This document shows, in pieces, positions 1 through 64,000 of a stretch of 64,000 nucleotides of DNA. This stretch comes from Leisingera sp. ANG1 (GTDB taxonomy: Bacteria; Pseudomonadota; Alphaproteobacteria; Rhodobacterales; Rhodobacteraceae). Location: positions 1 to 64,000 of the forward strand of contig NZ_AFCF02000009.1 in the NCBI RefSeq assembly GCF_000203975.2, read 5' to 3'. A model generated the notes under the pieces. That model worked only from the letters and a program-made list of their open reading frames with translations. It made no database searches and was not told the DNA's origin. Position numbers and translations under genes: made by a program. The first letter of the stretch is position 1. Every line of letters begins with the position of its first letter.

Positions 1-27
1 GCCCGCGATCTCTGGCAGGACTTCTGA
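1..27 (+). CDS. 3' end of an upstream gene (partial)
   Basis: Reading frame 1 is open from the window edge and ends ARDLWQDF followed by TGA at 25-27. Only eight residues are visible, so the product cannot be identified. The position just upstream of cheB and cheD makes another chemotaxis gene plausible, but that is inference. A hairpin-like sequence (GGCGCCGCA / TGCGGTGCC, about 40-63) follows without a T-tract. Confidence 0.35.
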   Translation, partial: ARDLWQDF

Positions 28-125
28 AAACTCACCGGAGGCGCCGCAAAAACCTGCGGTGCCTTCAGACTATGGCAACCTGTGCCTGCAATTCTTAGGG
101 CACTGCAACTTGACTGGGGAACCCA

Positions 126-1136
126 TTGTCTTCGCGTAACTTATTGATCATTACCACGGACCGTAACTTTGCCCGCACGTTGCAGGGCTATATGGAGTCC
201 GCCTATCCCGGCATGAAAGTGCTTTTGGCCAACAACCTGATGATGGCTTACAATCAGGCGGAGGCCGCACAGCCGGTGTTTGCCTTCGTTGAGGACGGGT
301 TCACCAAGCTGCCTGAATTTGAGATGATGATGGCGCTGTTTTCCGCCATGGACACCCGCTGGGTCTCCGTGATGGACACTCAGGGCGCCACGCCGGCCCG
401 CAAGTCCTCACCGCTGCTTGATGTCGGCGCCGGTATATTCGAGCTGACCAAATCAGACCACCCAAGCCAGTTTGCGCAGTATTTCGACATGATGCTCAAC
501 GCGCCGCGCCGCAGCCCCCGGGCTGCCGCAGGTGCCTCGGCCGCCCGGCCGGCCGCTGCTGCTGGCGGCAGCAAGAAACTTATTCTGATCGGATCCTCAA
601 CGGGTGGCGTGGAGGCGCTGCGCAGCGTGCTGGTCGGCTTCCCCTTCGACTGCCCTCCGACCCTGATTGTGCAGCACACCGGCAAGAATTTCGGCTCCGG
701 GCTGGTGTCACTGCTGGACCGCATCTGCCCTGCCCGCGTGCGCCCGGCAGAAGACGGCACCACGCTGGAGCCGGGCCATGTTTACATCGCCGCAGGCCAG
801 CGCCGCCACATGGGGATCACCAGCCGCAAGCCGCTGCGCCTGCGGATGAAGGAAGGCCCCGATATTTCCGGCCACACACCCTCTGTTGACGCTCTGTTCA
901 CCTCTGCCGTGCCATATGGAAAGGACGTTGTAGCCACCATCCTGACCGGCATGGGCCAGGATGGGGCCAGGGGGCTCCTGGAACTGCGCAAGGCCGGCGC
1001 CAAGACCTTTGCCCAGGATGAGAAATCCTCAGTGGTCTACGGCATGCCACGGGTGGCCTGGGAAATGGGGGCTGCCCAGCAGCAGGTGCCTCTGGCCCGG
1101 ATGGCCAATACACTACTACAGGCCAGCAAGGTCTGA
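126..1136 (+). CDS. cheB: CheB-type chemotaxis protein-glutamate methylesterase
   Basis: 336 aa. CheB removes methyl groups from chemoreceptor glutamates, resetting adaptation. The C-terminal half (about 150-335) carries the methylesterase signatures GSSTGG (Ser157/158), VQHTGKNF (His184) and TGMGQDGA (Asp279), matching the family's Ser-His-Asp triad. Residues 1-125 have receiver-like length, but I do not see the usual N-terminal acidic pair or a clear phospho-acceptor motif, so phospho-control may differ. An Ala/Pro-rich linker (130-148) joins the halves. The start is TTG with GGGGA five bases upstream. cheD follows after 24 bases, so the two are probably co-transcribed. Confidence 0.9.
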   Translation: MSSRNLLIITTDRNFARTLQGYMESAYPGMKVLLANNLMMAYNQAEAAQPVFAFVEDGFTKLPEFEMMMALFSAMDTRWVSVMDTQGATPARKSSPLLDVGAGIFELTKSDHPSQFAQYFDMMLNAPRRSPRAAAGASAARPAAAAGGSKKLILIGSSTGGVEALRSVLVGFPFDCPPTLIVQHTGKNFGSGLVSLLDRICPARVRPAEDGTTLEPGHVYIAAGQRRHMGITSRKPLRLRMKEGPDISGHTPSVDALFTSAVPYGKDVVATILTGMGQDGARGLLELRKAGAKTFAQDEKSSVVYGMPRVAWEMGAAQQQVPLARMANTLLQASKV

Positions 1137-1160
1137 TCGAACCGCAGGAAGGACCTGACT

Positions 1161-1730
1161 TTGACTACTGTTTTCGCCAATTCGAAATCCGTTACGGTTC
1201 TGCAGGGGGAATACCGGGTGAGCACGGATCAGAAGATCATGTTCTCCACGGTCCTTGGCTCATGCATCGCGGCCTGCATTTACGATCCGGAAAATGGTGT
1301 GGGCGGGATGAATCATTTCCTGCTCGCCAACGCCCGCCAGGGCGGGGCGGCCAATGCCCGCTACGGCATCCACGCAATGGAGCTGCTGATCAACGGCATC
1401 CTCAAGAAAGGTGCCAGCCGCTCCAACCTGAAAGCCAAGGTGTTCGGCGGCGCCAAAATGTCGGCAAACCTGTCGGATATCGGGGCTGCAAATGCCGATT
1501 TCGTGCAGCGGTTCCTGCGCGATGAGGGCATTCCCGTGATTTCTTCCAGCGTCGGAGGCACTTCGGCACGCCGGGTACGGTTCCACGCCTGTTCCGGCGC
1601 AGCCCAGCAGACACATGTCAAGGACGACCGCAAACTCGGCGAACTGGAACAGCGCGCCGCCGCACGTCCGGCTCCGGTCCCTGCACCGGCAGCGGCAGGC
1701 GCTGGCGCTGGCGTGGTGGATCTGTTCTGA
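1161..1730 (+). CDS. cheD: CheD chemoreceptor glutamine deamidase
   Basis: 189 aa. CheD deamidates specific receptor glutamines and can affect receptor-kinase output. The conserved Cys-His pair is visible: TVLGSCIAACIYDP (Cys35) and MNHFLL (His52). A further family-type stretch is KAKVFGGAKM near 93-102. The last 35 residues are a low-complexity Ala/Pro tail that is not part of the core fold. The start is TTG preceded by AAGGA. It lies directly behind cheB, completing an adaptation pair; no cheA, cheW or receptor is in the window, so the rest of the system must lie outside it. Confidence 0.9.
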   Translation: MTTVFANSKSVTVLQGEYRVSTDQKIMFSTVLGSCIAACIYDPENGVGGMNHFLLANARQGGAANARYGIHAMELLINGILKKGASRSNLKAKVFGGAKMSANLSDIGAANADFVQRFLRDEGIPVISSSVGGTSARRVRFHACSGAAQQTHVKDDRKLGELEQRAAARPAPVPAPAAAGAGAGVVDLF

Positions 1731-1835
1731 CCGGCCGCCACCTTCGGCACGCCGCCTAGTCTGCAAGGCCGCTGAGCACAGTGCGTGAAATACCGTTTGC
1801 CCGCACCGGCCGGCACAGGTAGTCCCTTAGGGGTC

Positions 1836-2639
1836 ATGAGCGCATACCTGGCTTCATTCTTGAATTCATTGGCTTCGCCGGTTTTCTGGCGGAGCCTTGC
1901 TGCAGCAGGGGCGCTGATCTCCGGCTTGGCCGGGCAGCTGCAGGCCGAAGTCACCGTGTTTGCGGCCGCCAGCGCCAAAACCGCGCTGGATGAGGCAGCG
2001 GCATCCTACCGGGACAGCACCGGTCAAAACGTAACACTCTCATATGCAGGCTCTCCAGCCCTGGCCCGGCAGATCCAGCTGGGCGCACCGGCAGACCTGT
2101 TCATCTCAGCCAACCCCGGTTGGATGGACGTGCTTCAGCAAGAAGGCCTGATCGACGAAACCTCACGTCTGGACTTGCTTGCGAACAGTCTGGTTTTGAT
2201 CGCGCATGGACCAGGTGCTCTGCCGCTGGACTTAGAGGCCGCGGATCTGGCAGGCCGGCTTGGCGAAAGCCGCCTGGCCATGGCGCTGGTGGATGCGGTG
2301 CCTGCAGGCCTCTACGGCAAGGCAGCGCTGATGGCACTGGGGCAATGGAATGAGCTTGCCCCCAAGGTGGCTCAGACCGCCAATGTGCGCGCCGCGCTGG
2401 CGCTTGTTGCCTCCGGTGAGGCGTCAATGGGTGTTGTCTATGCCACCGATGCCAAGGCGGAAGATGGAGTCACGGTGATTGCAGCCTTTCCGGCTGACAG
2501 CCATCCTCCGGTCATCTACCCGGCTGCTGTCGTCACCGGCGGCAATATGGCTGAGGCAAAGGCGTTTCTGGATTTTCTTAACGGCGCCGCGGCCCGGAGC
2601 ATTTTTCTGCATCACGGTTTTGGAGAACCCCAAGAGTGA
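1836..2639 (+). CDS. modA: ModA molybdate-binding periplasmic protein
   Basis: 267 aa from the ATG used here. This is the periplasmic receptor of the molybdate ABC importer. The secretion signal runs through SLAAAGALISGLAGQLQA, followed by mature EVTVFAAASAKTALDEAAA, the typical ModA start (VFAAASL...). The middle has YAGSPALARQI and GAPADLFISAN, the oxyanion-contacting loops of the family. The frame is open to a GTG at 1785, but that codon has no clear ribosome site; neither start is strongly supported. It overlaps modB by four bases, so modABC is one operon. The importer would feed the molybdenum-dependent xanthine dehydrogenase encoded at 21-25 kb. Confidence 0.88.
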   Translation: MSAYLASFLNSLASPVFWRSLAAAGALISGLAGQLQAEVTVFAAASAKTALDEAAASYRDSTGQNVTLSYAGSPALARQIQLGAPADLFISANPGWMDVLQQEGLIDETSRLDLLANSLVLIAHGPGALPLDLEAADLAGRLGESRLAMALVDAVPAGLYGKAALMALGQWNELAPKVAQTANVRAALALVASGEASMGVVYATDAKAEDGVTVIAAFPADSHPPVIYPAAVVTGGNMAEAKAFLDFLNGAAARSIFLHHGFGEPQE

Positions 2640-3340
2640 GCGCTGAATCTGCATGGCTGGGTCCCGAGGAATGGCAAGCGGTGATGCTGTCGCTTCAGGT
2701 CTCGATCTGGGCAACGCTGGCGGCACTTCCGCCGGCGGTCTTCACCGCCTACGCGCTGGCACGCTGGCAGTTTCCAGGTAAGCAGATCGTCAACAGCCTG
2801 GTGCACCTGCCGCTGATCCTGCCGCCGGTGGTGACGGGATACCTGCTGCTGATGCTGTTCGGCACCAAGGGGCCGGTTGGCGGCGCATTGCAGCAGATCG
2901 GCATCGTCTTTGCCTTCCGCTGGACCGGGGCAGCGCTGGCCGCCGGTATCATGGCATTTCCGCTGATGGTGCGGGCCATCCGCCTGTCGGTGGAGGCGGT
3001 GGACCCCAAGCTGGAACAGGCCGCCGCCACCCTGGGCGCATCGCGCATCATGTGTTTTGCTACCATCACCCTGCCGATGATCCTGCCCGGGCTGATTGCC
3101 GGCGCGGTGCTGGGCTTTGCCAAGGCCATGGGCGAATTCGGCGCCACCATCACCTTTGTCTCCAGCATTCCCGGACAGACCCAGACGCTGCCTTCGGCGA
3201 TCTATACCTTCCTGCAGGTGCCCGGCGGCGAGACCGCGGCGCTGCGGCTGACCCTGGTGTCGATTGCAATCGCCTTGACCGCGCTGCTGCTGTCGGAACT
3301 GCTGGCGCGCCGGGCGGCTGACCGGGCCGGGGGGCGCTGA
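2636..3340 (+). CDS. modB: ModB molybdate ABC transporter permease
   Basis: 234 aa, about five hydrophobic segments. This is the inner-membrane channel of the molybdate importer. The EAA loop that docks the ATPase is visible around VDPKLEQAAATLGASRIMCF and GFAKAMGEFGAT. PLILPPVVTGYLLLMLFG is a typical ModB segment. The GTG start overlaps the modA stop (GTGA), and its own stop overlaps the modC start (TGATG), indicating translational coupling of the three genes. Confidence 0.93.
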   Translation: MSAESAWLGPEEWQAVMLSLQVSIWATLAALPPAVFTAYALARWQFPGKQIVNSLVHLPLILPPVVTGYLLLMLFGTKGPVGGALQQIGIVFAFRWTGAALAAGIMAFPLMVRAIRLSVEAVDPKLEQAAATLGASRIMCFATITLPMILPGLIAGAVLGFAKAMGEFGATITFVSSIPGQTQTLPSAIYTFLQVPGGETAALRLTLVSIAIALTALLLSELLARRAADRAGGR

Positions 3341-4428
3341 TGCTGACCGTTTCGCTGCAACATGCGCTGCCAGGGTTCGGGTTGGACGTGCAGTTTGAGG
3401 CGCCGCCAGGGGTCACCGTGCTGTTTGGCCGCTCCGGCACCGGCAAAACGACGGTGATCCAGGCGGTGGCCGGGCTGCTGCGGCCGGATCAGGGCCGGGT
3501 GGCGCTGCAGGGCGAGGTGCTGTGCGACACCAGCCGGGGGCAATGGCTGCCGCCGCACAAGCGCCGGATGGGCTGTGTCTTTCAAGAGGGGCGGCTGTTC
3601 CCGCATCTGACGGTGCGCCAGAACCTGGCTTTCGGCCAATGGTTCGCGCCCCGGAATGCAAAGCGAGAAAACCTGGACCGGGTGGTGGAGCTCTTGGGCA
3701 TCGGCCCGCTTCTGCAGCGCCGGCCCGGACATTTGTCAGGCGGCGAAAAGCAGCGCGTTGCCATTGGCCGGGCGCTGCTATCCGCGCCGCGGATGATCCT
3801 GGCGGATGAACCGCTGTCGGCTCTGGATGAGGCCCGCAAGGCAGAGATCCTGCCCTATTTCGAGCGGCTGAGGGACGAGATCGGCATTCCGATGCTCTAC
3901 GTCAGCCATTCGGCGGCTGAAGTCGCCCGGCTGGCGACCACCGTGGTTGTGCTGCAGGACGGCCAGGTTCAGCGGCAAGGCTCCGCGGCAGAGGTTCTGG
4001 GTGATCCCGCGGTTATGCCCGCAGGCGTCCGCGCGGCAGGCGCATTGCTGCAGGCACGGGTGGCGCGGCATCACGGCGACGGGCTGACAGAGCTGGATGC
4101 AGGCGGCGTGCCGCTGTACCTGCCGCAGATCGCCAGGGCGCCCGGCAGCATGGTCCGGGTGCGGGTTTCGGCGCATGAGGTGATCCTGTCGCGCCAGCGC
4201 CCCGAAGGGCTGTCGGCGCTTAACATCCTGCCGGGCACTGTGGAACATGTCCGCACCGGCGGCGGGCCCGGCGCTATGGTCTCGCTGACCACGCCGGCGG
4301 GCCGGGTTCTGGCCCGTGTCACCCGACGCTCCGCCCAGGCCCTGGGATTGGAGCCTGGCGCAGAATGCCATGCAGTGGTCAAAACCGTCTCCATTGCGCC
4401 GGAAGATATCGGCGGCGGCGGTGGATAG
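3340..4428 (+). CDS. modC: ModC molybdate ABC transporter ATPase
   Basis: 362 aa. ATPase subunit driving molybdate uptake. Walker A is GRSGTGKTT (30-38), the ABC signature LSGGEKQRVAIGRALL, and Walker B ILADEPLSALD, followed by the switch His in YVSHSAAEV. The last ~70 residues form a MOP-type oxyanion-binding domain (SALNILPGTVEHV...), which separates ModC from other importer ATPases. Last gene of modABC; no clear terminator follows before allE. Confidence 0.94.
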   Translation: MLTVSLQHALPGFGLDVQFEAPPGVTVLFGRSGTGKTTVIQAVAGLLRPDQGRVALQGEVLCDTSRGQWLPPHKRRMGCVFQEGRLFPHLTVRQNLAFGQWFAPRNAKRENLDRVVELLGIGPLLQRRPGHLSGGEKQRVAIGRALLSAPRMILADEPLSALDEARKAEILPYFERLRDEIGIPMLYVSHSAAEVARLATTVVVLQDGQVQRQGSAAEVLGDPAVMPAGVRAAGALLQARVARHHGDGLTELDAGGVPLYLPQIARAPGSMVRVRVSAHEVILSRQRPEGLSALNILPGTVEHVRTGGGPGAMVSLTTPAGRVLARVTRRSAQALGLEPGAECHAVVKTVSIAPEDIGGGGG

Positions 4429-4450
4429 GGCCGCCAGTCACGTCTTCAAA

Positions 4451-4484
4451 AATACCAAGACAATCCTTCAGGTATTCTTGATAC
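4451..4484. promoter_or_regulatory. Inverted repeat upstream of allE (candidate operator)
   Basis: AATACC (4451-4456) and GGTATT (4471-4476) form a perfect inverted repeat with a 14-base spacer, and GTAT-N5-ATAC (4472-4484) overlaps its right arm. The pair lies 70-100 bases before the allE start in the only long gap between modC and allE. A regulator-binding role is inference from position and symmetry only. Confidence 0.3.
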
Positions 4485-4553
4485 GGAAATAAGTTCGGTT
4501 GCGCCGGACAGGCGGGTATCAATGGAGCAGCACTTCAGCAGGAAAGGCAGCCG

Positions 4554-5384
4554 ATGACCAAACGATCCTATTACGCTCCGGAAGGCGGGCTGCCGCCGCA
4601 GACCCAGCTGCTGACCGACCGCGCCATGTTCACCGAGGCTTATGCGGTGATCCCCAAGGGCACCATGAGCGATATCGTGGCCAGCCTCCTGCCGTTCTGG
4701 GACAAGGCGCGCTTCTGGGTGCTGTCGCGGCCCCTGTCGGGTTTTGCCGAGACCTTCTCGCAGTATATCGCCGAGGTGCAGCCCGGCGGCGGCAGCGACC
4801 GTCCGGAAACGGAAGCAGGCACCGAGGCGGTGCTGTTCGTGGTGCAAGGATCAATGACCCTGACCATCGACGGATCCGCGCATGAAATGGAGGAGGGCGG
4901 CTATGCCTTCCTGCCGCCGCAAGCGGTCTGGAGCCTGCGCAATAACGGTGACGCACCGGTCCGCTTCCACTGGATCCGCAAGGCTTATCAGCCGGTTGCA
5001 GGGCTGGACGCGCCTGAGGCCTTTGTCACCAGCGACAAACACGTCGACCCGACCCCGATGCCGGAAACCGAGGGCAAGTGGGCGACCACCCGTTTCGTGG
5101 ACCCCAACGACCTGCGCCACGACATGCATGTGACCATCGTCACCTTCGAGCCCGGCGCGGTGATCCCCTTTGCCGAGACCCATGTGATGGAGCATGGCCT
5201 CTATGTACTGGAGGGCAAGGCGGTCTACCGGCTGAACCAGGACTGGGTCGAGGTCGAGGCCGGCGATTACATGTGGCTGCGCGCCTTCTGCCCGCAAGCC
5301 TGTTATGCAGGCGGCCCGGGCAAGTTCCGCTACCTGCTCTACAAGGACGTGAACCGTCACATGCCGCTGGCGCCGCTGCGCTGA
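4554..5384 (+). CDS. allE: (S)-ureidoglycine aminohydrolase (AllE-type bicupin)
   Basis: 276 aa, two cupin domains. The enzyme converts (S)-ureidoglycine to (S)-ureidoglycolate and ammonia in allantoin breakdown. The C-terminal cupin has the Mn-ligand pattern ETHVMEHGLYVLEG and the downstream Gln in FCPQACYAGG, essentially as in E. coli AllE, and the end FRYLLYKDVNRHM is also AllE-like. ATG start with AGGAAAGG eight bases upstream. It sits apart from the other purine genes (14-29 kb), behind modABC. Its presence means allantoate is probably handled by an AllC-type amidohydrolase and not by allantoicase; no allC is in this window. Confidence 0.92.
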   Translation: MTKRSYYAPEGGLPPQTQLLTDRAMFTEAYAVIPKGTMSDIVASLLPFWDKARFWVLSRPLSGFAETFSQYIAEVQPGGGSDRPETEAGTEAVLFVVQGSMTLTIDGSAHEMEEGGYAFLPPQAVWSLRNNGDAPVRFHWIRKAYQPVAGLDAPEAFVTSDKHVDPTPMPETEGKWATTRFVDPNDLRHDMHVTIVTFEPGAVIPFAETHVMEHGLYVLEGKAVYRLNQDWVEVEAGDYMWLRAFCPQACYAGGPGKFRYLLYKDVNRHMPLAPLR

Positions 5385-5456
5385 CGGGCAGGTCAGGGGA
5401 ACACAAGCCGTTTTCCGGCATCGGGCTGCTCATACTCAGGCTGGCTGACTCTCAGG

Positions 5457-5825
5457 TCAGCTGGCCTGTTCGCTGTTATGAAGCACCCACCATTTATGCA
5501 TTGCATGGAACATATCCGTTAGCGCCATCGCCTTGGCGGTTGCCGTATACTCCACCCTCGGCGGAACCTCGGGAAAGATCTCCCGGCTGACAAGGCCGTC
5601 TTTCTCCAGCGCCCTCAGCTGGCTGGTGAGCATGGTCTGGGTGATGCCTTCAACGTCACGCCTCAGCTCGCCAAACCGTTTGGTTCCCTGAAAAATCAGC
5701 ACTTGAAGGATGATCAGCTTCCACTTGCCGCCAATGAGCTGTGCGATGTCCGGCATCGGACAGCGCTTGCCAAATGCCCCGCCAGATTGCGTCGTCTGGA
5801 AATTTTTCGGCGGCTCGGCATTCAT
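5457..5825 (-). CDS. HxlR-family winged-helix regulator
   Basis: 122 aa from ATG 5825, chosen because GGAGG lies seven bases upstream; an upstream Met (5846) lacks this. HxlR proteins are MarR-like one-domain DNA-binding proteins, some sensing reactive electrophiles through cysteine. Typical segments: CPMPDIAQLIGGKWKLIILQ, RFGELRRDVEGITQTMLTSQL, LEKDGLVSRE and PPRVEYTATAKA. One Cys near the N-terminus (CPM) could be a sensor. It is divergent from the GST-SRPBCC gene at 6036 across a 210-base AT-rich gap, so that gene is its likely target (inference). Confidence 0.88.
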   Translation of the reverse strand: MNAEPPKNFQTTQSGGAFGKRCPMPDIAQLIGGKWKLIILQVLIFQGTKRFGELRRDVEGITQTMLTSQLRALEKDGLVSREIFPEVPPRVEYTATAKAMALTDMFHAMHKWWVLHNSEQAS

Positions 5826-6035
5826 TGCAAATCCTCCATGGTACAAAAATCATACTAACATGAATTTGAGGAGTTTCGCAGAAAATCAGAGTTGAGGATG
5901 CTATTCAGCCGGTACTTGTTATTGGAAGCAGCCGGGCAATAGTATCGTTTCCCTGACTAAGTAAGAAATTTCTGCCTACTTTTCAATTAATTAGCAGACG
6001 CTATCCTCCTCAGAGACACCTGAAGGAGGCACAAA
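5826..6035. promoter_or_regulatory. Divergent promoter region, HxlR regulator / GST-SRPBCC gene
   Basis: This 210-base gap is distinctly AT-richer than its flanks (for example 5960-5996). It holds AAGGAGG just before the start at 6036 and GGAGG for the leftward gene. I did not find a convincing operator palindrome. Confidence 0.4.
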
Positions 6036-7199
6036 ATGACACTCACTATTCACACAATCAGCGGCGCACCCCGCGCCTGGCGTGTTCTCGCGGGCCTGGC
6101 ACTCAAGGGGCTGAGCTGGGAGCAGAAGGTGCTGTCAGCGTCAGACGGCGAGCACAAGAAGGAACCCTTCCTTTCGCTCAATCCGCGCGGCACGGTCCCG
6201 GTGCTGGAAGCAGGCGGCTGCGTCATACGGGATTCCATCGCGGCTCTTGCCTGGCTCGACAGGGCCTTTCCGAAGCGTCCGCTGTTTGGCGCAACCCCGG
6301 AAGAAGCCGCAGAAATCTGGCAGATCACGATGGAGGCCAGCAGCTATCTGCGAGATGCCTGCCATGATGTGCTGGCGCCTGTGCTGGTTCAGCGTATCGC
6401 TCCGGCCCCCGGCAGTCCTGAAGAAACAGCGCTGAAGACCGCGTCAGAGGCCCTGCACAGAGAGTGCCGCTGGCTGGAAGGGCTTCTGGACAGCAGGCCG
6501 TATCTGGCCGGGTATGCCCCCAGCGCCGCTGACGCAGTAGTATTTCCGGAAATCCGCCTGATCCAAAGGGCCGCCGAAACCCGCCACGAGGTGATGGAGA
6601 AGCTCGGGTTCGGCTTTCCTCCGGATCTCTACCCACGTTTGGCGGACTGGAAGGAGCGGATGAGCGTGCTGCCCGGTATGGCCGAAACCCTTCCGCTGCA
6701 CTGGGACGAGCATACCAGACGCCCAGCTGCACGGAATTACAAGCGCAGCATCTCTACCGCAGCCACACCGGACCAGGCATTTCACGCTTTAACCCAAGGG
6801 TTCGGAGGCTGGTGGACGGAGCCGGATAATCCCATTCTGCAGCCCGGCGACCGCGCCAAATTCACCTTCCCTCCGGGGCGCTCTTTCTGGATCTTTGAGG
6901 CCAAGCGCCTTGTTCCCGGCGAACTTGTCGAGCTGGAATGCGTCGAGGCGCTGCATCTGCACGAAGGGCAGCCCAGCGAAATCGAAACCGAATGGCTCGG
7001 CACGCGCGCTATTTGGCGGATTTCTCCGGATCCGCAGGGCTGCCGCATCCGGTTTGAGCATGAAGGCCTCAGGCCCAGCCTGCTCTGCTATGATGTTTGC
7101 GAGGCTGGCTGGGACCATTTCTTCGCTTCCAGCCTGAAGGCCTATCTCGACACCGGTCAGGGCAGGCCGCACCGCACCGCGGAGGAATTGCAGCACTAG
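6036..7199 (+). CDS. Glutathione S-transferase fused to SRPBCC (AHSA1-like) domain
   Basis: 387 aa, about 170 longer than an ordinary GST. Residues 1-80 are a thioredoxin-like GST domain, with LNPRGTVPVL (cis-Pro loop) and IRDSIAALAWLDRAFP, where Asp-Ser takes the usual Glu/Asp-Ser glutathione contact. Residues 85-225 are the helical GST domain (YLAGYAPSAADAVVFPEI). From about 238 (KRSISTAATPDQAFHALT...) to 375 is an SRPBCC/START-like domain with GGWWTE and GWDHFF, as in Aha1/activator-type proteins. A hydrophobic-ligand conjugation or detoxification role is inference. Likely controlled by the divergent HxlR gene. Converges on bhcR. Confidence 0.85.
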   Translation: MTLTIHTISGAPRAWRVLAGLALKGLSWEQKVLSASDGEHKKEPFLSLNPRGTVPVLEAGGCVIRDSIAALAWLDRAFPKRPLFGATPEEAAEIWQITMEASSYLRDACHDVLAPVLVQRIAPAPGSPEETALKTASEALHRECRWLEGLLDSRPYLAGYAPSAADAVVFPEIRLIQRAAETRHEVMEKLGFGFPPDLYPRLADWKERMSVLPGMAETLPLHWDEHTRRPAARNYKRSISTAATPDQAFHALTQGFGGWWTEPDNPILQPGDRAKFTFPPGRSFWIFEAKRLVPGELVELECVEALHLHEGQPSEIETEWLGTRAIWRISPDPQGCRIRFEHEGLRPSLLCYDVCEAGWDHFFASSLKAYLDTGQGRPHRTAEELQH

Positions 7200-7212
7200 G
7201 CGCAGGGGGGCG

Positions 7213-8028
7213 TCAGGCGGCCGGCGCCCCCATTCCTTGCGACAGTTTCTGCGCGGCGTCCTTGACCAGGGTGCCGATGCCATAGATGCCGCCGTCCGGC
7301 ATCCGTGCGGTGGGGCCGGAGATCGAAATCCCAGCCAGGACCTCGCCCTGCATGCCAAAAACGGGCGCCGCGACGCAACGCATGCCCGGCGCCTTTTCCT
7401 CATCGTCGAATGACCAGCCGCGGTTGCGGATTTGCGCCAGGTCTGCGCGCAAAGTCTCTGCCGAGGTCAGGGTTTTCTCCGTAAATCGCTCCAGCGTGCG
7501 CCCGCGCAGGAAACGGGCCAGCTGATCCTCACCGAAACAGCTGAGCAGCGCCTTGCCGATGCCGGAAGCATGCATGGGAGAAGTGGTTCCAGGCGGAAAG
7601 AAAGCCCGGATCGATTCATGGGTTTCCACCTGGCTCACGAACATCACATCGCCGCCACGTTCGATGCCGAGGTTGGAGGTCTCGCCGGTAGCCTCCATCA
7701 GCTCCCGCATCACCGGCCGCGCCCGTTCGATCACACTGGAGCGGCGCAGGAAGGCGGAGCCGAGACGGAACGCCATCGCGCCGATGTGCCAGGTCTGCGA
7801 CTGCGGCTCCATCTCGACAATCCGGCGCGCCTCCAGCGTTGCCAGCACCCGGTACATAGTGGCCGCCGACTGATCGAGCGCGGAGGAAAGCTCCGTCAGC
7901 GTCATGCCACTGGCGCCAGCTAGCGCGTCCAGCACATCCAGCGCCCGGTCAAGCGATTGGATCGTGGCCGGCTGACTGGCGGAATCAAAGCTTTTGGGGC
8001 GGCCCTTGCGGCGCGGCGGCTGGGACAT
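7213..8028 (-). CDS. bhcR: IclR-family regulator of the beta-hydroxyaspartate operon (BhcR-type)
   Basis: 271 aa. N-terminal winged helix (about 20-85: IQSLDRALDVLDALAG... LDQSAATMYRVLATLEARR) followed by an IclR effector domain (GETSNLGIERGGDVMFVSQVE, PMHASGIGKALLS, GMRCVAAPVFGMQGEVLAGISISGP). In Paracoccus denitrificans the divergently placed IclR protein BhcR controls bhcABCD and responds to glyoxylate; gene order and family match here. The symbol is assigned by synteny. Confidence 0.88.
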   Translation of the reverse strand: MSQPPRRKGRPKSFDSASQPATIQSLDRALDVLDALAGASGMTLTELSSALDQSAATMYRVLATLEARRIVEMEPQSQTWHIGAMAFRLGSAFLRRSSVIERARPVMRELMEATGETSNLGIERGGDVMFVSQVETHESIRAFFPPGTTSPMHASGIGKALLSCFGEDQLARFLRGRTLERFTEKTLTSAETLRADLAQIRNRGWSFDDEEKAPGMRCVAAPVFGMQGEVLAGISISGPTARMPDGGIYGIGTLVKDAAQKLSQGMGAPAA

Positions 8029-8226
8029 TTTCAGGTCTTTCTTGGCAATTCAAGCAGCTGCTTATCGATAAAACTGAAAATACCTTCTGTACAGTGAAAA
8101 AACTAAAACCATTGAAAATATGGATAAATAACTCGCCTCTCCCATTTTTGAAATCTTTTTTCAAAAAAATATCCCTGCGGGCAGCTGCCCCTTACATTGG
8201 AGGAAATCGCCACAGGAGGGCACGAC
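8029..8226. promoter_or_regulatory. bhcR-bhcA divergent control region
   Basis: A 198-base, AT-rich interval between bhcR and bhcA. It contains the palindrome TTATCGATAA (8062-8071) and an inverted repeat TTTTTGAAA (8145-8153) / TTTCAAAAA (8159-8167) about 60 bases before bhcA. IclR proteins bind short inverted repeats, so these are candidate BhcR operators; that is inference. AGGAGGG precedes the bhcA ATG. Confidence 0.5.
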
Positions 8227-9417
8227 ATGAGCTTTCAAAACCCAGTTTTCATTCCCGGTCCGACCAATATGCCCGAAGCACTGCGCAAGGCAGTGGACAT
8301 GCCGACGCTGGACCACCGCTCGCCGCTGTTCGGCCAGATCCTGCACCCGGCACTGGCCGGTGTGAAGAAGATTCTGAAAAGCGAAACCGCCGAGATCTTC
8401 GTCTTCCCGTCGACCGGCACCGGCGGCTGGGAAACCGCGATCACCAACACGCTGAATTCGGGCGACAAGATCCTGGCGGCGCGCAACGGCATGTTCAGCC
8501 ACCGCTGGATCGACATGTGCCAGCGTCACGGTCTGGACGTCCAGGTTGTTGAAACCCCCTGGGGCGAGGGCCTGCCCGCGGACCGGTATGAGGAAATCCT
8601 GACCGCTGACACTTCCCACCAGATCAAGGCGGTTCTGGCGACCCATAACGAGACCGCAACTGGCGTCAAATCCGACATCGCCGCCGTCCGCCGCGCGCTG
8701 GACGCCGCAGGCCACCCGGCGCTGCTGTTTGTCGACGGTGTGTCCTCCATCGCCTCGATGGACTTCCGGATGGACGAATGGGGCGTCGATATTGCCGTCA
8801 CCGGCTCGCAAAAGGGTTTCATGCTGCCGCCGGGCCTGGCCATCGTTGGCTTCTCGCCCAAGGCCATGAAAGCTGCCGAGACCGCGACCCTGCCGCGCAC
8901 CTTCTTTGATATCAAGGACATGGCCAACGGCTATGCCAACAGCGCCTATCCTTACACGCCTTCTGTCGGCCTTCTGAACGGTCTGAACATGGCTTGTGGT
9001 ATGCTGCTGGATGAAGGGCTGGAGAATGTCTTTGCCCGCCACCACCGGATTGCCGAGGGCGTCCGCGCCGCGGTCCGCGCCTGGGGGCTGGAGCTGTGCG
9101 CCGTGTCGCCGGATGTCTACTCCGACAGCGTCAGCGCCATCCGCACGCCGGACGGCTTTGACGCCAACAAGTTCGTGAGCCTGGCGGCCGAGAAATACGG
9201 CGTCGCCTTTGGCACCGGCCTGGGCGAAGTCGCGGGCAAGGTGTTCCGCATCGGCCACTTGGGCAGCCTGACCGATGTGATGGCTCTGTCCGGCATTGCC
9301 ACCGCCGAAATGGTTATGGCCGACCTCGGCCTCAACATCCAGCTGGGCTCCGGCGTGGCAGCGGCACAGGACTACTACCGCGGCAACACCGCCTCCAGCA
9401 CCAAGGCTGCCGCCTGA
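8227..9417 (+). CDS. bhcA: Aspartate-glyoxylate aminotransferase (BhcA)
   Basis: 396 aa. BhcA transfers the amino group of aspartate to glyoxylate, giving glycine and oxaloacetate, the entry and exit step of the beta-hydroxyaspartate cycle. Class V aminotransferase of the alanine/serine-glyoxylate family: PGPTNMP near the start, DHRSPLF, FPSTGTGGWE (cofactor phosphate loop) and VTGSQKGFMLPPG with the PLP lysine K196. The ATG at 8227 has AGGAGG eight bases upstream; an upstream in-frame ATG at 8197 does not. First gene of bhcABCD, one-base overlap with bhcB. Confidence 0.93.
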   Translation: MSFQNPVFIPGPTNMPEALRKAVDMPTLDHRSPLFGQILHPALAGVKKILKSETAEIFVFPSTGTGGWETAITNTLNSGDKILAARNGMFSHRWIDMCQRHGLDVQVVETPWGEGLPADRYEEILTADTSHQIKAVLATHNETATGVKSDIAAVRRALDAAGHPALLFVDGVSSIASMDFRMDEWGVDIAVTGSQKGFMLPPGLAIVGFSPKAMKAAETATLPRTFFDIKDMANGYANSAYPYTPSVGLLNGLNMACGMLLDEGLENVFARHHRIAEGVRAAVRAWGLELCAVSPDVYSDSVSAIRTPDGFDANKFVSLAAEKYGVAFGTGLGEVAGKVFRIGHLGSLTDVMALSGIATAEMVMADLGLNIQLGSGVAAAQDYYRGNTASSTKAAA

Positions 9418-10385
9418 TGAAGGATACCGCGATGTATATCCCGACCTATGAGGACATGCTGGCTGCGCACGTTCGCATCCAGCCCCATATCCGCCGCACC
9501 CCGGTGCGCACCTCTGCTTATCTGAATGAACTGACCGGGGCCGAGCTGTTCTTCAAGTGCGAGAACTTCCAGGAGCCGGGCGCCTTCAAGGTGCGCGGCG
9601 CCACCAACGCGGTGTTCGGGCTGGATGAGGCGCAGGCCGCCAAGGGCGTCGCCACGCACTCCTCAGGCAACCATGCCTCCTGCCTGTCTTATGCGGCAAT
9701 GCTGCGCGGCATCCCGTGCAACGTGGTCATGCCGCGCACCGCGCCGCAGGCCAAGAAGGACACCGTGCGCCGCTATGGCGGCAAGATCACCGAATGCGAG
9801 CCTTCGACCAGCTCGCGCGAGGAGACCTTTGCCAAGGTGCAGGCCGAGACCGGCGGCGACTTCGTGCACCCTTACAACGACCCGCGCGTGATTGCGGGGC
9901 AGGGCACCTGCGCCAAGGAGTTTGTGGAGCAGACCGACGGCCTCGACATGGTGGTGGCCCCGATCGGCGGCGGCGGCATGATTTCGGGCACCTGCCTGAC
10001 GCTGTCGACGCTGGCACCGGAAACTAAGGTGATCGCCGCGGAGCCGGAGCAGGCCGATGACGCCTACCGCAGCTTCAAAGCGGGCTACATCATCGCCGAT
10101 GATGCGCCCAAGACCATCGCCGACGGGCTGCTGGTTCCGCTGAAAGACCTGACCTGGCATTTCGTCAGCAACCACGTCAGCGAGATCTACACCGCATCCG
10201 ATGCGGAGATCATCGACGCAATGAAACTGATCTGGAAGCACCTGCGCATCGTGATGGAGCCGTCCTCCGCGGTGCCGCTCGCCACCATTCTGAAAAACAA
10301 AGACGCCTTCGCGGGCAAACGCGTGGGCCTGATCGTCACCGGCGGTAATGTCGACCTCGACAAGCTGCCCTGGATGAACAGCTAA
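9417..10385 (+). CDS. bhcB: Beta-hydroxyaspartate dehydratase (BhcB)
   Basis: 322 aa. Eliminates water from (2R,3S)-beta-hydroxyaspartate to give iminosuccinate. Fold-type II PLP enzyme of the serine/threonine dehydratase family: KCENFQEPGAFKVRGA with the PLP lysine K58, SSGNHASCLSYAA, and the glycine loop PIGGGGMISG. Annotated alone it would look like a threo-3-hydroxyaspartate ammonia-lyase or threonine dehydratase; the operon identifies it. ATG 9417 overlaps the bhcA stop; ATG 9432 with AAGGA upstream is an equally good start. Confidence 0.92.
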   Translation: MKDTAMYIPTYEDMLAAHVRIQPHIRRTPVRTSAYLNELTGAELFFKCENFQEPGAFKVRGATNAVFGLDEAQAAKGVATHSSGNHASCLSYAAMLRGIPCNVVMPRTAPQAKKDTVRRYGGKITECEPSTSSREETFAKVQAETGGDFVHPYNDPRVIAGQGTCAKEFVEQTDGLDMVVAPIGGGGMISGTCLTLSTLAPETKVIAAEPEQADDAYRSFKAGYIIADDAPKTIADGLLVPLKDLTWHFVSNHVSEIYTASDAEIIDAMKLIWKHLRIVMEPSSAVPLATILKNKDAFAGKRVGLIVTGGNVDLDKLPWMNS

Positions 10386-10401
10386 ACTGGGGAATAGAAC
10401 C

Positions 10402-11565
10402 ATGAACGCACAGACCAAATTTGAAGAGCTTGAAGTCGGCTATGACGTCCCGGCGATCCCGGGCATGGACGAAGCTGACATCCAGACCCCGGCGCTGGTC
10501 CTCGACCTGGACGCGCTGGAGCGCAACATCAAGAAGATGGGCGACTATGCCAAGGCACACGGCATGCGTCACCGGGTGCACGGCAAGATGCACAAGTCGG
10601 TGGATGTGGCCAAGCTGCAGGAACGCCTTGGCGGCGCGGTTGGCGTCTGCTGCCAGAAGGTGTCGGAGGCTGAGGTCTTTGCCCGCGGCGGCATCAAGGA
10701 CGTGCTGGTCTCCAACCAGGTGCGCGACCCGCAAAAGATCGACCGCCTGGCCCGCCTGCCCAAACTGGGCGCCCGCACCATCGTCTGCGTCGATGATCTG
10801 GACAACGTGGCCGACCTGTCGGCAGCAGCACAAAAGCACGGCACCGAGCTGGAAGTGTTTGTCGAGATCGACTGCGGCGCAGGCCGCTGCGGCGTGACCA
10901 CCACCGAAGCTGTGGTTGAGATTGCCAAAGCGGTGAACGCGGCAGAGAACCTCAAGTTCTCCGGCATCCAGGCCTATCAGGGCGCGATGCAGCACATGGA
11001 CAGCTACGAGGACCGCAAAGCCAAGCTGGACATCGCCATCGCGCAGGTTGCCGATGCGGTCGAGGGCCTGAAGGCCGAAGGCATCGAGTGCGAGCTGGTC
11101 TCCGGCGGCGGCACCGGCTCCTACTACTTCGAATCGAACTCCGGCGTGTACAACGAACTGCAGTGCGGCTCCTACGCCTTCATGGACGCGGACTATGGCC
11201 GTATCCTGGACAAGGACGGCAACCGGATCGACCAGGGCGAGTGGGAAAACGCCTTCTTCCTGCTGACCCAGGTGATGAGCCACGCCAAGGCCGACAAGGC
11301 CATCGTGGATGCAGGTCTCAAGGCGCAATCCGTGGACAGCGGCCTGCCCTTCATCTTCGGCCGCGACGACGTGGAATACATCAAATGCTCAGACGAGCAC
11401 GGTGTGGTCTCCGACCCGAACGGTGCGCTGAAAGTGGGCGACAAGCTGCGCCTGGTGCCCGGCCACTGCGACCCGACCGCCAACGTGCATGACTGGTACG
11501 TCGGTGTCCGCAACGGCAAGGTCGAAACCGTCTGGCCCGTCTCGGCCCGCGGCAAGGCCTACTAA
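10402..11565 (+). CDS. bhcC: Beta-hydroxyaspartate aldolase (BhcC)
   Basis: 387 aa. Condenses glycine with a second glyoxylate to (2R,3S)-beta-hydroxyaspartate. Fold-type III PLP enzyme of the D-threonine aldolase/DSD1 family: TPALVLDLDALERNI, RVHGKMHKS with the likely PLP lysine K62, the glycine-rich GGGTGSYY, and the C-terminal metal-site pattern PGHCDPTANVHDW. Sixteen bases after bhcB. A strong terminator-like hairpin follows it before bhcD. Confidence 0.93.
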   Translation: MNAQTKFEELEVGYDVPAIPGMDEADIQTPALVLDLDALERNIKKMGDYAKAHGMRHRVHGKMHKSVDVAKLQERLGGAVGVCCQKVSEAEVFARGGIKDVLVSNQVRDPQKIDRLARLPKLGARTIVCVDDLDNVADLSAAAQKHGTELEVFVEIDCGAGRCGVTTTEAVVEIAKAVNAAENLKFSGIQAYQGAMQHMDSYEDRKAKLDIAIAQVADAVEGLKAEGIECELVSGGGTGSYYFESNSGVYNELQCGSYAFMDADYGRILDKDGNRIDQGEWENAFFLLTQVMSHAKADKAIVDAGLKAQSVDSGLPFIFGRDDVEYIKCSDEHGVVSDPNGALKVGDKLRLVPGHCDPTANVHDWYVGVRNGKVETVWPVSARGKAY

Positions 11566-11584
11566 GCAAACGATCCCCGAACTG

Positions 11585-11620
11585 GCGGAGGTGCGCATGC
11601 CGCCCTCCGCCGGCTTTTTT
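11585..11620 (+). terminator. Terminator-like hairpin between bhcC and bhcD
   Basis: GGCGGAGG (11585-11592) pairs with CCTCCGCC (11605-11612), followed by GGC and a run of six T. It has full intrinsic-terminator form but lies inside the bhc operon, so it may reduce bhcD transcription relative to bhcABC. Confidence 0.6.
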
Positions 11621-11637
11621 GTTGAGGAGAAACAGAC

Positions 11638-12603
11638 ATGTATATCGTTCCGGAAAAGGCGATTGCGGATCTTGTGACCCGCGAAGCCTCGTTCGATGCG
11701 GTCGAGAAGGTCTTTGCCGCGATGGCCGCAGGCGATGCCTACAACTTCCCCGTGGTGCGCGAGGCGATCGGCCACGAGGACGCGCTCTACGGCTTCAAGG
11801 GCGGCTTTGACCGCGCGGGCCTGACGCTGGGCCTCAAGGCCGGCGGCTACTGGCCGAACAACCTGGAAAAGCGCGGGCTGATCAACCACCAGTCCACCGT
11901 CTTCCTGTTCGACCCGGACACCGGCAAGGTGAAGGCGATGGTGGGCGGCAACCTCTTGACTGCGCTGCGCACCGCAGCGGCGTCCTCGGTGTCGATCAAG
12001 CATCTGGCCCGCCAGGACGCCAAGGTGATCGGCATGATCGGCGCCGGCCACCAGGCCACCTTCCAACTGCGCGCCGCCCTGGAGCAGCGCCAGTTCGAGA
12101 AGGTCATCGGCTGGAACTACCACCCGGAAATGCTGCCCAACATCGAAAAGGTCGCCGCGGAAGCAGGCCTACCGTTTGAAGCAGTGGACCTCCCCGGCAT
12201 GGCTGAGGCGGATGTGATCATCTCCATCACCTCGGCCTTTGCACCGTCACTGATGGCGGATCATGTCAGCCCCGGCACTCACGTCGCCTGCATGGGCACC
12301 GACACCAAGGGCAAGCAGGAGGTCGAGGCCGAACTTCTGGTCAAGGCATCCGTGTTCACCGACGAAGTGGCGCAATCCATCTCCATCGGCGAGGCGCAGC
12401 ACGCGGTGGCGCAGGGCCTGATCCAGGAGTCTGATGTTGCCCAGATCGGCGCGGTCATCAACGGCACCAATCCGGGCCGCACCTCGGACGATCAGATCAC
12501 CCTGTTCGATGGCACCGGCGTCGGCCTGCAGGATCTGGCCGTCGCGGCCTCTGTTGTGGAAGTGGCGGTTGAAAAGGGCATCGCCATCGAGGTCGATTTC
12601 TAA
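11638..12603 (+). CDS. bhcD: Iminosuccinate reductase (BhcD)
   Basis: 321 aa. Reduces iminosuccinate to L-aspartate with NAD(P)H, regenerating the amino donor for BhcA and closing the cycle. Ornithine cyclodeaminase/mu-crystallin family: GNLLTALRTAAASSVSIKHLA, the Rossmann motif IGMIGAGHQATFQ and HVACMGTDTKGKQEVE. ATG preceded by GAGGAG. Separated from bhcC by 72 bases that include a terminator-like hairpin; a second terminator follows the gene. Confidence 0.92.
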   Translation: MYIVPEKAIADLVTREASFDAVEKVFAAMAAGDAYNFPVVREAIGHEDALYGFKGGFDRAGLTLGLKAGGYWPNNLEKRGLINHQSTVFLFDPDTGKVKAMVGGNLLTALRTAAASSVSIKHLARQDAKVIGMIGAGHQATFQLRAALEQRQFEKVIGWNYHPEMLPNIEKVAAEAGLPFEAVDLPGMAEADVIISITSAFAPSLMADHVSPGTHVACMGTDTKGKQEVEAELLVKASVFTDEVAQSISIGEAQHAVAQGLIQESDVAQIGAVINGTNPGRTSDDQITLFDGTGVGLQDLAVAASVVEVAVEKGIAIEVDF

Positions 12604-12650
12604 GCCCCGGCCAGAAACACATTCTGCAAATATCCGCATAGCGGAACGGC

Positions 12651-12684
12651 AGGAGAGAGGTGTACCTCTCTCCTGTTTTCTTTT
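12651..12684 (+). terminator. Terminator of the bhc operon
   Basis: AGGAGAGAGGT (12651-12661) and ACCTCTCTCCT (12664-12674) are perfect reverse complements, followed by GTTTTCTTTT. The hairpin lies between bhcD and the AmiS/UreI-like gene. Confidence 0.75.
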
Positions 12685-12698
12685 GGGGGACTGAAAAA

Positions 12699-13211
12699 AT
12701 GTTTCTGGGATTGAGCCTGCTGGTGGTCGGCGTGGTGCTGTGTTTGAACGGCATCTGGCAGATGGGCCGTATTCAGGACCGCGAGATCATCCTGATCAAC
12801 GCGGTTGCATCACTGGTGTTCTTTGCCATCGTTCTGCTGATCGCGCTGGCGGCGCGGCAGCCCGCGGACCTGCTCGATGCGGGCATGACGCTGTTGTTCG
12901 GCTCCACATACCTGTGGGTGGCCTACAACCGCACTTTCGCCTCCAGCGGCGAGGGGTTGGGATGGTTCAGCGGCTTTGTGGCCCTCACCGCCGCGCCGAT
13001 GGTGCTGCGGGTACTGGCGCAGGCGGACGGTCTGTTCGATGTCTGGCTGGCGGGTTGCTGGGCCGCCTGGTCCGGGCTGTGGTTCCTGTATTTCCTGAAC
13101 CTTGCCCTCAAACGCGGCAGCCCCCGGCTGACTGCCATTGCAACGCTGTTGTGCGGCATCTTCACCGGCTGGCTGCCGGGTCTGGCAGTGCTGCACGGGC
13201 TGGCTGGCTGA
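12699..13211 (+). CDS. AmiS/UreI-family urea or short-amide channel
   Basis: 170 aa, almost entirely hydrophobic with about six membrane segments. AmiS/UreI proteins are proton-gated or constitutive channels for urea and small amides. The start MFLGLSLLVVGVVLCLNGIW and the later GLGWFSGFVALTAAPM resemble the family. ATG 12699 is preceded by GGGGGA; upstream ATG/GTG codons fall inside the terminator stem. Placed between the glyoxylate cycle and purine genes whose last step (AllA) makes urea, so urea passage fits, by inference. Confidence 0.8.
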   Translation: MFLGLSLLVVGVVLCLNGIWQMGRIQDREIILINAVASLVFFAIVLLIALAARQPADLLDAGMTLLFGSTYLWVAYNRTFASSGEGLGWFSGFVALTAAPMVLRVLAQADGLFDVWLAGCWAAWSGLWFLYFLNLALKRGSPRLTAIATLLCGIFTGWLPGLAVLHGLAG

Positions 13212-13222
13212 AACGAAAAGAA

Positions 13223-13241
13223 CCGGCCCATTGCGGGCCGG
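13223..13241. terminator. Shared hairpin between convergent genes
   Basis: CCGGCCC (13223-13229) pairs with GGGCCGG (13235-13241). Read leftwards it is followed by TTCTTTTCGTTT and so serves the permease gene best; rightwards the T-tract is weak. Confidence 0.5.
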
Positions 13242-13273
13242 CTCGTATTGTCATTTCATTGCATCTGCCTGCG

Positions 13274-14710
13274 TCAGGCGTGGTCCTCATGCGGCAATGA
13301 CCCGCGGCCGTGGCCGCTCAGCCCGCCGGAGACTTCCTCGGTGGCCTCCCCCGCCAGTTCCTGCGGCAGCACCAGGTTCAGCACGATGGCAATCAGCGCT
13401 GCAGGCAGCAGACCGCTGGTCAGCAGGATGCGTGCGGTGTCCGGCATGTGCTGTAGCGCGCCCGGTTCCAGCTGCAGGCCCAGGCCGATGGACAGGGAGA
13501 TCGCAAAGATCACCATGTTGCGGCGGTTCCAGTCCACGTCCGACAGCATCGAAACGCCTGCCGCAACCACCATGCCGAACATCACGATCACACCGCCGCC
13601 CAGCACCTCGATCGGCACCGTGCGGATCACCGCGCCCACCTTGGGGATCAGCCCGCAGACGATCAGGAAGATGGCTCCGCAGGTCACCACGTGGCGGCTC
13701 ATCACCCCGGTCATCGCGATCAGGCCGACGTTCTGGGAAAACGACGTGTTGGGGAAGGCGCCGAAGAATCCCGCCACAGCTGTACCTACACCATCGGCAT
13801 AGGTCGCACCTGCGATCTCCTCCTCGGTGGCCTCGCGGCCCGCGCCGCCCTTGGTCACGCCGGAAACGTCACCGACGGTCTCAACCGCGGAAACAAAGCT
13901 CATCAGGCAGAAGCCGATGATTGCTGCGGCGGAGAACTCAATCCCGTATTTGAACGGCTGCGGCAGGGCAAAGGCAGCGGCCCGCTCCCAAGAGCCGGAA
14001 ACGGCTTCAAACGTCAGCATGCCCGTCATCAGCGCATAGATGTAGCCGACGATCAGGCCCAGCAGCACGGCAGAGACAGACAGCATCCCCTTGGTGAAGA
14101 ACTTGAGGCCAAGGGTGACGAAAATCACTACCAGCGCCGCCGACCAGTTCAGCAAGGAACCGTACTCCGGCGTGCCGATGGCCGGAACACCGCCCGCGGC
14201 GTACTGGATGCCGACCTTCACCAGCGCCAAACCGATCATGGTGACCACCAGTCCGGTAACCAGCGGCGGCAGCGCAAAGCGGATCTTGCCGATCACCGTA
14301 CCGAGCAGCCCGTGGAAAATGCCTCCAACAATAACACCGGTGAACAGCGCGGCCAGCCCGTCGACACCCTTGCCCGCAACCAGCGGGATCATGATTGGCA
14401 GGAAGGCGAATGAGGTGCCCTGCACAATCGGCAGCGCCGAGCCGATGGGGCCCACGGTGATGGTCTGCAGCAGGGTGGCGATGCCGGCAAACAGCATCGA
14501 CATCTGGATCAGATAGAGCAGTTCGGGGAAATCGGGCGAATTGGAGCCGAAGCCGAAACCGGCGGCGCCGGCCACGATGATGGCGGGTGTCACGTTTGAA
14601 ACGAACATCGCCAGCACATGCTGGATGCCCAGCGGCACCGCCTTGTGCAAGGGCGGTGTGTAATTGGGGTCGCGCAGCTGTGCTGGCGTCCCGATGGAAG
14701 TGTCAGCCAT
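13274..14710 (-). CDS. NCS2 urate/xanthine-type permease
   Basis: 478 aa, about 12-14 membrane segments. Nucleobase:cation symporter-2 family, importing urate and/or xanthine. The TM1 motif GIQHVLAMF and the substrate signature SQNVGLIAMTGV (the QNxGxxxxTG form) are those of the urate/xanthine branch. Acidic motif FVSAVETVGD is also typical. ATG 14710 has AGGAG upstream; the longer frame to 14905 is unsupported. First of the leftward group next to allA and puuE-uraD, supporting urate as substrate (inference). Confidence 0.88.
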   Translation of the reverse strand: MADTSIGTPAQLRDPNYTPPLHKAVPLGIQHVLAMFVSNVTPAIIVAGAAGFGFGSNSPDFPELLYLIQMSMLFAGIATLLQTITVGPIGSALPIVQGTSFAFLPIMIPLVAGKGVDGLAALFTGVIVGGIFHGLLGTVIGKIRFALPPLVTGLVVTMIGLALVKVGIQYAAGGVPAIGTPEYGSLLNWSAALVVIFVTLGLKFFTKGMLSVSAVLLGLIVGYIYALMTGMLTFEAVSGSWERAAAFALPQPFKYGIEFSAAAIIGFCLMSFVSAVETVGDVSGVTKGGAGREATEEEIAGATYADGVGTAVAGFFGAFPNTSFSQNVGLIAMTGVMSRHVVTCGAIFLIVCGLIPKVGAVIRTVPIEVLGGGVIVMFGMVVAAGVSMLSDVDWNRRNMVIFAISLSIGLGLQLEPGALQHMPDTARILLTSGLLPAALIAIVLNLVLPQELAGEATEEVSGGLSGHGRGSLPHEDHA

Positions 14711-14781
14711 GATTGGAATCTCCTGTCGGTCATGGGGATCTTGCCGCTTCTTGTTTTTGTTGGCGGCTTGAAGGTGTGCGG

Positions 14782-15273
14782 TCAGTCTGCGACCACGGTA
14801 AAAGGCTCCTTGAACCAGTGTTCTTCGAGATTGGGGGAGGTACCGATCCGGTCGACAACGATATATTGGCCGGGTGCTCCCAGCGGGGCGAGCACCCCGT
14901 GCCAAGTGCCGCGGTGCAGATTGATGGATTGGCTCGGCTGGCTGATGAAGGCCTGCAGGTTGACCGGCACACCGCCATCGTCGTCCGCGACTACAACCAG
15001 CATAGGAACGCCGCTCACTGGCACAAAGGCCTGGCTGCCCTCCGGATGGCGCTCCACCATGTCCACTTTGTGCGGCAGATGGCGGGCCTTGGCGTCAAAC
15101 AGGCTGATCCCGGCCCGTCCGTCCGGACCGAAATCCAGCGCCGCGCGGTCGTGGTGGCGTCCGCACATGCCCTGATTGATCATTTTGTCCGGCGCGCCCG
15201 CGACCTCAATCACATCGCCATAGGGTGCAAAAGCCGCTGCCGTCAGCGGCTTTGCTGTCAGCCGCCCGCTCAC
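14782..15273 (-). CDS. allA: Ureidoglycolate lyase (AllA)
   Basis: 163 aa. Splits (S)-ureidoglycolate into glyoxylate and urea, the last purine step. AllA features: PLTAAAFAPYGDVIE near the N-terminus, SLFDAKARHLP, MVERHPEGSQAFVPVSG, INLHRGTWHGVLAPLG and the end EEHWFKEPF. The GTG at 15273 overlaps the stop of the upstream puuE-uraD gene (GTGA), which decides this start: upstream codons lie inside puuE-uraD and the next Met is too far in. Its product feeds BhcA and BhcC. Confidence 0.92.
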   Translation of the reverse strand: MSGRLTAKPLTAAAFAPYGDVIEVAGAPDKMINQGMCGRHHDRAALDFGPDGRAGISLFDAKARHLPHKVDMVERHPEGSQAFVPVSGVPMLVVVADDDGGVPVNLQAFISQPSQSINLHRGTWHGVLAPLGAPGQYIVVDRIGTSPNLEEHWFKEPFTVVAD

Positions 15274-16685
15274 GGCAGCAGGTCCTGCAGCCGGAACTGG
15301 GCGATGCGCTCGACCTGGCGGCAAGCCTCATCGAACTCGGTGGCCCGGTCATTGTGGATACGCCGGTGGAAGGCCTCCATGATCGACGCCTTGTTGTGGT
15401 CGCGCACCGCAATGATGAAGGGGAAGCCGTGCTTCTCCACATACTCGGTGTTGAGCCGGGTGAAGGTCTCGCGCTCCTCATCAGTCAGCATGTCGAGACC
15501 AGCACTCGATTGTTCGGAGGTGCTCTCCGCGGTCAGCCGTCCTGCCGCAGCCAGCTTGCCCGCCAGATCAGGGTGCGCGGTCAGCACGCCCAGGCGCTCG
15601 TCCTCAGATGCGGTGCGGAAAATCCGGCACAGCGCGTTGTGGACGCCGGCGGCGCAGTCATGCGCGGGCCCCAGCTCCAGATCAAAGGCACGGTCGGCGA
15701 TCCAGGGCGAATGCTCGAAGATCGAGCCGAACTTGGCGACAAACGCCTCGCGCTCCATTTGGCTGGGGCGCTCGCGCTTCACCGGCGGGTGGGTTTCTGC
15801 CCAATGCTCAGCAATGTCGATGCGGCGCGGGCACCAGACACCCTCGAAGCCCTGGATATAGTCGATGAACCGCTTGAGCCCCGCGATCTTGCCCGGACGG
15901 CCCACCAGACGGCAGTGCAGGCCGATGGTCATCATCTTCGCAGCACCCGCCTCGCCCTCGGCATAGATCACGTCAAAGGCATCCTTCAGATACTGGAAGA
16001 AATGCTCGCCCGTGATCCAGCCCGGCGAATTGGAAAACCGCATATCGTTGGCTTCCAGCGTGTAGGGAATGATCAGTTGATCATGGCCGCCGGTCTCCAG
16101 CCAATAGGGCAGGTCGTCGTCATAGGTGTCGGAGATGTAGTCAAACCCGCCTTCCTCGGCCACCAGCCGCACCGTATTGGCGCTGCAGCGCCCGGTGTAC
16201 CAGCCGCGCGGGCGGGTGCCGGTGACCTCAGTGTGCAGGCGCACCGCCTCGGCAATCGCCGCGCGTTCCTCCTCCTCGGCCATGTCCTTGTGCTCGACCC
16301 ATTTCAGGCCGTGGCTGGCGATCTCCCAGTCCGCGTCCTTCATCGCCTGCACCTGCTCGGGCGAGCGGGCAAGGGCGGTGGCGACGCCGTAGATGGTCAG
16401 CGGAATGCCCGCGCCGGTGAACAGCCGGTGCAGCCGCCAGAAGCCGGCGCGCGACCCGTATTCATAGATCGACTCCATGTTCCAGTGGCGCTGGCCGGGC
16501 CATTGCGCGGCACCGGGAATGTCGGACAAGAACGCCTCAGAGGCCGCATCCCCATGCAGGATGCAGTTCTCGCCGCCTTCTTCATAGTTCAGAACAAATT
16601 GCACGGCGGCTTTGGCCCCATTGGGCCACTGCGGGTCAGGTGCGGCAGCACCGTATCCGCGCAAGTCACGGGGATAGCGCGTCAC
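15270..16685 (-). CDS. puuE: PuuE allantoinase fused to OHCU decarboxylase (UraD)
   Basis: 471 aa. Residues 1-305 are the polysaccharide-deacetylase-like allantoinase PuuE (LNYEEGGENCILHGD, ASHGLKWVEHKDM, GWYTGRCSANT, TIGLHCRLVGRPGK). Residues about 310-471 are a 2-oxo-4-hydroxy-4-carboxy-5-ureidoimidazoline decarboxylase: FVAKFGSIFEHSPWIADRAF with the family's catalytic His, TAHPDLAGKL and FPFIIAVRDHNKA. One polypeptide therefore makes (S)-allantoin from OHCU and opens it to allantoate. The domain order in the chain is the reverse of reaction order. Divergent from uraH, co-directional with allA. Confidence 0.93.
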   Translation of the reverse strand: MTRYPRDLRGYGAAAPDPQWPNGAKAAVQFVLNYEEGGENCILHGDAASEAFLSDIPGAAQWPGQRHWNMESIYEYGSRAGFWRLHRLFTGAGIPLTIYGVATALARSPEQVQAMKDADWEIASHGLKWVEHKDMAEEEERAAIAEAVRLHTEVTGTRPRGWYTGRCSANTVRLVAEEGGFDYISDTYDDDLPYWLETGGHDQLIIPYTLEANDMRFSNSPGWITGEHFFQYLKDAFDVIYAEGEAGAAKMMTIGLHCRLVGRPGKIAGLKRFIDYIQGFEGVWCPRRIDIAEHWAETHPPVKRERPSQMEREAFVAKFGSIFEHSPWIADRAFDLELGPAHDCAAGVHNALCRIFRTASEDERLGVLTAHPDLAGKLAAAGRLTAESTSEQSSAGLDMLTDEERETFTRLNTEYVEKHGFPFIIAVRDHNKASIMEAFHRRIHNDRATEFDEACRQVERIAQFRLQDLLP

Positions 16686-16777
16686 GTCAGGTCTCCTGTC
16701 TTTTTATTATGTATAGAACAGATAATCCGCTTCGGCTTTCAGTATATTTTTGAAAGAACTTTTTGACTCTTCCTTCT

Positions 16778-16804
16778 GTATGCAGCGGGCTGATGCGCGC
16801 ATAC
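16778..16804. promoter_or_regulatory. Inverted repeat in the puuE/uraH divergent gap
   Basis: GTATGC (16778-16783) and GCATAC (16799-16804) lie 15 bases apart, 30-60 bases upstream of uraH, in a 149-base AT-rich divergent gap. A LysR-type operator is possible; no -35/-10 assignment is made. Confidence 0.3.
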
Positions 16805-16834
16805 CTATGGAAACGGAATTGATAGGAGGCTGGC

Positions 16835-17191
16835 ATGGCCGGATTTCTGACCACCCATGTGCTGGACACCGCCCGCGGCTGCCCGGCGGAAGGGCTGAAG
16901 ATCGATCTCTACCGGATCGAGGGCAATGAGCGCATTCACCTGCGCAGCCTAACTACCAATGACGACGGGCGCACAGATGAGCAGATCCTGCCCGCAGGCG
17001 AATTTGCAACCGGCACCTATGAGCTGGTGTTCCACGCCGGCGGCTATCTGCGCGCCACCGGCCAGGCCGGCGCTGACCCGCTGTTCCTGGACCAGGTGCC
17101 GCTGCGCTTCGGGATGAGCGAGGCTGACAGCCACTACCACGTGCCGCTCTTGCTGTCGCCCTACGGCTACTCCACCTACCGCGGCAGCTGA
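16835..17191 (+). CDS. uraH: 5-hydroxyisourate hydrolase (transthyretin-like)
   Basis: 118 aa, the normal family length. Hydrolyses 5-hydroxyisourate to OHCU. Diagnostic parts are the N-terminal [18 protein letters not shown], the central [15 protein letters not shown] and the C-terminal YRGS tetrapeptide that marks the hydrolase and not transthyretin. ATG with TAGGAGG upstream. Ends at a good intrinsic terminator. Confidence 0.95.
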
Positions 17192-17241
17192 GCCGCACGC
17201 CCCAAGATACCTCTCCTCCCGCTTGGCATCTGCCGGCGGTT

Positions 17242-17271
17242 CCCGTCCCAGGCAACTGGGGCGGGCTTTTT
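17242..17271 (+). terminator. Terminator after uraH
   Basis: CCCGTCCCAG (17242-17251), loop GCAA, CTGGGGCGGG (17256-17265), then CTTTTTC. It abuts the end of the convergent LysR gene. Confidence 0.75.
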
Positions 17272-18179
17272 CATTCTGAGGGGAGGGACGCCTGAATGTG
17301 GTCCACCATGAAATCCATGAACAGCCGCACCTTGGGGTCCTGGTGGCGGCGGTGGACATAAAGGCAGGCCATCTGGATCGGAATCGGCGGCTCCTCTGCC
17401 AGCACCGGCACCAGCCTGCCGGAGGCCAGGTGTTCTGAAATCTCGAACACCGGTTTTAGGATGATCCCATGCCCGTCCAGCGCCCAGTTGGTCAGCACAT
17501 CGCCGTGATCCGATTCAAACGGCCCGGTGACCGTCACCCGCTTGACCCCGTCCTGGCTGCGCAGCGGCCATTGGAATTCCGGCGCGCCGGGATAGCGCAG
17601 GTTCAGGCAGTCATGCGCCTCCGTCTTCAGCTCCTCGCTGTTTTTCGGCTGGCCGCGCTGTTTGATATACTCCGGCGCCGCACACAGCACCCGCGGGCAA
17701 TCGGCGATCTTGCGGATGCGCAGGTTTGAATCCTCCGGCACGCCCAGGAAAAACGCCGCATCCAGCCCCTCTGCCGCCAAGTCCAGCTTGCGGTCCGACA
17801 GCCGCAGCCGGATCGAGATCAGCGGATAAGCTTCCTTGAACTTCGGCACCGCCGGCGCAATCAGCCGCTGCCCCAGCCCCAGCGGTGCGGCCACATACAA
17901 GGTACCGCGCGGGGTTTGGGTGACGCTGCTAATGTCAGCCTCAGCCTCATCCACCGCTTCCAGAATCTTGACCGCGCCGTGATAGAACAAGTTGCCCTGT
18001 TCGGTCGGATTGAGCAGCCGGGTGGTGCGCTGGAACAGCCGCACATTCAGGTGATCCTCCAGCTGCGAAATCCGCGACGACGCCACCGCCGCTGAGATCC
18101 GCATGTCACGTGCGGCTGCAGACATGTTGCCGAGTTCATAGACACGGACAAAGGTGCGGATATTGTCGAGATAGGCCAT
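17271..18179 (-). CDS. LysR-type regulator next to puuD
   Basis: 302 aa. N-terminal helix-turn-helix (1-60: TFVRVYELGNMSAAARDMRI... LEDHLNVRLFQRTTRLLNPTE) and a substrate-binding domain. It faces puuD across 104 bases, the usual arrangement for a LysR activator and its target; the effector is probably a purine intermediate (inference). It is clearly paralogous to the LysR at 20123-21040: both have KIADC-RVLCAAPEY, DVLTNWALDG-GI, and a DPK-RLF-DF/Y end. Confidence 0.9.
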   Translation of the reverse strand: MAYLDNIRTFVRVYELGNMSAAARDMRISAAVASSRISQLEDHLNVRLFQRTTRLLNPTEQGNLFYHGAVKILEAVDEAEADISSVTQTPRGTLYVAAPLGLGQRLIAPAVPKFKEAYPLISIRLRLSDRKLDLAAEGLDAAFFLGVPEDSNLRIRKIADCPRVLCAAPEYIKQRGQPKNSEELKTEAHDCLNLRYPGAPEFQWPLRSQDGVKRVTVTGPFESDHGDVLTNWALDGHGIILKPVFEISEHLASGRLVPVLAEEPPIPIQMACLYVHRRHQDPKVRLFMDFMVDHIQASLPSE

Positions 18180-18283
18180 TCACGTATTCTTTGTGTTATT
18201 TTGAAACAGCTTGGATTTTTTACCTAATACATGAAAATAACGCCATGCTCTAGTCTCGGGTCAAAGCTTATGAGGAGAGAACA

Positions 18284-19543
18284 ATGGAAGAGCTCGTGAT
18301 CATGTGGGACTGGCTGGGCTTTGCGGTCCGCTGGCTTCATGTCATCACCGCCATTGCCTGGATCGGATCGTCATTCTACTTCGTCGCGCTGGACCTTGGC
18401 CTGCGGAAGGTTCCGCATCTGCCGGTCGGCGCGCATGGCGAGGAATGGCAGGTCCACGGCGGCGGTTTTTATCACATCCAGAAATACTTGGTGGCGCCGA
18501 AGAACATGCCGGACCATCTGATCTGGTTCAAATGGGAAAGCTACGCCACCTGGCTGTCAGGCGCGGGCCTGCTGATGATCGTCTACTGGGCGGGCGGGGA
18601 GCTGTACCTGATCGACTCCGCCAAGGCCGACCTGGCCCTGTGGCAGGGCATCCTGATTTCCGGCGCATCGCTGACCATCGGCTGGATCGTCTATGACTTC
18701 CTGTGCAAATCGCCGCTGGGGGAAAAACCGACCTTCCTGATGGTGCTGCTGTTCGTGCTGCTGGTCGCCATGGGCTGGGGCTACAACCAGATCTTCACCG
18801 GCCGCGCGGTGATGCTGCACCTGGGCGCCTTTACGGCTACCATCATGACTGCAAACGTCTTTTTCATCATCATGCCGAACCAGCGCATCGTGGTGAAGGA
18901 CCTGCAGGAAGGCCGCACGCCGGACGCCAAATACGGCAAGATCGCCAAGCTGCGCTCGACCCATAACAACTATCTGACGCTGCCGGTGGTGTTCCTGATG
19001 CTGTCGAACCACTACCCGCTGGCCTTTGCCACCGAGTACAACTGGCTGATCGCGGCGCTGGTGTTCCTGATGGGCGTGACCATCCGCCACTACTTCAACA
19101 GCAACCACGCGGGCACCAGCAACCCGACCTGGACCTGGCCGGTGACCGCCATCCTGTTCATCGGCATCATGATCCTGAGCCAGGCGCCGCTGCAGCAGGA
19201 CACCTACGAGGAATCCGAGGCGCGGGAGCTGACCAAATCCGAGCAAGTGTTTGCCAGCAATCAGCATTTCGAGGACGTGATGAATGTGGTGCCGGGCCGC
19301 TGCGCCATGTGCCACGCGCGGGAGCCCTACTATGACGGCATCCGCCGCGCGCCCAAGAACGTGCTGCTGGAGACCCCGGCCGATGTGGCGAAATACGCCA
19401 AGGATATCTACCTCCAGGCAGGTGCTACCCATGCGATGCCGCCCGCCAACGTCACCTTCATGGAGGACGAGGAGCGCGCCCTGATCCGCCGCTGGTACGG
19501 CAGCGCCTCCAAGGATCTGCCGCTGACACTGGCCGCGAACTGA
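18284..19543 (+). CDS. puuD: Membrane-bound urate hydroxylase/oxidase with cytochrome c domain (PuuD)
   Basis: 419 aa. Oxidises urate to 5-hydroxyisourate, passing electrons to the respiratory chain instead of making hydrogen peroxide as soluble uricase does. Residues 1-310 hold about eight membrane segments (RWLHVITAIAWIGSSFYFVA, THNNYLTLPVVFLML, NSNHAGTSNP). The C-terminal domain carries a single heme-c site CAMCH (Cys340, Cys343, His344), with Met385 in HAMPPANVT as a likely axial ligand. GAGGAGAG precedes the ATG. Likely regulated by the divergent LysR. Confidence 0.93.
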   Translation: MEELVIMWDWLGFAVRWLHVITAIAWIGSSFYFVALDLGLRKVPHLPVGAHGEEWQVHGGGFYHIQKYLVAPKNMPDHLIWFKWESYATWLSGAGLLMIVYWAGGELYLIDSAKADLALWQGILISGASLTIGWIVYDFLCKSPLGEKPTFLMVLLFVLLVAMGWGYNQIFTGRAVMLHLGAFTATIMTANVFFIIMPNQRIVVKDLQEGRTPDAKYGKIAKLRSTHNNYLTLPVVFLMLSNHYPLAFATEYNWLIAALVFLMGVTIRHYFNSNHAGTSNPTWTWPVTAILFIGIMILSQAPLQQDTYEESEARELTKSEQVFASNQHFEDVMNVVPGRCAMCHAREPYYDGIRRAPKNVLLETPADVAKYAKDIYLQAGATHAMPPANVTFMEDEERALIRRWYGSASKDLPLTLAAN

Positions 19544-19569
19544 CGCTGTCAGACACTTTCAAACCGGAT

Positions 19570-19599
19570 GGCTCCGCCCCTGTGGCGGGGCCATTTTTT
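19570..19599 (+). terminator. Terminator after puuD
   Basis: GGCTCCGCC (19570-19578) pairs with GGCGGGGCC (19584-19592), followed by ATTTTTTG. The rest of the gap to 19860 holds only a short near-tandem repeat (ACCCCCTGTAC / ACCCCCTGTGC around 19617-19641); no gene was recognised there. Confidence 0.75.
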
Positions 19600-19860
19600 G
19601 TCCGGCACCCTGCATGCACCCCCTGTACACCCCCTGTGCACCGCCAATGCAGCAAAAACCCGGGAACCAATTGCCCAAGCTGCGCGTTAACTCTGCATAG
19701 GGTTTGCCCAACTGCGCCGGATCTCCGGGGCTTCCGGCCTGTTCAGCCACAGCGCCACTCCGTTGCGGGCACCCTTCGCTTGGGCGGCACCAGCCGGGGG
19801 TGGCCGCCCGGAAATGCGGCAACACTGCCGGGGGGAGTGGACGTTGAAGGAGGAAACACG

Positions 19861-20064
19861 ATGCTTAGGAAACCCATCGCAATCGGATTTGCACTCTGCA
19901 CCGTTTTGGCCGCCTGTGGCGACACCACCGGCGAGCGGCTGGTCTACGGCGCCGGGGCCGGGGCTGCCGGCGCCGCCGTTCTGGACGGCAATCCGGTGAC
20001 AGGGGCGGCTGTCGGGGCCGCGGCAAACCTGCTCTACTGCCAGGAAAATCCGCACCGCTGCTAA
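19861..20064 (+). CDS. Small glycine-zipper lipoprotein
   Basis: 67 aa. Signal peptide with lipobox LAAC at residues 16-19 (cleavage before Cys), then a glycine/alanine-zipper segment (YGAGAGAAGAAV, GAAVGAAANLL) and an end with two further cysteines (YCQENPHRC). Consistent with a small outer-membrane-linked lipoprotein; function unknown. A strong AAGGAGG seven bases before the ATG and a terminator just after make it a monocistronic gene. No visible link to purine metabolism. Confidence 0.8.
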   Translation: MLRKPIAIGFALCTVLAACGDTTGERLVYGAGAGAAGAAVLDGNPVTGAAVGAAANLLYCQENPHRC

Positions 20065-20088
20065 GGCGAGAACCCTGGTCATTCAAAA

Positions 20089-20114
20089 GGCGGGCAAGCG
20101 GTGCCCGCCTTTTC
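20089..20114 (+). terminator. Terminator after the small lipoprotein
   Basis: GGCGGGCA (20089-20096) and TGCCCGCC (20102-20109) followed by TTTTCC. The leftward LysR gene ends just beyond. Confidence 0.75.
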
Positions 20115-20122
20115 CTTTGCCT

Positions 20123-21040
20123 CTAGCCGCCCGCTTCGCTGCGCCGAAAAGCGGCGAGGCCCTGTTTTACCGCATAGTCCACAAACAGGCGGATCTTGGG
20201 GTCCTGCAGTTTCCGGTGCGGATAGAGACAGCCGAAAATGGTCGCCTCAGGCGGGGTGTCCGGCAGCACCTCGACCAGCGCGCCGCTCTTCAAATGCGCG
20301 GCGACGTCAAAGCGCGGCTTGTTGACGATGCCGCGCCCGTCCAGCGCCCAATTGGTCAGCACGTCGCTGTCATCGGCGTCGTATTTTCCCGAAACCTCCA
20401 GCTTGCGCGGCCCCTCAGGCGTGGTCAGCGTCCAGAAATATTCGGGTGAGCGCGGATAACGCAGCAGCAGGCAATTGTGACCGCTCAGCAGATCCTCCGG
20501 CACCTGCGGGGTGCCGTGGCGCTCCAGATACTCCGGCGCCGCACATAGCACCCGGGCGCAATCGGCGATCTTGCGCATCTTCAGGGTGGAATCATGCGGG
20601 GTGCCGATAAAGAAAGCCACATCCAGCCCGTCGGCCAGGATATCGACCTTGCGGTCCGACATCCGCATGCGGATTTCGGTGGCCGGATACTCCTCGACAA
20701 ACCCCGGTACCAGCGGCGCGATGATGCGGCGGCCAACGCCCAATGGCGCGGTCACCCGGATCACCCCGCGCGGCGCGGCGGAAAACTGCGAGACCACCGC
20801 CTCGGCGTCCTCAATCGATTCGAGCACCTTCTTGGCTTCGGTATAAAACAACTGCCCGGCCTCTGTCGGGGTCAGCGATCTCGTGGTACGGTTGAACAGC
20901 CGCACGCCAAGGTGCTTTTCAAGCTCCTTGATCCGCTTGCTGGCAACCGCCGGAGTCAGCCGCAGATCCCGCCCGCCAGAGGTGATGCTGCCCAGTTCGA
21001 CGACTCGGGTAAAGACCCGCAGGGATTCCAGATAAGACAT
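20123..21040 (-). CDS. LysR-type regulator divergent from xdhABC
   Basis: 305 aa. HTH domain at 1-60 (VFTRVVELGSITSGGRDLRL... LEKHLGVRLFNRTTRSLTPTE) and effector domain with APLGVGRRIIAPLVPGF and CARVLCAAPEYLERHG. It is transcribed away from xdhA across a 207-base gap and likely controls the xdh genes. Paralogous to the LysR next to puuD; the pair probably arose by duplication within the purine block (inference from shared motifs). Confidence 0.9.
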   Translation of the reverse strand: MSYLESLRVFTRVVELGSITSGGRDLRLTPAVASKRIKELEKHLGVRLFNRTTRSLTPTEAGQLFYTEAKKVLESIEDAEAVVSQFSAAPRGVIRVTAPLGVGRRIIAPLVPGFVEEYPATEIRMRMSDRKVDILADGLDVAFFIGTPHDSTLKMRKIADCARVLCAAPEYLERHGTPQVPEDLLSGHNCLLLRYPRSPEYFWTLTTPEGPRKLEVSGKYDADDSDVLTNWALDGRGIVNKPRFDVAAHLKSGALVEVLPDTPPEATIFGCLYPHRKLQDPKIRLFVDYAVKQGLAAFRRSEAGG

Positions 21041-21247
21041 GGTTCACAGACCTTTACGGGGCGCGTTTCCCGCTTGCCCTGATGAGCAGAGGTCGGCAAA
21101 CGCACCGGTTCCGGCACCTATTAGCCTAACCATTTTCAACAGAGTGTTGAAAGCCTTTCGCGATTGCAGCCGTTAACCGAGGCAGTCAGACAAGGTAAAA
21201 ATGACATAAGCGGGCCAGCTCGGCCCAAGAGACATTCGGGAGGCCCC

Positions 21248-22711
21248 ATGGCACATCAAACCGGCATACGCTTTCTTCTGAACGGCAAGGACATTGTGCT
21301 GGAGGACGTGAAGGCGACCACCACTCTGCTGGATTTCCTGCGGCTGGAGCAGCGCCTGACCGGCACCAAGGAAGGCTGCGCCGAGGGCGACTGCGGCGCC
21401 TGCACCGTGCTGGTGGGCCGTCTGCATAATGGCGCCCTGCGTTATGAGGCGGTGAACGCCTGCATCCGTTTCCTGGCGTCGCTCAATGGTTGCCACGTGG
21501 TGACGGTGGAGCATTTGTCCGGCCCGAACGGCCGTCTGCACCCGGTGCAGCAGGCGATGGTCGAATACCACGGCAGCCAGTGCGGCTTCTGCACCCCCGG
21601 CTTCGTGATGTCGCTTTATGCGCTGTGGATGGAAAACCCGCAGCCGAACGAGGCTGAGGTGGAAACCGCCGTTCAGGGCAACCTCTGCCGCTGCACCGGC
21701 TATGAGCCGATCGTGAAGGCCGCACTTGCGGTGAACCAGTACGGCACCCCGGCCAATGATTACCTGACCACCGAACGCGACGCGCTGACCGCCAAGCTGA
21801 AGGCAATCCAGCCGGAAGCCCGCGTCGTGACCGGCCCCGAGGATGACCGTGCCATCCTGCCGCTGAATGCGGCGGATCTGGCAGAGGTGCTGGCCGAGAA
21901 CCCCAAGGCAACTATCGTCGCGGGCTCCACCGATGTCGGCCTGTGGGTCACCAAATTCATGAAGCCGATCTCGCCGGTGGTGTTTGTTGCCCACCTGGAA
22001 GAGCTGAAGGCGGTTGAGCTGACGGATGAAGCGCTGACCATCGGTGCCGGCGTCACCTATACCGAGAGCGAAGCGGCGATCCGCGATGCCTTCCCGCATC
22101 TGAGCGCCTACTGGGACCGCATTGCCGGCTGGCAGGTGCGCAACATGGGCACCATCGGCGGCAATATCGCCAACGGCTCTCCCATCGGGGACACCCCGCC
22201 GGTGCTGATCTCGCTGGGCGCCGAGGTGACGCTGCAGAAGAAAGGCGGTTCCCGCACGCTGCCGCTGGAAGAGTTCTTTATCGACTACGGCAAGCAGGAC
22301 CGTGAGCCGGGCGATTTCGTGGCCTCGATCCGCATTCCGCGCCCGGCGGCAGGGCAGATTGATGCCGCCTACAAGATCTCCAAGCGCCGGGACGAGGATA
22401 TCTCCTCGGTTGCCGCCGGGGTCAGCGTCACCGTGAAGGACGGCACGATCACCTCTGCGCGGATCGCATTCGGCGGCATGGCGGCAACGCCCAAGCGCGC
22501 CGCCGGTGCCGAGGCCGCACTGGTTGGCCAGCCCTGGGGCGAGGCCGCGTTTGACGCGGCAGCGGAAGCGGTGAAGCAGGACTTCACCCCGCTCAGCGAC
22601 TGGCGCGCCTCTGCCGAGTACCGCGCGCTTACGGCCAGCAACCTGCTGCGCCGCTTCTACCTGGAACATGACGCGGGAACCGCCGGTGCTGTCCGGCTGG
22701 CCGTCGCCTGA
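21248..22711 (+). CDS. xdhA: Xanthine dehydrogenase small subunit (2Fe-2S, FAD)
   Basis: 487 aa. Carries electrons from the molybdenum site of XdhB to NAD+. N-terminal 2Fe-2S ferredoxin motif GCAEGDCGACTVLVG, second 2Fe-2S domain QCGFCTPGFVMS...GNLCRCTGYEP, then a CO-dehydrogenase-like FAD domain (TIVAGSTDVGLWV, MGTIGGNIANGSPIGDTPP). ATG 21248 is used, with GGGAGG upstream, because the fold starts there (IRFLLNGKDI); the frame is open to 21164. First gene of xdhABC. Confidence 0.94.
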   Translation: MAHQTGIRFLLNGKDIVLEDVKATTTLLDFLRLEQRLTGTKEGCAEGDCGACTVLVGRLHNGALRYEAVNACIRFLASLNGCHVVTVEHLSGPNGRLHPVQQAMVEYHGSQCGFCTPGFVMSLYALWMENPQPNEAEVETAVQGNLCRCTGYEPIVKAALAVNQYGTPANDYLTTERDALTAKLKAIQPEARVVTGPEDDRAILPLNAADLAEVLAENPKATIVAGSTDVGLWVTKFMKPISPVVFVAHLEELKAVELTDEALTIGAGVTYTESEAAIRDAFPHLSAYWDRIAGWQVRNMGTIGGNIANGSPIGDTPPVLISLGAEVTLQKKGGSRTLPLEEFFIDYGKQDREPGDFVASIRIPRPAAGQIDAAYKISKRRDEDISSVAAGVSVTVKDGTITSARIAFGGMAATPKRAAGAEAALVGQPWGEAAFDAAAEAVKQDFTPLSDWRASAEYRALTASNLLRRFYLEHDAGTAGAVRLAVA

Positions 22712-22723
22712 GGAGGATTTAAG

Positions 22724-25042
22724 ATGAAAGACCATCAGACCATCAGCGGCGCCGTGCACCATGACCGCCAGCACGACAGCGCGATCAAGCATGTGACCGG
22801 CCGCGCCGAATACACCGACGATATCGCCGAGCCCTATGGCACGCTGCACGCCTATCTGGGTGTGTCCACCGTGGCGCACGCCAATATCAGGAGCATCGAC
22901 CTGTCAGCGGTGCGCGCCGCGCCCGGCGTGGTGGACGTGCTGACCGCCGATGACATTCCCGGCGTTAACGACATCAGCCCCACCGGCAAGCATGACGAGC
23001 CGGTGTTCCCGACCGAGAAGGTCGAATTCCACGGCCAGCCGATGTTTGCGGTGATTGCCGAGACCCGCGATGCCGCCCGCCGTGCGGCGGAGCTGGCAGA
23101 GGTGGACTACGAGGTGCTGCCCCCCGCCCTGGACCCGGTTCAGGCGCAGGAGGCGGGCTATCCGATGATCACCGACCCGCTGAAGCTGGAGCGCGGCGAC
23201 GTTGAGGCCGGGCGCAAGGGTGCTCCGCACCGCATCCAGGCGCAGATGACCGTTGGCGGACAGGACCACATGTATCTGGAGGGGCACATCGCTTTTGCCG
23301 TCCCCGGCGAAGATGAGGATGTGACCGTGCATTGCTCCACCCAGCACCCCAGCGAAGCGCAGCATATGGTGGCGCATGTTCTGGGCGTCGCGAACAACGC
23401 GGTCACCGTCAACGTGCGCCGCATGGGCGGCGGCTTTGGCGGCAAGGAAAGCCAGATGAACCTGTTCTGCGCTGTGGCTGCGATTGCTGCGAAGAAGCAT
23501 AACCGCCCCGTAAAGATCCGCCCGGACCGCGATCAGGACATGACCGCCACCGGCAAGCGCCATGACTTCGTGATTGACTATGACGTGGCCTTTGACGATG
23601 CGGGCCGCATCCAGGCGGTCGAGGGCGGTTTTGCCGCGCGCTGCGGCTATTCCTCGGATCTGTCCGGCCCGGTCACCGACCGCGCGCTGTTCCATGCGGA
23701 CAATGCCTATTTCTACCCGAACGTGCTGCTGAAAAGCCGCCCGATGAAGACCAACACCGTCTCCAACACCGCCTTCCGCGGCTTTGGCGGCCCGCAGGGC
23801 GTGGTCGCGGCAGAGCGGATGATCGAGGAGATCGCCTATGCCCTTGGCAAGGATCCGCTGGATGTGCGCAAGGTCAACTTTTATGGCGAAGAAGGCCGGG
23901 ATCTGACGCCCTACCATCAGAAGGTGGAGGACAATATCCTCGACCGGCTGATCGGGGAGCTGGAAGAGAACGCTGAGTACCGTAAGCGCCGGGAAGAGAT
24001 CATCGCCTTCAACAAGGAGTCGAAGATCATCAAGAAGGGCATTGCCCTGACACCGGTGAAATTCGGCATTTCCTTCACCGCGACCTGGTACAACCAGGCG
24101 GGCTCGCTGATCCACGTCTATAACGACGGCTCAATCCACCTGAACCACGGCGGCACCGAGATGGGGCAGGGCCTCAACACCAAGGTGGCGCAGGTTGTGG
24201 CCGACGCCTTCCAGGTGGATTTCGAGCGCATCAAGATCACCAAAACCACCACCGAGAAGGTGCCGAACACCTCCGCCACCGCGGCCTCGTCCGGGTCAGA
24301 CCTCAACGGCATGGCGGCGCTGGATGCGGCGGAGCAGATCATTGCCCGGCTGACCAAGTTCGCGGCGGAGAAGTATGAAGTGGCCGAGGCGGAGGTCGAA
24401 TTCCTGCCCAACCGCGTGCGCGTTGGCAGCGAAGAGATCCCCTTTGATACGCTGGTGAAAGAGGCCTATATGGCCCGCGTCCACCTGTCGGCGGCGGGGT
24501 TCTACAAGACGCCGGAAATCCACTGGGACCGCGCGGCGGGCAAGGGCCAGCCGTTCTTCTACTACGCCTATGGCGCGTCCTGCTCCGAGGTGTCGGTCGA
24601 TACGCTGACCGGCGAATACCGGGTGGAGCGCACCGACATCCTGCATGACGTGGGCCGCTCGCTGAACCCGATCCTGGACAAAGGCCAGGTGGAGGGCGCC
24701 TTCATCCAAGGCATGGGCTGGCTCACTACCGAGGAACTGTGGTGGGACGGCGAAGGCCGCCTGCGCACCCATGCGCCCTCGACCTACAAGATCCCGCTGG
24801 CATCCGACCGGCCGCGCATCTTCAACACGCAGCTGGCCCAGTGGTCGGTGAACAAGAAGCGCACCATCAAGCGGTCCAAGGCTGTGGGCGAGCCGCCGTT
24901 CATGCTGGGCATCTCGGTGTTCGAGGCGCTGTCGATGGCTGTCGCCAGCACTGCAGATTACAAGGTCTGCCCGCGCCTGGATGCGCCAGCCACGCCGGAG
25001 CGCGTGCTGATGGCGATCGAAACCCTCAAAGCGCAGGGCTGA
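22724..25042 (+). CDS. xdhB: Xanthine dehydrogenase large subunit (molybdopterin)
   Basis: 772 aa. Catalytic subunit oxidising hypoxanthine/xanthine to urate at a Mo-molybdopterin centre. Family motifs: GRAEYTDDI start, RRMGGGFGGKESQ, NTAFRGFGGPQGVVAAE, GGTEMGQGLNTKV, TATAASSGSDLNG-like cofactor contact, and KAVGEPPFMLGISVFEA, which contains the catalytic Glu. Twelve bases after xdhA with AGGAGG. Needs molybdate, which modABC at 1.8-4.4 kb could supply. Confidence 0.95.
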   Translation: MKDHQTISGAVHHDRQHDSAIKHVTGRAEYTDDIAEPYGTLHAYLGVSTVAHANIRSIDLSAVRAAPGVVDVLTADDIPGVNDISPTGKHDEPVFPTEKVEFHGQPMFAVIAETRDAARRAAELAEVDYEVLPPALDPVQAQEAGYPMITDPLKLERGDVEAGRKGAPHRIQAQMTVGGQDHMYLEGHIAFAVPGEDEDVTVHCSTQHPSEAQHMVAHVLGVANNAVTVNVRRMGGGFGGKESQMNLFCAVAAIAAKKHNRPVKIRPDRDQDMTATGKRHDFVIDYDVAFDDAGRIQAVEGGFAARCGYSSDLSGPVTDRALFHADNAYFYPNVLLKSRPMKTNTVSNTAFRGFGGPQGVVAAERMIEEIAYALGKDPLDVRKVNFYGEEGRDLTPYHQKVEDNILDRLIGELEENAEYRKRREEIIAFNKESKIIKKGIALTPVKFGISFTATWYNQAGSLIHVYNDGSIHLNHGGTEMGQGLNTKVAQVVADAFQVDFERIKITKTTTEKVPNTSATAASSGSDLNGMAALDAAEQIIARLTKFAAEKYEVAEAEVEFLPNRVRVGSEEIPFDTLVKEAYMARVHLSAAGFYKTPEIHWDRAAGKGQPFFYYAYGASCSEVSVDTLTGEYRVERTDILHDVGRSLNPILDKGQVEGAFIQGMGWLTTEELWWDGEGRLRTHAPSTYKIPLASDRPRIFNTQLAQWSVNKKRTIKRSKAVGEPPFMLGISVFEALSMAVASTADYKVCPRLDAPATPERVLMAIETLKAQG

Positions 25043-25045
25043 GCC

Positions 25046-25939
25046 ATGACCCGCCGCCCTTCCCTCCAAGACTTTCTGGCCAGCCACAAACATGTGGTGC
25101 AGGTCGCGCTGACCCGCGTTCGCGGTTCCTCCCCGCGCGAAACCGGCACCTGCATGTTTGTGGCGCCAAGCGGCCTTTGGGGGACCATTGGCGGCGGTCA
25201 GCTGGAATATATCGCCATCGACCACGCCCGGCGGATGCTGAAGCAGGATGTGATCAGCGACACGCTGGATGTGCCGCTGGGGCCGGAAATCGGCCAGTGC
25301 TGCGGCGGCCGGGTTGAAATGTCACTGGCGCAGATGCGCCAGGCCGACCGCGACGATGCCATTGCCCGCCAGCAGGCCGAGGAGCAGGCCCTGCCGCATG
25401 TCTATGTGATGGGGGCAGGCCATGTTGGCCGGGCCCTGGCGGATCTGTTCCAGCACATGCCGTTGCGCTGCATCCTGATCGACCAGCGCGCCGATGAACT
25501 TGCCTTGTGCAACGCGGACGTGGAAATCCGCCAAAGCGCAATTCCTGAGATCGACATCGCCACCGCGCCCGCGGGCAGCGCCTTTGTTGTTCTCACCCAT
25601 GATCACGCGCTCGACTTCCTGCTTGCCTCCGCTGCCCTGCAGCGCGGCGATGCGGGCTATGTCGGCCTGATCGGATCGGCCACCAAGCGGGAGAAGTTCC
25701 GCCGCTGGTGCCGGGACCATTGCGACGGTCTGGGAACCGACCGTCTCATCTGCCCCATCGGGGCAAGCGGTAGCCGCGACAAGCGGCCCAGCGTCATCGC
25801 GGCCTTCGTGGCAGCGGAAGTGATTGCTGATTTGACCTCTGAAACTGCCGCGTCCGCTCCATCACGGAGCACTGACCTGCCCCAAGCGGGTAAGCAACCG
25901 GACGCAGAGGGAGACACGGCTGGAGCAATCAGCCGGTAA
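25046..25939 (+). CDS. xdhC: XdhC molybdenum-cofactor insertion chaperone
   Basis: 297 aa. XdhC binds molybdenum cofactor, promotes its sulfuration and delivers it to xanthine dehydrogenase. N-terminal XdhC/CoxI part: VALTRVRGSSPRETGTCMFV and GTIGGGQLEYIAI, plus EIGQCCGGR with paired cysteines. C-terminal Rossmann-like part: VYVMGAGHVGRALADLF and VLTHDHALDFLL, YVGLIGSATKREKF, ICPIGA. The last ~40 residues are a polar low-complexity tail. Three bases after xdhB, so translationally linked. Confidence 0.93.
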   Translation: MTRRPSLQDFLASHKHVVQVALTRVRGSSPRETGTCMFVAPSGLWGTIGGGQLEYIAIDHARRMLKQDVISDTLDVPLGPEIGQCCGGRVEMSLAQMRQADRDDAIARQQAEEQALPHVYVMGAGHVGRALADLFQHMPLRCILIDQRADELALCNADVEIRQSAIPEIDIATAPAGSAFVVLTHDHALDFLLASAALQRGDAGYVGLIGSATKREKFRRWCRDHCDGLGTDRLICPIGASGSRDKRPSVIAAFVAAEVIADLTSETAASAPSRSTDLPQAGKQPDAEGDTAGAISR

Positions 25940-25970
25940 GGACTGCGTCCTCTGATAGGAGGAGGCCGCC

Positions 25971-27566
25971 ATGACCACAGGGCGGAGCTATACGTACAAA
26001 CTGTTCGCGCGGAATGACTTCAGTGCATTCTGGGCGCTGTTCACAGACAACCTGATCAACCTGATCGTGCTTTCGGGCATCTGTCAGTTTGTCTTCAACA
26101 TGCCTGCCGACATCGTGTTCGGCCGCATCGTGCCCGGCGCCGCAGTGGCGATCCTGGCCGGTATCGCGGTCTACACCTGGCTGGCCAAGCACACCGCCGA
26201 GAAAGAGGGCCGCGATGTGACCGCGCTGCCTTATGGCATCTCGACCCCGGTGATGTTCGTCTATCTGTTCGGCGTGATCGGGCCGATTTACTGGTCCACC
26301 AATGACGCCATGCTGGCCTGGCAGGTGGGCATCGGCGCGGGCTTCATGGGCGGCATCGTTGCCGGTCTTGGCGCCATTGTCGGCCCCTGGCTCAAGCGGG
26401 TGACCCCGCGTGCCGGCATGCTCGGCACGCTCTGCGGTATTGCGCTGGTGTTCATCGGCACCGTGCCGCTGGCGACGATCTTTGAGAATCCGTTCATCGG
26501 CTTTGCCTCGATGATCATCATCCTGTGGGGCCTGGTGGGCCGCCACCGGCTGCCGTTCAACATCCCGGCGGGCCTGCTGGCGCTGATCGTCGGTACCGTT
26601 GTGGCGCTTGGAATGGGCGAGGCTTCGGTGTCTCTCGATGGCGTTGGCGTTTACTTGCCGGTTCCTTACATCGGCGACCTGATTGCCGGTATCCAGCATC
26701 TGTTTGCCAACCCGGAGCTGTTCCTGGTCCTGGTGCCGGTGCAGATCTACAACTTCATCGAAACCATGAACAACGTCGAAAGCGCCGAAGCGGCGGGCGA
26801 CCACTATCCGGTCGGCCTGTGCCAGGTGACCGACGGCGTCGGCACCATGATCGGCGCGGTCTTCGGCTCGCCGTTCCCGACCACCGCCTATATCGGCCAC
26901 CCGGCCTACAAGCGGATGGGCGCGCGCTCCGGCTATATCATCGGCGTTGGCATTGTGATCCCCTTTGCCGCCTTCTTTGGCCTGCTGGCGTTCCTCAACA
27001 ACCTGATCCCCGTCGCCGCTGCCGCGCCGGTTCTGGTGTTCGTGGCGCTGAGCCTGGTGACCAATACTGCGCATTCGGTCAAGACCGACCACATCGCTGC
27101 GGTGACGATTGCAATGATGCCGCATGTCTCGGCCTTCCTGGTGATCAAATGGGGTGCACTGGCAGGCGCGTTGGGCGCACTGGGTGCCACCGGCATGGCC
27201 CAGCTGGGCGATCCTGAGCTGACAGCCGCGCTGCTGCAGCAGGGCGCCCATTACGAAGGCCATCTGGCCCTCAGCCAGGGTGCGATCCTAACCGGCCTGA
27301 TCTGGGGCGCCATCGTGGCCAGCGTGATCGACGGCGACTTCCGCAACGCGGGCGGCTTTGCCCTGGCGGCGGCGGTGATGTCGCTGGTCGGCGTGATCCA
27401 CTCTGCCAGCCTGCATTGGCCGGAGTTCAGCGGTGTCGCCATGGGCTACCTGATCGCTGCGGCCTTCCTGTTCATCTACCCGATCTTCCACAAGGCGGAT
27501 GAGCACGAGGAAGCCGAGGACGACGGTGTGAAGCCGCATGTGCCGCACCTGCCGGCGGGCGAATAA
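25971..27566 (+). CDS. NCS2/AzgA-like purine permease
   Basis: 531 aa with about 12-14 membrane segments. Resembles the broad xanthine/uracil permease superfamily: DNLINLIVLSGICQFVFNMP, TALPYGISTP, FIETMNNVESAEAAGDHYPV and PTTAYIGHPAYKRMGAR. It lacks the QH and QNxG signatures of the permease at 13.3 kb, so it belongs to a different branch and probably takes hypoxanthine, guanine or xanthine (inference). The C-terminus is cytosolic, acidic and His-rich. GGAGGAGG precedes the ATG. Lies between xdhC and guaD in one direction, 31 bases after xdhC. Confidence 0.85.
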   Translation: MTTGRSYTYKLFARNDFSAFWALFTDNLINLIVLSGICQFVFNMPADIVFGRIVPGAAVAILAGIAVYTWLAKHTAEKEGRDVTALPYGISTPVMFVYLFGVIGPIYWSTNDAMLAWQVGIGAGFMGGIVAGLGAIVGPWLKRVTPRAGMLGTLCGIALVFIGTVPLATIFENPFIGFASMIIILWGLVGRHRLPFNIPAGLLALIVGTVVALGMGEASVSLDGVGVYLPVPYIGDLIAGIQHLFANPELFLVLVPVQIYNFIETMNNVESAEAAGDHYPVGLCQVTDGVGTMIGAVFGSPFPTTAYIGHPAYKRMGARSGYIIGVGIVIPFAAFFGLLAFLNNLIPVAAAAPVLVFVALSLVTNTAHSVKTDHIAAVTIAMMPHVSAFLVIKWGALAGALGALGATGMAQLGDPELTAALLQQGAHYEGHLALSQGAILTGLIWGAIVASVIDGDFRNAGGFALAAAVMSLVGVIHSASLHWPEFSGVAMGYLIAAAFLFIYPIFHKADEHEEAEDDGVKPHVPHLPAGE

Positions 27567-27640
27567 CCACAAATGACACCCCAATAATAATGGGCAGGGG
27601 GCTGCGCGCTCCCTGCCTGCAAACCAAGGACAACACAGAT

Positions 27641-28939
27641 ATGACATCGAAACAGACGCTGCTGCGCGGCCGGGTGCTTTCCTTCACCGCCGAGCCGCAA
27701 GACCCCCAGGACACCAGCGCCTATGAGTTCATCGAGGACGGCGCACTGCTGGTCGCGGACGGCATGATCCTGGCCAAGGGCAGCTATGACGCGCTGGCCC
27801 CGCAGGCCGCGGGCGCCGAGGTGATCGACCACCGCCCGCACATCCTGATGGCTGGCTTCATCGACACCCATTTGCATTTCCCGCAGGTGCAGGTGATCGC
27901 CTCCTGGGGCTCGCAGCTGCTGGAATGGCTGAACAACTATACCTTCCCGGAGGAGGTCCGCTTTGCCGACGCTGGCCACAGTGCCGAGATGGCCGGGCAT
28001 TTCTTTGACCTCCTGACCAGCCACGGCACCACCACCGCCGTTGCCTACTGCTCGGTCCACAAAACCTCTGCCGAGGCCTATTTCACCGAAGCCGCCCGCC
28101 GCAACATGCGGATGATCGGCGGCAAGGTGCTGATGGACCGCAACGCGCCGGAGGGCCTGTTGGACACGCCGGTCAGCGGCTATGACGACACCAAGGAACT
28201 GATCGCGAAATACCACGGCAAGGGCCGCGGCATGTATGCGATCACCCCGCGCTTTGCCATCACCTCCACCCCTGATCAGATGGAAATGGCGGGTGCCTTG
28301 GTGCAGGAGCACCCGGACTGCTACGTGCAGACCCACCTGTCGGAAAACCACGACGAGATCGCCTTCACCGCTGAGCTTTATCCGCAGGCGCGCGACTATC
28401 TGGACGTCTACCAGTCCTATGGGCTGCTGACGGAAAAGATGCTGCTGGGCCACTCGATCCACCTGCAGCCGCGCGAGATCGATGCGCTGGCCGAGACCCA
28501 GGCCAAGCCGGTGTTCTGCCCGACCTCCAACCTGTTCCTGGGCAGTGGATTGTTTGACGACGCGGGCCTGCGCGGGCGCGGCATCACCAATGCCATCGCC
28601 ACCGACATCGGCGCCGGCACCAGCTATTCGATGCTGCAGACCCTGAACGAGGGCTACAAAGTCCTGCAATTGCAGAACCAGAGCCTGCACCCCTTGCGCG
28701 CCTTCCACTGGATCACCCGCGGCAACGCCGTGGCGCTGGGGCTGGAGGACAAGATCGGCACGCTGGAAGCAGGCACCGAGGCCGACATCGTGGTGCTCGA
28801 TTCCCACGCCACCCACGCGATGGACCTGAGGATGCAGCGGGCGGAGACCCTGTCGGAGGAGCTGTTTATCCTGCAGACCCTGGGTGACGACCGGTCGATC
28901 GCGCAAACCTATGTGGCCGGCCAGCCGATGAAGGCCTGA
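27641..28939 (+). CDS. guaD: Guanine deaminase
   Basis: 432 aa. Converts guanine to xanthine and ammonia, feeding xdhABC. Metal-dependent amidohydrolase: GFIDTHLHFPQ (first His pair), YVQTHLSENHDEI, LLGHSIHLQP and ATDIGAGTSYSMLQT (metal Asp), all in GuaD form. ATG 27641 chosen because the protein fold begins there; AAGGA lies upstream. Last gene of the xdhABC-permease-guaD series. Confidence 0.94.
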   Translation: MTSKQTLLRGRVLSFTAEPQDPQDTSAYEFIEDGALLVADGMILAKGSYDALAPQAAGAEVIDHRPHILMAGFIDTHLHFPQVQVIASWGSQLLEWLNNYTFPEEVRFADAGHSAEMAGHFFDLLTSHGTTTAVAYCSVHKTSAEAYFTEAARRNMRMIGGKVLMDRNAPEGLLDTPVSGYDDTKELIAKYHGKGRGMYAITPRFAITSTPDQMEMAGALVQEHPDCYVQTHLSENHDEIAFTAELYPQARDYLDVYQSYGLLTEKMLLGHSIHLQPREIDALAETQAKPVFCPTSNLFLGSGLFDDAGLRGRGITNAIATDIGAGTSYSMLQTLNEGYKVLQLQNQSLHPLRAFHWITRGNAVALGLEDKIGTLEAGTEADIVVLDSHATHAMDLRMQRAETLSEELFILQTLGDDRSIAQTYVAGQPMKA

Positions 28940-28946
28940 CCTTGCC

Positions 28947-28968
28947 GCCGCGGGCCAACGCCCGCGGC
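28947..28968 (+). terminator. Hairpin after guaD
   Basis: GCCGCGGGC (28947-28955), loop CAAC, GCCCGCGGC (28960-28968). The stem is strong but the T-tract is poor (ACTTCTACC), so intrinsic termination is uncertain. Confidence 0.5.
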
Positions 28969-29035
28969 ACTTCTACCTCAATTCTTACCATAATCTCTAT
29001 TACAATCATTTTTCATACCGCTCTGACGCACATGC

Positions 29036-29057
29036 AAAAAGGCGGCGACAAGCCGCC
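29036..29057 (-). terminator. Leftward terminator-like hairpin in the guaD-29117 gap
   Basis: GGCGGC (29041-29046) and GCCGCC (29052-29057) are flanked on the left by AAAAA, so the T-tract is on the minus strand although no leftward gene lies immediately to its right. The surrounding 28980-29095 is markedly AT-rich and probably holds the promoter of the next gene. Confidence 0.4.
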
Positions 29058-29116
29058 CAGGAATAATTGACAAAATTAGTAAATTATAATACCCGCCGCG
29101 CTCGAAGGAGTTGCGG

Positions 29117-31654
29117 ATGTTTTTTGACCTGGCACAATTGCGCGCGTTCGGCGCCCGTCCCTGCCTGATTGCGGCGGATGGATCCCAGCTGACCTATGCC
29201 GCTTTGGCAGATGCCGCGGAACAGTTTTCCCGCCAGCTGCCGCAGGACCGGCGGCTGATTGCGATTGAGGCCACCAGCGCTCCGCAAGCCATCACCGCCT
29301 ATCTCGGCGCGCTGGCCGCAGGCCATGCCGTCATGCCGCTGCCCGCCGGGGATCAGGCCACCGCCGAAAGCCTGACAGACCGCTTCCGCCCCGCCGCCAG
29401 CTTCCGCTGCACCGGCGGCACCTGGCAGCTGCTGACCCATGCGCACGAAGCGGCGGAGATCCACCCGGACCTTGCCCTGCTGCTGCAAACCTCCGGCAGC
29501 ACCGGCCACGGGCGCGGTGTGCGCCTGTCCGCCAATGCCGTGGACAGCAACGCCCGCGCCATTGCGCAATATCTGGAGATCCAGCCCCAGGACCGCGCCG
29601 CGCTGATCCTGCCGCTGCACTATTCCTACGGCCTGTCGGTGCTGCACTCGCATCTGGCCACCGGGGCCAGCCTGTGGCTCGCACCCGGTTCGGTCTTGGA
29701 TGCCGGTTTTGCAGGTGCGCTGACGGCTTCCGGCGCCACCAGCCTCGCAGGCGTGCCGCATCACTTCCGGCTGCTGGACAGCGCGGGCCTGTCCCAGGCG
29801 CTGCCGGAAACCATCAAGACCCTGACCGTTGCAGGCGGCGCGATGGAGGCGGATCAAGTCCGAACCTGGGCCGCCCGGATGCAGGCCCGCGCTGGCCGGT
29901 TCGTCGTCATGTACGGCCAGACCGAGGCCACCGCGCGGATCAGCTACCTGCCGCCGGAGCAGGCATTGGTCCACCCCGGCGCCGCCGGCCGCGCCATTCC
30001 CGGCGGCCACTTGCTGCTGCGCGATGCGGGCGGCAATGAAATCACCGCGCCGGAGGGCGAGGGCGAACTGCTCTACAAAGGCCCGAACGTGATGATGGGC
30101 TACGCCGAGGGCCATACCGATCTGGCCAAAGGCGCGGAGCTGTCTGAGCTTGCCACCGGCGACCTTGCCCGGCGCGATGCCGATGGGCTGTACCATATCA
30201 CCGGGCGGCTGTCGCGGATGTCCAAGATCGCGGGCCTGCGCATCGGCCATGACGCCATCGAACGCGCACTGGCTGCCCAGGGGCATGAGGCCGCGGTCTG
30301 GGGCGATGACACCCGCATCTCCATCGCCATCTGCGGGCAGGCGGACGGCATTGCCGCGCTGGCCGCCAAGCTGACCGGCGTCGGCCAGCAGCATTTTTGC
30401 GTGATCCCGCGCAAACCCCTGCCGCGCCGCGCCAATGGCAAGATCGACTATCCGGCGCTCAAGGCGCAGTCTGCCAACCCTGCGCGGTCCAAGGGCGTGC
30501 TGGCCGCCTATCAGGCCGCCTTTGCGCCGCAGACCGTGGGCCGCAACGACAGTTTTGCGTCGCTCGGCGGCGATTCCCTGCGTCATGTGGAGCTGTCGCT
30601 GGCGCTGGACGACGCCCTGGGCGGCGCCCCGGCCGGCTGGGAAACCATGCCCATCAAGGAGCTGGAGACCACCGCCCCCGCCCGCGGCAGCAGCCTGCCG
30701 TTTGAGCTGGTCGCGCGGGTGATTGCGATCCTCGCCGTGGTCATTGCGCACCAGACCCATTGGCCCACCTACGGCGGCGCCGCCGCGATGGTGATCCTGA
30801 TGGGGATGAGCGTTGCCGGCTACCGCTGGGAGGCGCTGAGCACCGGTGACATGCGCAGCTTTTTCAAGCCCGTGGCCGCGGTGCTGATCCCCTATTACCT
30901 GGTGCTGGCCGGCTATGCCGTGGCCTGGGAGCAGGTGCCCTGGGTCTCTGTCTTCCTGGCCGGGAACTTTGCCCTGACCACGCCGGAAACCCATCTGATG
31001 CTGCCCTACCTTTATTGGTTTGTGGAGGCCTACTGGCAGATCACCCTGCTGATTGCCCTGCCCTTTGCGCTGCCGCCAGTGCGGCGCTGGCTGGCCGGCC
31101 AGGGCGCCTACCGCGCGGGCCTGTGCCTGCTGGGGTTTGCCGTCGCCCTGCGGCTGATCGCGCCGGAGGTCTGGCAGATCGGCGGCCGCGCGCAGTTCAC
31201 TGTGCCTTGGGTCCTCTATCTGTTTGCCATCGGCTGGTGCATCACCGCCGCCCGCACACTGCGCCAGCAGCTGGTGCTGCTGGGTGCCGCCTGCGTGATC
31301 ATGCCCGGGGCGGCCTATCTCGGCGGCAACTGGTACGGCGGCTGGATCAAGTACATGTGGCTGCTGGCGCTGATCGCCGGGCTGATCTTTGTCCAGCGGA
31401 TGCCGCTGCCGCGCCCGGTTTCCCGCGCCGTCATGCGGCTGGCACAGGCCGCCTTCCCGATCTACCTGCTGCACCGGCTGGTGCCGGAGGTCCTGATGCC
31501 GGTGATCGGGCTGGAAGGGCGCAGCGCGCTGGTCAACACCCTCGGCATCCTGGGCGGCATCATCCTGGGGCTGGCTGTGGCCTCACTCCAGCGGCAGCTG
31601 GTGCGCGCTTGGGCCAACGCCCGCACCCGCCAGCCTGCACTGGCCGAAGTTTAA
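29117..31654 (+). CDS. Adenylation-ACP-membrane acyltransferase fusion protein
   Basis: 845 aa. Residues about 1-450 are an ANL-type adenylation domain: LLLQTSGSTGHGRG (P-loop), VVMYGQTEATARI, ELATGDLARRDADG, RLSRMSKIAGLRI and the A10-like RRANGKIDY. Then a carrier domain with the 4'-phosphopantetheine site GGDSLRHVEL. From about 535 to 830 are about ten membrane segments like an acyltransferase-3 or related transporter/transferase domain (LPYLYWFVEAYWQI, AAFPIYLLHRLVPEVLMP). Such a protein could activate an acid, load it on its own carrier and transfer it at the membrane; substrate unknown. AAGGAG eight bases before ATG 29117. Stands alone, convergent with the aminotransferase (four-base overlap). 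Confidence 0.85.
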   Translation: MFFDLAQLRAFGARPCLIAADGSQLTYAALADAAEQFSRQLPQDRRLIAIEATSAPQAITAYLGALAAGHAVMPLPAGDQATAESLTDRFRPAASFRCTGGTWQLLTHAHEAAEIHPDLALLLQTSGSTGHGRGVRLSANAVDSNARAIAQYLEIQPQDRAALILPLHYSYGLSVLHSHLATGASLWLAPGSVLDAGFAGALTASGATSLAGVPHHFRLLDSAGLSQALPETIKTLTVAGGAMEADQVRTWAARMQARAGRFVVMYGQTEATARISYLPPEQALVHPGAAGRAIPGGHLLLRDAGGNEITAPEGEGELLYKGPNVMMGYAEGHTDLAKGAELSELATGDLARRDADGLYHITGRLSRMSKIAGLRIGHDAIERALAAQGHEAAVWGDDTRISIAICGQADGIAALAAKLTGVGQQHFCVIPRKPLPRRANGKIDYPALKAQSANPARSKGVLAAYQAAFAPQTVGRNDSFASLGGDSLRHVELSLALDDALGGAPAGWETMPIKELETTAPARGSSLPFELVARVIAILAVVIAHQTHWPTYGGAAAMVILMGMSVAGYRWEALSTGDMRSFFKPVAAVLIPYYLVLAGYAVAWEQVPWVSVFLAGNFALTTPETHLMLPYLYWFVEAYWQITLLIALPFALPPVRRWLAGQGAYRAGLCLLGFAVALRLIAPEVWQIGGRAQFTVPWVLYLFAIGWCITAARTLRQQLVLLGAACVIMPGAAYLGGNWYGGWIKYMWLLALIAGLIFVQRMPLPRPVSRAVMRLAQAAFPIYLLHRLVPEVLMPVIGLEGRSALVNTLGILGGIILGLAVASLQRQLVRAWANARTRQPALAEV

Positions 31655-32859
31655 ACCAGCGCCGCCACGGCTTTGCCAATCCGGCTCAGCGCCTCGCGCA
31701 GCTCCGCCTCGGATGTGGCATAGGAAATCCGGAAATAGGGCGAAATGCCAAAGGCGCGGCCCGGCACCACCGCCACATGGTGCTGGTCCAGCAGCCAGGC
31801 GCAGAAATCCGCGTCTGTTTCCAGCACCTGCCCCTCCGGCGTGCGCTTGCCCAGCACGCCTGCGCAATTGGCAAATGTGTAAAACGCGCCCTCCGGCACC
31901 GGGCAGCTGATTCCCTCCATGCCGTTCAGTGCCTCAACCACCAGATCGCGCCGCATCTGAAAACTGGCCCGCCGCTCGGCCAGCACCTCCTGCGGCCCGT
32001 TCAAAGCCGCCGCCGCCGCCGCCTGCGAAATGGACGAGGGATGCGAGGTCGATTGCGACTGCACCACCTTCATCGCGTCAATCAGCGCCTTCGGCCCGCC
32101 CGCATAACCCAGCCGCCAGCCGGTCATCGCATAGGCCTTGGAGACGCCGTTGACCGTCAGCACCCGGTCCTTCAGCCGCGGCTCCACCTGTGCCGGCGTT
32201 GCAAATTCAAAGCCGCCATAGGTAATGTGCTCGTACATGTCATCAGCCATCAGCCAGACATCCGGGTGCCGCAGCAGCACCTCCAGCAGCGGCTGGTAAT
32301 CGCTGGCACTGTAGCCCGCGCCCGCCGGGTTCGACGGCGAGTTCAGCAGCAGCCAGCGTGCGCGCGGAGTAATCGCTTCCTCCAGCTTCTCCGCGGTCAG
32401 CCGGAAGCCAGTGTCATCCCCGCAGGGCACCAGCACCGGCTCGCCGCCGGCAATGCGAATGATATCGGAATAGGAGGTCCAGTAAGGTGTCGGCACGATC
32501 ACTTCATCGCCGGGGTTGAGGCTGGCCATGAAGGCATCGAACAGGATCTCCTTGGCGCCGGTGCCAGCGATGATCTCGTCCAGCGCATAGTCCAGCCCAT
32601 TGTCTCGCTTGAACTTGGCCTGGATTGCCTGCCGCAGCGCCAGCGTGCCGCCGAGCGGGGTGTATTTCGTCTCCCCTGCCCGCATTGCGGCGGCAGCGGC
32701 CTCCTTGATGTGGTCCGGCGTGTCGAAATCCGGCTCCCCAGCGCCCAAGATGATCACCGGCGCACCCTGCCGTTTCATCTCTGCCGCTTTGGCACCGATG
32801 GAGAGGATTTCCGAGACCTCAAGCGGATCAAGACGGGCGGCGCGGCGGAACTGGGCCAT
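31651..32859 (-). CDS. Class I aminotransferase (aspartate aminotransferase-like)
   Basis: 402 aa, fold-type I PLP enzyme. ILGAGEPDFDTP, YTPLGGTLALRQA, PTPYWTSY, NSPSNPAGAGYS, MADDMYEHITYGG and GVSKAYAMTGWRLGYAGG (PLP lysine) match AspB/AspC-like enzymes of the I-gamma type. Aspartate as substrate is likely but not proven; neighbouring amine/lysine-type catabolic genes leave other amino acids possible. AGGGAG precedes the ATG. Its 3' end overlaps the convergent adenylation-fusion gene by four bases. Confidence 0.85.
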   Translation of the reverse strand: MAQFRRAARLDPLEVSEILSIGAKAAEMKRQGAPVIILGAGEPDFDTPDHIKEAAAAAMRAGETKYTPLGGTLALRQAIQAKFKRDNGLDYALDEIIAGTGAKEILFDAFMASLNPGDEVIVPTPYWTSYSDIIRIAGGEPVLVPCGDDTGFRLTAEKLEEAITPRARWLLLNSPSNPAGAGYSASDYQPLLEVLLRHPDVWLMADDMYEHITYGGFEFATPAQVEPRLKDRVLTVNGVSKAYAMTGWRLGYAGGPKALIDAMKVVQSQSTSHPSSISQAAAAAALNGPQEVLAERRASFQMRRDLVVEALNGMEGISCPVPEGAFYTFANCAGVLGKRTPEGQVLETDADFCAWLLDQHHVAVVPGRAFGISPYFRISYATSEAELREALSRIGKAVAALV

Positions 32860-33000
32860 GGCAAAGACTCCCTGCTAGTTGTTTCCGCTAGGTTGAAGCG
32901 AAAAACGCACTTCAAAAAACCGACCCTTTAGGACAGAAACCATTCCAGATTGGCATTTGTCGCGAAGGGCAGCGCCCGCCCCGGTGGGGAGCGGAACACC

Positions 33001-33888
33001 TTAATCCCGCCTGCCCTTCAACTGCTTGCGCAGCCAGGCTTCCAGTTTCTGCACCGCCTCCGGCACCACCCCGTGCGGGCGCACCAGGAAATAGCGCTTA
33101 CGCGACTCCAGCGCCGGCCCCGGTATCCGCATCAGATCGCCTGCCGCAATCTCCCGCGCCACCATGTCATAAGGCACAATCGCCGCGCCCAGCCCCGCTG
33201 TGGCGGCTGCAATCACCATCGAGTGCTGGTCGAAGTAACGCCCGTCCTGACGCGGCGCGCCCGCCAGCCCTGCGCGCTCGAACCACTCCGCCCAGGAGCC
33301 CGCGCGGCTTTCCAGATGCAGCAGCGGCGCCTGCGCCAGATTATGCGACTGCTCCAGCTGATGCGCGGCAAAGAAACCGGGCGCGCAGACCGGCACCATT
33401 TCCTCTCCGAACAGCGGCGCCATATGGGTGCCGGGCCAATTATCCAGCCCGTAATGCACCGCCAGATCGAAATTCTCGCGGGCAAAATCAAACGGCTCCA
33501 GCCGGGTGGAGAAGCTCAGCTCCACCTCCGGGTGGCGGGCAAAGAAATCCGGCAGCCGCGGGATCAGCCAGAGGTTGGCGAATGCCGGCAGCACCGCAAT
33601 CCGCAAGGCCGATCGCCCCGCCCCGGCAGCGGCGGCCTTTTGCAGGGTGGCGCGCAGCCCGGCCAGATCCAGCTCCAGATCGGCGGCCAGCCCCTGCCCC
33701 GCCGGCGTCAGCACCACACCGCGACCTGCCCGCTGGAACAGGTCGAAGCCCAAGTCGCCTTCCAGCTCCTTCACCTTCTTGCTGACCGCGCTCTGGGTCA
33801 GCCCCAGTTCCTCGCCGGCGGCAGTGAAGCTTTGATGCCGCGCGGCGCTTTCAAAACAGCGCAGATGGGTCAGGCTTGGCAGCCGCAT
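33001..33888 (-). CDS. LysR-type regulator (GcvA-like), downstream member of a tandem pair
   Basis: 295 aa. HTH at 3-62 (LRCFESAARHQSFTAAGEEL... LTQSAVSKKVKELE) and effector domain LRIAVLPAFANLWLIPRL, ENFDLAVHYG, VPVCAPGF, typical of the GcvA subgroup. Its GGAGGAGG ribosome site lies within the last codons of the upstream LysR gene (stop two bases away), so the two are translationally coupled. Target unknown; the aminotransferase and the amine-oxidation genes on both sides are candidates. Confidence 0.88.
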   Translation of the reverse strand: MRLPSLTHLRCFESAARHQSFTAAGEELGLTQSAVSKKVKELEGDLGFDLFQRAGRGVVLTPAGQGLAADLELDLAGLRATLQKAAAAGAGRSALRIAVLPAFANLWLIPRLPDFFARHPEVELSFSTRLEPFDFARENFDLAVHYGLDNWPGTHMAPLFGEEMVPVCAPGFFAAHQLEQSHNLAQAPLLHLESRAGSWAEWFERAGLAGAPRQDGRYFDQHSMVIAAATAGLGAAIVPYDMVAREIAAGDLMRIPGPALESRKRYFLVRPHGVVPEAVQKLEAWLRKQLKGRRD

Positions 33889-33889
33889 T

Positions 33890-34795
33890 TCAAACCTCCT
33901 CCAGCTGCATCAGCAGCCACTCGCGGAACTTGATCAGCGGATAGTCCTCTGCCTGATCCGCAGGCCAGACCAGGAAATACTCGCCCAGGCTCACCGCAGC
34001 CCCCTCCATCGCCAGCGCCAGCCGGCCTTGCGCAATCTCGTTCTCTGCCAGGAAATCCGGCAGCAGCGCCACCCCCAGCCCATGCACCGCCCCCTGCGTC
34101 ATGGCGGAGGACTGGTCAAACAGCATCCCCCGCAGCTTTGTCGCGGGCACATCATGCAGGTGAAACCATTGCTCCCAGCAATCAGGGTGGGTTTCCAGAT
34201 GCAGCAGCGGATAGTTCAGCAGCTCCGCCGGGCTGGCCACCGGCCCCGCCAACAGACCCGGCGCGCAGACCGGCAGCACGTGTTTCGGCATCAGGGGCAG
34301 ATACTCCACCCCCGGCCAGTCGCGCGTGCCGTAGTGGATCGCCGCCTGCGCCGTCCCCGCGTCAAAGCTGAACGGCAGATTGTGGGTGTGCAGGTTCACC
34401 GTGATGCCGGGATGCGAGGCGGCAAATTCCTTGAGCCGCGGCGCCAGCCAATGGAGGCCAAAGGACGGCAGGATTGACAGGGTGAAGCTGCCGCCGTCCG
34501 GATTGGCCCTGAGCTTGACCGAAGCCTGCGCCAGCCGGGTCAGGATCATCCTCGCCTCCTTGGCAAAACCGGTGCCCGCCGGCGTCAGCTGCATCCGCAT
34601 CTGGTCGCGGGCAATCAGGTCCACCCCCATCTGCTCCTCCAGCTGCTTCAGCTGGCGGCTGATGGCGCTTTGCGTCAGCGACAGATCTTCTGCCGCGGCC
34701 GAGGCACTGCCCAGCCGGTCCACGGCCTCCAGCGCCAGCAGCGACGGGATCGAGGGCAGAAAGCGGCGCGGGGCAATCATATGATCTTTGCTCAT
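33890..34795 (-). CDS. LysR-type regulator (GcvA-like), upstream member of a tandem pair
   Basis: 301 aa from ATG 34795 (ATG 34780 is an alternative; neither has a strong ribosome site). HTH around 15-70 (LEAVDRLGSASAAAEDL... LTQSAISRQLKQLEEQM), effector domain FTLSILPSFGLHWLAPRL, QAAIHYGTRDWPG, VLPVCAPGLLAG. Closely resembles the following LysR. It is divergent from the ALDH7-type gene at 34934, its most probable target (inference). Confidence 0.87.
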   Translation of the reverse strand: MSKDHMIAPRRFLPSIPSLLALEAVDRLGSASAAAEDLSLTQSAISRQLKQLEEQMGVDLIARDQMRMQLTPAGTGFAKEARMILTRLAQASVKLRANPDGGSFTLSILPSFGLHWLAPRLKEFAASHPGITVNLHTHNLPFSFDAGTAQAAIHYGTRDWPGVEYLPLMPKHVLPVCAPGLLAGPVASPAELLNYPLLHLETHPDCWEQWFHLHDVPATKLRGMLFDQSSAMTQGAVHGLGVALLPDFLAENEIAQGRLALAMEGAAVSLGEYFLVWPADQAEDYPLIKFREWLLMQLEEV

Positions 34796-34933
34796 AGCTT
34801 CAGGATTTAGTTTCAATAGCAATCCGCGCCGGAGGGTGCAATTTCTATATCCAACCGACGCCCGGCGGGACATCGGCGCAAATCAGGCTAAAGTTTTGCT
34901 CATGCCCCGCCCTCGCATCATAAGGACACCGAC

Positions 34934-36436
34934 ATGCCCCATTCCGATATCCTCACCGCTGCTGGCTTGACCCAGGCCGAACTGACCGGCGGCAGCCTGA
35001 CTGTCACCACGCCGGTGGACGGCAGTGAAATTGCCCGCCTGAAAACCCATTCCATAGCGGAGGCCGAAGCGCAGATCGCCGCCGCCAAATCCGCGTTCAA
35101 ATCCTGGCGCCTGGTGCCGGCTCCGCGCCGCGGCGAGCTGGTCCGCCTGCTGGGTGACGAACTGCGCAAGGAAAAAGAAAACCTGGGCCGCCTCGTCACC
35201 CTGGAATGCGGCAAGATCTACCAGGAGGGCCTGGGCGAAGTGCAGGAGATGATCGACATCTGCGACTTTGCGGTGGGTCTTTCGCGCCAGCTTTACGGTC
35301 TGACCATCGCCTCCGAACGTCCCGGCCACGCGATGCGCGAAAGCTGGCACCCGATGGGCACCTGCGGCATCATCACCGCCTTCAACTTCCCCGTCGCCCC
35401 CTGGTGCTGGAACGCAGCACTTGCGCTGGTCTGCGGCGATCCGGTGATCTGGAAACCGTCGGAGAAAACCCCGCTCACCGCCCTTGCCGTGCAGAAAATC
35501 TGCGACCGCGCCATGGCGGCCTTCGGCGGGGACGCACCAGAGGGCCTGATTCAAGTGCTGATCGGCGAGCGTGACCTGGGCGAGGCGCTGACCGCCTCCA
35601 AGGACGTCGCCATCATCTCCGCTACCGGCTCTGTCCCGATGGGCAAGGCGGTGTCTGCCGATATGTCGAAACGCCTCGGCCGCACCATTCTGGAGCTGGG
35701 CGGCAACAACGCGATGATCGTGGCGCCCTCCGCCGATCTGGAAATGGCCCTGCGCGCCATCGTGTTCTCCGCCGTCGGAACCGCCGGCCAGCGCTGCACC
35801 TCGCTCCGCCGCCTGATCGTGCACGAGGACATCTATGACCAGCTGATCCCCCGACTGATCAAAGCCTACGAGGGCCTGCCCATCGGCGACCCGCTGGCCG
35901 ACGGCACACTGGTCGGCCCGCTGATCGACGGCGCGGCACTGGACGCGATGACCAGCGCGCTGGGGCGCGCCCAGGATGAAGGCGGCACCGTGCACGGCGG
36001 CACCCGCGCATTGGCGGACAGCCACGGGGATGCGGCTTATGTGCACCCGGCCATCGTCGAAATGCCCGGCCAGACCGCCATAATGCACACTGAAACCTTT
36101 GCCCCGATCCTTTATGTGGTGAAATACTCAGATCTCGACCAAGCCATTGAAATGCAGAACGAAGTGCCGCAAGGCCTCAGCTCCTGCATCTTCTCCACCG
36201 ACGTGCGCGAATGTGAATATTTCCTCTCGGCAGCAGGCTCCGACTGCGGTATTGCCAACGTGAACATCGGCCCTTCCGGCGCTGAAATCGGCGGCGCGTT
36301 CGGGGGCGAGAAGGAGACGGGCGGCGGCCGCGAAAGCGGCTCCGACGCCTGGAAAGGGTACATGCGCCGGCAGACCAACACCGTGAACTATTCGCGCGAG
36401 CTGCCGCTTGCTCAGGGGATCAAGTTTGACATCTGA
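34934..36436 (+). CDS. ALDH7-type aldehyde dehydrogenase (aminoadipate semialdehyde dehydrogenase-like)
   Basis: 500 aa. NAD-dependent aldehyde dehydrogenase with TAFNFPVAPWCWNAALAL, WKPSEKTPLTA, RTILELGGNNAMIV (base Glu) and VGTAGQRCTSLRRL (catalytic Cys). The ELGGNN and GQRCTS forms are those of the ALDH7/AmaB branch, which oxidises alpha-aminoadipate semialdehyde/piperideine-6-carboxylate in lysine and pipecolate breakdown. An FAD amine oxidase overlapping its 3' end fits that pathway. No saccharopine dehydrogenase is in the window. Confidence 0.85.
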   Translation: MPHSDILTAAGLTQAELTGGSLTVTTPVDGSEIARLKTHSIAEAEAQIAAAKSAFKSWRLVPAPRRGELVRLLGDELRKEKENLGRLVTLECGKIYQEGLGEVQEMIDICDFAVGLSRQLYGLTIASERPGHAMRESWHPMGTCGIITAFNFPVAPWCWNAALALVCGDPVIWKPSEKTPLTALAVQKICDRAMAAFGGDAPEGLIQVLIGERDLGEALTASKDVAIISATGSVPMGKAVSADMSKRLGRTILELGGNNAMIVAPSADLEMALRAIVFSAVGTAGQRCTSLRRLIVHEDIYDQLIPRLIKAYEGLPIGDPLADGTLVGPLIDGAALDAMTSALGRAQDEGGTVHGGTRALADSHGDAAYVHPAIVEMPGQTAIMHTETFAPILYVVKYSDLDQAIEMQNEVPQGLSSCIFSTDVRECEYFLSAAGSDCGIANVNIGPSGAEIGGAFGGEKETGGGRESGSDAWKGYMRRQTNTVNYSRELPLAQGIKFDI

Positions 36437-37697
36437 TCTGGCGTCCTGCCTCTGGCACCAAACCTGCCAGGAAAACCCCGCCTTCCTGGAGCTTTCCGGG
36501 GAGGCTGAAGCGGATCTGGTGGTGATCGGAGGCGGCTATACCGGCTGCTCCGCCGCGCTTAAAGCCGCCGAAATGGGTGCCTCTGTCAATCTGATCGAAG
36601 CGGACGAGATCGGCAGCGGCGGTTCGGGGCGCAACGTGGGGCTGGCCAATGCCGGCCTCTGGCTGCCGCCCGAGGACATCAACGCCGCACTGGGCACCGG
36701 GACCGGCAACCGCCTGTCAGGCCTGCTGGCCGGCGCGCCGCAGATGGTGTTTGACCTGATCGAAAAACACGCCATCCAGTGCGAGCCGGAGCGCAGCGGC
36801 ACCCTGCACTGCGCCCATGCGCCTTCAGGCCTGAAAGACTTGCAGCGCCGCCACGCCCAGCTCACCGCCATCGGCGCACCGGTAGAGTTGCTGTCGCGCG
36901 AAGAAACCATCCAGCGCACCGGATCCGAAGCCGTGCACGGCGCGCTGTTCGACCCGCGCGCGGGCACCATCCAGCCGCTGGCCTATGTGCGCGGCCTCGC
37001 CCGCGCTGCCGCCACGGCGGGCGCGCAGCTGCACCCCCATTCCCCCGCCACAGCCATCAGCCGCGAAGGCTCTGCCTGGCATGTGGCAACGCCCAAGGGC
37101 AGCCTCCGCGCCAAGCATCTGATCATGGCCACAAACGCCTATGCCCGCGAAATCTCCGGCTACACCGCGCCGCAGGTTATCCCGGTGCATTACTTCCAGG
37201 CCGCCACCGATCCGCTGCCCGCATCCCTGCTGAAAAAAATCCTTCCGGGCAAGGAAGGCTGCTGGGACACCGCGCTGGTGATGTCGTCGTGGCGGCTGGA
37301 TCAAGCCGGGCGGCTGGCGATCGGCGGCATGGGCGCGCTCAACCATTTCGGCAGCGCCCTGCACCGCAGCTGGCTGCCGCGCAAGCTGGCAGCGCTCTAT
37401 CCTGAGCTGAAGGATGTGAAACTGCACAGCCACTGGCACGGCCGCATCGCCATGACCACCGAACACCTGCCCAAGATCCTGGACCTGCAAGGCGGCTATG
37501 CCTGTTTCGGCTACTCCGGCCGCGGCATCGGCCCCGGCACCCTGTTCGGGGCTGCCATGGCCGAGGCGCTGCTGACCGGAGACTCAGCCTGCCTGCCGGT
37601 GCCGCCCGCCAAGGGTCACAGCCTGCCGTTCGCAGGTCTGCGCAGCGCCTATTACGAGACTGGCGCCACGCTCACCCATCTGATCAGCGACAGATAA
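36426..37697 (+). CDS. FAD-dependent amine/amino-acid oxidoreductase (DAO family)
   Basis: 423 aa. N-terminal FAD-binding motif DLVVIGGGYTGCSAALKAAE with the acidic end of strand two (LIEADEIGSGGSGRNVGLAN), and a C-terminal FAD-contacting GYSGRGIGPGTLFG. DAO-family enzymes oxidise secondary or primary amines such as sarcosine, gamma-glutamylputrescine or L-pipecolate. Pairing with the ALDH7-type enzyme makes L-pipecolate or a related lysine derivative plausible. The TTG start at 36426 has AGGGGA six bases upstream and overlaps the ALDH stop by 11 bases. Confidence 0.82.
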   Translation: MTSDLASCLWHQTCQENPAFLELSGEAEADLVVIGGGYTGCSAALKAAEMGASVNLIEADEIGSGGSGRNVGLANAGLWLPPEDINAALGTGTGNRLSGLLAGAPQMVFDLIEKHAIQCEPERSGTLHCAHAPSGLKDLQRRHAQLTAIGAPVELLSREETIQRTGSEAVHGALFDPRAGTIQPLAYVRGLARAAATAGAQLHPHSPATAISREGSAWHVATPKGSLRAKHLIMATNAYAREISGYTAPQVIPVHYFQAATDPLPASLLKKILPGKEGCWDTALVMSSWRLDQAGRLAIGGMGALNHFGSALHRSWLPRKLAALYPELKDVKLHSHWHGRIAMTTEHLPKILDLQGGYACFGYSGRGIGPGTLFGAAMAEALLTGDSACLPVPPAKGHSLPFAGLRSAYYETGATLTHLISDR

Positions 37698-37879
37698 AGG
37701 GCAACCCCATGCGCGGAACAAGGCCGAAGGCCGCCGCGCATCGCCGGCGCGCGCCCACGCGGCGGCGATTTGGCTGAGCCAGGCGTTTCGCCGGCAGGTT
37801 CTACGGATTTGGCCGGCATAAACTGCCAGACACAACCGCCGGGATCGCCCCCGCGCGCGCCGTCAATACGCGGCTTGCT
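37698..37879. other. Short intergenic stretch with no recognised gene
   Basis: 182 very GC-rich bases between convergent genes, with several CGCCGGCGCG-type stretches. No ORF here resembles a protein family; possible repeat sequence. Serves as the shared 3' region of the oxidoreductase gene and znuA. Confidence 0.3.
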
Positions 37880-39049
37880 TCACTTGCAGCCGGCAATCGC
37901 CGCGCCAATCTCTTGCAACAGCGCCGGATAGAACTGCGGCCCCGGTTCCAGCCCCGCCCCCAGCGGATCCAGCACAGCGGTGCCGGCCGCGGTGCCGTCC
38001 AGCACGGTGGCAACCAGCCCCGGGTTGAACTGCGGTTCCGAGAACACGCAAGCCACTTTCAGCTCCGCCACCACATCCCGGATTTCCGCAACCCGTGCCG
38101 GGCTGGGCTTCACTGCGTCGCTCAGCGAGATCGCCCCGGCCGCGCTCAGGCTAAAGCCTTGCTCGAAATACTGATAGGCGTCATGGAACACGATGAACGG
38201 CTTGGCCCGGAAAGGTTCCAGCGTGGCCGAAACGCTTGCCACGGTTTCCGCGATCTCCTGCTTGCCGGCCTCAGCATTCGCCCGGTAAGCGGCAGCGTTG
38301 TCCGGGTCGTGCTCTGCCAGCTCCTCTGCGATCACATCCAGCCAGGCCTGCGCATTGGCCGGCAGCAGCCAGGCATGCGGGTCGGCACCCTCATGGTGAT
38401 GTCCGTGGGCATCGGCGTGATCTTCTTGGCCGTGCTCTCCGGCATGTTCCTCGTGATCATGCCCTTCGTGGCCATCATGACCCGCATGGTCGTCATGGCC
38501 TTCAGCGTGGTCTTCATGCCCGTGGTCTTCGTGATCATCATGGCCCGCATGCGCAGCTGCTTCAGCATGCTCCGCATGACCATGATCGCCGTGGCCGTCA
38601 TGATCTGCATGATCCTCATGCCCGCTGTGGTCATCGTGATCGCCATGCTCCTCCTGATCATCATGCGCATGTGCCTCAAACCGGGCTCCTTCACGGAACG
38701 GCAGCACCGTGGTGCCTTCGCTTTCCAGCAGCTCGATCCGGTGCGCATCACCGGCCAGTTCCTCCAACGGACCTTCCAGCCAAGGGGTCAGAGCTCCCCC
38801 CAGCCAAAACACCACATCCGCTTGGTCCAACGCCCGCGCCTCGGAGGGGCGCATCGCATAGCCATGCGGCGAAGCGCCCGGCGGCACCACAAGGGCCGGC
38901 TCGCCCAGACCCTGCATCACCCGCGCCACCAGCCCGTGCACCGGCGCGATATCCGCCGCCACTTGCGGCACCTCTGCCACCGCGGCCCCTGCCCCCGCCA
39001 GCAAAGCCACCACCGCTGCACCGCATTTCAAAACGCCAGATTTCCGCAT
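37880..39049 (-). CDS. znuA: ZnuA zinc-binding protein with a very long His/Asp/Glu loop
   Basis: 389 aa from ATG 39049. Periplasmic receptor of the zinc ABC importer (cluster A-I). Signal peptide ends near AVAEVPQV. Metal ligands of the family: APVHGLVARVM (His), GASPHGYAMRPSEA, ADPHAWLLPANAQ and the late FSEPQFNPG region. Between about residues 125 and 230 lies a roughly 100-residue loop made almost only of His, Asp, Glu, Gly and Ala, far longer than in typical ZnuA. GGGGCG precedes this ATG; ATG 39061 overlaps the candidate Zur box and has no ribosome site. Divergent from zur-znuCB. Confidence 0.92.
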   Translation of the reverse strand: MRKSGVLKCGAAVVALLAGAGAAVAEVPQVAADIAPVHGLVARVMQGLGEPALVVPPGASPHGYAMRPSEARALDQADVVFWLGGALTPWLEGPLEELAGDAHRIELLESEGTTVLPFREGARFEAHAHDDQEEHGDHDDHSGHEDHADHDGHGDHGHAEHAEAAAHAGHDDHEDHGHEDHAEGHDDHAGHDGHEGHDHEEHAGEHGQEDHADAHGHHHEGADPHAWLLPANAQAWLDVIAEELAEHDPDNAAAYRANAEAGKQEIAETVASVSATLEPFRAKPFIVFHDAYQYFEQGFSLSAAGAISLSDAVKPSPARVAEIRDVVAELKVACVFSEPQFNPGLVATVLDGTAAGTAVLDPLGAGLEPGPQFYPALLQEIGAAIAGCK

Positions 39050-39060
39050 GTCGCGCCCCA

Positions 39061-39112
39061 TGTAATCTTATAACATCACGCCGCTTGATAAACGTCATAA
39101 CATAACATATCA
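39061..39112. promoter_or_regulatory. Candidate Zur boxes in the znuA/zur divergent gap
   Basis: TGTAATCTTATAACATCACG (39061-39080) is an imperfect palindrome centred on TTATAA, close in form to Zur boxes described for alphaproteobacteria. A second AT-rich element (39086-39112) has TGATA / TATCA ends around CATAACATAACAT. Both lie between znuA and zur, so zinc-dependent autoregulation and uptake control are expected. Confidence 0.6.
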
Positions 39113-39150
39113 AGAGGCAAATCCGCCGCCGCGCAGAAGGACCCCCGCAT

Positions 39151-39633
39151 ATGGATTCCATCGGCTTTGCCCCGCACGACCACACGAGCTGCATCCAGGA
39201 CGGGATTGCCGCTGTGGACGCCCAATGCCGGGCAGAAGGCCTGCAGTTCACCCCGGTCCGGCGCCGGGTACTGGAAATCCTGCTGCAGGAGCACCGCGCG
39301 CTGGGGGCTTATGAAATCCTCGACCGGCTGCGCGAGGAGGGGCTTGGCTCGCAGCCGCCCGTCGCCTACCGCGCGCTGGATTTCCTGGTGAAAAACGGCT
39401 TTGCCCATAAGATCGAGCGGCTGAATGCCTTCATCGCCTGCACCCATCCGGGCGAAAGCCACGCGCCGGTCTTCCTGATCTGCCGCGCCTGCGACGCCGT
39501 GGCGGAGGCGCAGCGCGAACCCACACAGGGCCAGCTTGGCGAGGCCGCCCGCGACGCCGGTTTTGTGATTGAGCGCGCGGTGATCGAGGCCGAGGGCCTA
39601 TGCCCGAAATGCCAAGAGAAGCCCGCCGCATGA
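39151..39633 (+). CDS. zur: Zur zinc-responsive Fur-family repressor
   Basis: 160 aa. Fur-family repressor that shuts off zinc uptake when zinc is sufficient. Winged helix: FTPVRRRVLEILLQEHRALGAYEILDRL and PPVAYRALDFLVKNGFAHKIERLNAF (the YRALDFLxxxGxxHK form of Zur). Metal sites: ACTHPGESHAP, CRACD and the C-terminal CPKC, which give the structural Cys4 zinc. Four-base overlap with znuC (ATGA), so repressor and transporter are co-transcribed. Confidence 0.94.
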   Translation: MDSIGFAPHDHTSCIQDGIAAVDAQCRAEGLQFTPVRRRVLEILLQEHRALGAYEILDRLREEGLGSQPPVAYRALDFLVKNGFAHKIERLNAFIACTHPGESHAPVFLICRACDAVAEAQREPTQGQLGEAARDAGFVIERAVIEAEGLCPKCQEKPAA

Positions 39634-40388
39634 GCAGCCTGATCTCCCTCGACGGCCTCACGGTGGCGCATGGCGGCAACACGGTGCTGTCCGGCGTCAG
39701 CCTGTCGATAGCTCCCGGCGAGATCGTTACCGTGGTCGGCCCCAACGGCTCCGGCAAGTCCACTCTCTTGCGCAGCGTGATCGGCGCACAGAAGCCTGCG
39801 CGCGGCACCATCACCCGGGCGCCGGGGCTGCGGATCGGCTATGTGCCGCAGAAACTGCACATCGACCCCACCCTGCCGCTGACCGTGCGCCGCTTCCTAA
39901 GCCTGCCGGACCGGGTATCTGACACCCGTGCCGCGGAGGCATTGGAGCAGGCCGGCGCCGGAAATCTGGCAGCGCGGCAGATGTCCGGCCTGTCCGGCGG
40001 CCAGTTCCAGCGGGTGCTGCTGGCCCGCGCGCTGCTGTGCAATCCGCAGCTGCTGATCCTGGACGAGGCCACCCAAGGGCTGGACCAGCCCGGCTCCGCC
40101 GCCTTTTACCAGCGCATCGAAAAGGTCCGGCAGGAGCTGGGCTGCGCGGTGCTGATGGTCAGCCACGAGCTGCATGTGGTGATGGCGGCCTCCGACCGGG
40201 TGATCTGCCTCAACGGCCACGTCTGCTGCGAGGGCGCGCCAGAGCATGTCGCCTCCGCCCCGGAATACCGGGCGCTGTTCGGCACCGGCACCCAAGGCGC
40301 GCTGGCGCTTTACCGGCATGAGCACAATCACAGCCATGATCACGGCTGCGAACATGATCACGGGCATCATCACGAGGCTGCCGAATGA
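39630..40388 (+). CDS. znuC: ZnuC zinc ABC transporter ATPase
   Basis: 252 aa. Walker A VVGPNGSGKSTLL, signature LSGGQFQRVLLARAL, Walker B LLILDEATQGLD and the switch VSHELHVVM. The C-terminal ~20 residues are His-rich (YRHEHNHSHDHGCEHDHG), an unusual tail that may bind cytosolic zinc. ATG 39630 chosen for the ATGA overlap with zur. Overlaps znuB by four bases. Confidence 0.93.
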   Translation: MSSLISLDGLTVAHGGNTVLSGVSLSIAPGEIVTVVGPNGSGKSTLLRSVIGAQKPARGTITRAPGLRIGYVPQKLHIDPTLPLTVRRFLSLPDRVSDTRAAEALEQAGAGNLAARQMSGLSGGQFQRVLLARALLCNPQLLILDEATQGLDQPGSAAFYQRIEKVRQELGCAVLMVSHELHVVMAASDRVICLNGHVCCEGAPEHVASAPEYRALFGTGTQGALALYRHEHNHSHDHGCEHDHGHHHEAAE

Positions 40389-41191
40389 CCTTGCTGGACG
40401 ATTTCCTGATCCGTGCCGCGCTGGCGGGCATCGGCGTGGCGCTGGCCGCGGCGCCTCTGGGCTGTTTTGTGGTCTGGCGCCGGATGGCCTATTTCGGCGA
40501 TGCCACCGCGCATGCCTCGATCCTCGGCGTGGCGCTGGCGCTCAGTTTTGACGTCTCGGTCTTTGCCGGGGTGCTGGCGACCGCGCTGGCAATGGCTACT
40601 ACGGTTTCGGCTTTGGCGGGCCGCGGCTACGCCATGGACACCCTGCTGGGTGTGCTGGCGCACTCCTCGCTCGCCTTCGGCCTGGTCGCGGTCTCCTTTC
40701 TGCAGGGGGTGCGGATCGACCTGATGGCTTATCTGTTCGGCGATATCCTGGCGGTGGGCCGCGGTGATCTGGCGGTGATCTGGGGCGGCGCGGTGCTGGT
40801 TCTGGCGCTGTTGTGGTGGCGCTGGTCGGCGCTGCTGACGGCAACCCTGAACCCGGATCTGGCCCATGCCGCCGGCATTGACCCCCGGCGCGAGCAGATG
40901 GTGCTGACCATTGCGCTGGCGCTGGTGGTGGCGGTTGCGATCAAGGTCGTCGGCGTGCTGCTGATTGCAGCGATGCTGCTGATACCGGCCGCTGCAGCGC
41001 GGCCCTTTGCCGCCACGCCGGAACGGATGGCGGCCATTGCGGCGCTGCTGGGCATGCTGTCGGCTGCCGGCGGCTTGCAGCTGGCCTTTGCGCTGGACAC
41101 CCCCGCTGGACCCAGCATCGTCTGTCTGGCTGCAGGCCTTTTTGCCGCCACCAGCCTCGCCGGTCTGCTGCTGCGGCGCAGCCGCGGCTGA
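40385..41191 (+). CDS. znuB: ZnuB zinc ABC transporter permease
   Basis: 268 aa, about eight membrane segments. ABC-3 family metal permease: CFVVWRRMAYFGDATAHASILGVALA near the N-terminus, YLFGDILAV, and IKVVGVLLIAAMLLIPAAAAR, which are characteristic of ZnuB. Last gene of zur-znuC-znuB. Confidence 0.94.
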   Translation: MTLLDDFLIRAALAGIGVALAAAPLGCFVVWRRMAYFGDATAHASILGVALALSFDVSVFAGVLATALAMATTVSALAGRGYAMDTLLGVLAHSSLAFGLVAVSFLQGVRIDLMAYLFGDILAVGRGDLAVIWGGAVLVLALLWWRWSALLTATLNPDLAHAAGIDPRREQMVLTIALALVVAVAIKVVGVLLIAAMLLIPAAAARPFAATPERMAAIAALLGMLSAAGGLQLAFALDTPAGPSIVCLAAGLFAATSLAGLLLRRSRG

Positions 41192-41268
41192 TGTTTCTAG
41201 CTGCTGGCACGGCTTGACCGGGCTCCAGGCCAGCCGCACGGCAATCCGCTTGCCTGCAAGCTGCAGCC

Positions 41269-43554
41269 TCAGCTGCCGGTGCGCTGCAGGTCCGGAGCGC
41301 CGGTCCATTTGCTGATCGCCTCGGTCAGCGCTTTCTTGTTGATCGGCTTGCTCAGGAAATCATCCATCCCGGCCTGCAGGCACTTTTCCCGGTGCGACTG
41401 CAGCGCATTGGCCGTAAGCGCCACAATCGGGCATTTGCTGCCGCCGTTCTCGGCCTCGATCCGGCGCATCTCTGCAGTGGCCTCAAGCCCGTCCATCTCC
41501 GGCATCATCATGTCCATCAGAACGATGTCGGGCCGCGCAGCCTCAAACTGGGCAACGGCCTCAAGACCGTTCCTGGCGATGCTGATGTCCAGCGGCGCGT
41601 TTTTCAGCATCTTGGTCACAACCAGCTGGTTGGTGCGGTTGTCCTCTGCCAGGAGCAGTTTCAGCCGCTGCTCCGGCGGCTCGCTGCCGCGTTCCTGGTT
41701 TGCATCAGGTTCCGCCGTCTGGAGAGGCAGGCTCAGCACCCGGTCCAGCACCTGCCGCAGCTGCACAGACCGCACCGGTTTCAAAGCAAACTCACAGGCG
41801 CCGATGGCCTCGCAATCCGACCGGCTTAGCGCATGCTCAACCGACGACAGGATAATCAGCGGCACGGTTTCAAATCCCGGCATCGCCCGGATCCGCGCCG
41901 CCAGCGCGCGCCCGTCCATGGCCGGCATCTGGAAATCCAGAATCACAAAATCAAAACGTCGGCCGTCCAGCTGCGCATCGGCCAGGATCTCCAACCCCTC
42001 ATGCGCCGAGGCCGCCAGCGTGCAGGACACACCCCAGGCGCTCAGCCGTTCGGACAGGATCACCCGGTTCAGCTCCAGATCGTCGACCAGCAGCCCGTGC
42101 AGCCCGGAAAAGTTCTGCGGGCTGCCCTGCGGAACCGCAGCCGCCTGGCTGCCGGGCCGCAAGGGGAGCTCAATGGTAAAGACCGATCCTTCGCCCGGAA
42201 CTGACTCCACCTGCACCGATCCGCCCATCAGCGAAAGCAGCTGCGACGAGATCGCCAGCCCCAGTCCGGTGCCCTCAAAGTTGCGGGTGGCGGCGTTGTC
42301 GGCCTGCTCGAAGGCCCGGAAAATCTTGCCGATGCGGTCCGCCTCAATGCCGACCCCGGTGTCACGCACCCGCAGCTGCAGCAGATGGCTGCCGGACTCC
42401 TGCGCCTTCCCGGTCACCTCGATATAGACATAGCCTTCGCGGGTGAACTTGACCGCATTGCCCGCCACATTGGTAATCACCTGCCGGATCCGGCCCGCGT
42501 CGCCCTCAAAGACCTCGGGCAGCGCCGGGTCATAGCGCATGGTGATCTCGACGCCCTTTTCCGCCGCCTTCGGTGACAGCAGGGTCACCACATCCTCCAC
42601 CGCGGTCTGCAGATTGAAGGGCTCGATGGCGAACTCGACCTTGCCGGCCTCGATCTTGGAGAAATTCAGAATGTCATTGATGATCGTCAGCAGCGCCGAG
42701 CCGGACTTGGCAATGGTCTCTGCATACATCTGCTGATCATCATCCAGCTCGGTTTCCTGCAGCAGTTCCGCCATGCCGATCACCCCGTTCATCGGGGTGC
42801 GGATCTCATGGCTCATATTGGCAAGAAACTCTGATTTCGCCCGATTGGCGATATCTGCAGACTCCCGCGCCTGCTCCATCGCAAACTCGCGCTCGTCGCG
42901 CTCGGCAAAGGTCTCCTCCAGCACGCCGACCGAGAAATCCAGCGCCCGGAACTCGCGCGAGGCGTACCAGGGCAGCCTTTGCGCCGGGCTGCGCAGGCCG
43001 GAAATCGCGTCCGACATCCGCTTGTGGATCATCTGCAGCGGACGCAGTGCCAGCCCGTGCACCAGCAGCAGAACCAGCAGCGACAACACCAGCACCGGCA
43101 CCACCGTCCAGATGATGATCTGACGCACCGAAGCCGCCACCAGCGCCTCGCCTTCCTGGGTCGACCATTCGACCACCATGGTGCCAAAAACCGCGCCTTC
43201 CAGCTCAATCGGGCGTTCATACATCACCCGGCCGCCTTCGGGCGGAGCACCGGCGGCTTCCGCCGACGCCAGCATCTTGCCTGCCGGGCTGCGGATCTGG
43301 ATGGAGACAATTTGCGGCTTGCGGGTGACGGCCTCAATGAGGCCGGTTTCCAGCACCGGCACATCCTCGACAATAATCGATTCCAGCATCAGACCGCTCA
43401 GCAGCGACACCGTCAGGTCCGCCTGCTCCGCCAACTGCTTTTCCAGCCGCTGCGCCTCCTGGCGCTGCGCCAGATCGCCGACCACAAAGCCGACCGCCGA
43501 GGCCGCCAGCAAGAGCGACAGCACGATCTGGAAAAGGATGCTTGTACGTTTCAT
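41269..43554 (-). CDS. Hybrid histidine kinase with two receiver domains
   Basis: 761 aa. TM1 about 7-25, a periplasmic sensor about 26-144, TM2 about 145-167, HAMP-like linker, then HisKA with [19 protein letters not shown] (phospho-His249) and HATPase motifs [42 protein letters not shown]. Two receivers follow with phospho-Asp candidates Asp540 (VILDFQMP) and Asp681 ([13 protein letters not shown]). No HPt domain is present. It lies 17 bases after the PhnD-like gene in the same operon, so the binding protein may deliver a signal to the periplasmic domain (inference). Confidence 0.92.
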
Positions 43555-43571
43555 AATCTCAACGCGGCGCT

Positions 43572-44468
43572 CTAGAAGGCCAGGCTGCGCTCCATCGCCC
43601 GGCGGATAATGTCATAATCCTGATCGTCCCCCAGCAGGAAGCCGTTCTTCGAAATCCGGCGCACGATCTCCTCGTTTTCCGAGGACAGCATCACCTTGCG
43701 CATCGCTTCCAGCACGTTCTCCGGCATCTCCGGCGACGCCAGCCAGGGCTTGGTCACATTGTCAAAGGAGGCCAGCACCCGGATCGGAACACCCTTGGCA
43801 ATCAGCTTTTTGTAAGTGCTTTCCTTCAGGGCACCCGCGGTGTAGCGGCCCGCGCCCACGGCCTCGCCCACCAGATCATGGCGGCCAAGATAGGCAAATT
43901 CCAGCAGATCGCCGCTGTTGATGCCGGCTTCCAGCAGATGTTCCTGCGCCAGGTAGCGGCCGATGGTCGACAGCTCGTCGCCGAAGGCAAAGCTGAGCCC
44001 GGCCAGGTCCGCAACCGACTGCACCGTGCTGTCGGCATGGACCACGATCACCCCCTTGAACCGCTTCTGGCCGTTCTGGGATTCCATCGCAATGATCCGG
44101 ATCTCAGGGTTTTCCTTCATCACATGCACATAGGACGCCGGGCCGAACCTGGAGAAATCCACTTCGCCGCTGGCCAACTGCCGGATGCCTTCCTCGTATT
44201 CCTTGGCGATCTTCAGCCGGATCGTCACCGGCTCTCCCAGCTCCTCGCTCATCCGTTTGGAGAGGAAGGAGAGAAAGGGCTGGTATTTTTTGACCGTTGC
44301 GGTTGGTTTATCCGCCGCATAAGTGCCGAAAACCAGATCTGTTCCGGCCAGACCGGCCGTGGGCAATATGGCCGCCATACAGGCAGCCAGAACCGCGGCG
44401 GCGGCGGCATGCCTCAGCCGTTTCCGGAAAAGCGCAATGATACCAAAGGTCCACTCAAACAGAATCAC
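43572..44468 (-). CDS. PhnD-like phosphate/phosphonate-type periplasmic binding protein
   Basis: 298 aa. N-terminal signal/anchor ([21 protein letters not shown]) and a PhnD-family type-2 binding fold: [54 protein letters not shown] (the GDE-S-S-G pattern), and [13 protein letters not shown]. The GTG at 44468 has AGGAGG eight bases upstream and gives a good signal peptide; the frame extends to ATG 44537 without one. There is no ABC permease or ATPase beside it, only a hybrid kinase, so a sensory and not a transport role is likely (inference). Confidence 0.87.
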
Positions 44469-44701
44469 GGTTCTCGCCTCCTGAGTCGCATCGGCTCGCA
44501 CGGCAGGAAGGCCGCGCTTCTTCGTTACATGGCACATGGTTAAGAATACAATGTTAACGCACCTGCAATTCTCGGAAAAATTTTGCGGTTCTTTTATTCT
44601 TCGGCCTCTATATTAACCCTTCAGTAAGGTTTTCGTAATCTTTTAGGCAAATTCGCCTTAATTTCGGAACGACACACTCAGCTGGCCCGACAGGAACCAC
44701 C

Positions 44702-47700
44702 GTGACGCAGACCCCTATGCTCTCCAGGACCACCCGGTCCCACCGCCGCTCAGCACAAACCATTGTGCTCACGTCCCTTTTATCCGCGCTCCCGGTTGCG
44801 GCCTTTGCCATTCCCTCGCCGGAACTGGTGATCGGCTCGGTCTCTTCGCTGTCCCAGGTCCTGGCCGTAGGAATTGCCATGATTTCCGGTTTGGGCGCTG
44901 TCATTGCGGCGAAACTGGGTTTTACCCCCAAACCGGGCGCCTCACCGCGGCGCTACCCGGTCAAGCTGATCTCCGTCCTCGTTCTGGCAGCCATGGCTCT
45001 GGCTGCAGGCAACTATTGGCAGTATTCCTCGCATGAGCAGGCTGAGCTGGCAAGACTGCAGGCCACTTTGACACGGCCAGCGCAGTTTGACGGCACCACT
45101 ATCAAGGACGCCTCGCTCAAGGAGACCAGCTTCTCCAAGCAGGAGGATCACCCGCTGGCGATGAGCACCGCAGACGCGGCGGCAGCGCTGGAGGACGGCG
45201 CCACCCTGTTCTACGACATCCGCGAAACCGGTGAGAACGCCATGGGCACCCTGCCCGGCGCCACCCATATCCGCTTCCCGGACTTCGTTGAGAGCCAGCC
45301 GGTGCAACCCGGCCAGAAGGTCGTTCTGTTCTGCCACAACGGCAACCGCTCCTCGGAAACCTGTGCCAAGCTGGCGGCGATGGGCATTGACTGCAGCTTC
45401 ATCGCAGGCGGCATCGAGAAGTGGATCGTCGAGGGGCGCGAGTTCTCCGACAAGGACGTGCAATCCCTCTCAGACCTGCGCGCGATCCCGGAATACCCGG
45501 GCAAAGACGTGCTGCTCAGCACCGCCGATTTCGAGGCGCTGCTGACCACCGAGGACCTGCAGATCGTCGACACCCGCTATCCCGGCGACTTTGAAACCGG
45601 CCACTTGCCCGGTGCCATCAACATCCCGATCCGCAAGATGACCACCGCGGACCTGATGGAGCGCATTGCACAGCTGGACCCGGCCAAACCCACCATCGCC
45701 GCCTGTTATGACCGCCGCAGCTGCTTCATGAGTCAGGTGCTGGGGCTGGAGCTGTCGCAGCAGGGCATCGACTTCCGCGGCCGCTATACCCTGCCGTGGG
45801 AATACTTCGTCGCGCCGAAGCCGAAACCGCATGTGCAGGAATGGCTGGCAGGTCAGCAATCCACCCTCTGGGACAAGGCGATCTCGGCGCTGGCAGCCGC
45901 CCTTCTGTGGGTGCATGGGCGCAGCCACATCCTGCTGGGCCTGCTGGCGCTGTCCATCGTGACCCGCATCCTGGTGCTGCCGGTGGCGCTGAAATCCGAA
46001 CGCGACCAGATCATCACCAACGAAACCGCGGATGAGATGAAGGCGCTGAAGGCGAAACTGGCCCATGACCCGGTGCGCAAGGCGCGCGCGGTGCAGGCGT
46101 TCTATGCCGACAAGGGCCTGACGCCGATGAAGAACCTCACCGCGCTGTTGTTCCTGCCGGTGATGATGCTGGGCGTCTCCGCGGCTCAAGAGGCCAGCGC
46201 CTCGCTGCAAACCCCGTTCCTGTGGATGGCTGACCTCGGCCTGCCCGACCCGCTGTTCATCCTGCCGGTGCTGTTCTGCGCGCTCGCTGCCGTCTATCTG
46301 CTGTGGGCCGTGGCCAAGACCCCGCGCCAGAAAACCCTGTGGATGGTGCTCGGCATGCCTGCGCTCTTTGCAATGGTGTTCACCCTGACAGCCGCCGCAA
46401 ACGCCTATCTCTGCTTCAGCCTGACGCTGCTGCTGGTGCAGCGCGCCTACGTCACCGGCATGCACCGCAAGCTGGGCGAAGCCATCGCCCTGCGCGCCCA
46501 CAAGCGCCGCCTCGCCAAACTGCCGCGCGGCGTGATCCCGATGGGCTACACCGAGGAACTGGAGCACGCCGGCAACAAGGCCCTGCGCCTGTCGATCCTG
46601 CGCAACGCCGGCCTGCCGGTGCCGGGCGGCGTGATCGTGCGCTCCGACGCAATCCACGACTACCGCGAAATGTCCGGCGCCAAGAAAGACGCCTTTGCCG
46701 CCAAGGTCTTTGCCCTTGCAGGCGGCAAACCGGTTGCCGTGCGCTCCTCCGCCAGCAATGAGGACGGCCACGACCAGAGCTTTGCCGGCGTTTTTGAATC
46801 TGTGCTCGACGTGACCGCGGACACCATGCGCGCCGCCCTGGACGAAGTGGTGGAAAGCTTCTCCTCGGACCGCGCCGCCAGCTACTCCGGCGAGGGCGAC
46901 AGCTCCGATCAGGGCAACATCGTGGTGCAGGAAATGGTGCAGGCGGAATACGCCGGCGTCCTCTTCACCCAGGACCCGATGGCCCCCGGCATGGCAATGA
47001 TCGAATGGGTCGAGGGCTGCGGCGAAGACCTGGTGTCCGGCCGCGTCACCCCGACCTCCTTGCGCTTTGGCCGCTACACCGGCCTGCCCGCATCCGAAGA
47101 TCAGGACCAGACGCTGGACATGGCGCCGCTGCTGGCCCTTGGCAAGCAGATCGAGGACACCTTCGGCTGCCCGCAGGATGTCGAATGGGCCTATGCCAAC
47201 GGCCAGTTCCAGATCGTGCAAAGCCGCGACATCACCACGCTGTCGCTTGGCACCGAACAGGAACAGACCCGTCTGGCCGAATGGCGCGATCTCTTGGACC
47301 GCTACGCCGATGCAGACCCGGACCAGACCATCCTGGAACAGGACGAAATGTCAGAGGTCCTGCCCCGCCCCACCCCGCTCTCCTTCTCGCTGATGAGCGA
47401 GCTGTGGGCGCCGGGCGGCAGCGTTGACCTGGCCTGCCGCGCCCTTGGCGTGCCCTACGGCCTGCCCGAGGGGCGCGACGGCCATCTGGTCAACCTGTTC
47501 GGCAAGACCTATGTCGATGTGGCGCTGAAACAGGGCATGACGCTCAAGCTCACCGCCGCCAAGGCCAAGCAGCTGCGCAAGCAGGCGCATCCGATGATCA
47601 CCCGCTTCCGCAACGAAGTGATGCCGGAACTGCGCAACAAGCTGGCGATCTGGCAGGCCGTGGACTACACCGCCCTGCCCCAGGACAAGCTGCTGGAGGC

Positions 47701-48736
47701 GATCTCCACCCTCAAGGACATGTTCATCCGCGAGGTCTATCTGGAAGCGGAGAAGATCAACATCCTGGCAGGCTTCACCATGGGCGAGGCAGGCACGGCG
47801 GCGGCCGGCGACCCGGCCTTGCGCGCGCATCTGATGCACGCAGAGCTGCCCAACGCGCCCTCCAGCCTGCTCGCCTCCTGCACCGGCAAGGATGCCCAGT
47901 CCCGCGCCATGCAGCTGATGGGCCACCGCTCAATCTTCGATTACGAGCTGTCCTCGCCCCGCTACACCGAGGCGCCGGCGCTGCTGCACTCCCTGCTCGA
48001 CAGCACGGTGGAGCCGATCGGCGCCGTTCCGGTCCCGGCCAACCTGCCGGATGAGCTGGACGATACCATCGGAATCGCTATCGCCTATCAGGATCTCAAG
48101 GAACAGGCCAAGCACGAGGCCCTGCGCGTCGTCGCCGAACTGCGCCGTGCCCTCTTGGCACTGGGCCGGACCAGCGGGCTGGAGGATCTGGTGTTCAGCC
48201 TGACCTTCGCGGAGGTTCTGGACAGCAACTGGTCCAACCCGGCCCCCCTGCGCGATCTGGCAGGGGCACGGGCAGAGAAAGAAGCGCTGCGCAAGAAATC
48301 CGCACCCACCGACGTCACCCTGACCCTGCGCGACTGCGAGCTGCTGTCGCTCGGCGCCCAGGCCCAGGCGGGCGACGGCACCATGGGCGGCACCTGCGTT
48401 GCCGGCAGCGGCAGCGCCACCGCCCGGGTGTTCTGGATGGAGGACGACAGCTGCATCGACCCGGCCGCCTTTGCAGACTTCCAGGACGGCGACATCCTGG
48501 TCTGCCGGATGGTCAACCCGGCCTGGCTGCCGTGGGTCCAGCGCTCTGGTGCGGTGCTCAGCGAGGTCGGCGGCTGGCTCAGCCACATGGCCATCGTCGC
48601 GCGTGAAAAAGACGTGCTGATGCTGGTCGCCTGCAAGGGCCTCGACAGCCTCAGCCACGGCGAGCAGGTGACCGTCAGCGAAGACGGCAGCATCCAGCCG
48701 CTGGAGGAAAAGGGCCTCAAGGTGGTTTCCGCCTGA
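44702..48736 (+). CDS. Rhodanese-rhodanese-YidC-like-PPDK/PEP-utiliser fusion protein
   Basis: 1344 aa, one uninterrupted frame. Three membrane segments (about 20-104), rhodanese domain 1 (about 150-250; Cys211 in LFCHNGNRSSETC), rhodanese domain 2 (about 270-375; Cys335 in IAACYDRRSC), a YidC/Oxa1-like membrane segment (about 395-585; LSIVTRILVLPVALKSERDQ, MKNLTALLFLPVMMLGVSAA, LGLPDPLFILPVL), then a PPDK/PEP-synthase N-terminal ATP-grasp domain (about 620-890; GNKALRLSILRNAGLPVPGG, VAVRSSASNEDG, VVQEMVQAEYAGVLFTQDP) and a PEP-utiliser swivel domain (GGWLSHMAIVARE, phospho-His1295). The C-terminal PEP-binding barrel is absent, as in rifampin phosphotransferase-like proteins. GTG start at 44702. 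Function unknown; sulfur transfer, membrane insertion and phosphotransfer in one chain is unusual. Confidence 0.85.
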   Translation: MTQTPMLSRTTRSHRRSAQTIVLTSLLSALPVAAFAIPSPELVIGSVSSLSQVLAVGIAMISGLGAVIAAKLGFTPKPGASPRRYPVKLISVLVLAAMALAAGNYWQYSSHEQAELARLQATLTRPAQFDGTTIKDASLKETSFSKQEDHPLAMSTADAAAALEDGATLFYDIRETGENAMGTLPGATHIRFPDFVESQPVQPGQKVVLFCHNGNRSSETCAKLAAMGIDCSFIAGGIEKWIVEGREFSDKDVQSLSDLRAIPEYPGKDVLLSTADFEALLTTEDLQIVDTRYPGDFETGHLPGAINIPIRKMTTADLMERIAQLDPAKPTIAACYDRRSCFMSQVLGLELSQQGIDFRGRYTLPWEYFVAPKPKPHVQEWLAGQQSTLWDKAISALAAALLWVHGRSHILLGLLALSIVTRILVLPVALKSERDQIITNETADEMKALKAKLAHDPVRKARAVQAFYADKGLTPMKNLTALLFLPVMMLGVSAAQEASASLQTPFLWMADLGLPDPLFILPVLFCALAAVYLLWAVAKTPRQKTLWMVLGMPALFAMVFTLTAAANAYLCFSLTLLLVQRAYVTGMHRKLGEAIALRAHKRRLAKLPRGVIPMGYTEELEHAGNKALRLSILRNAGLPVPGGVIVRSDAIHDYREMSGAKKDAFAAKVFALAGGKPVAVRSSASNEDGHDQSFAGVFESVLDVTADTMRAALDEVVESFSSDRAASYSGEGDSSDQGNIVVQEMVQAEYAGVLFTQDPMAPGMAMIEWVEGCGEDLVSGRVTPTSLRFGRYTGLPASEDQDQTLDMAPLLALGKQIEDTFGCPQDVEWAYANGQFQIVQSRDITTLSLGTEQEQTRLAEWRDLLDRYADADPDQTILEQDEMSEVLPRPTPLSFSLMSELWAPGGSVDLACRALGVPYGLPEGRDGHLVNLFGKTYVDVALKQGMTLKLTAAKAKQLRKQAHPMITRFRNEVMPELRNKLAIWQAVDYTALPQDKLLEAISTLKDMFIREVYLEAEKINILAGFTMGEAGTAAAGDPALRAHLMHAELPNAPSSLLASCTGKDAQSRAMQLMGHRSIFDYELSSPRYTEAPALLHSLLDSTVEPIGAVPVPANLPDELDDTIGIAIAYQDLKEQAKHEALRVVAELRRALLALGRTSGLEDLVFSLTFAEVLDSNWSNPAPLRDLAGARAEKEALRKKSAPTDVTLTLRDCELLSLGAQAQAGDGTMGGTCVAGSGSATARVFWMEDDSCIDPAAFADFQDGDILVCRMVNPAWLPWVQRSGAVLSEVGGWLSHMAIVAREKDVLMLVACKGLDSLSHGEQVTVSEDGSIQPLEEKGLKVVSA

Positions 48737-48762
48737 TCCAGCTGGACAGGAAGAACAGAAAA

Positions 48763-48790
48763 GCCCGCAGCATTTGGCTGCGGGCTTTTT
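48763..48790 (+). terminator. Terminator after the fusion gene
   Basis: GCCCGCAGC (48763-48771) and GCTGCGGGC (48777-48785) with a five-base loop and TTTTTG, preceded by AAAA. Confidence 0.85.
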
Positions 48791-48882
48791 GCATCCGGCG
48801 GTCAATCTGCCCGCCATATCCCTTCCCCCTTGCACTTTTGGCAAAGATTGCCATATCCTGTTTCAGCGAAAGGAGCCCGCCC

Positions 48883-49119
48883 ATGGCCACCATGAACGTC
48901 TCCCTGCCGGAGCAGATGAAAACTTGGGTCGAGGAACAGGCCCGCACCGGCACCTATGCCAATTCCAGCGACTATGTCCGCGACCTGATCCGCCGCGACC
49001 AGGCCCGCACAGCCGCCATTGCCGAACTGCAATCCGCCATTGACGCGGGCCTTGCCAGCGGCCCGGCGGAACAGCTGACAGCCGAAGGTTTCAAGGCCTC
49101 CATGCGCCGCAATGGCTGA
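48883..49119 (+). CDS. parD: ParD-family antitoxin
   Basis: 78 aa. Ribbon-helix-helix DNA-binding antitoxin: MNVSLPEQMKTWVEEQARTG, YANSSDYVRDLIRRDQ and a C-terminal toxin-binding helix (AIDAGLASGPAEQL... FKASMRR). AAAGGAG seven bases before the ATG. It overlaps parE by eight bases, antitoxin first, the standard order for autoregulated pairs. Placed 3-4 kb from the replication module, where such pairs stabilise replicons. Confidence 0.93.
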   Translation: MATMNVSLPEQMKTWVEEQARTGTYANSSDYVRDLIRRDQARTAAIAELQSAIDAGLASGPAEQLTAEGFKASMRRNG

Positions 49120-49414
49120 GCTGCGCTGGCGGATCCGCCCCGCCGCCCGCGCCGACCTTGCCGCGATCTGGCGCTATGGCTTGGAAACTTGGGGCGAAAC
49201 GCAGGCCGACGCCTATGCCGACAGCCTGTTTGCTCTGTTCGACTTGCTCGCGGACTTTCCCGAAATGGCCCGCGAACGGGCGGAATTCACGCCTCCGGTC
49301 CGCATCCACCCCACCGGTGCGCATCTGGTGATCTACCGCATCGAACAAAACTGCCCGGAAATCATCCGCATCCTGCACGCCCGCCAGGACCTGATGGCGT
49401 TCCTGTCGGAATAA
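49112..49414 (+). CDS. parE: ParE/RelE-superfamily toxin
   Basis: 100 aa, typical ParE length. RWRIRPAARADLAAIWRYG, AYADSLFALFDLLADFPEMARER, GAHLVIYRIE and IIRILHARQDLMAFL follow the ParE pattern; ParE toxins act on DNA gyrase. Intact, with no visible truncation. Confidence 0.92.
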   Translation: MAELRWRIRPAARADLAAIWRYGLETWGETQADAYADSLFALFDLLADFPEMARERAEFTPPVRIHPTGAHLVIYRIEQNCPEIIRILHARQDLMAFLSE

Positions 49415-49463
49415 CATCCGTTCCAGCCTTGCCATTTTCCGCACATCTGCTCTGATACGGCAC

Positions 49464-50375
49464 ATGGACCCGCATCTCGACCCCCGGAAAACCGCCCGGC
49501 TGATCCAGCATCTGAAGGACCAGATGGACGCCCTGCCGCCCAAGCTCAAGGCGGCAGCGAAATACGTGATCGACAACCCCGGCGACTTCGGCCTCGACAC
49601 CGTGCGCACCTCCGCCGAAAGGACCGGCATCAGCGCCAACGGCTTTGTCCGCCTCGCTCAGCACCTGGGCTATGACACATTCGAAGCCTTCCGCGCCCCC
49701 TTCCGCGCTGCCCTCACCACCACGCATGAGGCCGACCTCGGCCAGGACTGGCTGGACCGGATGCAGGACGAAGGCCCGGCAGGCAAGCTGCAGGCCGCCG
49801 CCGCGCGCAACCAATTGAACATCACCTCCCGCTCCCTACGGCTGATGACAGCGGAACGGACACAGGCCATCGTGGACACGCTGCTGACGGCCCGCCGCAG
49901 CTATGTCACCGCCACCAGGTCGTCCTACGCGCTGGCCTATTACTTCCACTACGTCGGCCGCATGGCCCTGCCCTCGCTGGACCTCGTCCCCCGCCACATG
50001 GGCGCCGCGCTCGACGATCTGCTGGACATAGGCCCCGAGGACTGCCTGATCGCCCTCACCTTCGCCCCCTACTCCGCCGGCACCATCCAGGCGCTGCGGC
50101 TGGCGGGCGAACGCGGCGCATCGGTGATCCTGATTTCCGACAGCGAGGTGATTGCCCCCGGCATCCGCACTAACCATGTTCTGGCGGTGGCCGCCAACGC
50201 GCTGCACCCGTTCGGCGCCGTCGGCGGCGCCATGGCCGTGCTGGAATGCCTGATCACCCATCTGATCGAGGCCGGCGGCGAGGACGCCCGGCGAAGGATC
50301 GAAGCCTATGACGCCCTGCGCCAGGACAGCGGCGCCTATTGGAGCGGCCCGAAACTGCCGCGGGTTGGGCGCTGA
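49464..50375 (+). CDS. MurR/RpiR-family regulator with SIS domain
   Basis: 303 aa. N-terminal RpiR helix-turn-helix (about 15-90: LPPKLKAAAKYVIDNPGDFG, SAERTGISANGFVRLAQHLGYD) and a C-terminal sugar-isomerase (SIS) domain (about 140-270: VTATRSSYALAYYFHYVG, PEDCLIALTFAPYSAGTI, ISDSEVIAPGIRTNHVLAV). Family members sense phosphosugars or related metabolites. No adjacent co-directional catabolic gene shows the target. Its stop abuts that of the convergent small ORF. Confidence 0.9.
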   Translation: MDPHLDPRKTARLIQHLKDQMDALPPKLKAAAKYVIDNPGDFGLDTVRTSAERTGISANGFVRLAQHLGYDTFEAFRAPFRAALTTTHEADLGQDWLDRMQDEGPAGKLQAAAARNQLNITSRSLRLMTAERTQAIVDTLLTARRSYVTATRSSYALAYYFHYVGRMALPSLDLVPRHMGAALDDLLDIGPEDCLIALTFAPYSAGTIQALRLAGERGASVILISDSEVIAPGIRTNHVLAVAANALHPFGAVGGAMAVLECLITHLIEAGGEDARRRIEAYDALRQDSGAYWSGPKLPRVGR

Positions 50376-50636
50376 TCAAAGAACCTGTCCACTGTCCGGC
50401 AACCAGCTCAAACTGGCCTTTGCCTCACGCTCGCATTCTTCCAAGCTGCCGAAATAGCCAGATATCCCGGAGCAAGCCCAATACCCGTCCCCCAGGACAC
50501 CCTCGTCCTCATCGCAAGCGGGCCACCAATTATCTACCCAATACCGATAGAGCCTGCTGCCAGCATTGAACTGAAATTCAACCCGGCAGGTTCCGTCTAC
50601 ATTCTCATATGTCCGGCTCACGTCCCAATTATGCAA
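50376..50636 (-). CDS. Small hypothetical protein
   Basis: 86 aa from a TTG start; the frame stays open upstream, so the start is uncertain. The product is acidic, Trp/Cys/Tyr-rich (YRYWVDNWWPACDEDEG) and not low-complexity, unlike antisense shadows in this GC-rich DNA, and the stretch has lower GC than its neighbours. No family recognised. It could be a recent acquisition or a non-coding stretch. Confidence 0.45.
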   Translation of the reverse strand: MHNWDVSRTYENVDGTCRVEFQFNAGSRLYRYWVDNWWPACDEDEGVLGDGYWACSGISGYFGSLEECEREAKASLSWLPDSGQVL

Positions 50637-50674
50637 AACCTGTTCCCTATGCTTGCGGTTCCTGTTTGAAACCC

Positions 50675-51109
50675 TCAGACATCGCCATCAATAAACGGAT
50701 TCTGCGCCTCCCACTGGTCCCGGGTGGCCCGCTTGTGACCGCCCTGCAGCCGTACCGCGGCCATCGCCCGGTCGGCATAGATCTCTGACCTCAGCGGCCA
50801 GGCCAGCGCGTCATCAAACAGCCCCGGCATCAGGTCATAGGGGCCACCCTCCTTGTCCACGTCCCGCATCCACAGATGCGAACCGCAGGTGCTGCAAAAG
50901 GCCCGCTCCGCAAAGGCAGAGGATTGGTACCGCGCCACCGGACCCTCCACGGTCACTGCCTCGGCATCAGCCTCGAAACACAAGAACAGCCCGCCGCTCC
51001 AGCGCTGGCACATGCGGCAATGGCAGGCCCCGGGATGCGGATCATGCGCCCCTTCAACACGGATTTTTACAGCACCGCACAGGCAGCGGCCTTCCAGAAC
51101 ATCACTCAT
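50675..51109 (-). CDS. GFA-family (Mss4-like fold) zinc protein
   Basis: 144 aa. Glutathione-dependent formaldehyde-activating enzyme family, a zinc fold with broad and often unknown substrates. Zinc ligands: GRCLCGAVKI, ACHCRMCQRW and AFCSTCGSHLW. The C-terminal DLMPGLFDDALAWP... resembles family members. ATG 51109 has AAGGAG upstream; the frame extends to 51211 but overlaps the next gene. Confidence 0.88.
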   Translation of the reverse strand: MSDVLEGRCLCGAVKIRVEGAHDPHPGACHCRMCQRWSGGLFLCFEADAEAVTVEGPVARYQSSAFAERAFCSTCGSHLWMRDVDKEGGPYDLMPGLFDDALAWPLRSEIYADRAMAAVRLQGGHKRATRDQWEAQNPFIDGDV

Positions 51110-51173
51110 AGCCGGACTCCTTGCTGACACCGCCAGGATACAGCAAATCAAGCGTCGGCGGGAGTTTCCCGAG

Positions 51174-52448
51174 TTAGAGCCGCAAATCCGCCTCGTCCGG
51201 CGCCAGAACATATTTCAGGTCATAGAGCAGCGCACCTTCGGACCCCAAGGCCCGGATTGCCTGTGCGCCCATCGCGCGGAACTCGGAATGCGCCACCGCC
51301 AGAACCACCCCGGCATAGCCCCCCTGCCCCGGCTCGGATACCAGCGGAATGCCGTATTCCTCCTGCGCCTCTGCCGGGTCCGCATGGGGATCGAACACAT
51401 CCACCACCGCGCCGTACTCCTCCAGGCTGCGGACGACATCAATCACCCGCGTGTTGCGCAGGTCCGGGCAGTTTTCCTTGAACGTCAGCCCCATCACCAG
51501 CACCCGCGCGCCGGCCACCGGCAGGCTGCGTTTCAGCATCGCCTTGACCATCTCGCCCGCAGCATAGGCGCCCATGCCGTCGTTCAGACGGCGGCCCGCC
51601 AGCAGGATCTCCGGGTGATAGCCCAGCTGCTCCGCCTTGTGCGTCAGGTAATAGGGGTCCACACCGATGCAGTGCCCGCCCACCAGACCGGGGCGGAACG
51701 GCAGGAAATTCCACTTGGTGCCAGCCGCTTCCAGCACGGCCTGAGTATCAATGCCCATCCTGTTGAAGATCTTGGCCAGCTCATTCACCAGCGCGATGTT
51801 GATGTCCCGCTGGCTGTTTTCGATCACCTTGGCGGCCTCCGCCACCCGGATGCTTGCGGCCTTGTGGGTGCCTGCCGTCACCACCTCGCGGTACAGCGCA
51901 TCCACCCGTTCCGCCACCTCAGACGTGGAGCCTGAGGTCACCTTCACCACATCCTTCAGCCGCCGCTTCTTGTCGCCGGGGTTGATCCGCTCCGGGCTAT
52001 AGCCGGCAAAGAAATCCGCGTTGAATTTCAGACCCGACCGCGCCTCCAGCACCGGCACGCAATCTTCCTCAGTCGCGCCGGGATAGACGGTGGATTCATA
52101 GATCACCAGATCACCGGGTTTCAGCACGCTGCCCACAATGGCCGATGCCGCCAAGAGCGGCCCCAGGTCCGGGCGGTGGCTGGCATCCACCGGCGTCGGA
52201 ACGGTGACGATGTAGATGGAGCAGTCCGCAATCTCCGCCGGGTCCGAGGTAAAGCGCAGGAATTCCGCTGCCGCCAGCTCCTCCGGCTCCAGCTCCCGCG
52301 TGCGGTCCGCGCCTTTGCGCAGTTCGGCAATGCGGGAGGGATCAATATCGAACCCCATAACCGCCCGGTGCTGCCCGAACGCCGCCGCCAGCGGCAGCCC
52401 GACATAGCCGAGGCCAATGACACAGATCTTGTCTTGCGCGCCGCTCAT
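51174..52448 (-). CDS. UDP-N-acetylhexosamine dehydrogenase (TviB/WbpA-like)
   Basis: 424 aa. NAD-dependent dehydrogenase making a UDP-N-acetyl-hexosaminuronic acid for surface polysaccharide. N-terminal Rossmann [54 protein letters not shown] (catalytic Lys) and [17 protein letters not shown] (catalytic Cys), then a C-terminal [17 protein letters not shown]. The pattern is of the TviB subgroup (UDP-GlcNAc/GalNAc). No other glycan genes are next to it. Confidence 0.9.
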
Positions 52449-52553
52449 GTCCGGCTGCTCCTTGTTCCGCGGGGCTGGTTACGCCAAGCCCCCTGCCCGC
52501 CCACATAATGCCTTGGCCCCAAGGGGTTCAACCGCAGGCGTGCGGTTTCGGCC

Positions 52554-53237
52554 TCACGCCTCCACAACAATCGCGGAGACGCCGCTGTCCACATCCCGGC
52601 AGGCCGCCAGCAGCCGCGGCATCAGATGGGACATCACGTAGTTCGCATGGAACCGGCTCGGCGCCTTCAGCACCAGCCGCCCCCCTGCCCGGCCCGCGCG
52701 CTCCAGCCCCTGCACCCAGGAGGCATAATTCGCCGGATCCTCTGCATGCAGCACCGCCTTGGCAAGGCTCCACTCATGGCCGTCCGACACATCCGGCGCA
52801 GGCGGCACCGCACCGGGGCGCAGCGGCACCACATTTGGTGCAGGCTCGTCATTGCTTTGCATCCGGTGCTCAAAGTCCGGCCCGACTGCGCCCCAGCGCT
52901 CCTGCGTGTCCGCCAGCAGCCGTTCCAGATCAATGCCGTATTCGGTGACCCGCCCGCGCGCGCCCTGGCGTTTCACCACCAGCCAGCCCCAGCCGCGCAG
53001 CTTTGCCATCTCGCGCTTCACCGTACGCTCGTCCACATCCCATAGCCGGGCAATCTCCCGCTGCCCGACGGCCAGCTCATCGCGCTGCCAGTTGTAGCGG
53101 GCGGTCATCAATGTCATGAAACGCAGAACCAGCTTCTGCGCCCCCTTGCCCTGGCCAAGCGCATAAGCCCCCATCGCCGTGAGGATGTCATACTTCAATG
53201 CAGAGGCGTTGCGCCCCGCAGGCCGTTTGGCAAGCAT
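52554..53237 (-). CDS. Plasmid replication initiator of the DnaA-like replicon type
   Basis: 227 aa from ATG 53237 (frame open to 53396, but the extra N-terminus is polar and low-similarity in look). Begins RPAGRNASALKYDILTAMGAYA, then a winged-helix-like part (ELAVGQREIARLWDVDERTVKREMAKLRGWGWLV) and a C-terminal segment resembling the N-terminal domain of DnaA (WSLAKAVLHAEDPANYASWVQGL... FHANYVMSHLMPRL). This matches the short initiators of Roseobacter DnaA-like replicons, which lack the AAA+ domain of true DnaA. Transcribed away from parAB across an origin-like gap. Confidence 0.82.
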   Translation of the reverse strand: MLAKRPAGRNASALKYDILTAMGAYALGQGKGAQKLVLRFMTLMTARYNWQRDELAVGQREIARLWDVDERTVKREMAKLRGWGWLVVKRQGARGRVTEYGIDLERLLADTQERWGAVGPDFEHRMQSNDEPAPNVVPLRPGAVPPAPDVSDGHEWSLAKAVLHAEDPANYASWVQGLERAGRAGGRLVLKAPSRFHANYVMSHLMPRLLAACRDVDSGVSAIVVEA

Positions 53238-53790
53238 TGCTGCCCCCGTTTCTCCCTCCCTGCCCTCCTGGGCCGGGATATGCTGCCTCAAGTGCTCCCG
53301 GGGTTTTTGCCGGGAATGGCGCTGGCCGGTTTGCCCTGAACTCAACGCTATTTGTTTGTTGTACCTGATTTGCGTCCGGAATTCCGATTCTGTCAAGCGC
53401 TGGCGGGAATTGAATTCAGACCCAATCCCTTTTTCGAAAGAAAAATTGGTATCTATGGTATTGGGTGACAGCTTGGATGTCCCCTATTCGCGCCAAAATG
53501 TCCCCCAATCTGCTGTATCCCGATCCGGGGTGTCCCCCTAAATCTGGCGTCTGAACCCCAGAAAAATCCAGTAAAACGAATCGCTTGGCGCCTGCCTCAC
53601 GAATCGCCCCTGCCCTTATTTCACTGGGCCTTTTGCAGATGTGTCCCCGCGGGGACAGGACGCTCATCCCAACCATATTTGCTTTTGCGTTTTTTGCAAA
53701 TTCGGCGTAAATGGATATTGAGGCTGAATTAGCGTCCTGCAGAAATGGACGCTTTCAAAAAACAACACCGTGTGAGGCTAAGGAGCAGCG
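53238..53790. other. Probable replication origin / control region
   Basis: The gap between initiator and parA. It has AT-rich inverted repeats (CCAAT 53422-53426 / ATTGG 53445-53449 enclosing TTTTTC-GAAA-GAAAAA), three direct TGTCCCC copies at 53478, 53499 and 53531 (spacings 21 and 32), one full palindrome at 53642, an AT-rich run at 53675-53735 and an inverted repeat GCGTCC/GGACGC (53732-53752). Divergent genes, AT-rich DNA and repeats fit an origin; direct proof is absent. Confidence 0.6.
53642..53657. repeat. Partition-type palindrome, copy 1
   Basis: TGTCCCCGCGGGGACA, a perfect 16-bp palindrome, between the initiator and parA; candidate parS. Confidence 0.7.
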
Positions 53791-55095
53791 ATGTTTACGC
53801 ACGAAGACCTGTCCAAGATGCAGGCCCAATCCCTGAAGATGCAAAGCTGGATCCGCCAGCAGACTTTCTCCCCTGAAATGGAAAAGACCCTGCGCCGGTT
53901 CTCTTCCTGGGAAGTGGCGGAGCTGATCTTCCGCGTCAACCAGTCGACCCTGCGGGGACGGCTCGCCACCGACCCCTCCCTGCCCCAGGGCCATGTGGAG
54001 GAGGACGGCCGCCAGCGCTGGTATTCGCTGGAGGAGATCAACGAGCTGCGCCGCCGCATCAAGATCAACCGGCAGTCCCTGCTGCCCAAGCGCCCCGCGG
54101 GGAAACGGGCGCTGCGGGTGGCAATCTCCAACTTCAAGGGCGGTGCGGGCAAATCCACCGTGGCCCTGCATTTCGCCCATGCCGCGGCGCTGGACGGCTA
54201 CCGGGTGCTCTGCGTCGACTTCGACCCGCAGGCCACCCTGTCCCACTCCATGGGTCTCAGCGACGTCACCGAGGATTACACCGTCTGGGGCATTATGGCC
54301 CGCGACCTGGTGCGCGAGACCACGCGGATGAACGCCTCGCTGCAGGGCGCCGAGTCCGGCACCGCCCTGCCCCAGCGCCAGCTGCCCGAGGCGATCACCG
54401 GCATGGGGCTGCAGGACCTGCGGGTCAGCGATTTCGTCAAGCCCACCAGCTGGCCGACCATCGACATCATCCCCTCTTGCGCCAATGCGGCCTTTGTGGA
54501 ATTCGCCTCCGCCCAGTACCGGCACCTGAACCCGGAATGGTCGTTCTTTGCGGCCGTGTCCCGCTACCTCGACCAGCTGCCGTCTGAGGATTACGACCTG
54601 ATGATCTTCGACTGCCCGCCTGCCATCGGCTACCAGTCGATGAACGCGGTCTTTGCCGCCGACATGCTCTATATCCCCTCCGGCCCCGGTTACTGGGAAT
54701 ATGACTCCACCACCTCCTTCATCGGCCAGCTGTCCGAGGCGCTGGAGGATTTGTCCGCCTTTAACGGCGTTGTCCCCGCGGGGACATTTGCTTTGCCCAA
54801 GGTTTTTCAGGACGTCCGCTTCCTTCTGACCCGTTACGAAAGCGGTAACGATTTGCACCGTGCGATGCGTTCGGCATTTATGAAGGTTTTTGAGGGTAGG
54901 ATGACGGAGCACCCGATCGAGATGACCCGCGCAGTCGAACAATCGGGCCGCTTCTTAAGTTCCATCTACGAAATCGATTACCGGGATATGACACGCGAAA
55001 CCTGGCGCCGTGCGCGGGCGTCGTTTGATCAGGCCTATGACGAGTTCAAGGCCTACGCGCTGGAAGCCTGGGAAAAACTGGAGGATGAGGCATGA
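53791..55095 (+). CDS. parA: ParA-type partition ATPase
   Basis: 434 aa. Deviant Walker ATPase that moves ParB-bound replicons. An N-terminal HTH-like region (about 35-95: SSWEVAELIFRVNQSTLRGRL... YSLEEINELRRRI) precedes the deviant Walker A FKGGAGKSTVALHFAHA (116-123 core), FDPQATLSHSMG and DLMIFDCPPAIGYQSMNA. The N-terminal extension is that of type Ia/RepA-like ParA proteins, which repress their own operon. Codons 328-332 (VPAGT) are one of the 16-bp palindromes. AAGGAG precedes the ATG; overlaps parB by four bases. Confidence 0.93.
   Translation: MFTHEDLSKMQAQSLKMQSWIRQQTFSPEMEKTLRRFSSWEVAELIFRVNQSTLRGRLATDPSLPQGHVEEDGRQRWYSLEEINELRRRIKINRQSLLPKRPAGKRALRVAISNFKGGAGKSTVALHFAHAAALDGYRVLCVDFDPQATLSHSMGLSDVTEDYTVWGIMARDLVRETTRMNASLQGAESGTALPQRQLPEAITGMGLQDLRVSDFVKPTSWPTIDIIPSCANAAFVEFASAQYRHLNPEWSFFAAVSRYLDQLPSEDYDLMIFDCPPAIGYQSMNAVFAADMLYIPSGPGYWEYDSTTSFIGQLSEALEDLSAFNGVVPAGTFALPKVFQDVRFLLTRYESGNDLHRAMRSAFMKVFEGRMTEHPIEMTRAVEQSGRFLSSIYEIDYRDMTRETWRRARASFDQAYDEFKAYALEAWEKLEDEA
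54771..54786. repeat. Partition-type palindrome, copy 2 (inside parA)
   Basis: Identical 16-bp palindrome, read in frame as VPAGT (codons 328-332 of parA). Confidence 0.7.
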
Positions 55096-56219
55096 GTAAA
55101 CGCAGAGTCTTCGACATCGACTTCCCGACTGAACCAAACCAACCCTCTGAAACAAAAACTGCCCCCGCGCAGACTGCCGTCCAGAAGCCGGACCAGCGGA
55201 TGCGCAAACCGTCTGAACCGCGCCGCGGGCCGATGGCCACCGCGATCTCCGAGAACGCAGATGCGTTGCGCAGCCGGGCAGAGGCGGAGCAGAAAATCCG
55301 CGATGAAAACGACCGGCTGGCGCATGAGTTTGTGCGGCTGAAGAAGCTGGGGCTGGTGGTCGACCGGATCCCGATCGGCATGATTTGCACCAAGAAACTG
55401 ATCCGCGACCGCAAGGAGGAGCGCGATCCGGACCTGGAGGAGCTGAAAGCGTCGATCAAGGCGGTGGGGCTCTCGAACCCGATCCGGGTCGAGCCATTGG
55501 AGAACGGCCAGTATGAGCTGATCCAGGGCTACCGCCGGATGAAGGCCTATTGGGAGCTGCTGAACGAAACCGACGATCACTCCTACGCGCATATCCCCGC
55601 GGGTTTGGTGGCCAATGGCGACACGCTGCAGACCCTCTACCGCCGGATGGTGGACGAGAACCTGGTGCGCCGCGACATCTCCTTTGCCGAGATGGCTCAG
55701 CTGGCACTGCGCTATGCCGAGGACACCCAGACCGGCGCAGAGACCATCGAGGATGCGGTCAATGACCTCTACGCCTCTGCCGGCCGCCAGAAGCGAATCT
55801 ATATCCGCCATTTCGCCCAGGTGCTGAAAGCGGTGGGCGACCATCTGAAGTTCGCCGAAGCGATTCCCCGGGCGCTGGGTCTGGAGCTGAAAAAGCGGCT
55901 GGAAGCGGACGCGATGAACGCTCAGGTGTTGCGTGACACGCTGGCGCGGGTGCAGCCCGCAACGGAGGAAGCGGAGCTGGAAGTGTTGCGCAGCTTTGCC
56001 GAAGGCAAGCGCAAGAACGCGCCGCGCGCGGCTTCTGCACCGCGCCCCGGTGTGGCCAAGACCACCCTGCGCTGCACTGTCCCCGCGGGGACAGTCCGCT
56101 GCCAGGCCCGTGACGGCAAGATCGAAATGGCGATGGAGCGCGACTTCTCGGAGATCGACCGGCACAAGCTGGAAGGCGCGATTGCTGCGTTCTTTGCGGC
56201 CCTCGAAGAAGACAGCTGA
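55092..56219 (+). CDS. parB: ParB-type partition DNA-binding protein
   Basis: 375 aa. ParB/Srx domain (about 85-190): VDRIPIGMICTKKLIRDR, LEELKASIKAVGLSNPIRVE, GQYELIQGYRRMKAYWEL and RRMVDENLVRRDISFAEMAQL, followed by the HTH part (RQKRIYIRHFAQVLKAVGDHL). It should bind the surrounding palindromes as its centromere (inference). Codons 330-334 are one of those palindromes (VPAGT). Ends before a clear terminator. Confidence 0.93.
   Translation: MSKRRVFDIDFPTEPNQPSETKTAPAQTAVQKPDQRMRKPSEPRRGPMATAISENADALRSRAEAEQKIRDENDRLAHEFVRLKKLGLVVDRIPIGMICTKKLIRDRKEERDPDLEELKASIKAVGLSNPIRVEPLENGQYELIQGYRRMKAYWELLNETDDHSYAHIPAGLVANGDTLQTLYRRMVDENLVRRDISFAEMAQLALRYAEDTQTGAETIEDAVNDLYASAGRQKRIYIRHFAQVLKAVGDHLKFAEAIPRALGLELKKRLEADAMNAQVLRDTLARVQPATEEAELEVLRSFAEGKRKNAPRAASAPRPGVAKTTLRCTVPAGTVRCQARDGKIEMAMERDFSEIDRHKLEGAIAAFFAALEEDS
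56078..56093. repeat. Partition-type palindrome, copy 3 (inside parB)
   Basis: Identical 16-bp palindrome, in frame as VPAGT (codons 330-334 of parB). Confidence 0.7.
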
Positions 56220-56225
56220 CACGCC

Positions 56226-56241
56226 TGTCCCCGCGGGGACA
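56226..56241. repeat. Partition-type palindrome, copy 4
   Basis: Identical palindrome seven bases after the parB stop. Confidence 0.7.
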
Positions 56242-56258
56242 GCATCGGAAAATGGTGG

Positions 56259-56286
56259 AGGCCCGGCAGAAATGCCGGGCCTTTTT
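56259..56286 (+). terminator. Terminator of parAB
   Basis: GGCCCGGCA (56260-56268) and TGCCGGGCC (56273-56281) followed by TTTTTG. Sits between palindromes 4 and 5. Confidence 0.8.
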
Positions 56287-56323
56287 GTTGCCCGGTGGCG
56301 GCGCGAAACGGGTTTTCAGCAGG

Positions 56324-56339
56324 TGTCCCCGCGGGGACA
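56324..56339. repeat. Partition-type palindrome, copy 5
   Basis: Identical palindrome in the parB-OmpA gap. Confidence 0.7.
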
Positions 56340-56412
56340 GGCAGGTCTGATGGGCGGGACGAAGGGATAGATTCAGTGCCTAATCCGCTTGTTTGAGCAT
56401 GTTTTCATGATG

Positions 56413-56428
56413 TGTCCCCGCGGGGACA
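56413..56428. repeat. Partition-type palindrome, copy 6
   Basis: Identical palindrome. A separate hairpin with GAAA loop (GGTGGGCG / CGCCCACC, 56449-56468) follows. Confidence 0.7.
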
Positions 56429-56568
56429 GGTGTCTGGATACCGGTTGCGGTGGGCGGAAACGCCCACCCTGCGATGACGCCATACCCGTCTGGTTGACCG
56501 TTTGGGCCTAGCAACCCGCAGCTGGTTCATGGGCGCTCCGCCTGCCGCAGCGTGTCAGGCGGGTAACC

Positions 56569-56584
56569 TGTCCCCGCGGGGACA
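56569..56584. repeat. Partition-type palindrome, copy 7
   Basis: Identical palindrome. Confidence 0.7.
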
Positions 56585-56624
56585 GGCGGGTGAAACCTGA
56601 TTGCTCCGCCCGGGATTTGCGTTT

Positions 56625-56640
56625 TGTCCCCGCGGGGACA
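56625..56640. repeat. Partition-type palindrome, copy 8
   Basis: Identical palindrome, 56 bases after copy 7 (closest pair). Confidence 0.7.
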
Positions 56641-56803
56641 ACGCCGGACAGGGTCAGAAAGGCGAGGCTGGCCGCTGCTGAAACCGCTTGCGGTTTTCTT
56701 GGAGAGGTTGTTGGCAGCGGGTGGAAACGCCTGCCTTTCTGTGTGGCAGAGCCGCCGTAGAGTGGGGCATTGTATCCCTTGTGTATTCGTTGAAAACCCA
56801 GCC

Positions 56804-56819
56804 TGTCCCCGCGGGGACA
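56804..56819. repeat. Partition-type palindrome, copy 9
   Basis: Identical palindrome. Confidence 0.7.
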
Positions 56820-56852
56820 GATGCGCAAAACACCTGCGGGATGCAGCGCGGG

Positions 56853-56884
56853 TCAAAAGAAAGACCCGGCCTGAGGGCCGGGTC
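56853..56884 (-). terminator. Terminator of the YceI-OmpA gene
   Basis: On the minus strand GACCCGGCC - CTCA - GGCCGGGTC followed by TTTCTTTT. Confidence 0.75.
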
Positions 56885-56902
56885 CTGCAGGTTTTCAAGT
56901 GC

Positions 56903-56918
56903 TGTCCCCGCGGGGACA
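56903..56918. repeat. Partition-type palindrome, copy 10
   Basis: Identical palindrome, just beyond the 3' end of the YceI-OmpA gene. Confidence 0.7.
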
Positions 56919-56926
56919 GCAGTGGT

Positions 56927-57967
56927 TCAGTTCAGAACCTTGAACTCAATCCGCCGGTTCCGGGCCCGGTTCTGCACCGTGTCATTGGGCACCAGCGGTG
57001 TGGTTTCGCCGTAGCCGACAGCGACTAGGCGCTCTGCCGGGATGCCCATTTGCTGAAGGTATTGGTTCACCGCCGCGGCGCGTTTCTCGCTCAGCGTCAT
57101 GTTCCAGGCCGCCTTGCCCTGGCTGTCGGTGTGGCCGCCGACCTCAACCACCATGCCGGGGCAGCGGCGGATGATGTCCGACAGGCTGTTCAGGAAGTCG
57201 CGGGAATTGGCATCGAGCCGGGCAGTGGAGGGCGCGAAGTTGACGCTGCGGCCCTGCGACAGGATTTCAAACCGGCCGGTGCAGGCCTCGCGGCTGAAAT
57301 CGCCGCTGGCTTCCAGCGCTGCAGAGGCGCCTGCGGTGACTGTCCCCGCGGGGACAGAGGCTGTGGCTGTACCGGTGCGGTCAAACATCAGGTCCATGCT
57401 GACAAGCCCCACCGGGGTGATGGTGACGCCTGCGGCTTCCTCCAGTTTTTCCTTCCCTGCAATCAGGTTGAAGTCTTCCAGCTTGAGGATCACCGGCTGC
57501 ACGGTGGCGACGGCAACCCGGTTTTCACCCAGCAGTGTTACCGCTACCGGGATGATCAGATCGGCGGTGACGCCATGCAGCGACAGGGTGACGGGCAGGT
57601 CGATCTGTTTTCGCTGCACTGCGGCGAGATCAGTGATCTGGTTCGGATCGATCCGGGCTGTGATCACGGCCTCCGGGTAGGTGAAGGTTTCAAAGAACAG
57701 GAACCGCATCCGCACGTTGCGCAGGTCGATGGAGGTGTCGACAGAGTCCAGAGCGATGTGGATCTTGGCCTCCCCGGCCTCGGAGATGCTGCCGGAGAAG
57801 ACGGCGAAGCGGCTGGATTCCGCAATGCTGCCTTTTTTGATCGATATGAATCGGATGGCAGAGGATTCGGGGGTCAGCTGCCAGCCGCCCTCAAACGGGC
57901 CGGCGGCCAGTGCCGGGCGGATGAGGAGCAGGAAAATTGTTATGATTGAAAGGGTTAAGCGGTACAT
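56927..57967 (-). CDS. Secreted YceI-like domain fused to OmpA peptidoglycan-binding domain
   Basis: 346 aa. Signal peptide 1-22 (TIFLLLIRPALAAG). Residues about 25-195 look like a YceI lipocalin-type domain (WQLTPESSAIRFISIKKGSIAESS, IHIALDSVDTSIDLRNVRMR, LPVTLSLHGVT). Residues about 225-346 are an OmpA C-terminal domain (VNFAPSTARLDANSRDFLNSL, VVEVGGHTDSQGKAAWN, LSEKRAAAVNQYL, RNRRIEFKVLN) that should anchor it to peptidoglycan. The short linker holds VPAGT (205-209), encoded by a copy of the partition palindrome. Divergent from the caspase-like gene. Confidence 0.88.
   Translation of the reverse strand: MYRLTLSIITIFLLLIRPALAAGPFEGGWQLTPESSAIRFISIKKGSIAESSRFAVFSGSISEAGEAKIHIALDSVDTSIDLRNVRMRFLFFETFTYPEAVITARIDPNQITDLAAVQRKQIDLPVTLSLHGVTADLIIPVAVTLLGENRVAVATVQPVILKLEDFNLIAGKEKLEEAAGVTITPVGLVSMDLMFDRTGTATASVPAGTVTAGASAALEASGDFSREACTGRFEILSQGRSVNFAPSTARLDANSRDFLNSLSDIIRRCPGMVVEVGGHTDSQGKAAWNMTLSEKRAAAVNQYLQQMGIPAERLVAVGYGETTPLVPNDTVQNRARNRRIEFKVLN
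57341..57356. repeat. Partition-type palindrome, copy 11 (inside YceI-OmpA gene)
   Basis: Identical palindrome, in frame as VPAGT (codons 205-209) on the minus strand. Confidence 0.7.
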
Positions 57968-58154
57968 GCGGGTCCATCCGGGTTTCTGGAAGTGAGGTCC
58001 CGGCCTGCGGGCCAGGGCAGAAATGATGCGCCCAGACTAACCGCAGAGTTGCTGCCGGGCGCAAGGGACGCGATAGTTTGGTAACCAAATACCCTTAAGA
58101 ATTGGGAAGCAGCCCTGCGCGGACGGATGCTGGGGCGGGAAGTGGAGCAGACAG

Positions 58155-59648
58155 GTGCAAGTTTTGATGATCCGGGTCCGGCTGATGCTGCTGGCAGTTG
58201 CGGCGGCCTGCTGGGGCGCGATGGCGCTGGCTGAGGAGCGGCTGGCGCTGGTGATCGGCAACTCCAGCTATGGCGCGGTCTCAGCGCTGGACAATCCGGT
58301 GCGCGATGCGCGGCTGATGGCAGAGGTGCTGGAGGGGCTGGGCTTTGACGTGACCCTGGCAGCGGATGCCAAGCAGATCGAGATGAAGCGCGCGATTGCC
58401 CAGTTCGGCCGCAAGCTGCGCAGCGCCGGCGAGGATGCGACGGGGCTGTTCTACTATGCCGGCCACGGGGTGCAGAGCTTTGGCAGCAACTACCTGCTGC
58501 CGGTTGATGTGGCGCTGGCGGATGCGGCGGATCTGGACCTTATGGCGATTGAGGCGCAGTCGGTTCTGCGGCAGATGGCCTCGGCCAGGAACCGCACCAA
58601 TATCGTGATCCTGGACGCCTGCCGCAACAATCCGTTTGAGGCGGTGGCGGATCTGAATGCAAGCGGTCTTGCGGAGATGAAGGCGCCGACCGGCACCTTC
58701 CTGGCCTATGCCACCGCGCCGGGTGATGTGGCGCTGGACGGGGAGGGGGCAAACAGCCCCTTCACCGAGGCGCTGGCGCGTGAAATCACGGTGCCGGGGG
58801 CGCCGGTCGAGCAGGTGTTCAAGCAGGTGCGCCGGGCGGTGCTGGAGCAGAGCGGCGGCAGGCAGACGCCTTGGGACACGTCCTCATTGGTGAGTGATTT
58901 CACCTTTGCGGCGGCGGCGCCGGAGCCAGTGATAAGCGCGGCGGAAATGGAAGAGGCGCAGGTCTGGGCTTCGGTCAAGGCATCGCGGGATGCGATGCAG
59001 ATCATGCTGTTCCTGCGCGGCTATGGCGATGGCCGCTATGCTGATGAGGCGCGGGTGCTGCTGGCGGAGCTGGTGCAGGAGGAGCTGCAAACAGGTGGGG
59101 CGGCGGTTGCAGAGGCGCCCGCGGACCCGGTGCAGGACGCGGAGACGGCAATGTACCAGGCGGCGCAGGGGGATGGCAGCAAGGCGGCTTATGAGGCTTA
59201 CCTGATGGCTTACCCTGAGGGGCAGTTCGCTGAAATGGCCGCGGCTGAGGTTGCGGCGCTGGCGGCAGGCACCGGGCAGGACCCTGCGGCGGGCGGTGAC
59301 GCGCCGGCTGTGGTGCCGGAGGTGGAGCAGGAGGCGGTGCAATTGGCAGAGGCTGGGCCTGTGACCTATGCAAGCCCGCTGCACACGGGTGTTGCGGAGA
59401 TTTCCGGGCTGACGCTGGCGGAGGTGGTGACCCGCTCGCCGTCGTTTCCACCCGTCGAAGGCCTGCCGGACAGCTACTGGAAGGGCCAGTCCTGCGGCAA
59501 TTGCCACCAGTGGACACGGGACCGTCTGTGCACCCAGGGCAACACGTATCTGAGCCTCAACATGCAGCGCTCCCTGGGCAAGCAGCACCCGTTTGGCGGG
59601 GCGCTGAAACAGGTGCTGAAGAGCTGGGCCGCGGGCGGCTGCCAGTAA
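58155..59648 (+). CDS. Secreted caspase-like (C14) protease with C-terminal CxxCH domain
   Basis: 497 aa. Signal peptide (MIRVRLMLLAVAAACWGAMALA). Caspase p20 domain about 27-255: RLALVIGNSSYG, LDNPVRDARLMAEVLEGLGFDV, LFYYAGHGVQ (His104) and NIVILDACRNNPF (Cys156), the catalytic dyad. An acidic repeat-like middle part follows (NSPFTEAL, then TPR/SPOR-like spacer about 260-390). The end (about 440-497) has SCGNCHQW with Cys447, Cys450, His451, plus Cys459 and Cys496: a CxxCH that could bind heme or metal. GTG start with GGAG upstream. Divergent from YceI-OmpA; convergent with the TonB-like/ExbBD operon. Confidence 0.9.
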   Translation: MQVLMIRVRLMLLAVAAACWGAMALAEERLALVIGNSSYGAVSALDNPVRDARLMAEVLEGLGFDVTLAADAKQIEMKRAIAQFGRKLRSAGEDATGLFYYAGHGVQSFGSNYLLPVDVALADAADLDLMAIEAQSVLRQMASARNRTNIVILDACRNNPFEAVADLNASGLAEMKAPTGTFLAYATAPGDVALDGEGANSPFTEALAREITVPGAPVEQVFKQVRRAVLEQSGGRQTPWDTSSLVSDFTFAAAAPEPVISAAEMEEAQVWASVKASRDAMQIMLFLRGYGDGRYADEARVLLAELVQEELQTGGAAVAEAPADPVQDAETAMYQAAQGDGSKAAYEAYLMAYPEGQFAEMAAAEVAALAAGTGQDPAAGGDAPAVVPEVEQEAVQLAEAGPVTYASPLHTGVAEISGLTLAEVVTRSPSFPPVEGLPDSYWKGQSCGNCHQWTRDRLCTQGNTYLSLNMQRSLGKQHPFGGALKQVLKSWAAGGCQ

Positions 59649-59961
59649 TTTCCTGGTTCTGAACCGGCAGGGCAGGGGAGGACTCCCGCCCGTGCAGGTG
59701 CATTTGAAAAATGCACCGCTCTGGTTGGGCGTGGCGCTGTGCTGTGCACAGCGTGGAGCTGGAAGGGCAAGCGGGGTGCCGTGCAGAAGCCTGGGCTGGT
59801 ATTGCTGAGAAGCGCTTAAGGGCAGGTTTGCCCTTAAGGCGCTATGTCCATGGTGTTCCATCCTTTTTCGCGTCAAGGGTAAACCGCGCGTGCCGCGCGG
59901 CTGCTGGCGCAGCCCTTGACCCGGAAAAGGACGGTTCTGCCGGCGCGGGAGAGCTTGGGCG
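59649..59961. other. Structured gap between caspase-like and TonB-like genes
   Basis: 313 bases with no gene but several strong inverted repeats: GGTGCATTT/AAATGCACC (59697-59717), AGCGC(C)TTAAGGGCA/TGCCCTTAAGGCGCT (about 59811-59845), and a nested element at 59861-59931 whose 19-base arms match at 17 positions around a CCGCGCG/CGCGCGG hairpin (59884-59900). None is followed by a good T-tract. They may end the two converging transcripts or belong to a dispersed repeat. Confidence 0.5.
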
Positions 59962-61368
59962 TCACGGGGCGTGGGTGGTGATCAGGAAATAGACCCATTC
60001 GCCTTTGAAATCCGCGTGTTCGGCGCGGGCGGCGGCCACTTGGGCGCGCAGGAATTCCAGATAAGGTTCCGCGGGTTCGCTGAGGGGGCGGAGGCTGTCA
60101 TAGAGCGGATGCGAGGCGGCGAAGGCGACGGCGATTTCCTGGCCGTAGGGCGGCGCGACGGTGATCTGCAGGCCGGGATCTCCGGCCTCCTTGGCACCGA
60201 CGCGCAGGGCGGTTTTGGGGGCGGCTTCTGCCAGAGGCACCAGCTCGTTTGGAGAGAGGTGCAGCACCGCGCCGCCGGCGTCGAAGTAATCCACGTAGAC
60301 ATAGGCCGGGTAGTCCGGTGCGGTGAGGTCGAAGAACAGCCGCTCGCCGCCTGAATAGTCGAGAACGCGGGCGTGGGCGTCGCTGCCGACCAAGAGCGGA
60401 TTGGTGATCTGATCGGTGCTTTGCGGCAGGCCGACGTTCGAAATACCCGCCAGAGCGCCGCATTGCGGGCGGGGCAGCAGGCGCATCTGGTCCGATACCG
60501 TGATGTCAGCGCCCATCTGTGCCTGAAGCGCGGCCAGGACCGGGCTGCGCAGGCCATCCTCGGGCAGGTGGCCGCGGACCTCCAGCGTGGCGGTTTCAGG
60601 GACAAAGGCAACCTGCAGGCGGGCGCAGGGCACGGCGGCAAGGATGCCGGAGACGCCGTCGCGCAGGGGATCGCCCTCTGCCACTGCATCGCCGGGCTGC
60701 ATGAAGCTTTGGAAGGCGGCGAGGGAGACCGGGTCGATGTCGCCGGAGCCGCCCTGGAACGCCAGTGCGGCCTTGATGCGGGGGGCGTCCGGGGTTGCAG
60801 GCGGGGTTTGCTGCGGATTGGGGGCAGTGCCGGGCAGGGCGGTGGCCTGCGGCTGTGCCTGGGGGCTGGGCTGGCTGGCTGGCGCGGTCTGCGGCAGGGC
60901 GGCTGTGTCCGGTTGTGCGGCAGGAACGGTGGCCAGCGGAGCTGCGGTACCGGTGAGCGGCAGGGCAGGGGCCATTGCGGCGGCGGGCAGGGCGGCAGCC
61001 GCGGGCGCGGCGCTGGCGAGACGGTCTGCCGGTGCCTGGGCGGGCGCGGCGGCGGGAGCCTTGGCTGCCGCCGGGGTGAGAGTGTCCGCGGCTGGGGCCT
61101 TGGGCTGCGCCTTGGACTGCGGAATGCTGCCTGCGGCGAGGCCTTGGGATTGGGCTTGGCTTTCAGGGGCTTGCTCACTCTCTGCCGCTTGCGGCACGGC
61201 CTCAGACCTTGGGATGCGGTGGGCCTGGAGGTTGAGGCTGCTTTCGGGCGTGGGCTGCTGCGGCAGCGGGTCTGGGGTGAGTGAGATCAGCAGCGCGCCG
61301 GCGCCGCCCGCGTGGACCACGGCGGAGGCGGCAAGCCCCAGTGCCCATATGGCCGGGGCGCGGCTCAT
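59962..61368 (-). CDS. TonB-like protein with C-terminal DUF4384 domain
   Basis: 468 aa. One N-terminal membrane segment (about 7-29), a long Ala/Pro/Gln-rich periplasmic spacer (about 35-200) as in TonB/TolA, a middle domain (about 210-320) with PCARLQVAFVPETATLEVRGHL (BON/OmpA-like appearance), and a C-terminal DUF4384-like domain (about 335-468: PLLVGSDAHARVLDYSGGERLFFDL, YVYVDYFDAGGAVLHLSPNE). Probably the energised link of the adjacent ExbBD complex. Four-base overlap with the upstream exbD. Confidence 0.8.
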   Translation of the reverse strand: MSRAPAIWALGLAASAVVHAGGAGALLISLTPDPLPQQPTPESSLNLQAHRIPRSEAVPQAAESEQAPESQAQSQGLAAGSIPQSKAQPKAPAADTLTPAAAKAPAAAPAQAPADRLASAAPAAAALPAAAMAPALPLTGTAAPLATVPAAQPDTAALPQTAPASQPSPQAQPQATALPGTAPNPQQTPPATPDAPRIKAALAFQGGSGDIDPVSLAAFQSFMQPGDAVAEGDPLRDGVSGILAAVPCARLQVAFVPETATLEVRGHLPEDGLRSPVLAALQAQMGADITVSDQMRLLPRPQCGALAGISNVGLPQSTDQITNPLLVGSDAHARVLDYSGGERLFFDLTAPDYPAYVYVDYFDAGGAVLHLSPNELVPLAEAAPKTALRVGAKEAGDPGLQITVAPPYGQEIAVAFAASHPLYDSLRPLSEPAEPYLEFLRAQVAAARAEHADFKGEWVYFLITTHAP

Positions 61369-61772
61369 CCGCCGGTTTCCGGGGTGACCACCAGCACCAC
61401 GTCAGTGAATCCCAGTGCTTCGCCCTGGGCTACCAGCGGCAGCACGTTGCGCAGTTCGGCTGTGCGGTGGGCGTTGATGCGCAGGCGTAAGGCAGGGTCG
61501 TCTGCCAAGAGGGCTGAGAGGGCAGGGGAGAGGGCGTCGCGGGCAATCGCTTCGCCGTCGAGGGCCAGGTCGCCGCTGGCGGAGACCGCGAGGGTGATGC
61601 CGCCTGCGGGCATGTCGCGGCCTGTGACCGCAGTGGCGGGGCGCACGTCGAAGGGCGCGGTGGCGTCCATGCGGCCGATCAGCATGAAGAACACCAAGAG
61701 GAAGAACACCACGTCGATCAGGGCGATGATGGTCTCAGAATGCGGGTTACGGGCGGGGCGGTTGAGTTTCAC
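61365..61772 (-). CDS. exbD: ExbD/TolR-family protein (second copy)
   Basis: 135 aa. One N-terminal membrane helix with the proton-relay Asp (IIALIDVVFFLLVFFMLIG) and a periplasmic domain ending ALGFTDVVLVVTPETGG, the ExbD/TolR C-terminal form. Overlaps both neighbours by four bases. With the adjacent exbD and exbB it should form a proton-driven motor. Confidence 0.92.
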   Translation of the reverse strand: MKLNRPARNPHSETIIALIDVVFFLLVFFMLIGRMDATAPFDVRPATAVTGRDMPAGGITLAVSASGDLALDGEAIARDALSPALSALLADDPALRLRINAHRTAELRNVLPLVAQGEALGFTDVVLVVTPETGG

Positions 61773-62182
61773 TGTGCCGCCTCCAGCCGCAAGACGCGCA
61801 GGCGGGTGACCCCGGCCAGTGCGGCGGTGTCCATCACGGTGATCAGCGCCTGGGTCTGCGCGGCACCGGAGGGGAGGATGACCACCTGGGTGAGCGGTTC
61901 GTTCGCGACGGCGGCGGAGAGGGTGGATTGCAGGGATGCCGCGTCCAGTGCGGTGCCGCGCAGCACCGGCACGCCGTCAGCGCCAAGGCGGATCATCAGG
62001 GTGCCGACCGGGGTTTGGGGACTGCCCGCGGCGGTGGCCTCGGACGGTTTTACAGCGGGGATCATGTCGAGGTTCAGATAGGTGGAGGTCACCATGAAGA
62101 ACACCAAGAGGATCAGCATGACGTCAATCATCGGCACCAGCGAAATCAGGGCGCGGGGGCGGGCGGGCCGGTTGATCATCAT
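61769..62182 (-). CDS. exbD: ExbD/TolR-family protein (first copy)
   Basis: 137 aa. SLVPMIDVMLILLVFFMVTST is the family membrane helix with its conserved Asp; the periplasmic part ends AALAGVTRLRVLRLE. Distinct in sequence from the second copy, suggesting an ExbD heteromer. Follows exbB after 17 bases. Confidence 0.92.
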   Translation of the reverse strand: MMINRPARPRALISLVPMIDVMLILLVFFMVTSTYLNLDMIPAVKPSEATAAGSPQTPVGTLMIRLGADGVPVLRGTALDAASLQSTLSAAVANEPLTQVVILPSGAAQTQALITVMDTAALAGVTRLRVLRLEAAQ

Positions 62183-62199
62183 GGCGGCGTTCCCCCGTG

Positions 62200-62817
62200 T
62201 CAGCGTGACCCGTCGATCAGCAGCAGGCGGCCGGCGGCGCTTTCGATGGCTTGCGCGGCGGCGTCAATGCGGGCGGCGAAAAGCCCTGCTGCGATGGCGG
62301 CGGGGATGGCGACCAGCAGGCCCGCGGCGGTGGTCAGGAGCGCCTGCCAGATGCCGCCGGCGAGGACCGAGGCATTGGCGGCACCCTGCGCCAGTTCCAG
62401 TTCCTGAAATGACTGGATCATGCCGAGGACGGTGCCGAGGAGGCCGAGCAGGGGCGAGACCATGGCGATCAGTTCCAAGAGGCGGATGAGGGAATTCATC
62501 CGGCTCACCTCCTCATTGCCGCGACGCTGCAGTTCGTCTTGCAGGAGCGGGCCGCGCAGACCCTCCTGCAGGGCCTGCATGGCGTAGGTCATGACGCGGT
62601 CTGCGGGGGATTTGCCGCCCGCAATGCTGTCCTGTGCCTGCTTGCGGTCGCCGTCCTTCCATTGAGTCAGCGCCTGTTCGCGGGCTTGCCCGCCGGAGCG
62701 CACCGGCCAGAGCTGGATCAGTTTGACGGCAATCACCGTCAGCGACAGAAGCGACATCAGGGCCAGGATCACGATCACTGGCCCGCCGGTGCCGAGCATA
62801 TCCCAGGTGCCGGCCAT
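62200..62817 (-). CDS. exbB: ExbB/TolQ/MotA-family proton channel
   Basis: 205 aa, three membrane segments (about 12-32, 110-135, 150-175). GPVIVILALMSLLSLTVIAVKLIQLW, LIRLLELIAMVSPLLGLLGTVLGMI and LAGGIWQALLTTAAGLLVAIPAA are the family's helices. First motor gene of the leftward operon exbB-exbD-exbD-tonB-like; only three bases separate it from the next upstream gene (62821). Confidence 0.93.
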   Translation of the reverse strand: MAGTWDMLGTGGPVIVILALMSLLSLTVIAVKLIQLWPVRSGGQAREQALTQWKDGDRKQAQDSIAGGKSPADRVMTYAMQALQEGLRGPLLQDELQRRGNEEVSRMNSLIRLLELIAMVSPLLGLLGTVLGMIQSFQELELAQGAANASVLAGGIWQALLTTAAGLLVAIPAAIAAGLFAARIDAAAQAIESAAGRLLLIDGSR

Positions 62818-62820
62818 GGC

Positions 62821-63240
62821 TTATTTCACCAGCGGCGCGGCAGCGCGGGAAGTGAGCTCCAGGATCGGGAAACAGTCCATCTGATCCTCGTTCTGGGGCT
62901 GGCAGGAGGTGATGTCGTGCAGCAGGATCTCGGAGATGTTGCTGCAGGCGGTTTCCGGGATCTCAAAGAGTTTCAGGGTGGTGCGCTGGACGGGCAGGGG
63001 GGCGGCGTCGATCGACAGCAGGCGGTCGATCACGCCCTGGCCGTCGAGGATCGCCAGCGACATCTCGAAGCCTTCGAAGCTTTTGCCGGTCTGGTTGCGG
63101 AACAGGAAGAAGGCGCGGCAGCCGCCGCCCTCGATTTCTTCGGTCTTGTTCAGCTCAACGTGCAGCGGGCCGGTTTCCGCGGCGGCGGTGAGCGGCAGGC
63201 AGATCAGGGCGAGGGCAGTCAGCAGGCGGGTCATGGGCAT
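62821..63240 (-). CDS. Secreted protein of unknown function
   Basis: 139 aa. Signal peptide (RLLTALALICLPLTAAAETG), then a mostly beta-type chain with four cysteines in the mature part (GGGCRAF, ETACSNI, ITSCQPQ, MDCFPIL) that could form two disulfides, plus NQTGKSFEGFEMSLAILDG, VIDRLLSIDAAPLPVQRTT and EILLHDITSC. No family recognised. GGAG lies before ATG 63240; GTG 63243 and ATG 63234 are alternatives. Heads directly into exbB, so it is likely a periplasmic partner of the motor. Confidence 0.78.
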   Translation of the reverse strand: MPMTRLLTALALICLPLTAAAETGPLHVELNKTEEIEGGGCRAFFLFRNQTGKSFEGFEMSLAILDGQGVIDRLLSIDAAPLPVQRTTLKLFEIPETACSNISEILLHDITSCQPQNEDQMDCFPILELTSRAAAPLVK

Positions 63241-63304
63241 CACGGTCTCCGGGTTCCGGTGGATGCCCGGCCCGCAACCGCTGCGGGCCGGGCTGCGTTC
63301 GGGG

Positions 63305-63997
63305 TCAGACCAGGGCGGTCAGGGCCTTTTCAATCTTGTCCATCGCGTCGCGGGCAGAATCGAGGTCGCGGCGTTTCAGGTGCCGGGCGGCCACATGCAG
63401 TGCGCGGCCCAGCCGGTCGCGGGCCTTGCCCGGGGCGCGGGCGACATTGGCCTGCAGCGACTGGGCGCGTTTGACCTGGGCGCCAAGGGAGCGCTGGTCC
63501 ATTTCGCGCTGGCCGCGCTTCATCGACTTGGACTCATCCTCGCGGTCGGCGCCGATGCGGGCCACGGCGCGTTCGATCACCACGATCATCGTCTCGGCCT
63601 CCTGCAGGCGGCCGTCGTTGATCAGGCTGACCGATTTGGCGAGGGCGCGTTTCAGCTTCAGCTCCAGCGGGCCGGGGGCGAGGCCGATGCGCGGCTGGAT
63701 GCGTTTCAGGCGGCGCTTCAGCGGCGCGATGGCCTTGGCGTCGATGCCGGTGGCGGAAATGTCGGAGGCGTCTTCCTCTGTCACCTGGCCGCCGGAGGCC
63801 TCGGGTTTGAGGCTGTCCAGGAGGTTGCCGCCGTCATCGTAGAACAGCACGTTGACCTTGGCCGGGTTGCGCTTGAAGAATTTTTTGAGCTCGGTGACCA
63901 TGCGCTGCGGCGCGCTTTCGCAGATCATCTCCATGTCGCCGGAACGCACCACATAGGTGCCCCAGGCCATGGGCGGGCCGCCGCCCGCATTCTTCAT
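63305..63997 (-). CDS. Uncharacterised charged helical protein (possibly cut by the window edge)
   Basis: 230 aa visible. N-terminal part (about 10-65) is compact (MAWGTYVVRSGDMEMICESAPQ, VNVLFYDDGGNLLDSLKP); the remainder is long, Arg/Lys/Glu/Ala-rich and probably coiled helix (LKRALAKSVSLINDGRLQEAE, LGRALHVAARHLKRRDLDSA). No signal peptide. ATG 63997 is three bases from the window end, so the true start may lie outside; ATG 63970 is possible too. Cytoplasmic neighbour of the ExbBD operon. Confidence 0.6.
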   Translation of the reverse strand: MKNAGGGPPMAWGTYVVRSGDMEMICESAPQRMVTELKKFFKRNPAKVNVLFYDDGGNLLDSLKPEASGGQVTEEDASDISATGIDAKAIAPLKRRLKRIQPRIGLAPGPLELKLKRALAKSVSLINDGRLQEAETMIVVIERAVARIGADREDESKSMKRGQREMDQRSLGAQVKRAQSLQANVARAPGKARDRLGRALHVAARHLKRRDLDSARDAMDKIEKALTALV

Positions 63998-64000
63998 CGG

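Follow-up and report, generated by a model that had tools for sequence, protein, structure and literature searches.

The fusion gene described here, together with the sensor genes that usually adjoin it, looks like an undescribed machine. Our preferred reading, to which we assign a probability of roughly 0.4, is that its product spans the membrane as an AMP-forming ATP:acceptor phosphotransferase of the rifampin phosphotransferase (RPH) type, tied via a YidC-like core to periplasmic rhodaneses and acting on a sensed compound. Both halves are known singly, but we know of no other protein in which a YidC core links sulfurtransferases in the periplasm with an ATP-dependent phosphotransferase in the cytoplasm. 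In the parts of the literature accessible to us, a search for rhodanese with YidC, dikinase, phosphotransferase or RPH returned no paper on the fusion, and the few matches look unrelated. If the reading is true, a single polypeptide would couple sulfur chemistry to phosphotransfer across the membrane, each on its own side, and a YidC fold would have a task other than inserting proteins.

Architecture, conservation and distribution of the fusion

The window, i.e., the whole 64,000-nucleotide stretch analyzed, carries the gene (contig C20) as a single open reading frame with a GTG start, its own stop codon and no internal stops. The following features were assigned to it:

44702..48736, + strand: fusion gene, 1344 amino acids, with signal peptide, two transmembrane (TM) helices, two rhodaneses, YidC-like core, and ATP-grasp, acceptor and phosphohistidine domains
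44702..44809, + strand: predicted cleavable signal peptide, residues 1-36, ending ...VAAFA, with cleavage presumed before the conserved IPSPEL
44846..45019, + strand: two predicted TM helices, about residues 49-66 and 88-106; the loop between them (71-86) is positively charged
45167..45427, + strand: rhodanese 1, residues 156-242, with Cys211 in the loop CHNGNR
45512..45817, + strand: rhodanese 2, about residues 271-372 (approximate limits), with Cys335 in the short loop CYDRR and a second invariant cysteine, Cys341
45935..46453, + strand: YidC/Oxa1-like core, residues 412-584, with five predicted TM helices and Arg422
46544..47251, + strand: ATP-grasp domain, about residues 615-850, with K626, R681, S700, Q840 and R842
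47252..48391, + strand: acceptor domain, about residues 851-1230, with K1133, E1134 and K1137, in the place of the rifampin-binding domain of RPH
48479..48676, + strand: phosphohistidine swivel domain, residues 1260-1325, with His1295 at 48584-48586

The computed architecture rests on Pfam matches that all exceed the gathering threshold: PPDK_N (2.9e-35), Rhodanese (1.9e-22, two stretches), PEP-utilizers (2.3e-14) and 60KD_IMP/YidC (5.1e-14). A preliminary description of this DNA had proposed a 1344-residue frame combining two rhodaneses, a YidC-like part, an ATP-grasp and a phosphohistidine domain, and the reading frame and Pfam matches bear this out. As it had also stated, a PEP-binding barrel is missing from the Pfam matches listed for the protein, and the phosphohistidine is the residue it had named, His1295 (GGWLSHMAIVARE). 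The active cysteines of the two rhodaneses are Cys211 (CHNGNRSS) and Cys335 (CYDRRSC). In the signal-peptide region a hydrophobic peak (21-31) is preceded by about 2.9 K/R, and IPSPEL is invariant in 14/14 rows of alignment A2.

The active sites are, by computation, nearly or fully invariant. C211, R216, C335, R339, C341 and R422 are present in 62/62 family members, and K626, R681, E768, Q840 and R842 in 61/61; C221 and C231 are kept in 61 of 62, and H1295 in 60 of 61, the sole exception (L077) being out of frame at that site. The domain-architecture search called for in the preliminary description found all four Pfam domains in 119 of the best 120 proteins of 484 (E <= 0.001), with P0121 the one that lacks PF00391. 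A frame of more than 1250 amino acids is present in 70 of 78 loci; contig ends cut seven, and at a locus from a MAG (L076) the last YidC helix is interrupted by a single in-frame stop. The four-domain fusion is thus not a matter of chance, and the recurrence of the long frame, with no internal stop in this genome, speaks against a frameshift confined to this strain. Mean pairwise identity is 43% for the acceptor domain, the least conserved, versus 65 and 64% for the two rhodaneses, the most conserved, so that substrates may vary. Nine of 71 rows, all Leisingera, were left out before the tree was built, as were nine of 70 locus rows before alignment A3 and ten of 70 before A4.

A profile search with the N-terminal half yielded 73 shorter proteins of about 300-960 amino acids. 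When their ends were compared by BLAST, 29 had unmatched tails of at least 12 residues, 41 ended elsewhere, and three (P0130, P0154 and P0155) ended, still matched, near the YidC/ATP-grasp border; P0124, P0131, P0134, P0135, P0138, P0150, P0198 and P0200 were further short forms examined. Proteins P0154-P0157 (644-648 amino acids, mutually 47-68% identical) each stop shortly past the first ATP-grasp motif. Judging from these sequences, they look like a true short-frame clade of four members, whose frame leaves out most of the enzyme half. The DNA of this clade was not found in plasmids, where the search returned the same 82 records as for the fusion, all below 60% identity, nor in 398 genomes of the phylum, where the three matches were all full fusions. 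Separate genes for the domains in relatives, which the preliminary description had named as grounds against its reading, were not seen in the family at large, though the short forms leave them some chance.

Although rare, the fusion is conserved among sea bacteria and their relatives. It occurs patchily, in 25 of 390 genomes of the order and in 2 of 385 of a class sample (query, a distant member; E <= 1e-100), with matches in 82 plasmid records and copies on very long, chromosome-looking contigs (P0064 on 4.6 Mb, P0078 on 3.1 Mb). The public names 'phosphoenolpyruvate synthase' (P0102), 'rifampicin phosphotransferase' (P0036) and 'YidC/Oxa1 family membrane protein insertase' (P0064) are put in doubt.

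Enzyme half, membrane core and topology

The assignment of the fold and catalytic residues of RPH to the C-terminal half is supported by computed fold and alignment comparisons. The order of ATP-grasp, acceptor and C-terminal phosphohistidine domains is that of RPH (structures 5hv1-5hv3 and 5fbs-5fbu), the match spans residues 1-734 of the 744 in the RPH model, and catalytic residues K22, R117, T136, R666, E667, K670 and H825 have aligned counterparts, the position of T136 being occupied by Ser or Thr and that of R666 by Lys. Unlike in RPH, the acceptor domain is diverged and the enzyme is fused behind a membrane core and rhodaneses; the score against the RPH family model NF041857 is 126.3 bits, against a cut-off of 999. 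PEP synthase and pyruvate phosphate dikinase share the ATP-grasp and swivelling phosphohistidine domains, but in the fusion no barrel is listed and the His domain is C-terminal rather than in the middle (TIGR01418: 123.3 bits, cut-off 739.75). NCBIfam similarity to the prodiginine ligases PigC and RedH extends over the ATP-grasp and other parts, at scores far from their thresholds (NF052631, 119 versus 1300; RedH, 145.3 versus 1350); these ligases are not known to have a membrane or a rhodanese part. The fusion is probably an ATP-dependent phosphotransferase, and what the preliminary description had called ATP-driven phosphotransfer onto an unknown substrate gains support and is sharpened by the RPH-like fold and residues.

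In each rhodanese domain the fold and a catalytic cysteine were found, the fold match being mainly for domain 1; CHNGNR fits the C-x4-R sulfurtransferase loop and CYDRR is shorter. With the YidC/Oxa1 insertases the fusion shares a five-helix core, a cytoplasmic hairpin and the groove arginine, which has a role in those insertases; Arg422 aligns with that of E. coli YidC. It differs from them in having two rhodaneses in place of P1 and a large enzyme at the C-terminus, and elsewhere the genome has an ordinary YidC gene. From the charge rule and YidC homology we infer that the rhodaneses are very probably periplasmic; loop 71-86 would be cytoplasmic because of its positive charge. The long rhodanese region itself carries about 30 K+R, and the charge rule says little about it. 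The membrane sulfur handling proposed earlier is plausible in light of the invariant rhodanese cysteines and their predicted location, and it may be coupled to phosphotransfer. That proposal had made no mention of the topology, of the domain order shared with RPH or of the conserved genes for a binding protein and a transducer.

The adjoining sensor genes

Co-occurrence analysis of neighbours, one of the checks put forward in the preliminary description, revealed a conserved binding protein and a transducer beside the fusion. In the window these are:

43572..44537, - strand: partner 1, PhnD/PtxB-type periplasmic binding protein, divergent from the fusion with 164 bp between
41269..43554, - strand: partner 2, membrane hybrid histidine kinase with two receiver domains

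Since some genes are masked by spurious antisense ORFs, neighbours were counted by tblastn; ORF calling alone, over 79 loci including the window, gave 51 kinases and 50 binding proteins. Among 78 loci, the binding-protein gene is upstream and divergent in 52 (50 PhnD-type, 2 PstS-type), downstream and convergent in seven, and downstream and co-directional in six. Among 53 loci, many of them close Leisingera relatives and hence not 53 independent cases, the transducers were counted as 46 kinases, three GGDEF-EAL proteins (L100 confirmed by Pfam, L094 and L098 by tblastn) and one MCP (L104, counted as such since Pfam shows a chemoreceptor, with weak tblastn cross-matches to kinase and GGDEF). 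An outer group has a binding protein of a different family instead, accompanied by different transducers. Both partners are absent from three loci with full flanks (L093, L096 and L097); L096 was rejected as partner-bearing, its upstream binding protein being of the TAXI type with a TRAP permease. With the sensor families exchanged and the fusion kept, the ligand of the binding protein is a candidate substrate and offers a direct way in.

The phosphite site of Te_PtxB consists of Y55, Y100, S130, T131, S132, H160 and the cap residue Y208 (PMC5700983). In 50 sequences of the partner 1 type these positions read Y, F, S, T, I, H and K (I in 49, V in one). Partner 1 thus keeps Y114, S190, T191 and H220 and falls outside the PtxB type, with the third Ser changed to Ile and the cap Tyr to Lys; K263 suggests that the ligand has a further negative group. 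The PstS-type protein, the kind present at L100, lacks the GSGSR motif seen in its PstS match. With the pockets changed in both types, even the ligand class is uncertain.

The locus also resembles AioX/AioS and ArrX, which are systems with a PhnD-type protein beside a histidine kinase: here too the binding-protein gene adjoins a hybrid kinase, and ArrX and Aio proteins are among the PDB matches of partner 1. The third gene, however, is the fusion and not an oxidase or reductase. Arsenite sensing of the AioX type was rejected because most partner binding proteins lack a cysteine (none beyond residue 60 in 46 of 50). The trio is also found in Phaeobacter inhibens 2.10, on pPGA2_239. Outside it, genes differ from locus to locus among the distant loci listed, so that no pathway names the substrate.

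Possible mechanisms

In the mechanism that we favor, the enzyme half would lie in the cytoplasm, where, by homology with RPH, ATP on the ATP-grasp domain would phosphorylate His1295. The swivel domain would then move to the acceptor domain, where K1133, E1134 and K1137 would help transfer phosphate onto a small molecule, leaving AMP and Pi. The rhodaneses, again by homology, would use Cys211 and Cys335 to carry sulfane sulfur or to remove it, and the binding protein and transducer would sense a periplasmic compound and let the cell respond. The fusion would most likely act on that compound or its product: the rhodaneses would work on it outside, the YidC groove would offer it, or an intermediate, a way to the cytoplasmic face, and phosphorylation would trap or activate it inside. 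That its substrate is linked to the ligand sensed by the neighbours is a guess at even odds; passage through the core is a more doubtful guess, as we know of no case of a solute crossing a YidC core. A fuller scenario, group translocation by one polypeptide, in which the binding protein delivers the compound, the rhodaneses handle its sulfur, the groove admits it and AMP-forming phosphorylation traps it, while exchangeable sensors, be they kinase, c-di-GMP enzyme or chemoreceptor, all respond to that one compound, appears quite unlikely.

One alternative explanation is a redox- or persulfide-gated kinase, in which the rhodaneses (via Cys335/Cys341 and Cys221/Cys231) sense sulfane sulfur or redox state and the core relays this to the enzyme in the cytoplasm. 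That enzyme would then produce a phosphorylated signal or convert a compound, without any passage across the membrane. The extra conserved cysteines, the high conservation of the rhodaneses and the signalling nature of the partners agree with it. However, a separate transducer already supplies signalling, we know of no RPH-type enzyme that serves as a signal output, and the retention of the acceptor's catalytic residues points to a chemical substrate; we consider this explanation rather unlikely. A small chance should also be given to membrane-associated detoxification, where the YidC-like groove would collect an amphipathic foreign compound (e.g., a sulfur-containing natural product) from the bilayer for phosphorylation by the RPH-like half, the sensor genes giving warning of it. 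The closest fold is that of an enzyme which inactivates rifampin, and the patchy spread and many plasmid copies fit; yet the score lies far below the RPH model, copies are also found on chromosome-looking contigs, and no other gene recurs beside the fusion across distant loci.

A specialised insertase of the YidC family, its work powered or gated by the attached ATP enzyme, with the rhodaneses as periplasmic chaperones or handlers of cysteine in a few clients, would account for the retained YidC fold and R422, for rhodaneses in the place of P1, and for a short-frame clade of rhodaneses and YidC core. It is nevertheless very unlikely: the score against the insertase model TIGR03592 is 53.5 bits against a cut-off of 84.3, insertion needs neither a conserved acceptor site nor a phosphohistidine, and, apart from those for the binding protein and transducer, no gene recurs that could encode a client. 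Finally, gene order can hitch-hike, as Zur and ZnuB adjoin the fusion in 39 loci and a zinc link (znuABC/zur) was rejected on their absence from all 14 listed loci at <=50% identity; but that the computed partnership is mere inherited plasmid order is highly improbable, since binding protein and transducer persist where the remaining order is lost, the former in three arrangements, and with another family and other transducers in the outer group.

A selenophosphate role, considered for the AMP + Pi stoichiometry combined with rhodanese, was dropped as unsupported. SelD scores above cut-off in 312 of 380 genomes of the order, and the fusion-positive genomes G008, G030, G142, G184 and G272 have weak matches only (E values of roughly 5e-10 to 8e-9), which makes the fusion independent of SelD. 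An RpiR/MurR regulator, whose SIS domain can bind sugar phosphates, lies behind the fusion in 21 of 78 loci, at 66-159 bp in nine and at 724-4797 bp in 12 Leisingera-type loci; it is taken as a weak hint and is not counted as a part of the system.

Domain architecture and integrity of the reading frame

The open reading frame at 44702-48736 (+) runs uninterrupted for 1344 residues, and its own genome holds a single copy of it, on contig C20 at 100% identity. The Pfam assignments for the fusion protein were as follows.

Pfam domains of the fusion protein
Two rhodanese stretches
Residues 412-584, 60KD_IMP/YidC domain
Residues 676-789, best stretch of PPDK_N
Residues 1260-1325, PEP-utiliser mobile domain

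No PEP barrel was found among the Pfam families given for the protein. These assignments, together with the open frame, bear out the preliminary description, in which rhodaneses, a YidC-like part and an ATP-grasp/phosphohistidine enzyme had been read as a single frame lacking the PEP-binding barrel. An ordinary YidC is encoded elsewhere in the same genome and scored 212.6 bits, as against 58.1 for the fusion. We conclude that the fusion is a real, conserved protein with a strong gene partnership, and that it represents a new variant, built into the membrane, of the rifampin phosphotransferase (RPH)-type enzymes; no published description of the protein was found. Its predicted chemistry is well supported by homology, while for its biological role there are candidate readings only.

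The possibility that the halves are usually separate genes was weighed against the family as a whole. All four Pfam domains were present in 119 of the 120 relatives examined (the best 120 of 484), and the frame exceeded 1250 amino acids in 70 of the 78 loci collected; seven others were truncated by contig ends, and the remaining one, L076, carries one stop, within the last YidC helix. A profile search with the N-terminal half (rhodaneses and YidC core) returned 73 shorter proteins, the ends of which were mostly dispersed: 29 had unmatched tails, 41 ended at various places, and three terminated near the border between the halves. In the family at large the fusion is one protein. Counting against a simple version of the one-protein reading is a clade of four proteins (P0154-P0157; 644-648 amino acids, mutual identity 47-68%) which possess the rhodaneses and the YidC core, and all of whose frames stop shortly past the first ATP-grasp motif. 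They may represent a split gene or, alternatively, a form that lacks most of the enzyme; their DNA turned up neither among plasmid records nor in a sample of 398 genomes of the phylum. In one further protein, P0150, the first part of PPDK_N is fused directly to an EAL domain, an arrangement consistent with a deletion running into a downstream GGDEF-EAL neighbour.

Partnership with binding proteins and transducers

Two genes on the opposite strand, both divergent from the fusion, adjoin it in the window.

Partner genes in the window
43572-44537 (-), PhnD-type binding protein
41269-43554 (-), hybrid histidine kinase

In 53 loci the fusion is flanked on each side by 4.5 kb or more of sequence, and to these we refer as the full-flank set. 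A binding protein was located within 5 kb of the fusion in 50 of these, 46 of them with the PhnD type accompanied by the kinase and four with a PstS-type protein; no binding-protein match was found further than 5 kb away, and the three full-flank loci without a partner were L093, L096 and L097. At the PstS-type loci a GGDEF-EAL protein was identified by Pfam (L100) or tblastn (L094 and L098), and in the fourth, L104, a chemoreceptor takes its place. A tblastn search of all 78 loci, in which some matches were weak or truncated by contig ends, yielded the PhnD type in 57, the kinase in 59, the PstS type in eight and GGDEF in seven.

The placement of the binding protein differs among loci, being upstream and divergent, downstream and convergent, or downstream and co-directional. 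The PstS type was confined to an outer group of 13 rows in a quickly built tree rooted at its midpoint, although two loci inside that group (L079 and L080) retain the PhnD type. Since positions vary and the PstS type substitutes in the outer group, the link to a partner has survived both rearrangement and replacement, and it is therefore likely that the fusion is functionally tied to its binding protein and transducer partners.

Among solved structures, the window binding protein is closest to phosphite/phosphonate proteins (5jvb, 2.1e-21). When compared with the phosphite-binding site as set out in PMC5700983, it retains Y114, S190, T191 and H220, whereas Y100 of Te_PtxB is replaced by Phe, the third Ser by Ile and the cap Tyr by Lys. 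Each of these pocket residues was constant in 50 of 50 sequences, with the exception of the Ile (49 of 50). Our guess is that the ligand is an anion with an additional negative group. The PstS-type partner is similar to PstS (4exl, 5.4e-11); the GSGSR motif of 4exl was absent from the L100 protein and from all six aligned sequences.

Distribution, neighbouring genes and replicon

Within the Rhodobacterales the fusion was present in 25 of 390 genomes and 8 of 139 genera, its own genome counted; in a sample of the class, for which L100, a distant member, served as the query with a cut-off of E <= 1e-100, only 2 of 385 genomes contained it. The 78 loci kept from the genome contig scan reach down to 38% identity, and include Hyphomicrobiales MAGs and one Devosia MAG. 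The plasmid search returned the fusion in 82 records.

Plasmid records carrying the fusion, by genus
Phaeobacter, 59
Leisingera, 17
Tritonibacter, 3
Parasedimentitalea, 2
Ruegeria, 1

Three further regions of the window were noted.

Neighbouring regions in the window
48737-49414, ParDE pair between the fusion and an RpiR/MurR regulator (noted together with loci L038, L047, L057 and L073)
37880-41191, znuABC and a Fur-type regulator, adjoining the kinase
52554-55095, replication-type protein (DnaA-N in its annotated relatives) and ParA-type ATPase

A ParDE toxin-antitoxin pair lies between the fusion and the RpiR/MurR regulator in the window and in Leisingera sp. S132; in nine other loci a gap of 66-159 bp separates the fusion from the regulator downstream of it. 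The ZnuA encoded next to the kinase is unusually rich in His and Asp, and linkage of znuABC to the fusion is present in the plasmid-rich clade and absent from distant loci. The replication-type protein and ParA-type ATPase sit within a contig of 526,712 bases, and the same gene block is found on a 108-kb plasmid in a close relative; the replicon of the window may be a larger or cointegrate one.

Locus L075, a Rhodobacterales-type copy with 82% identity, comes from a record titled Nocardioides marinus, a title which is probably wrong. Two copies (P0116 and P0175), one of them named PigC, are attributed in the database to the sea spider Nymphon striatum and probably represent bacterial contamination.
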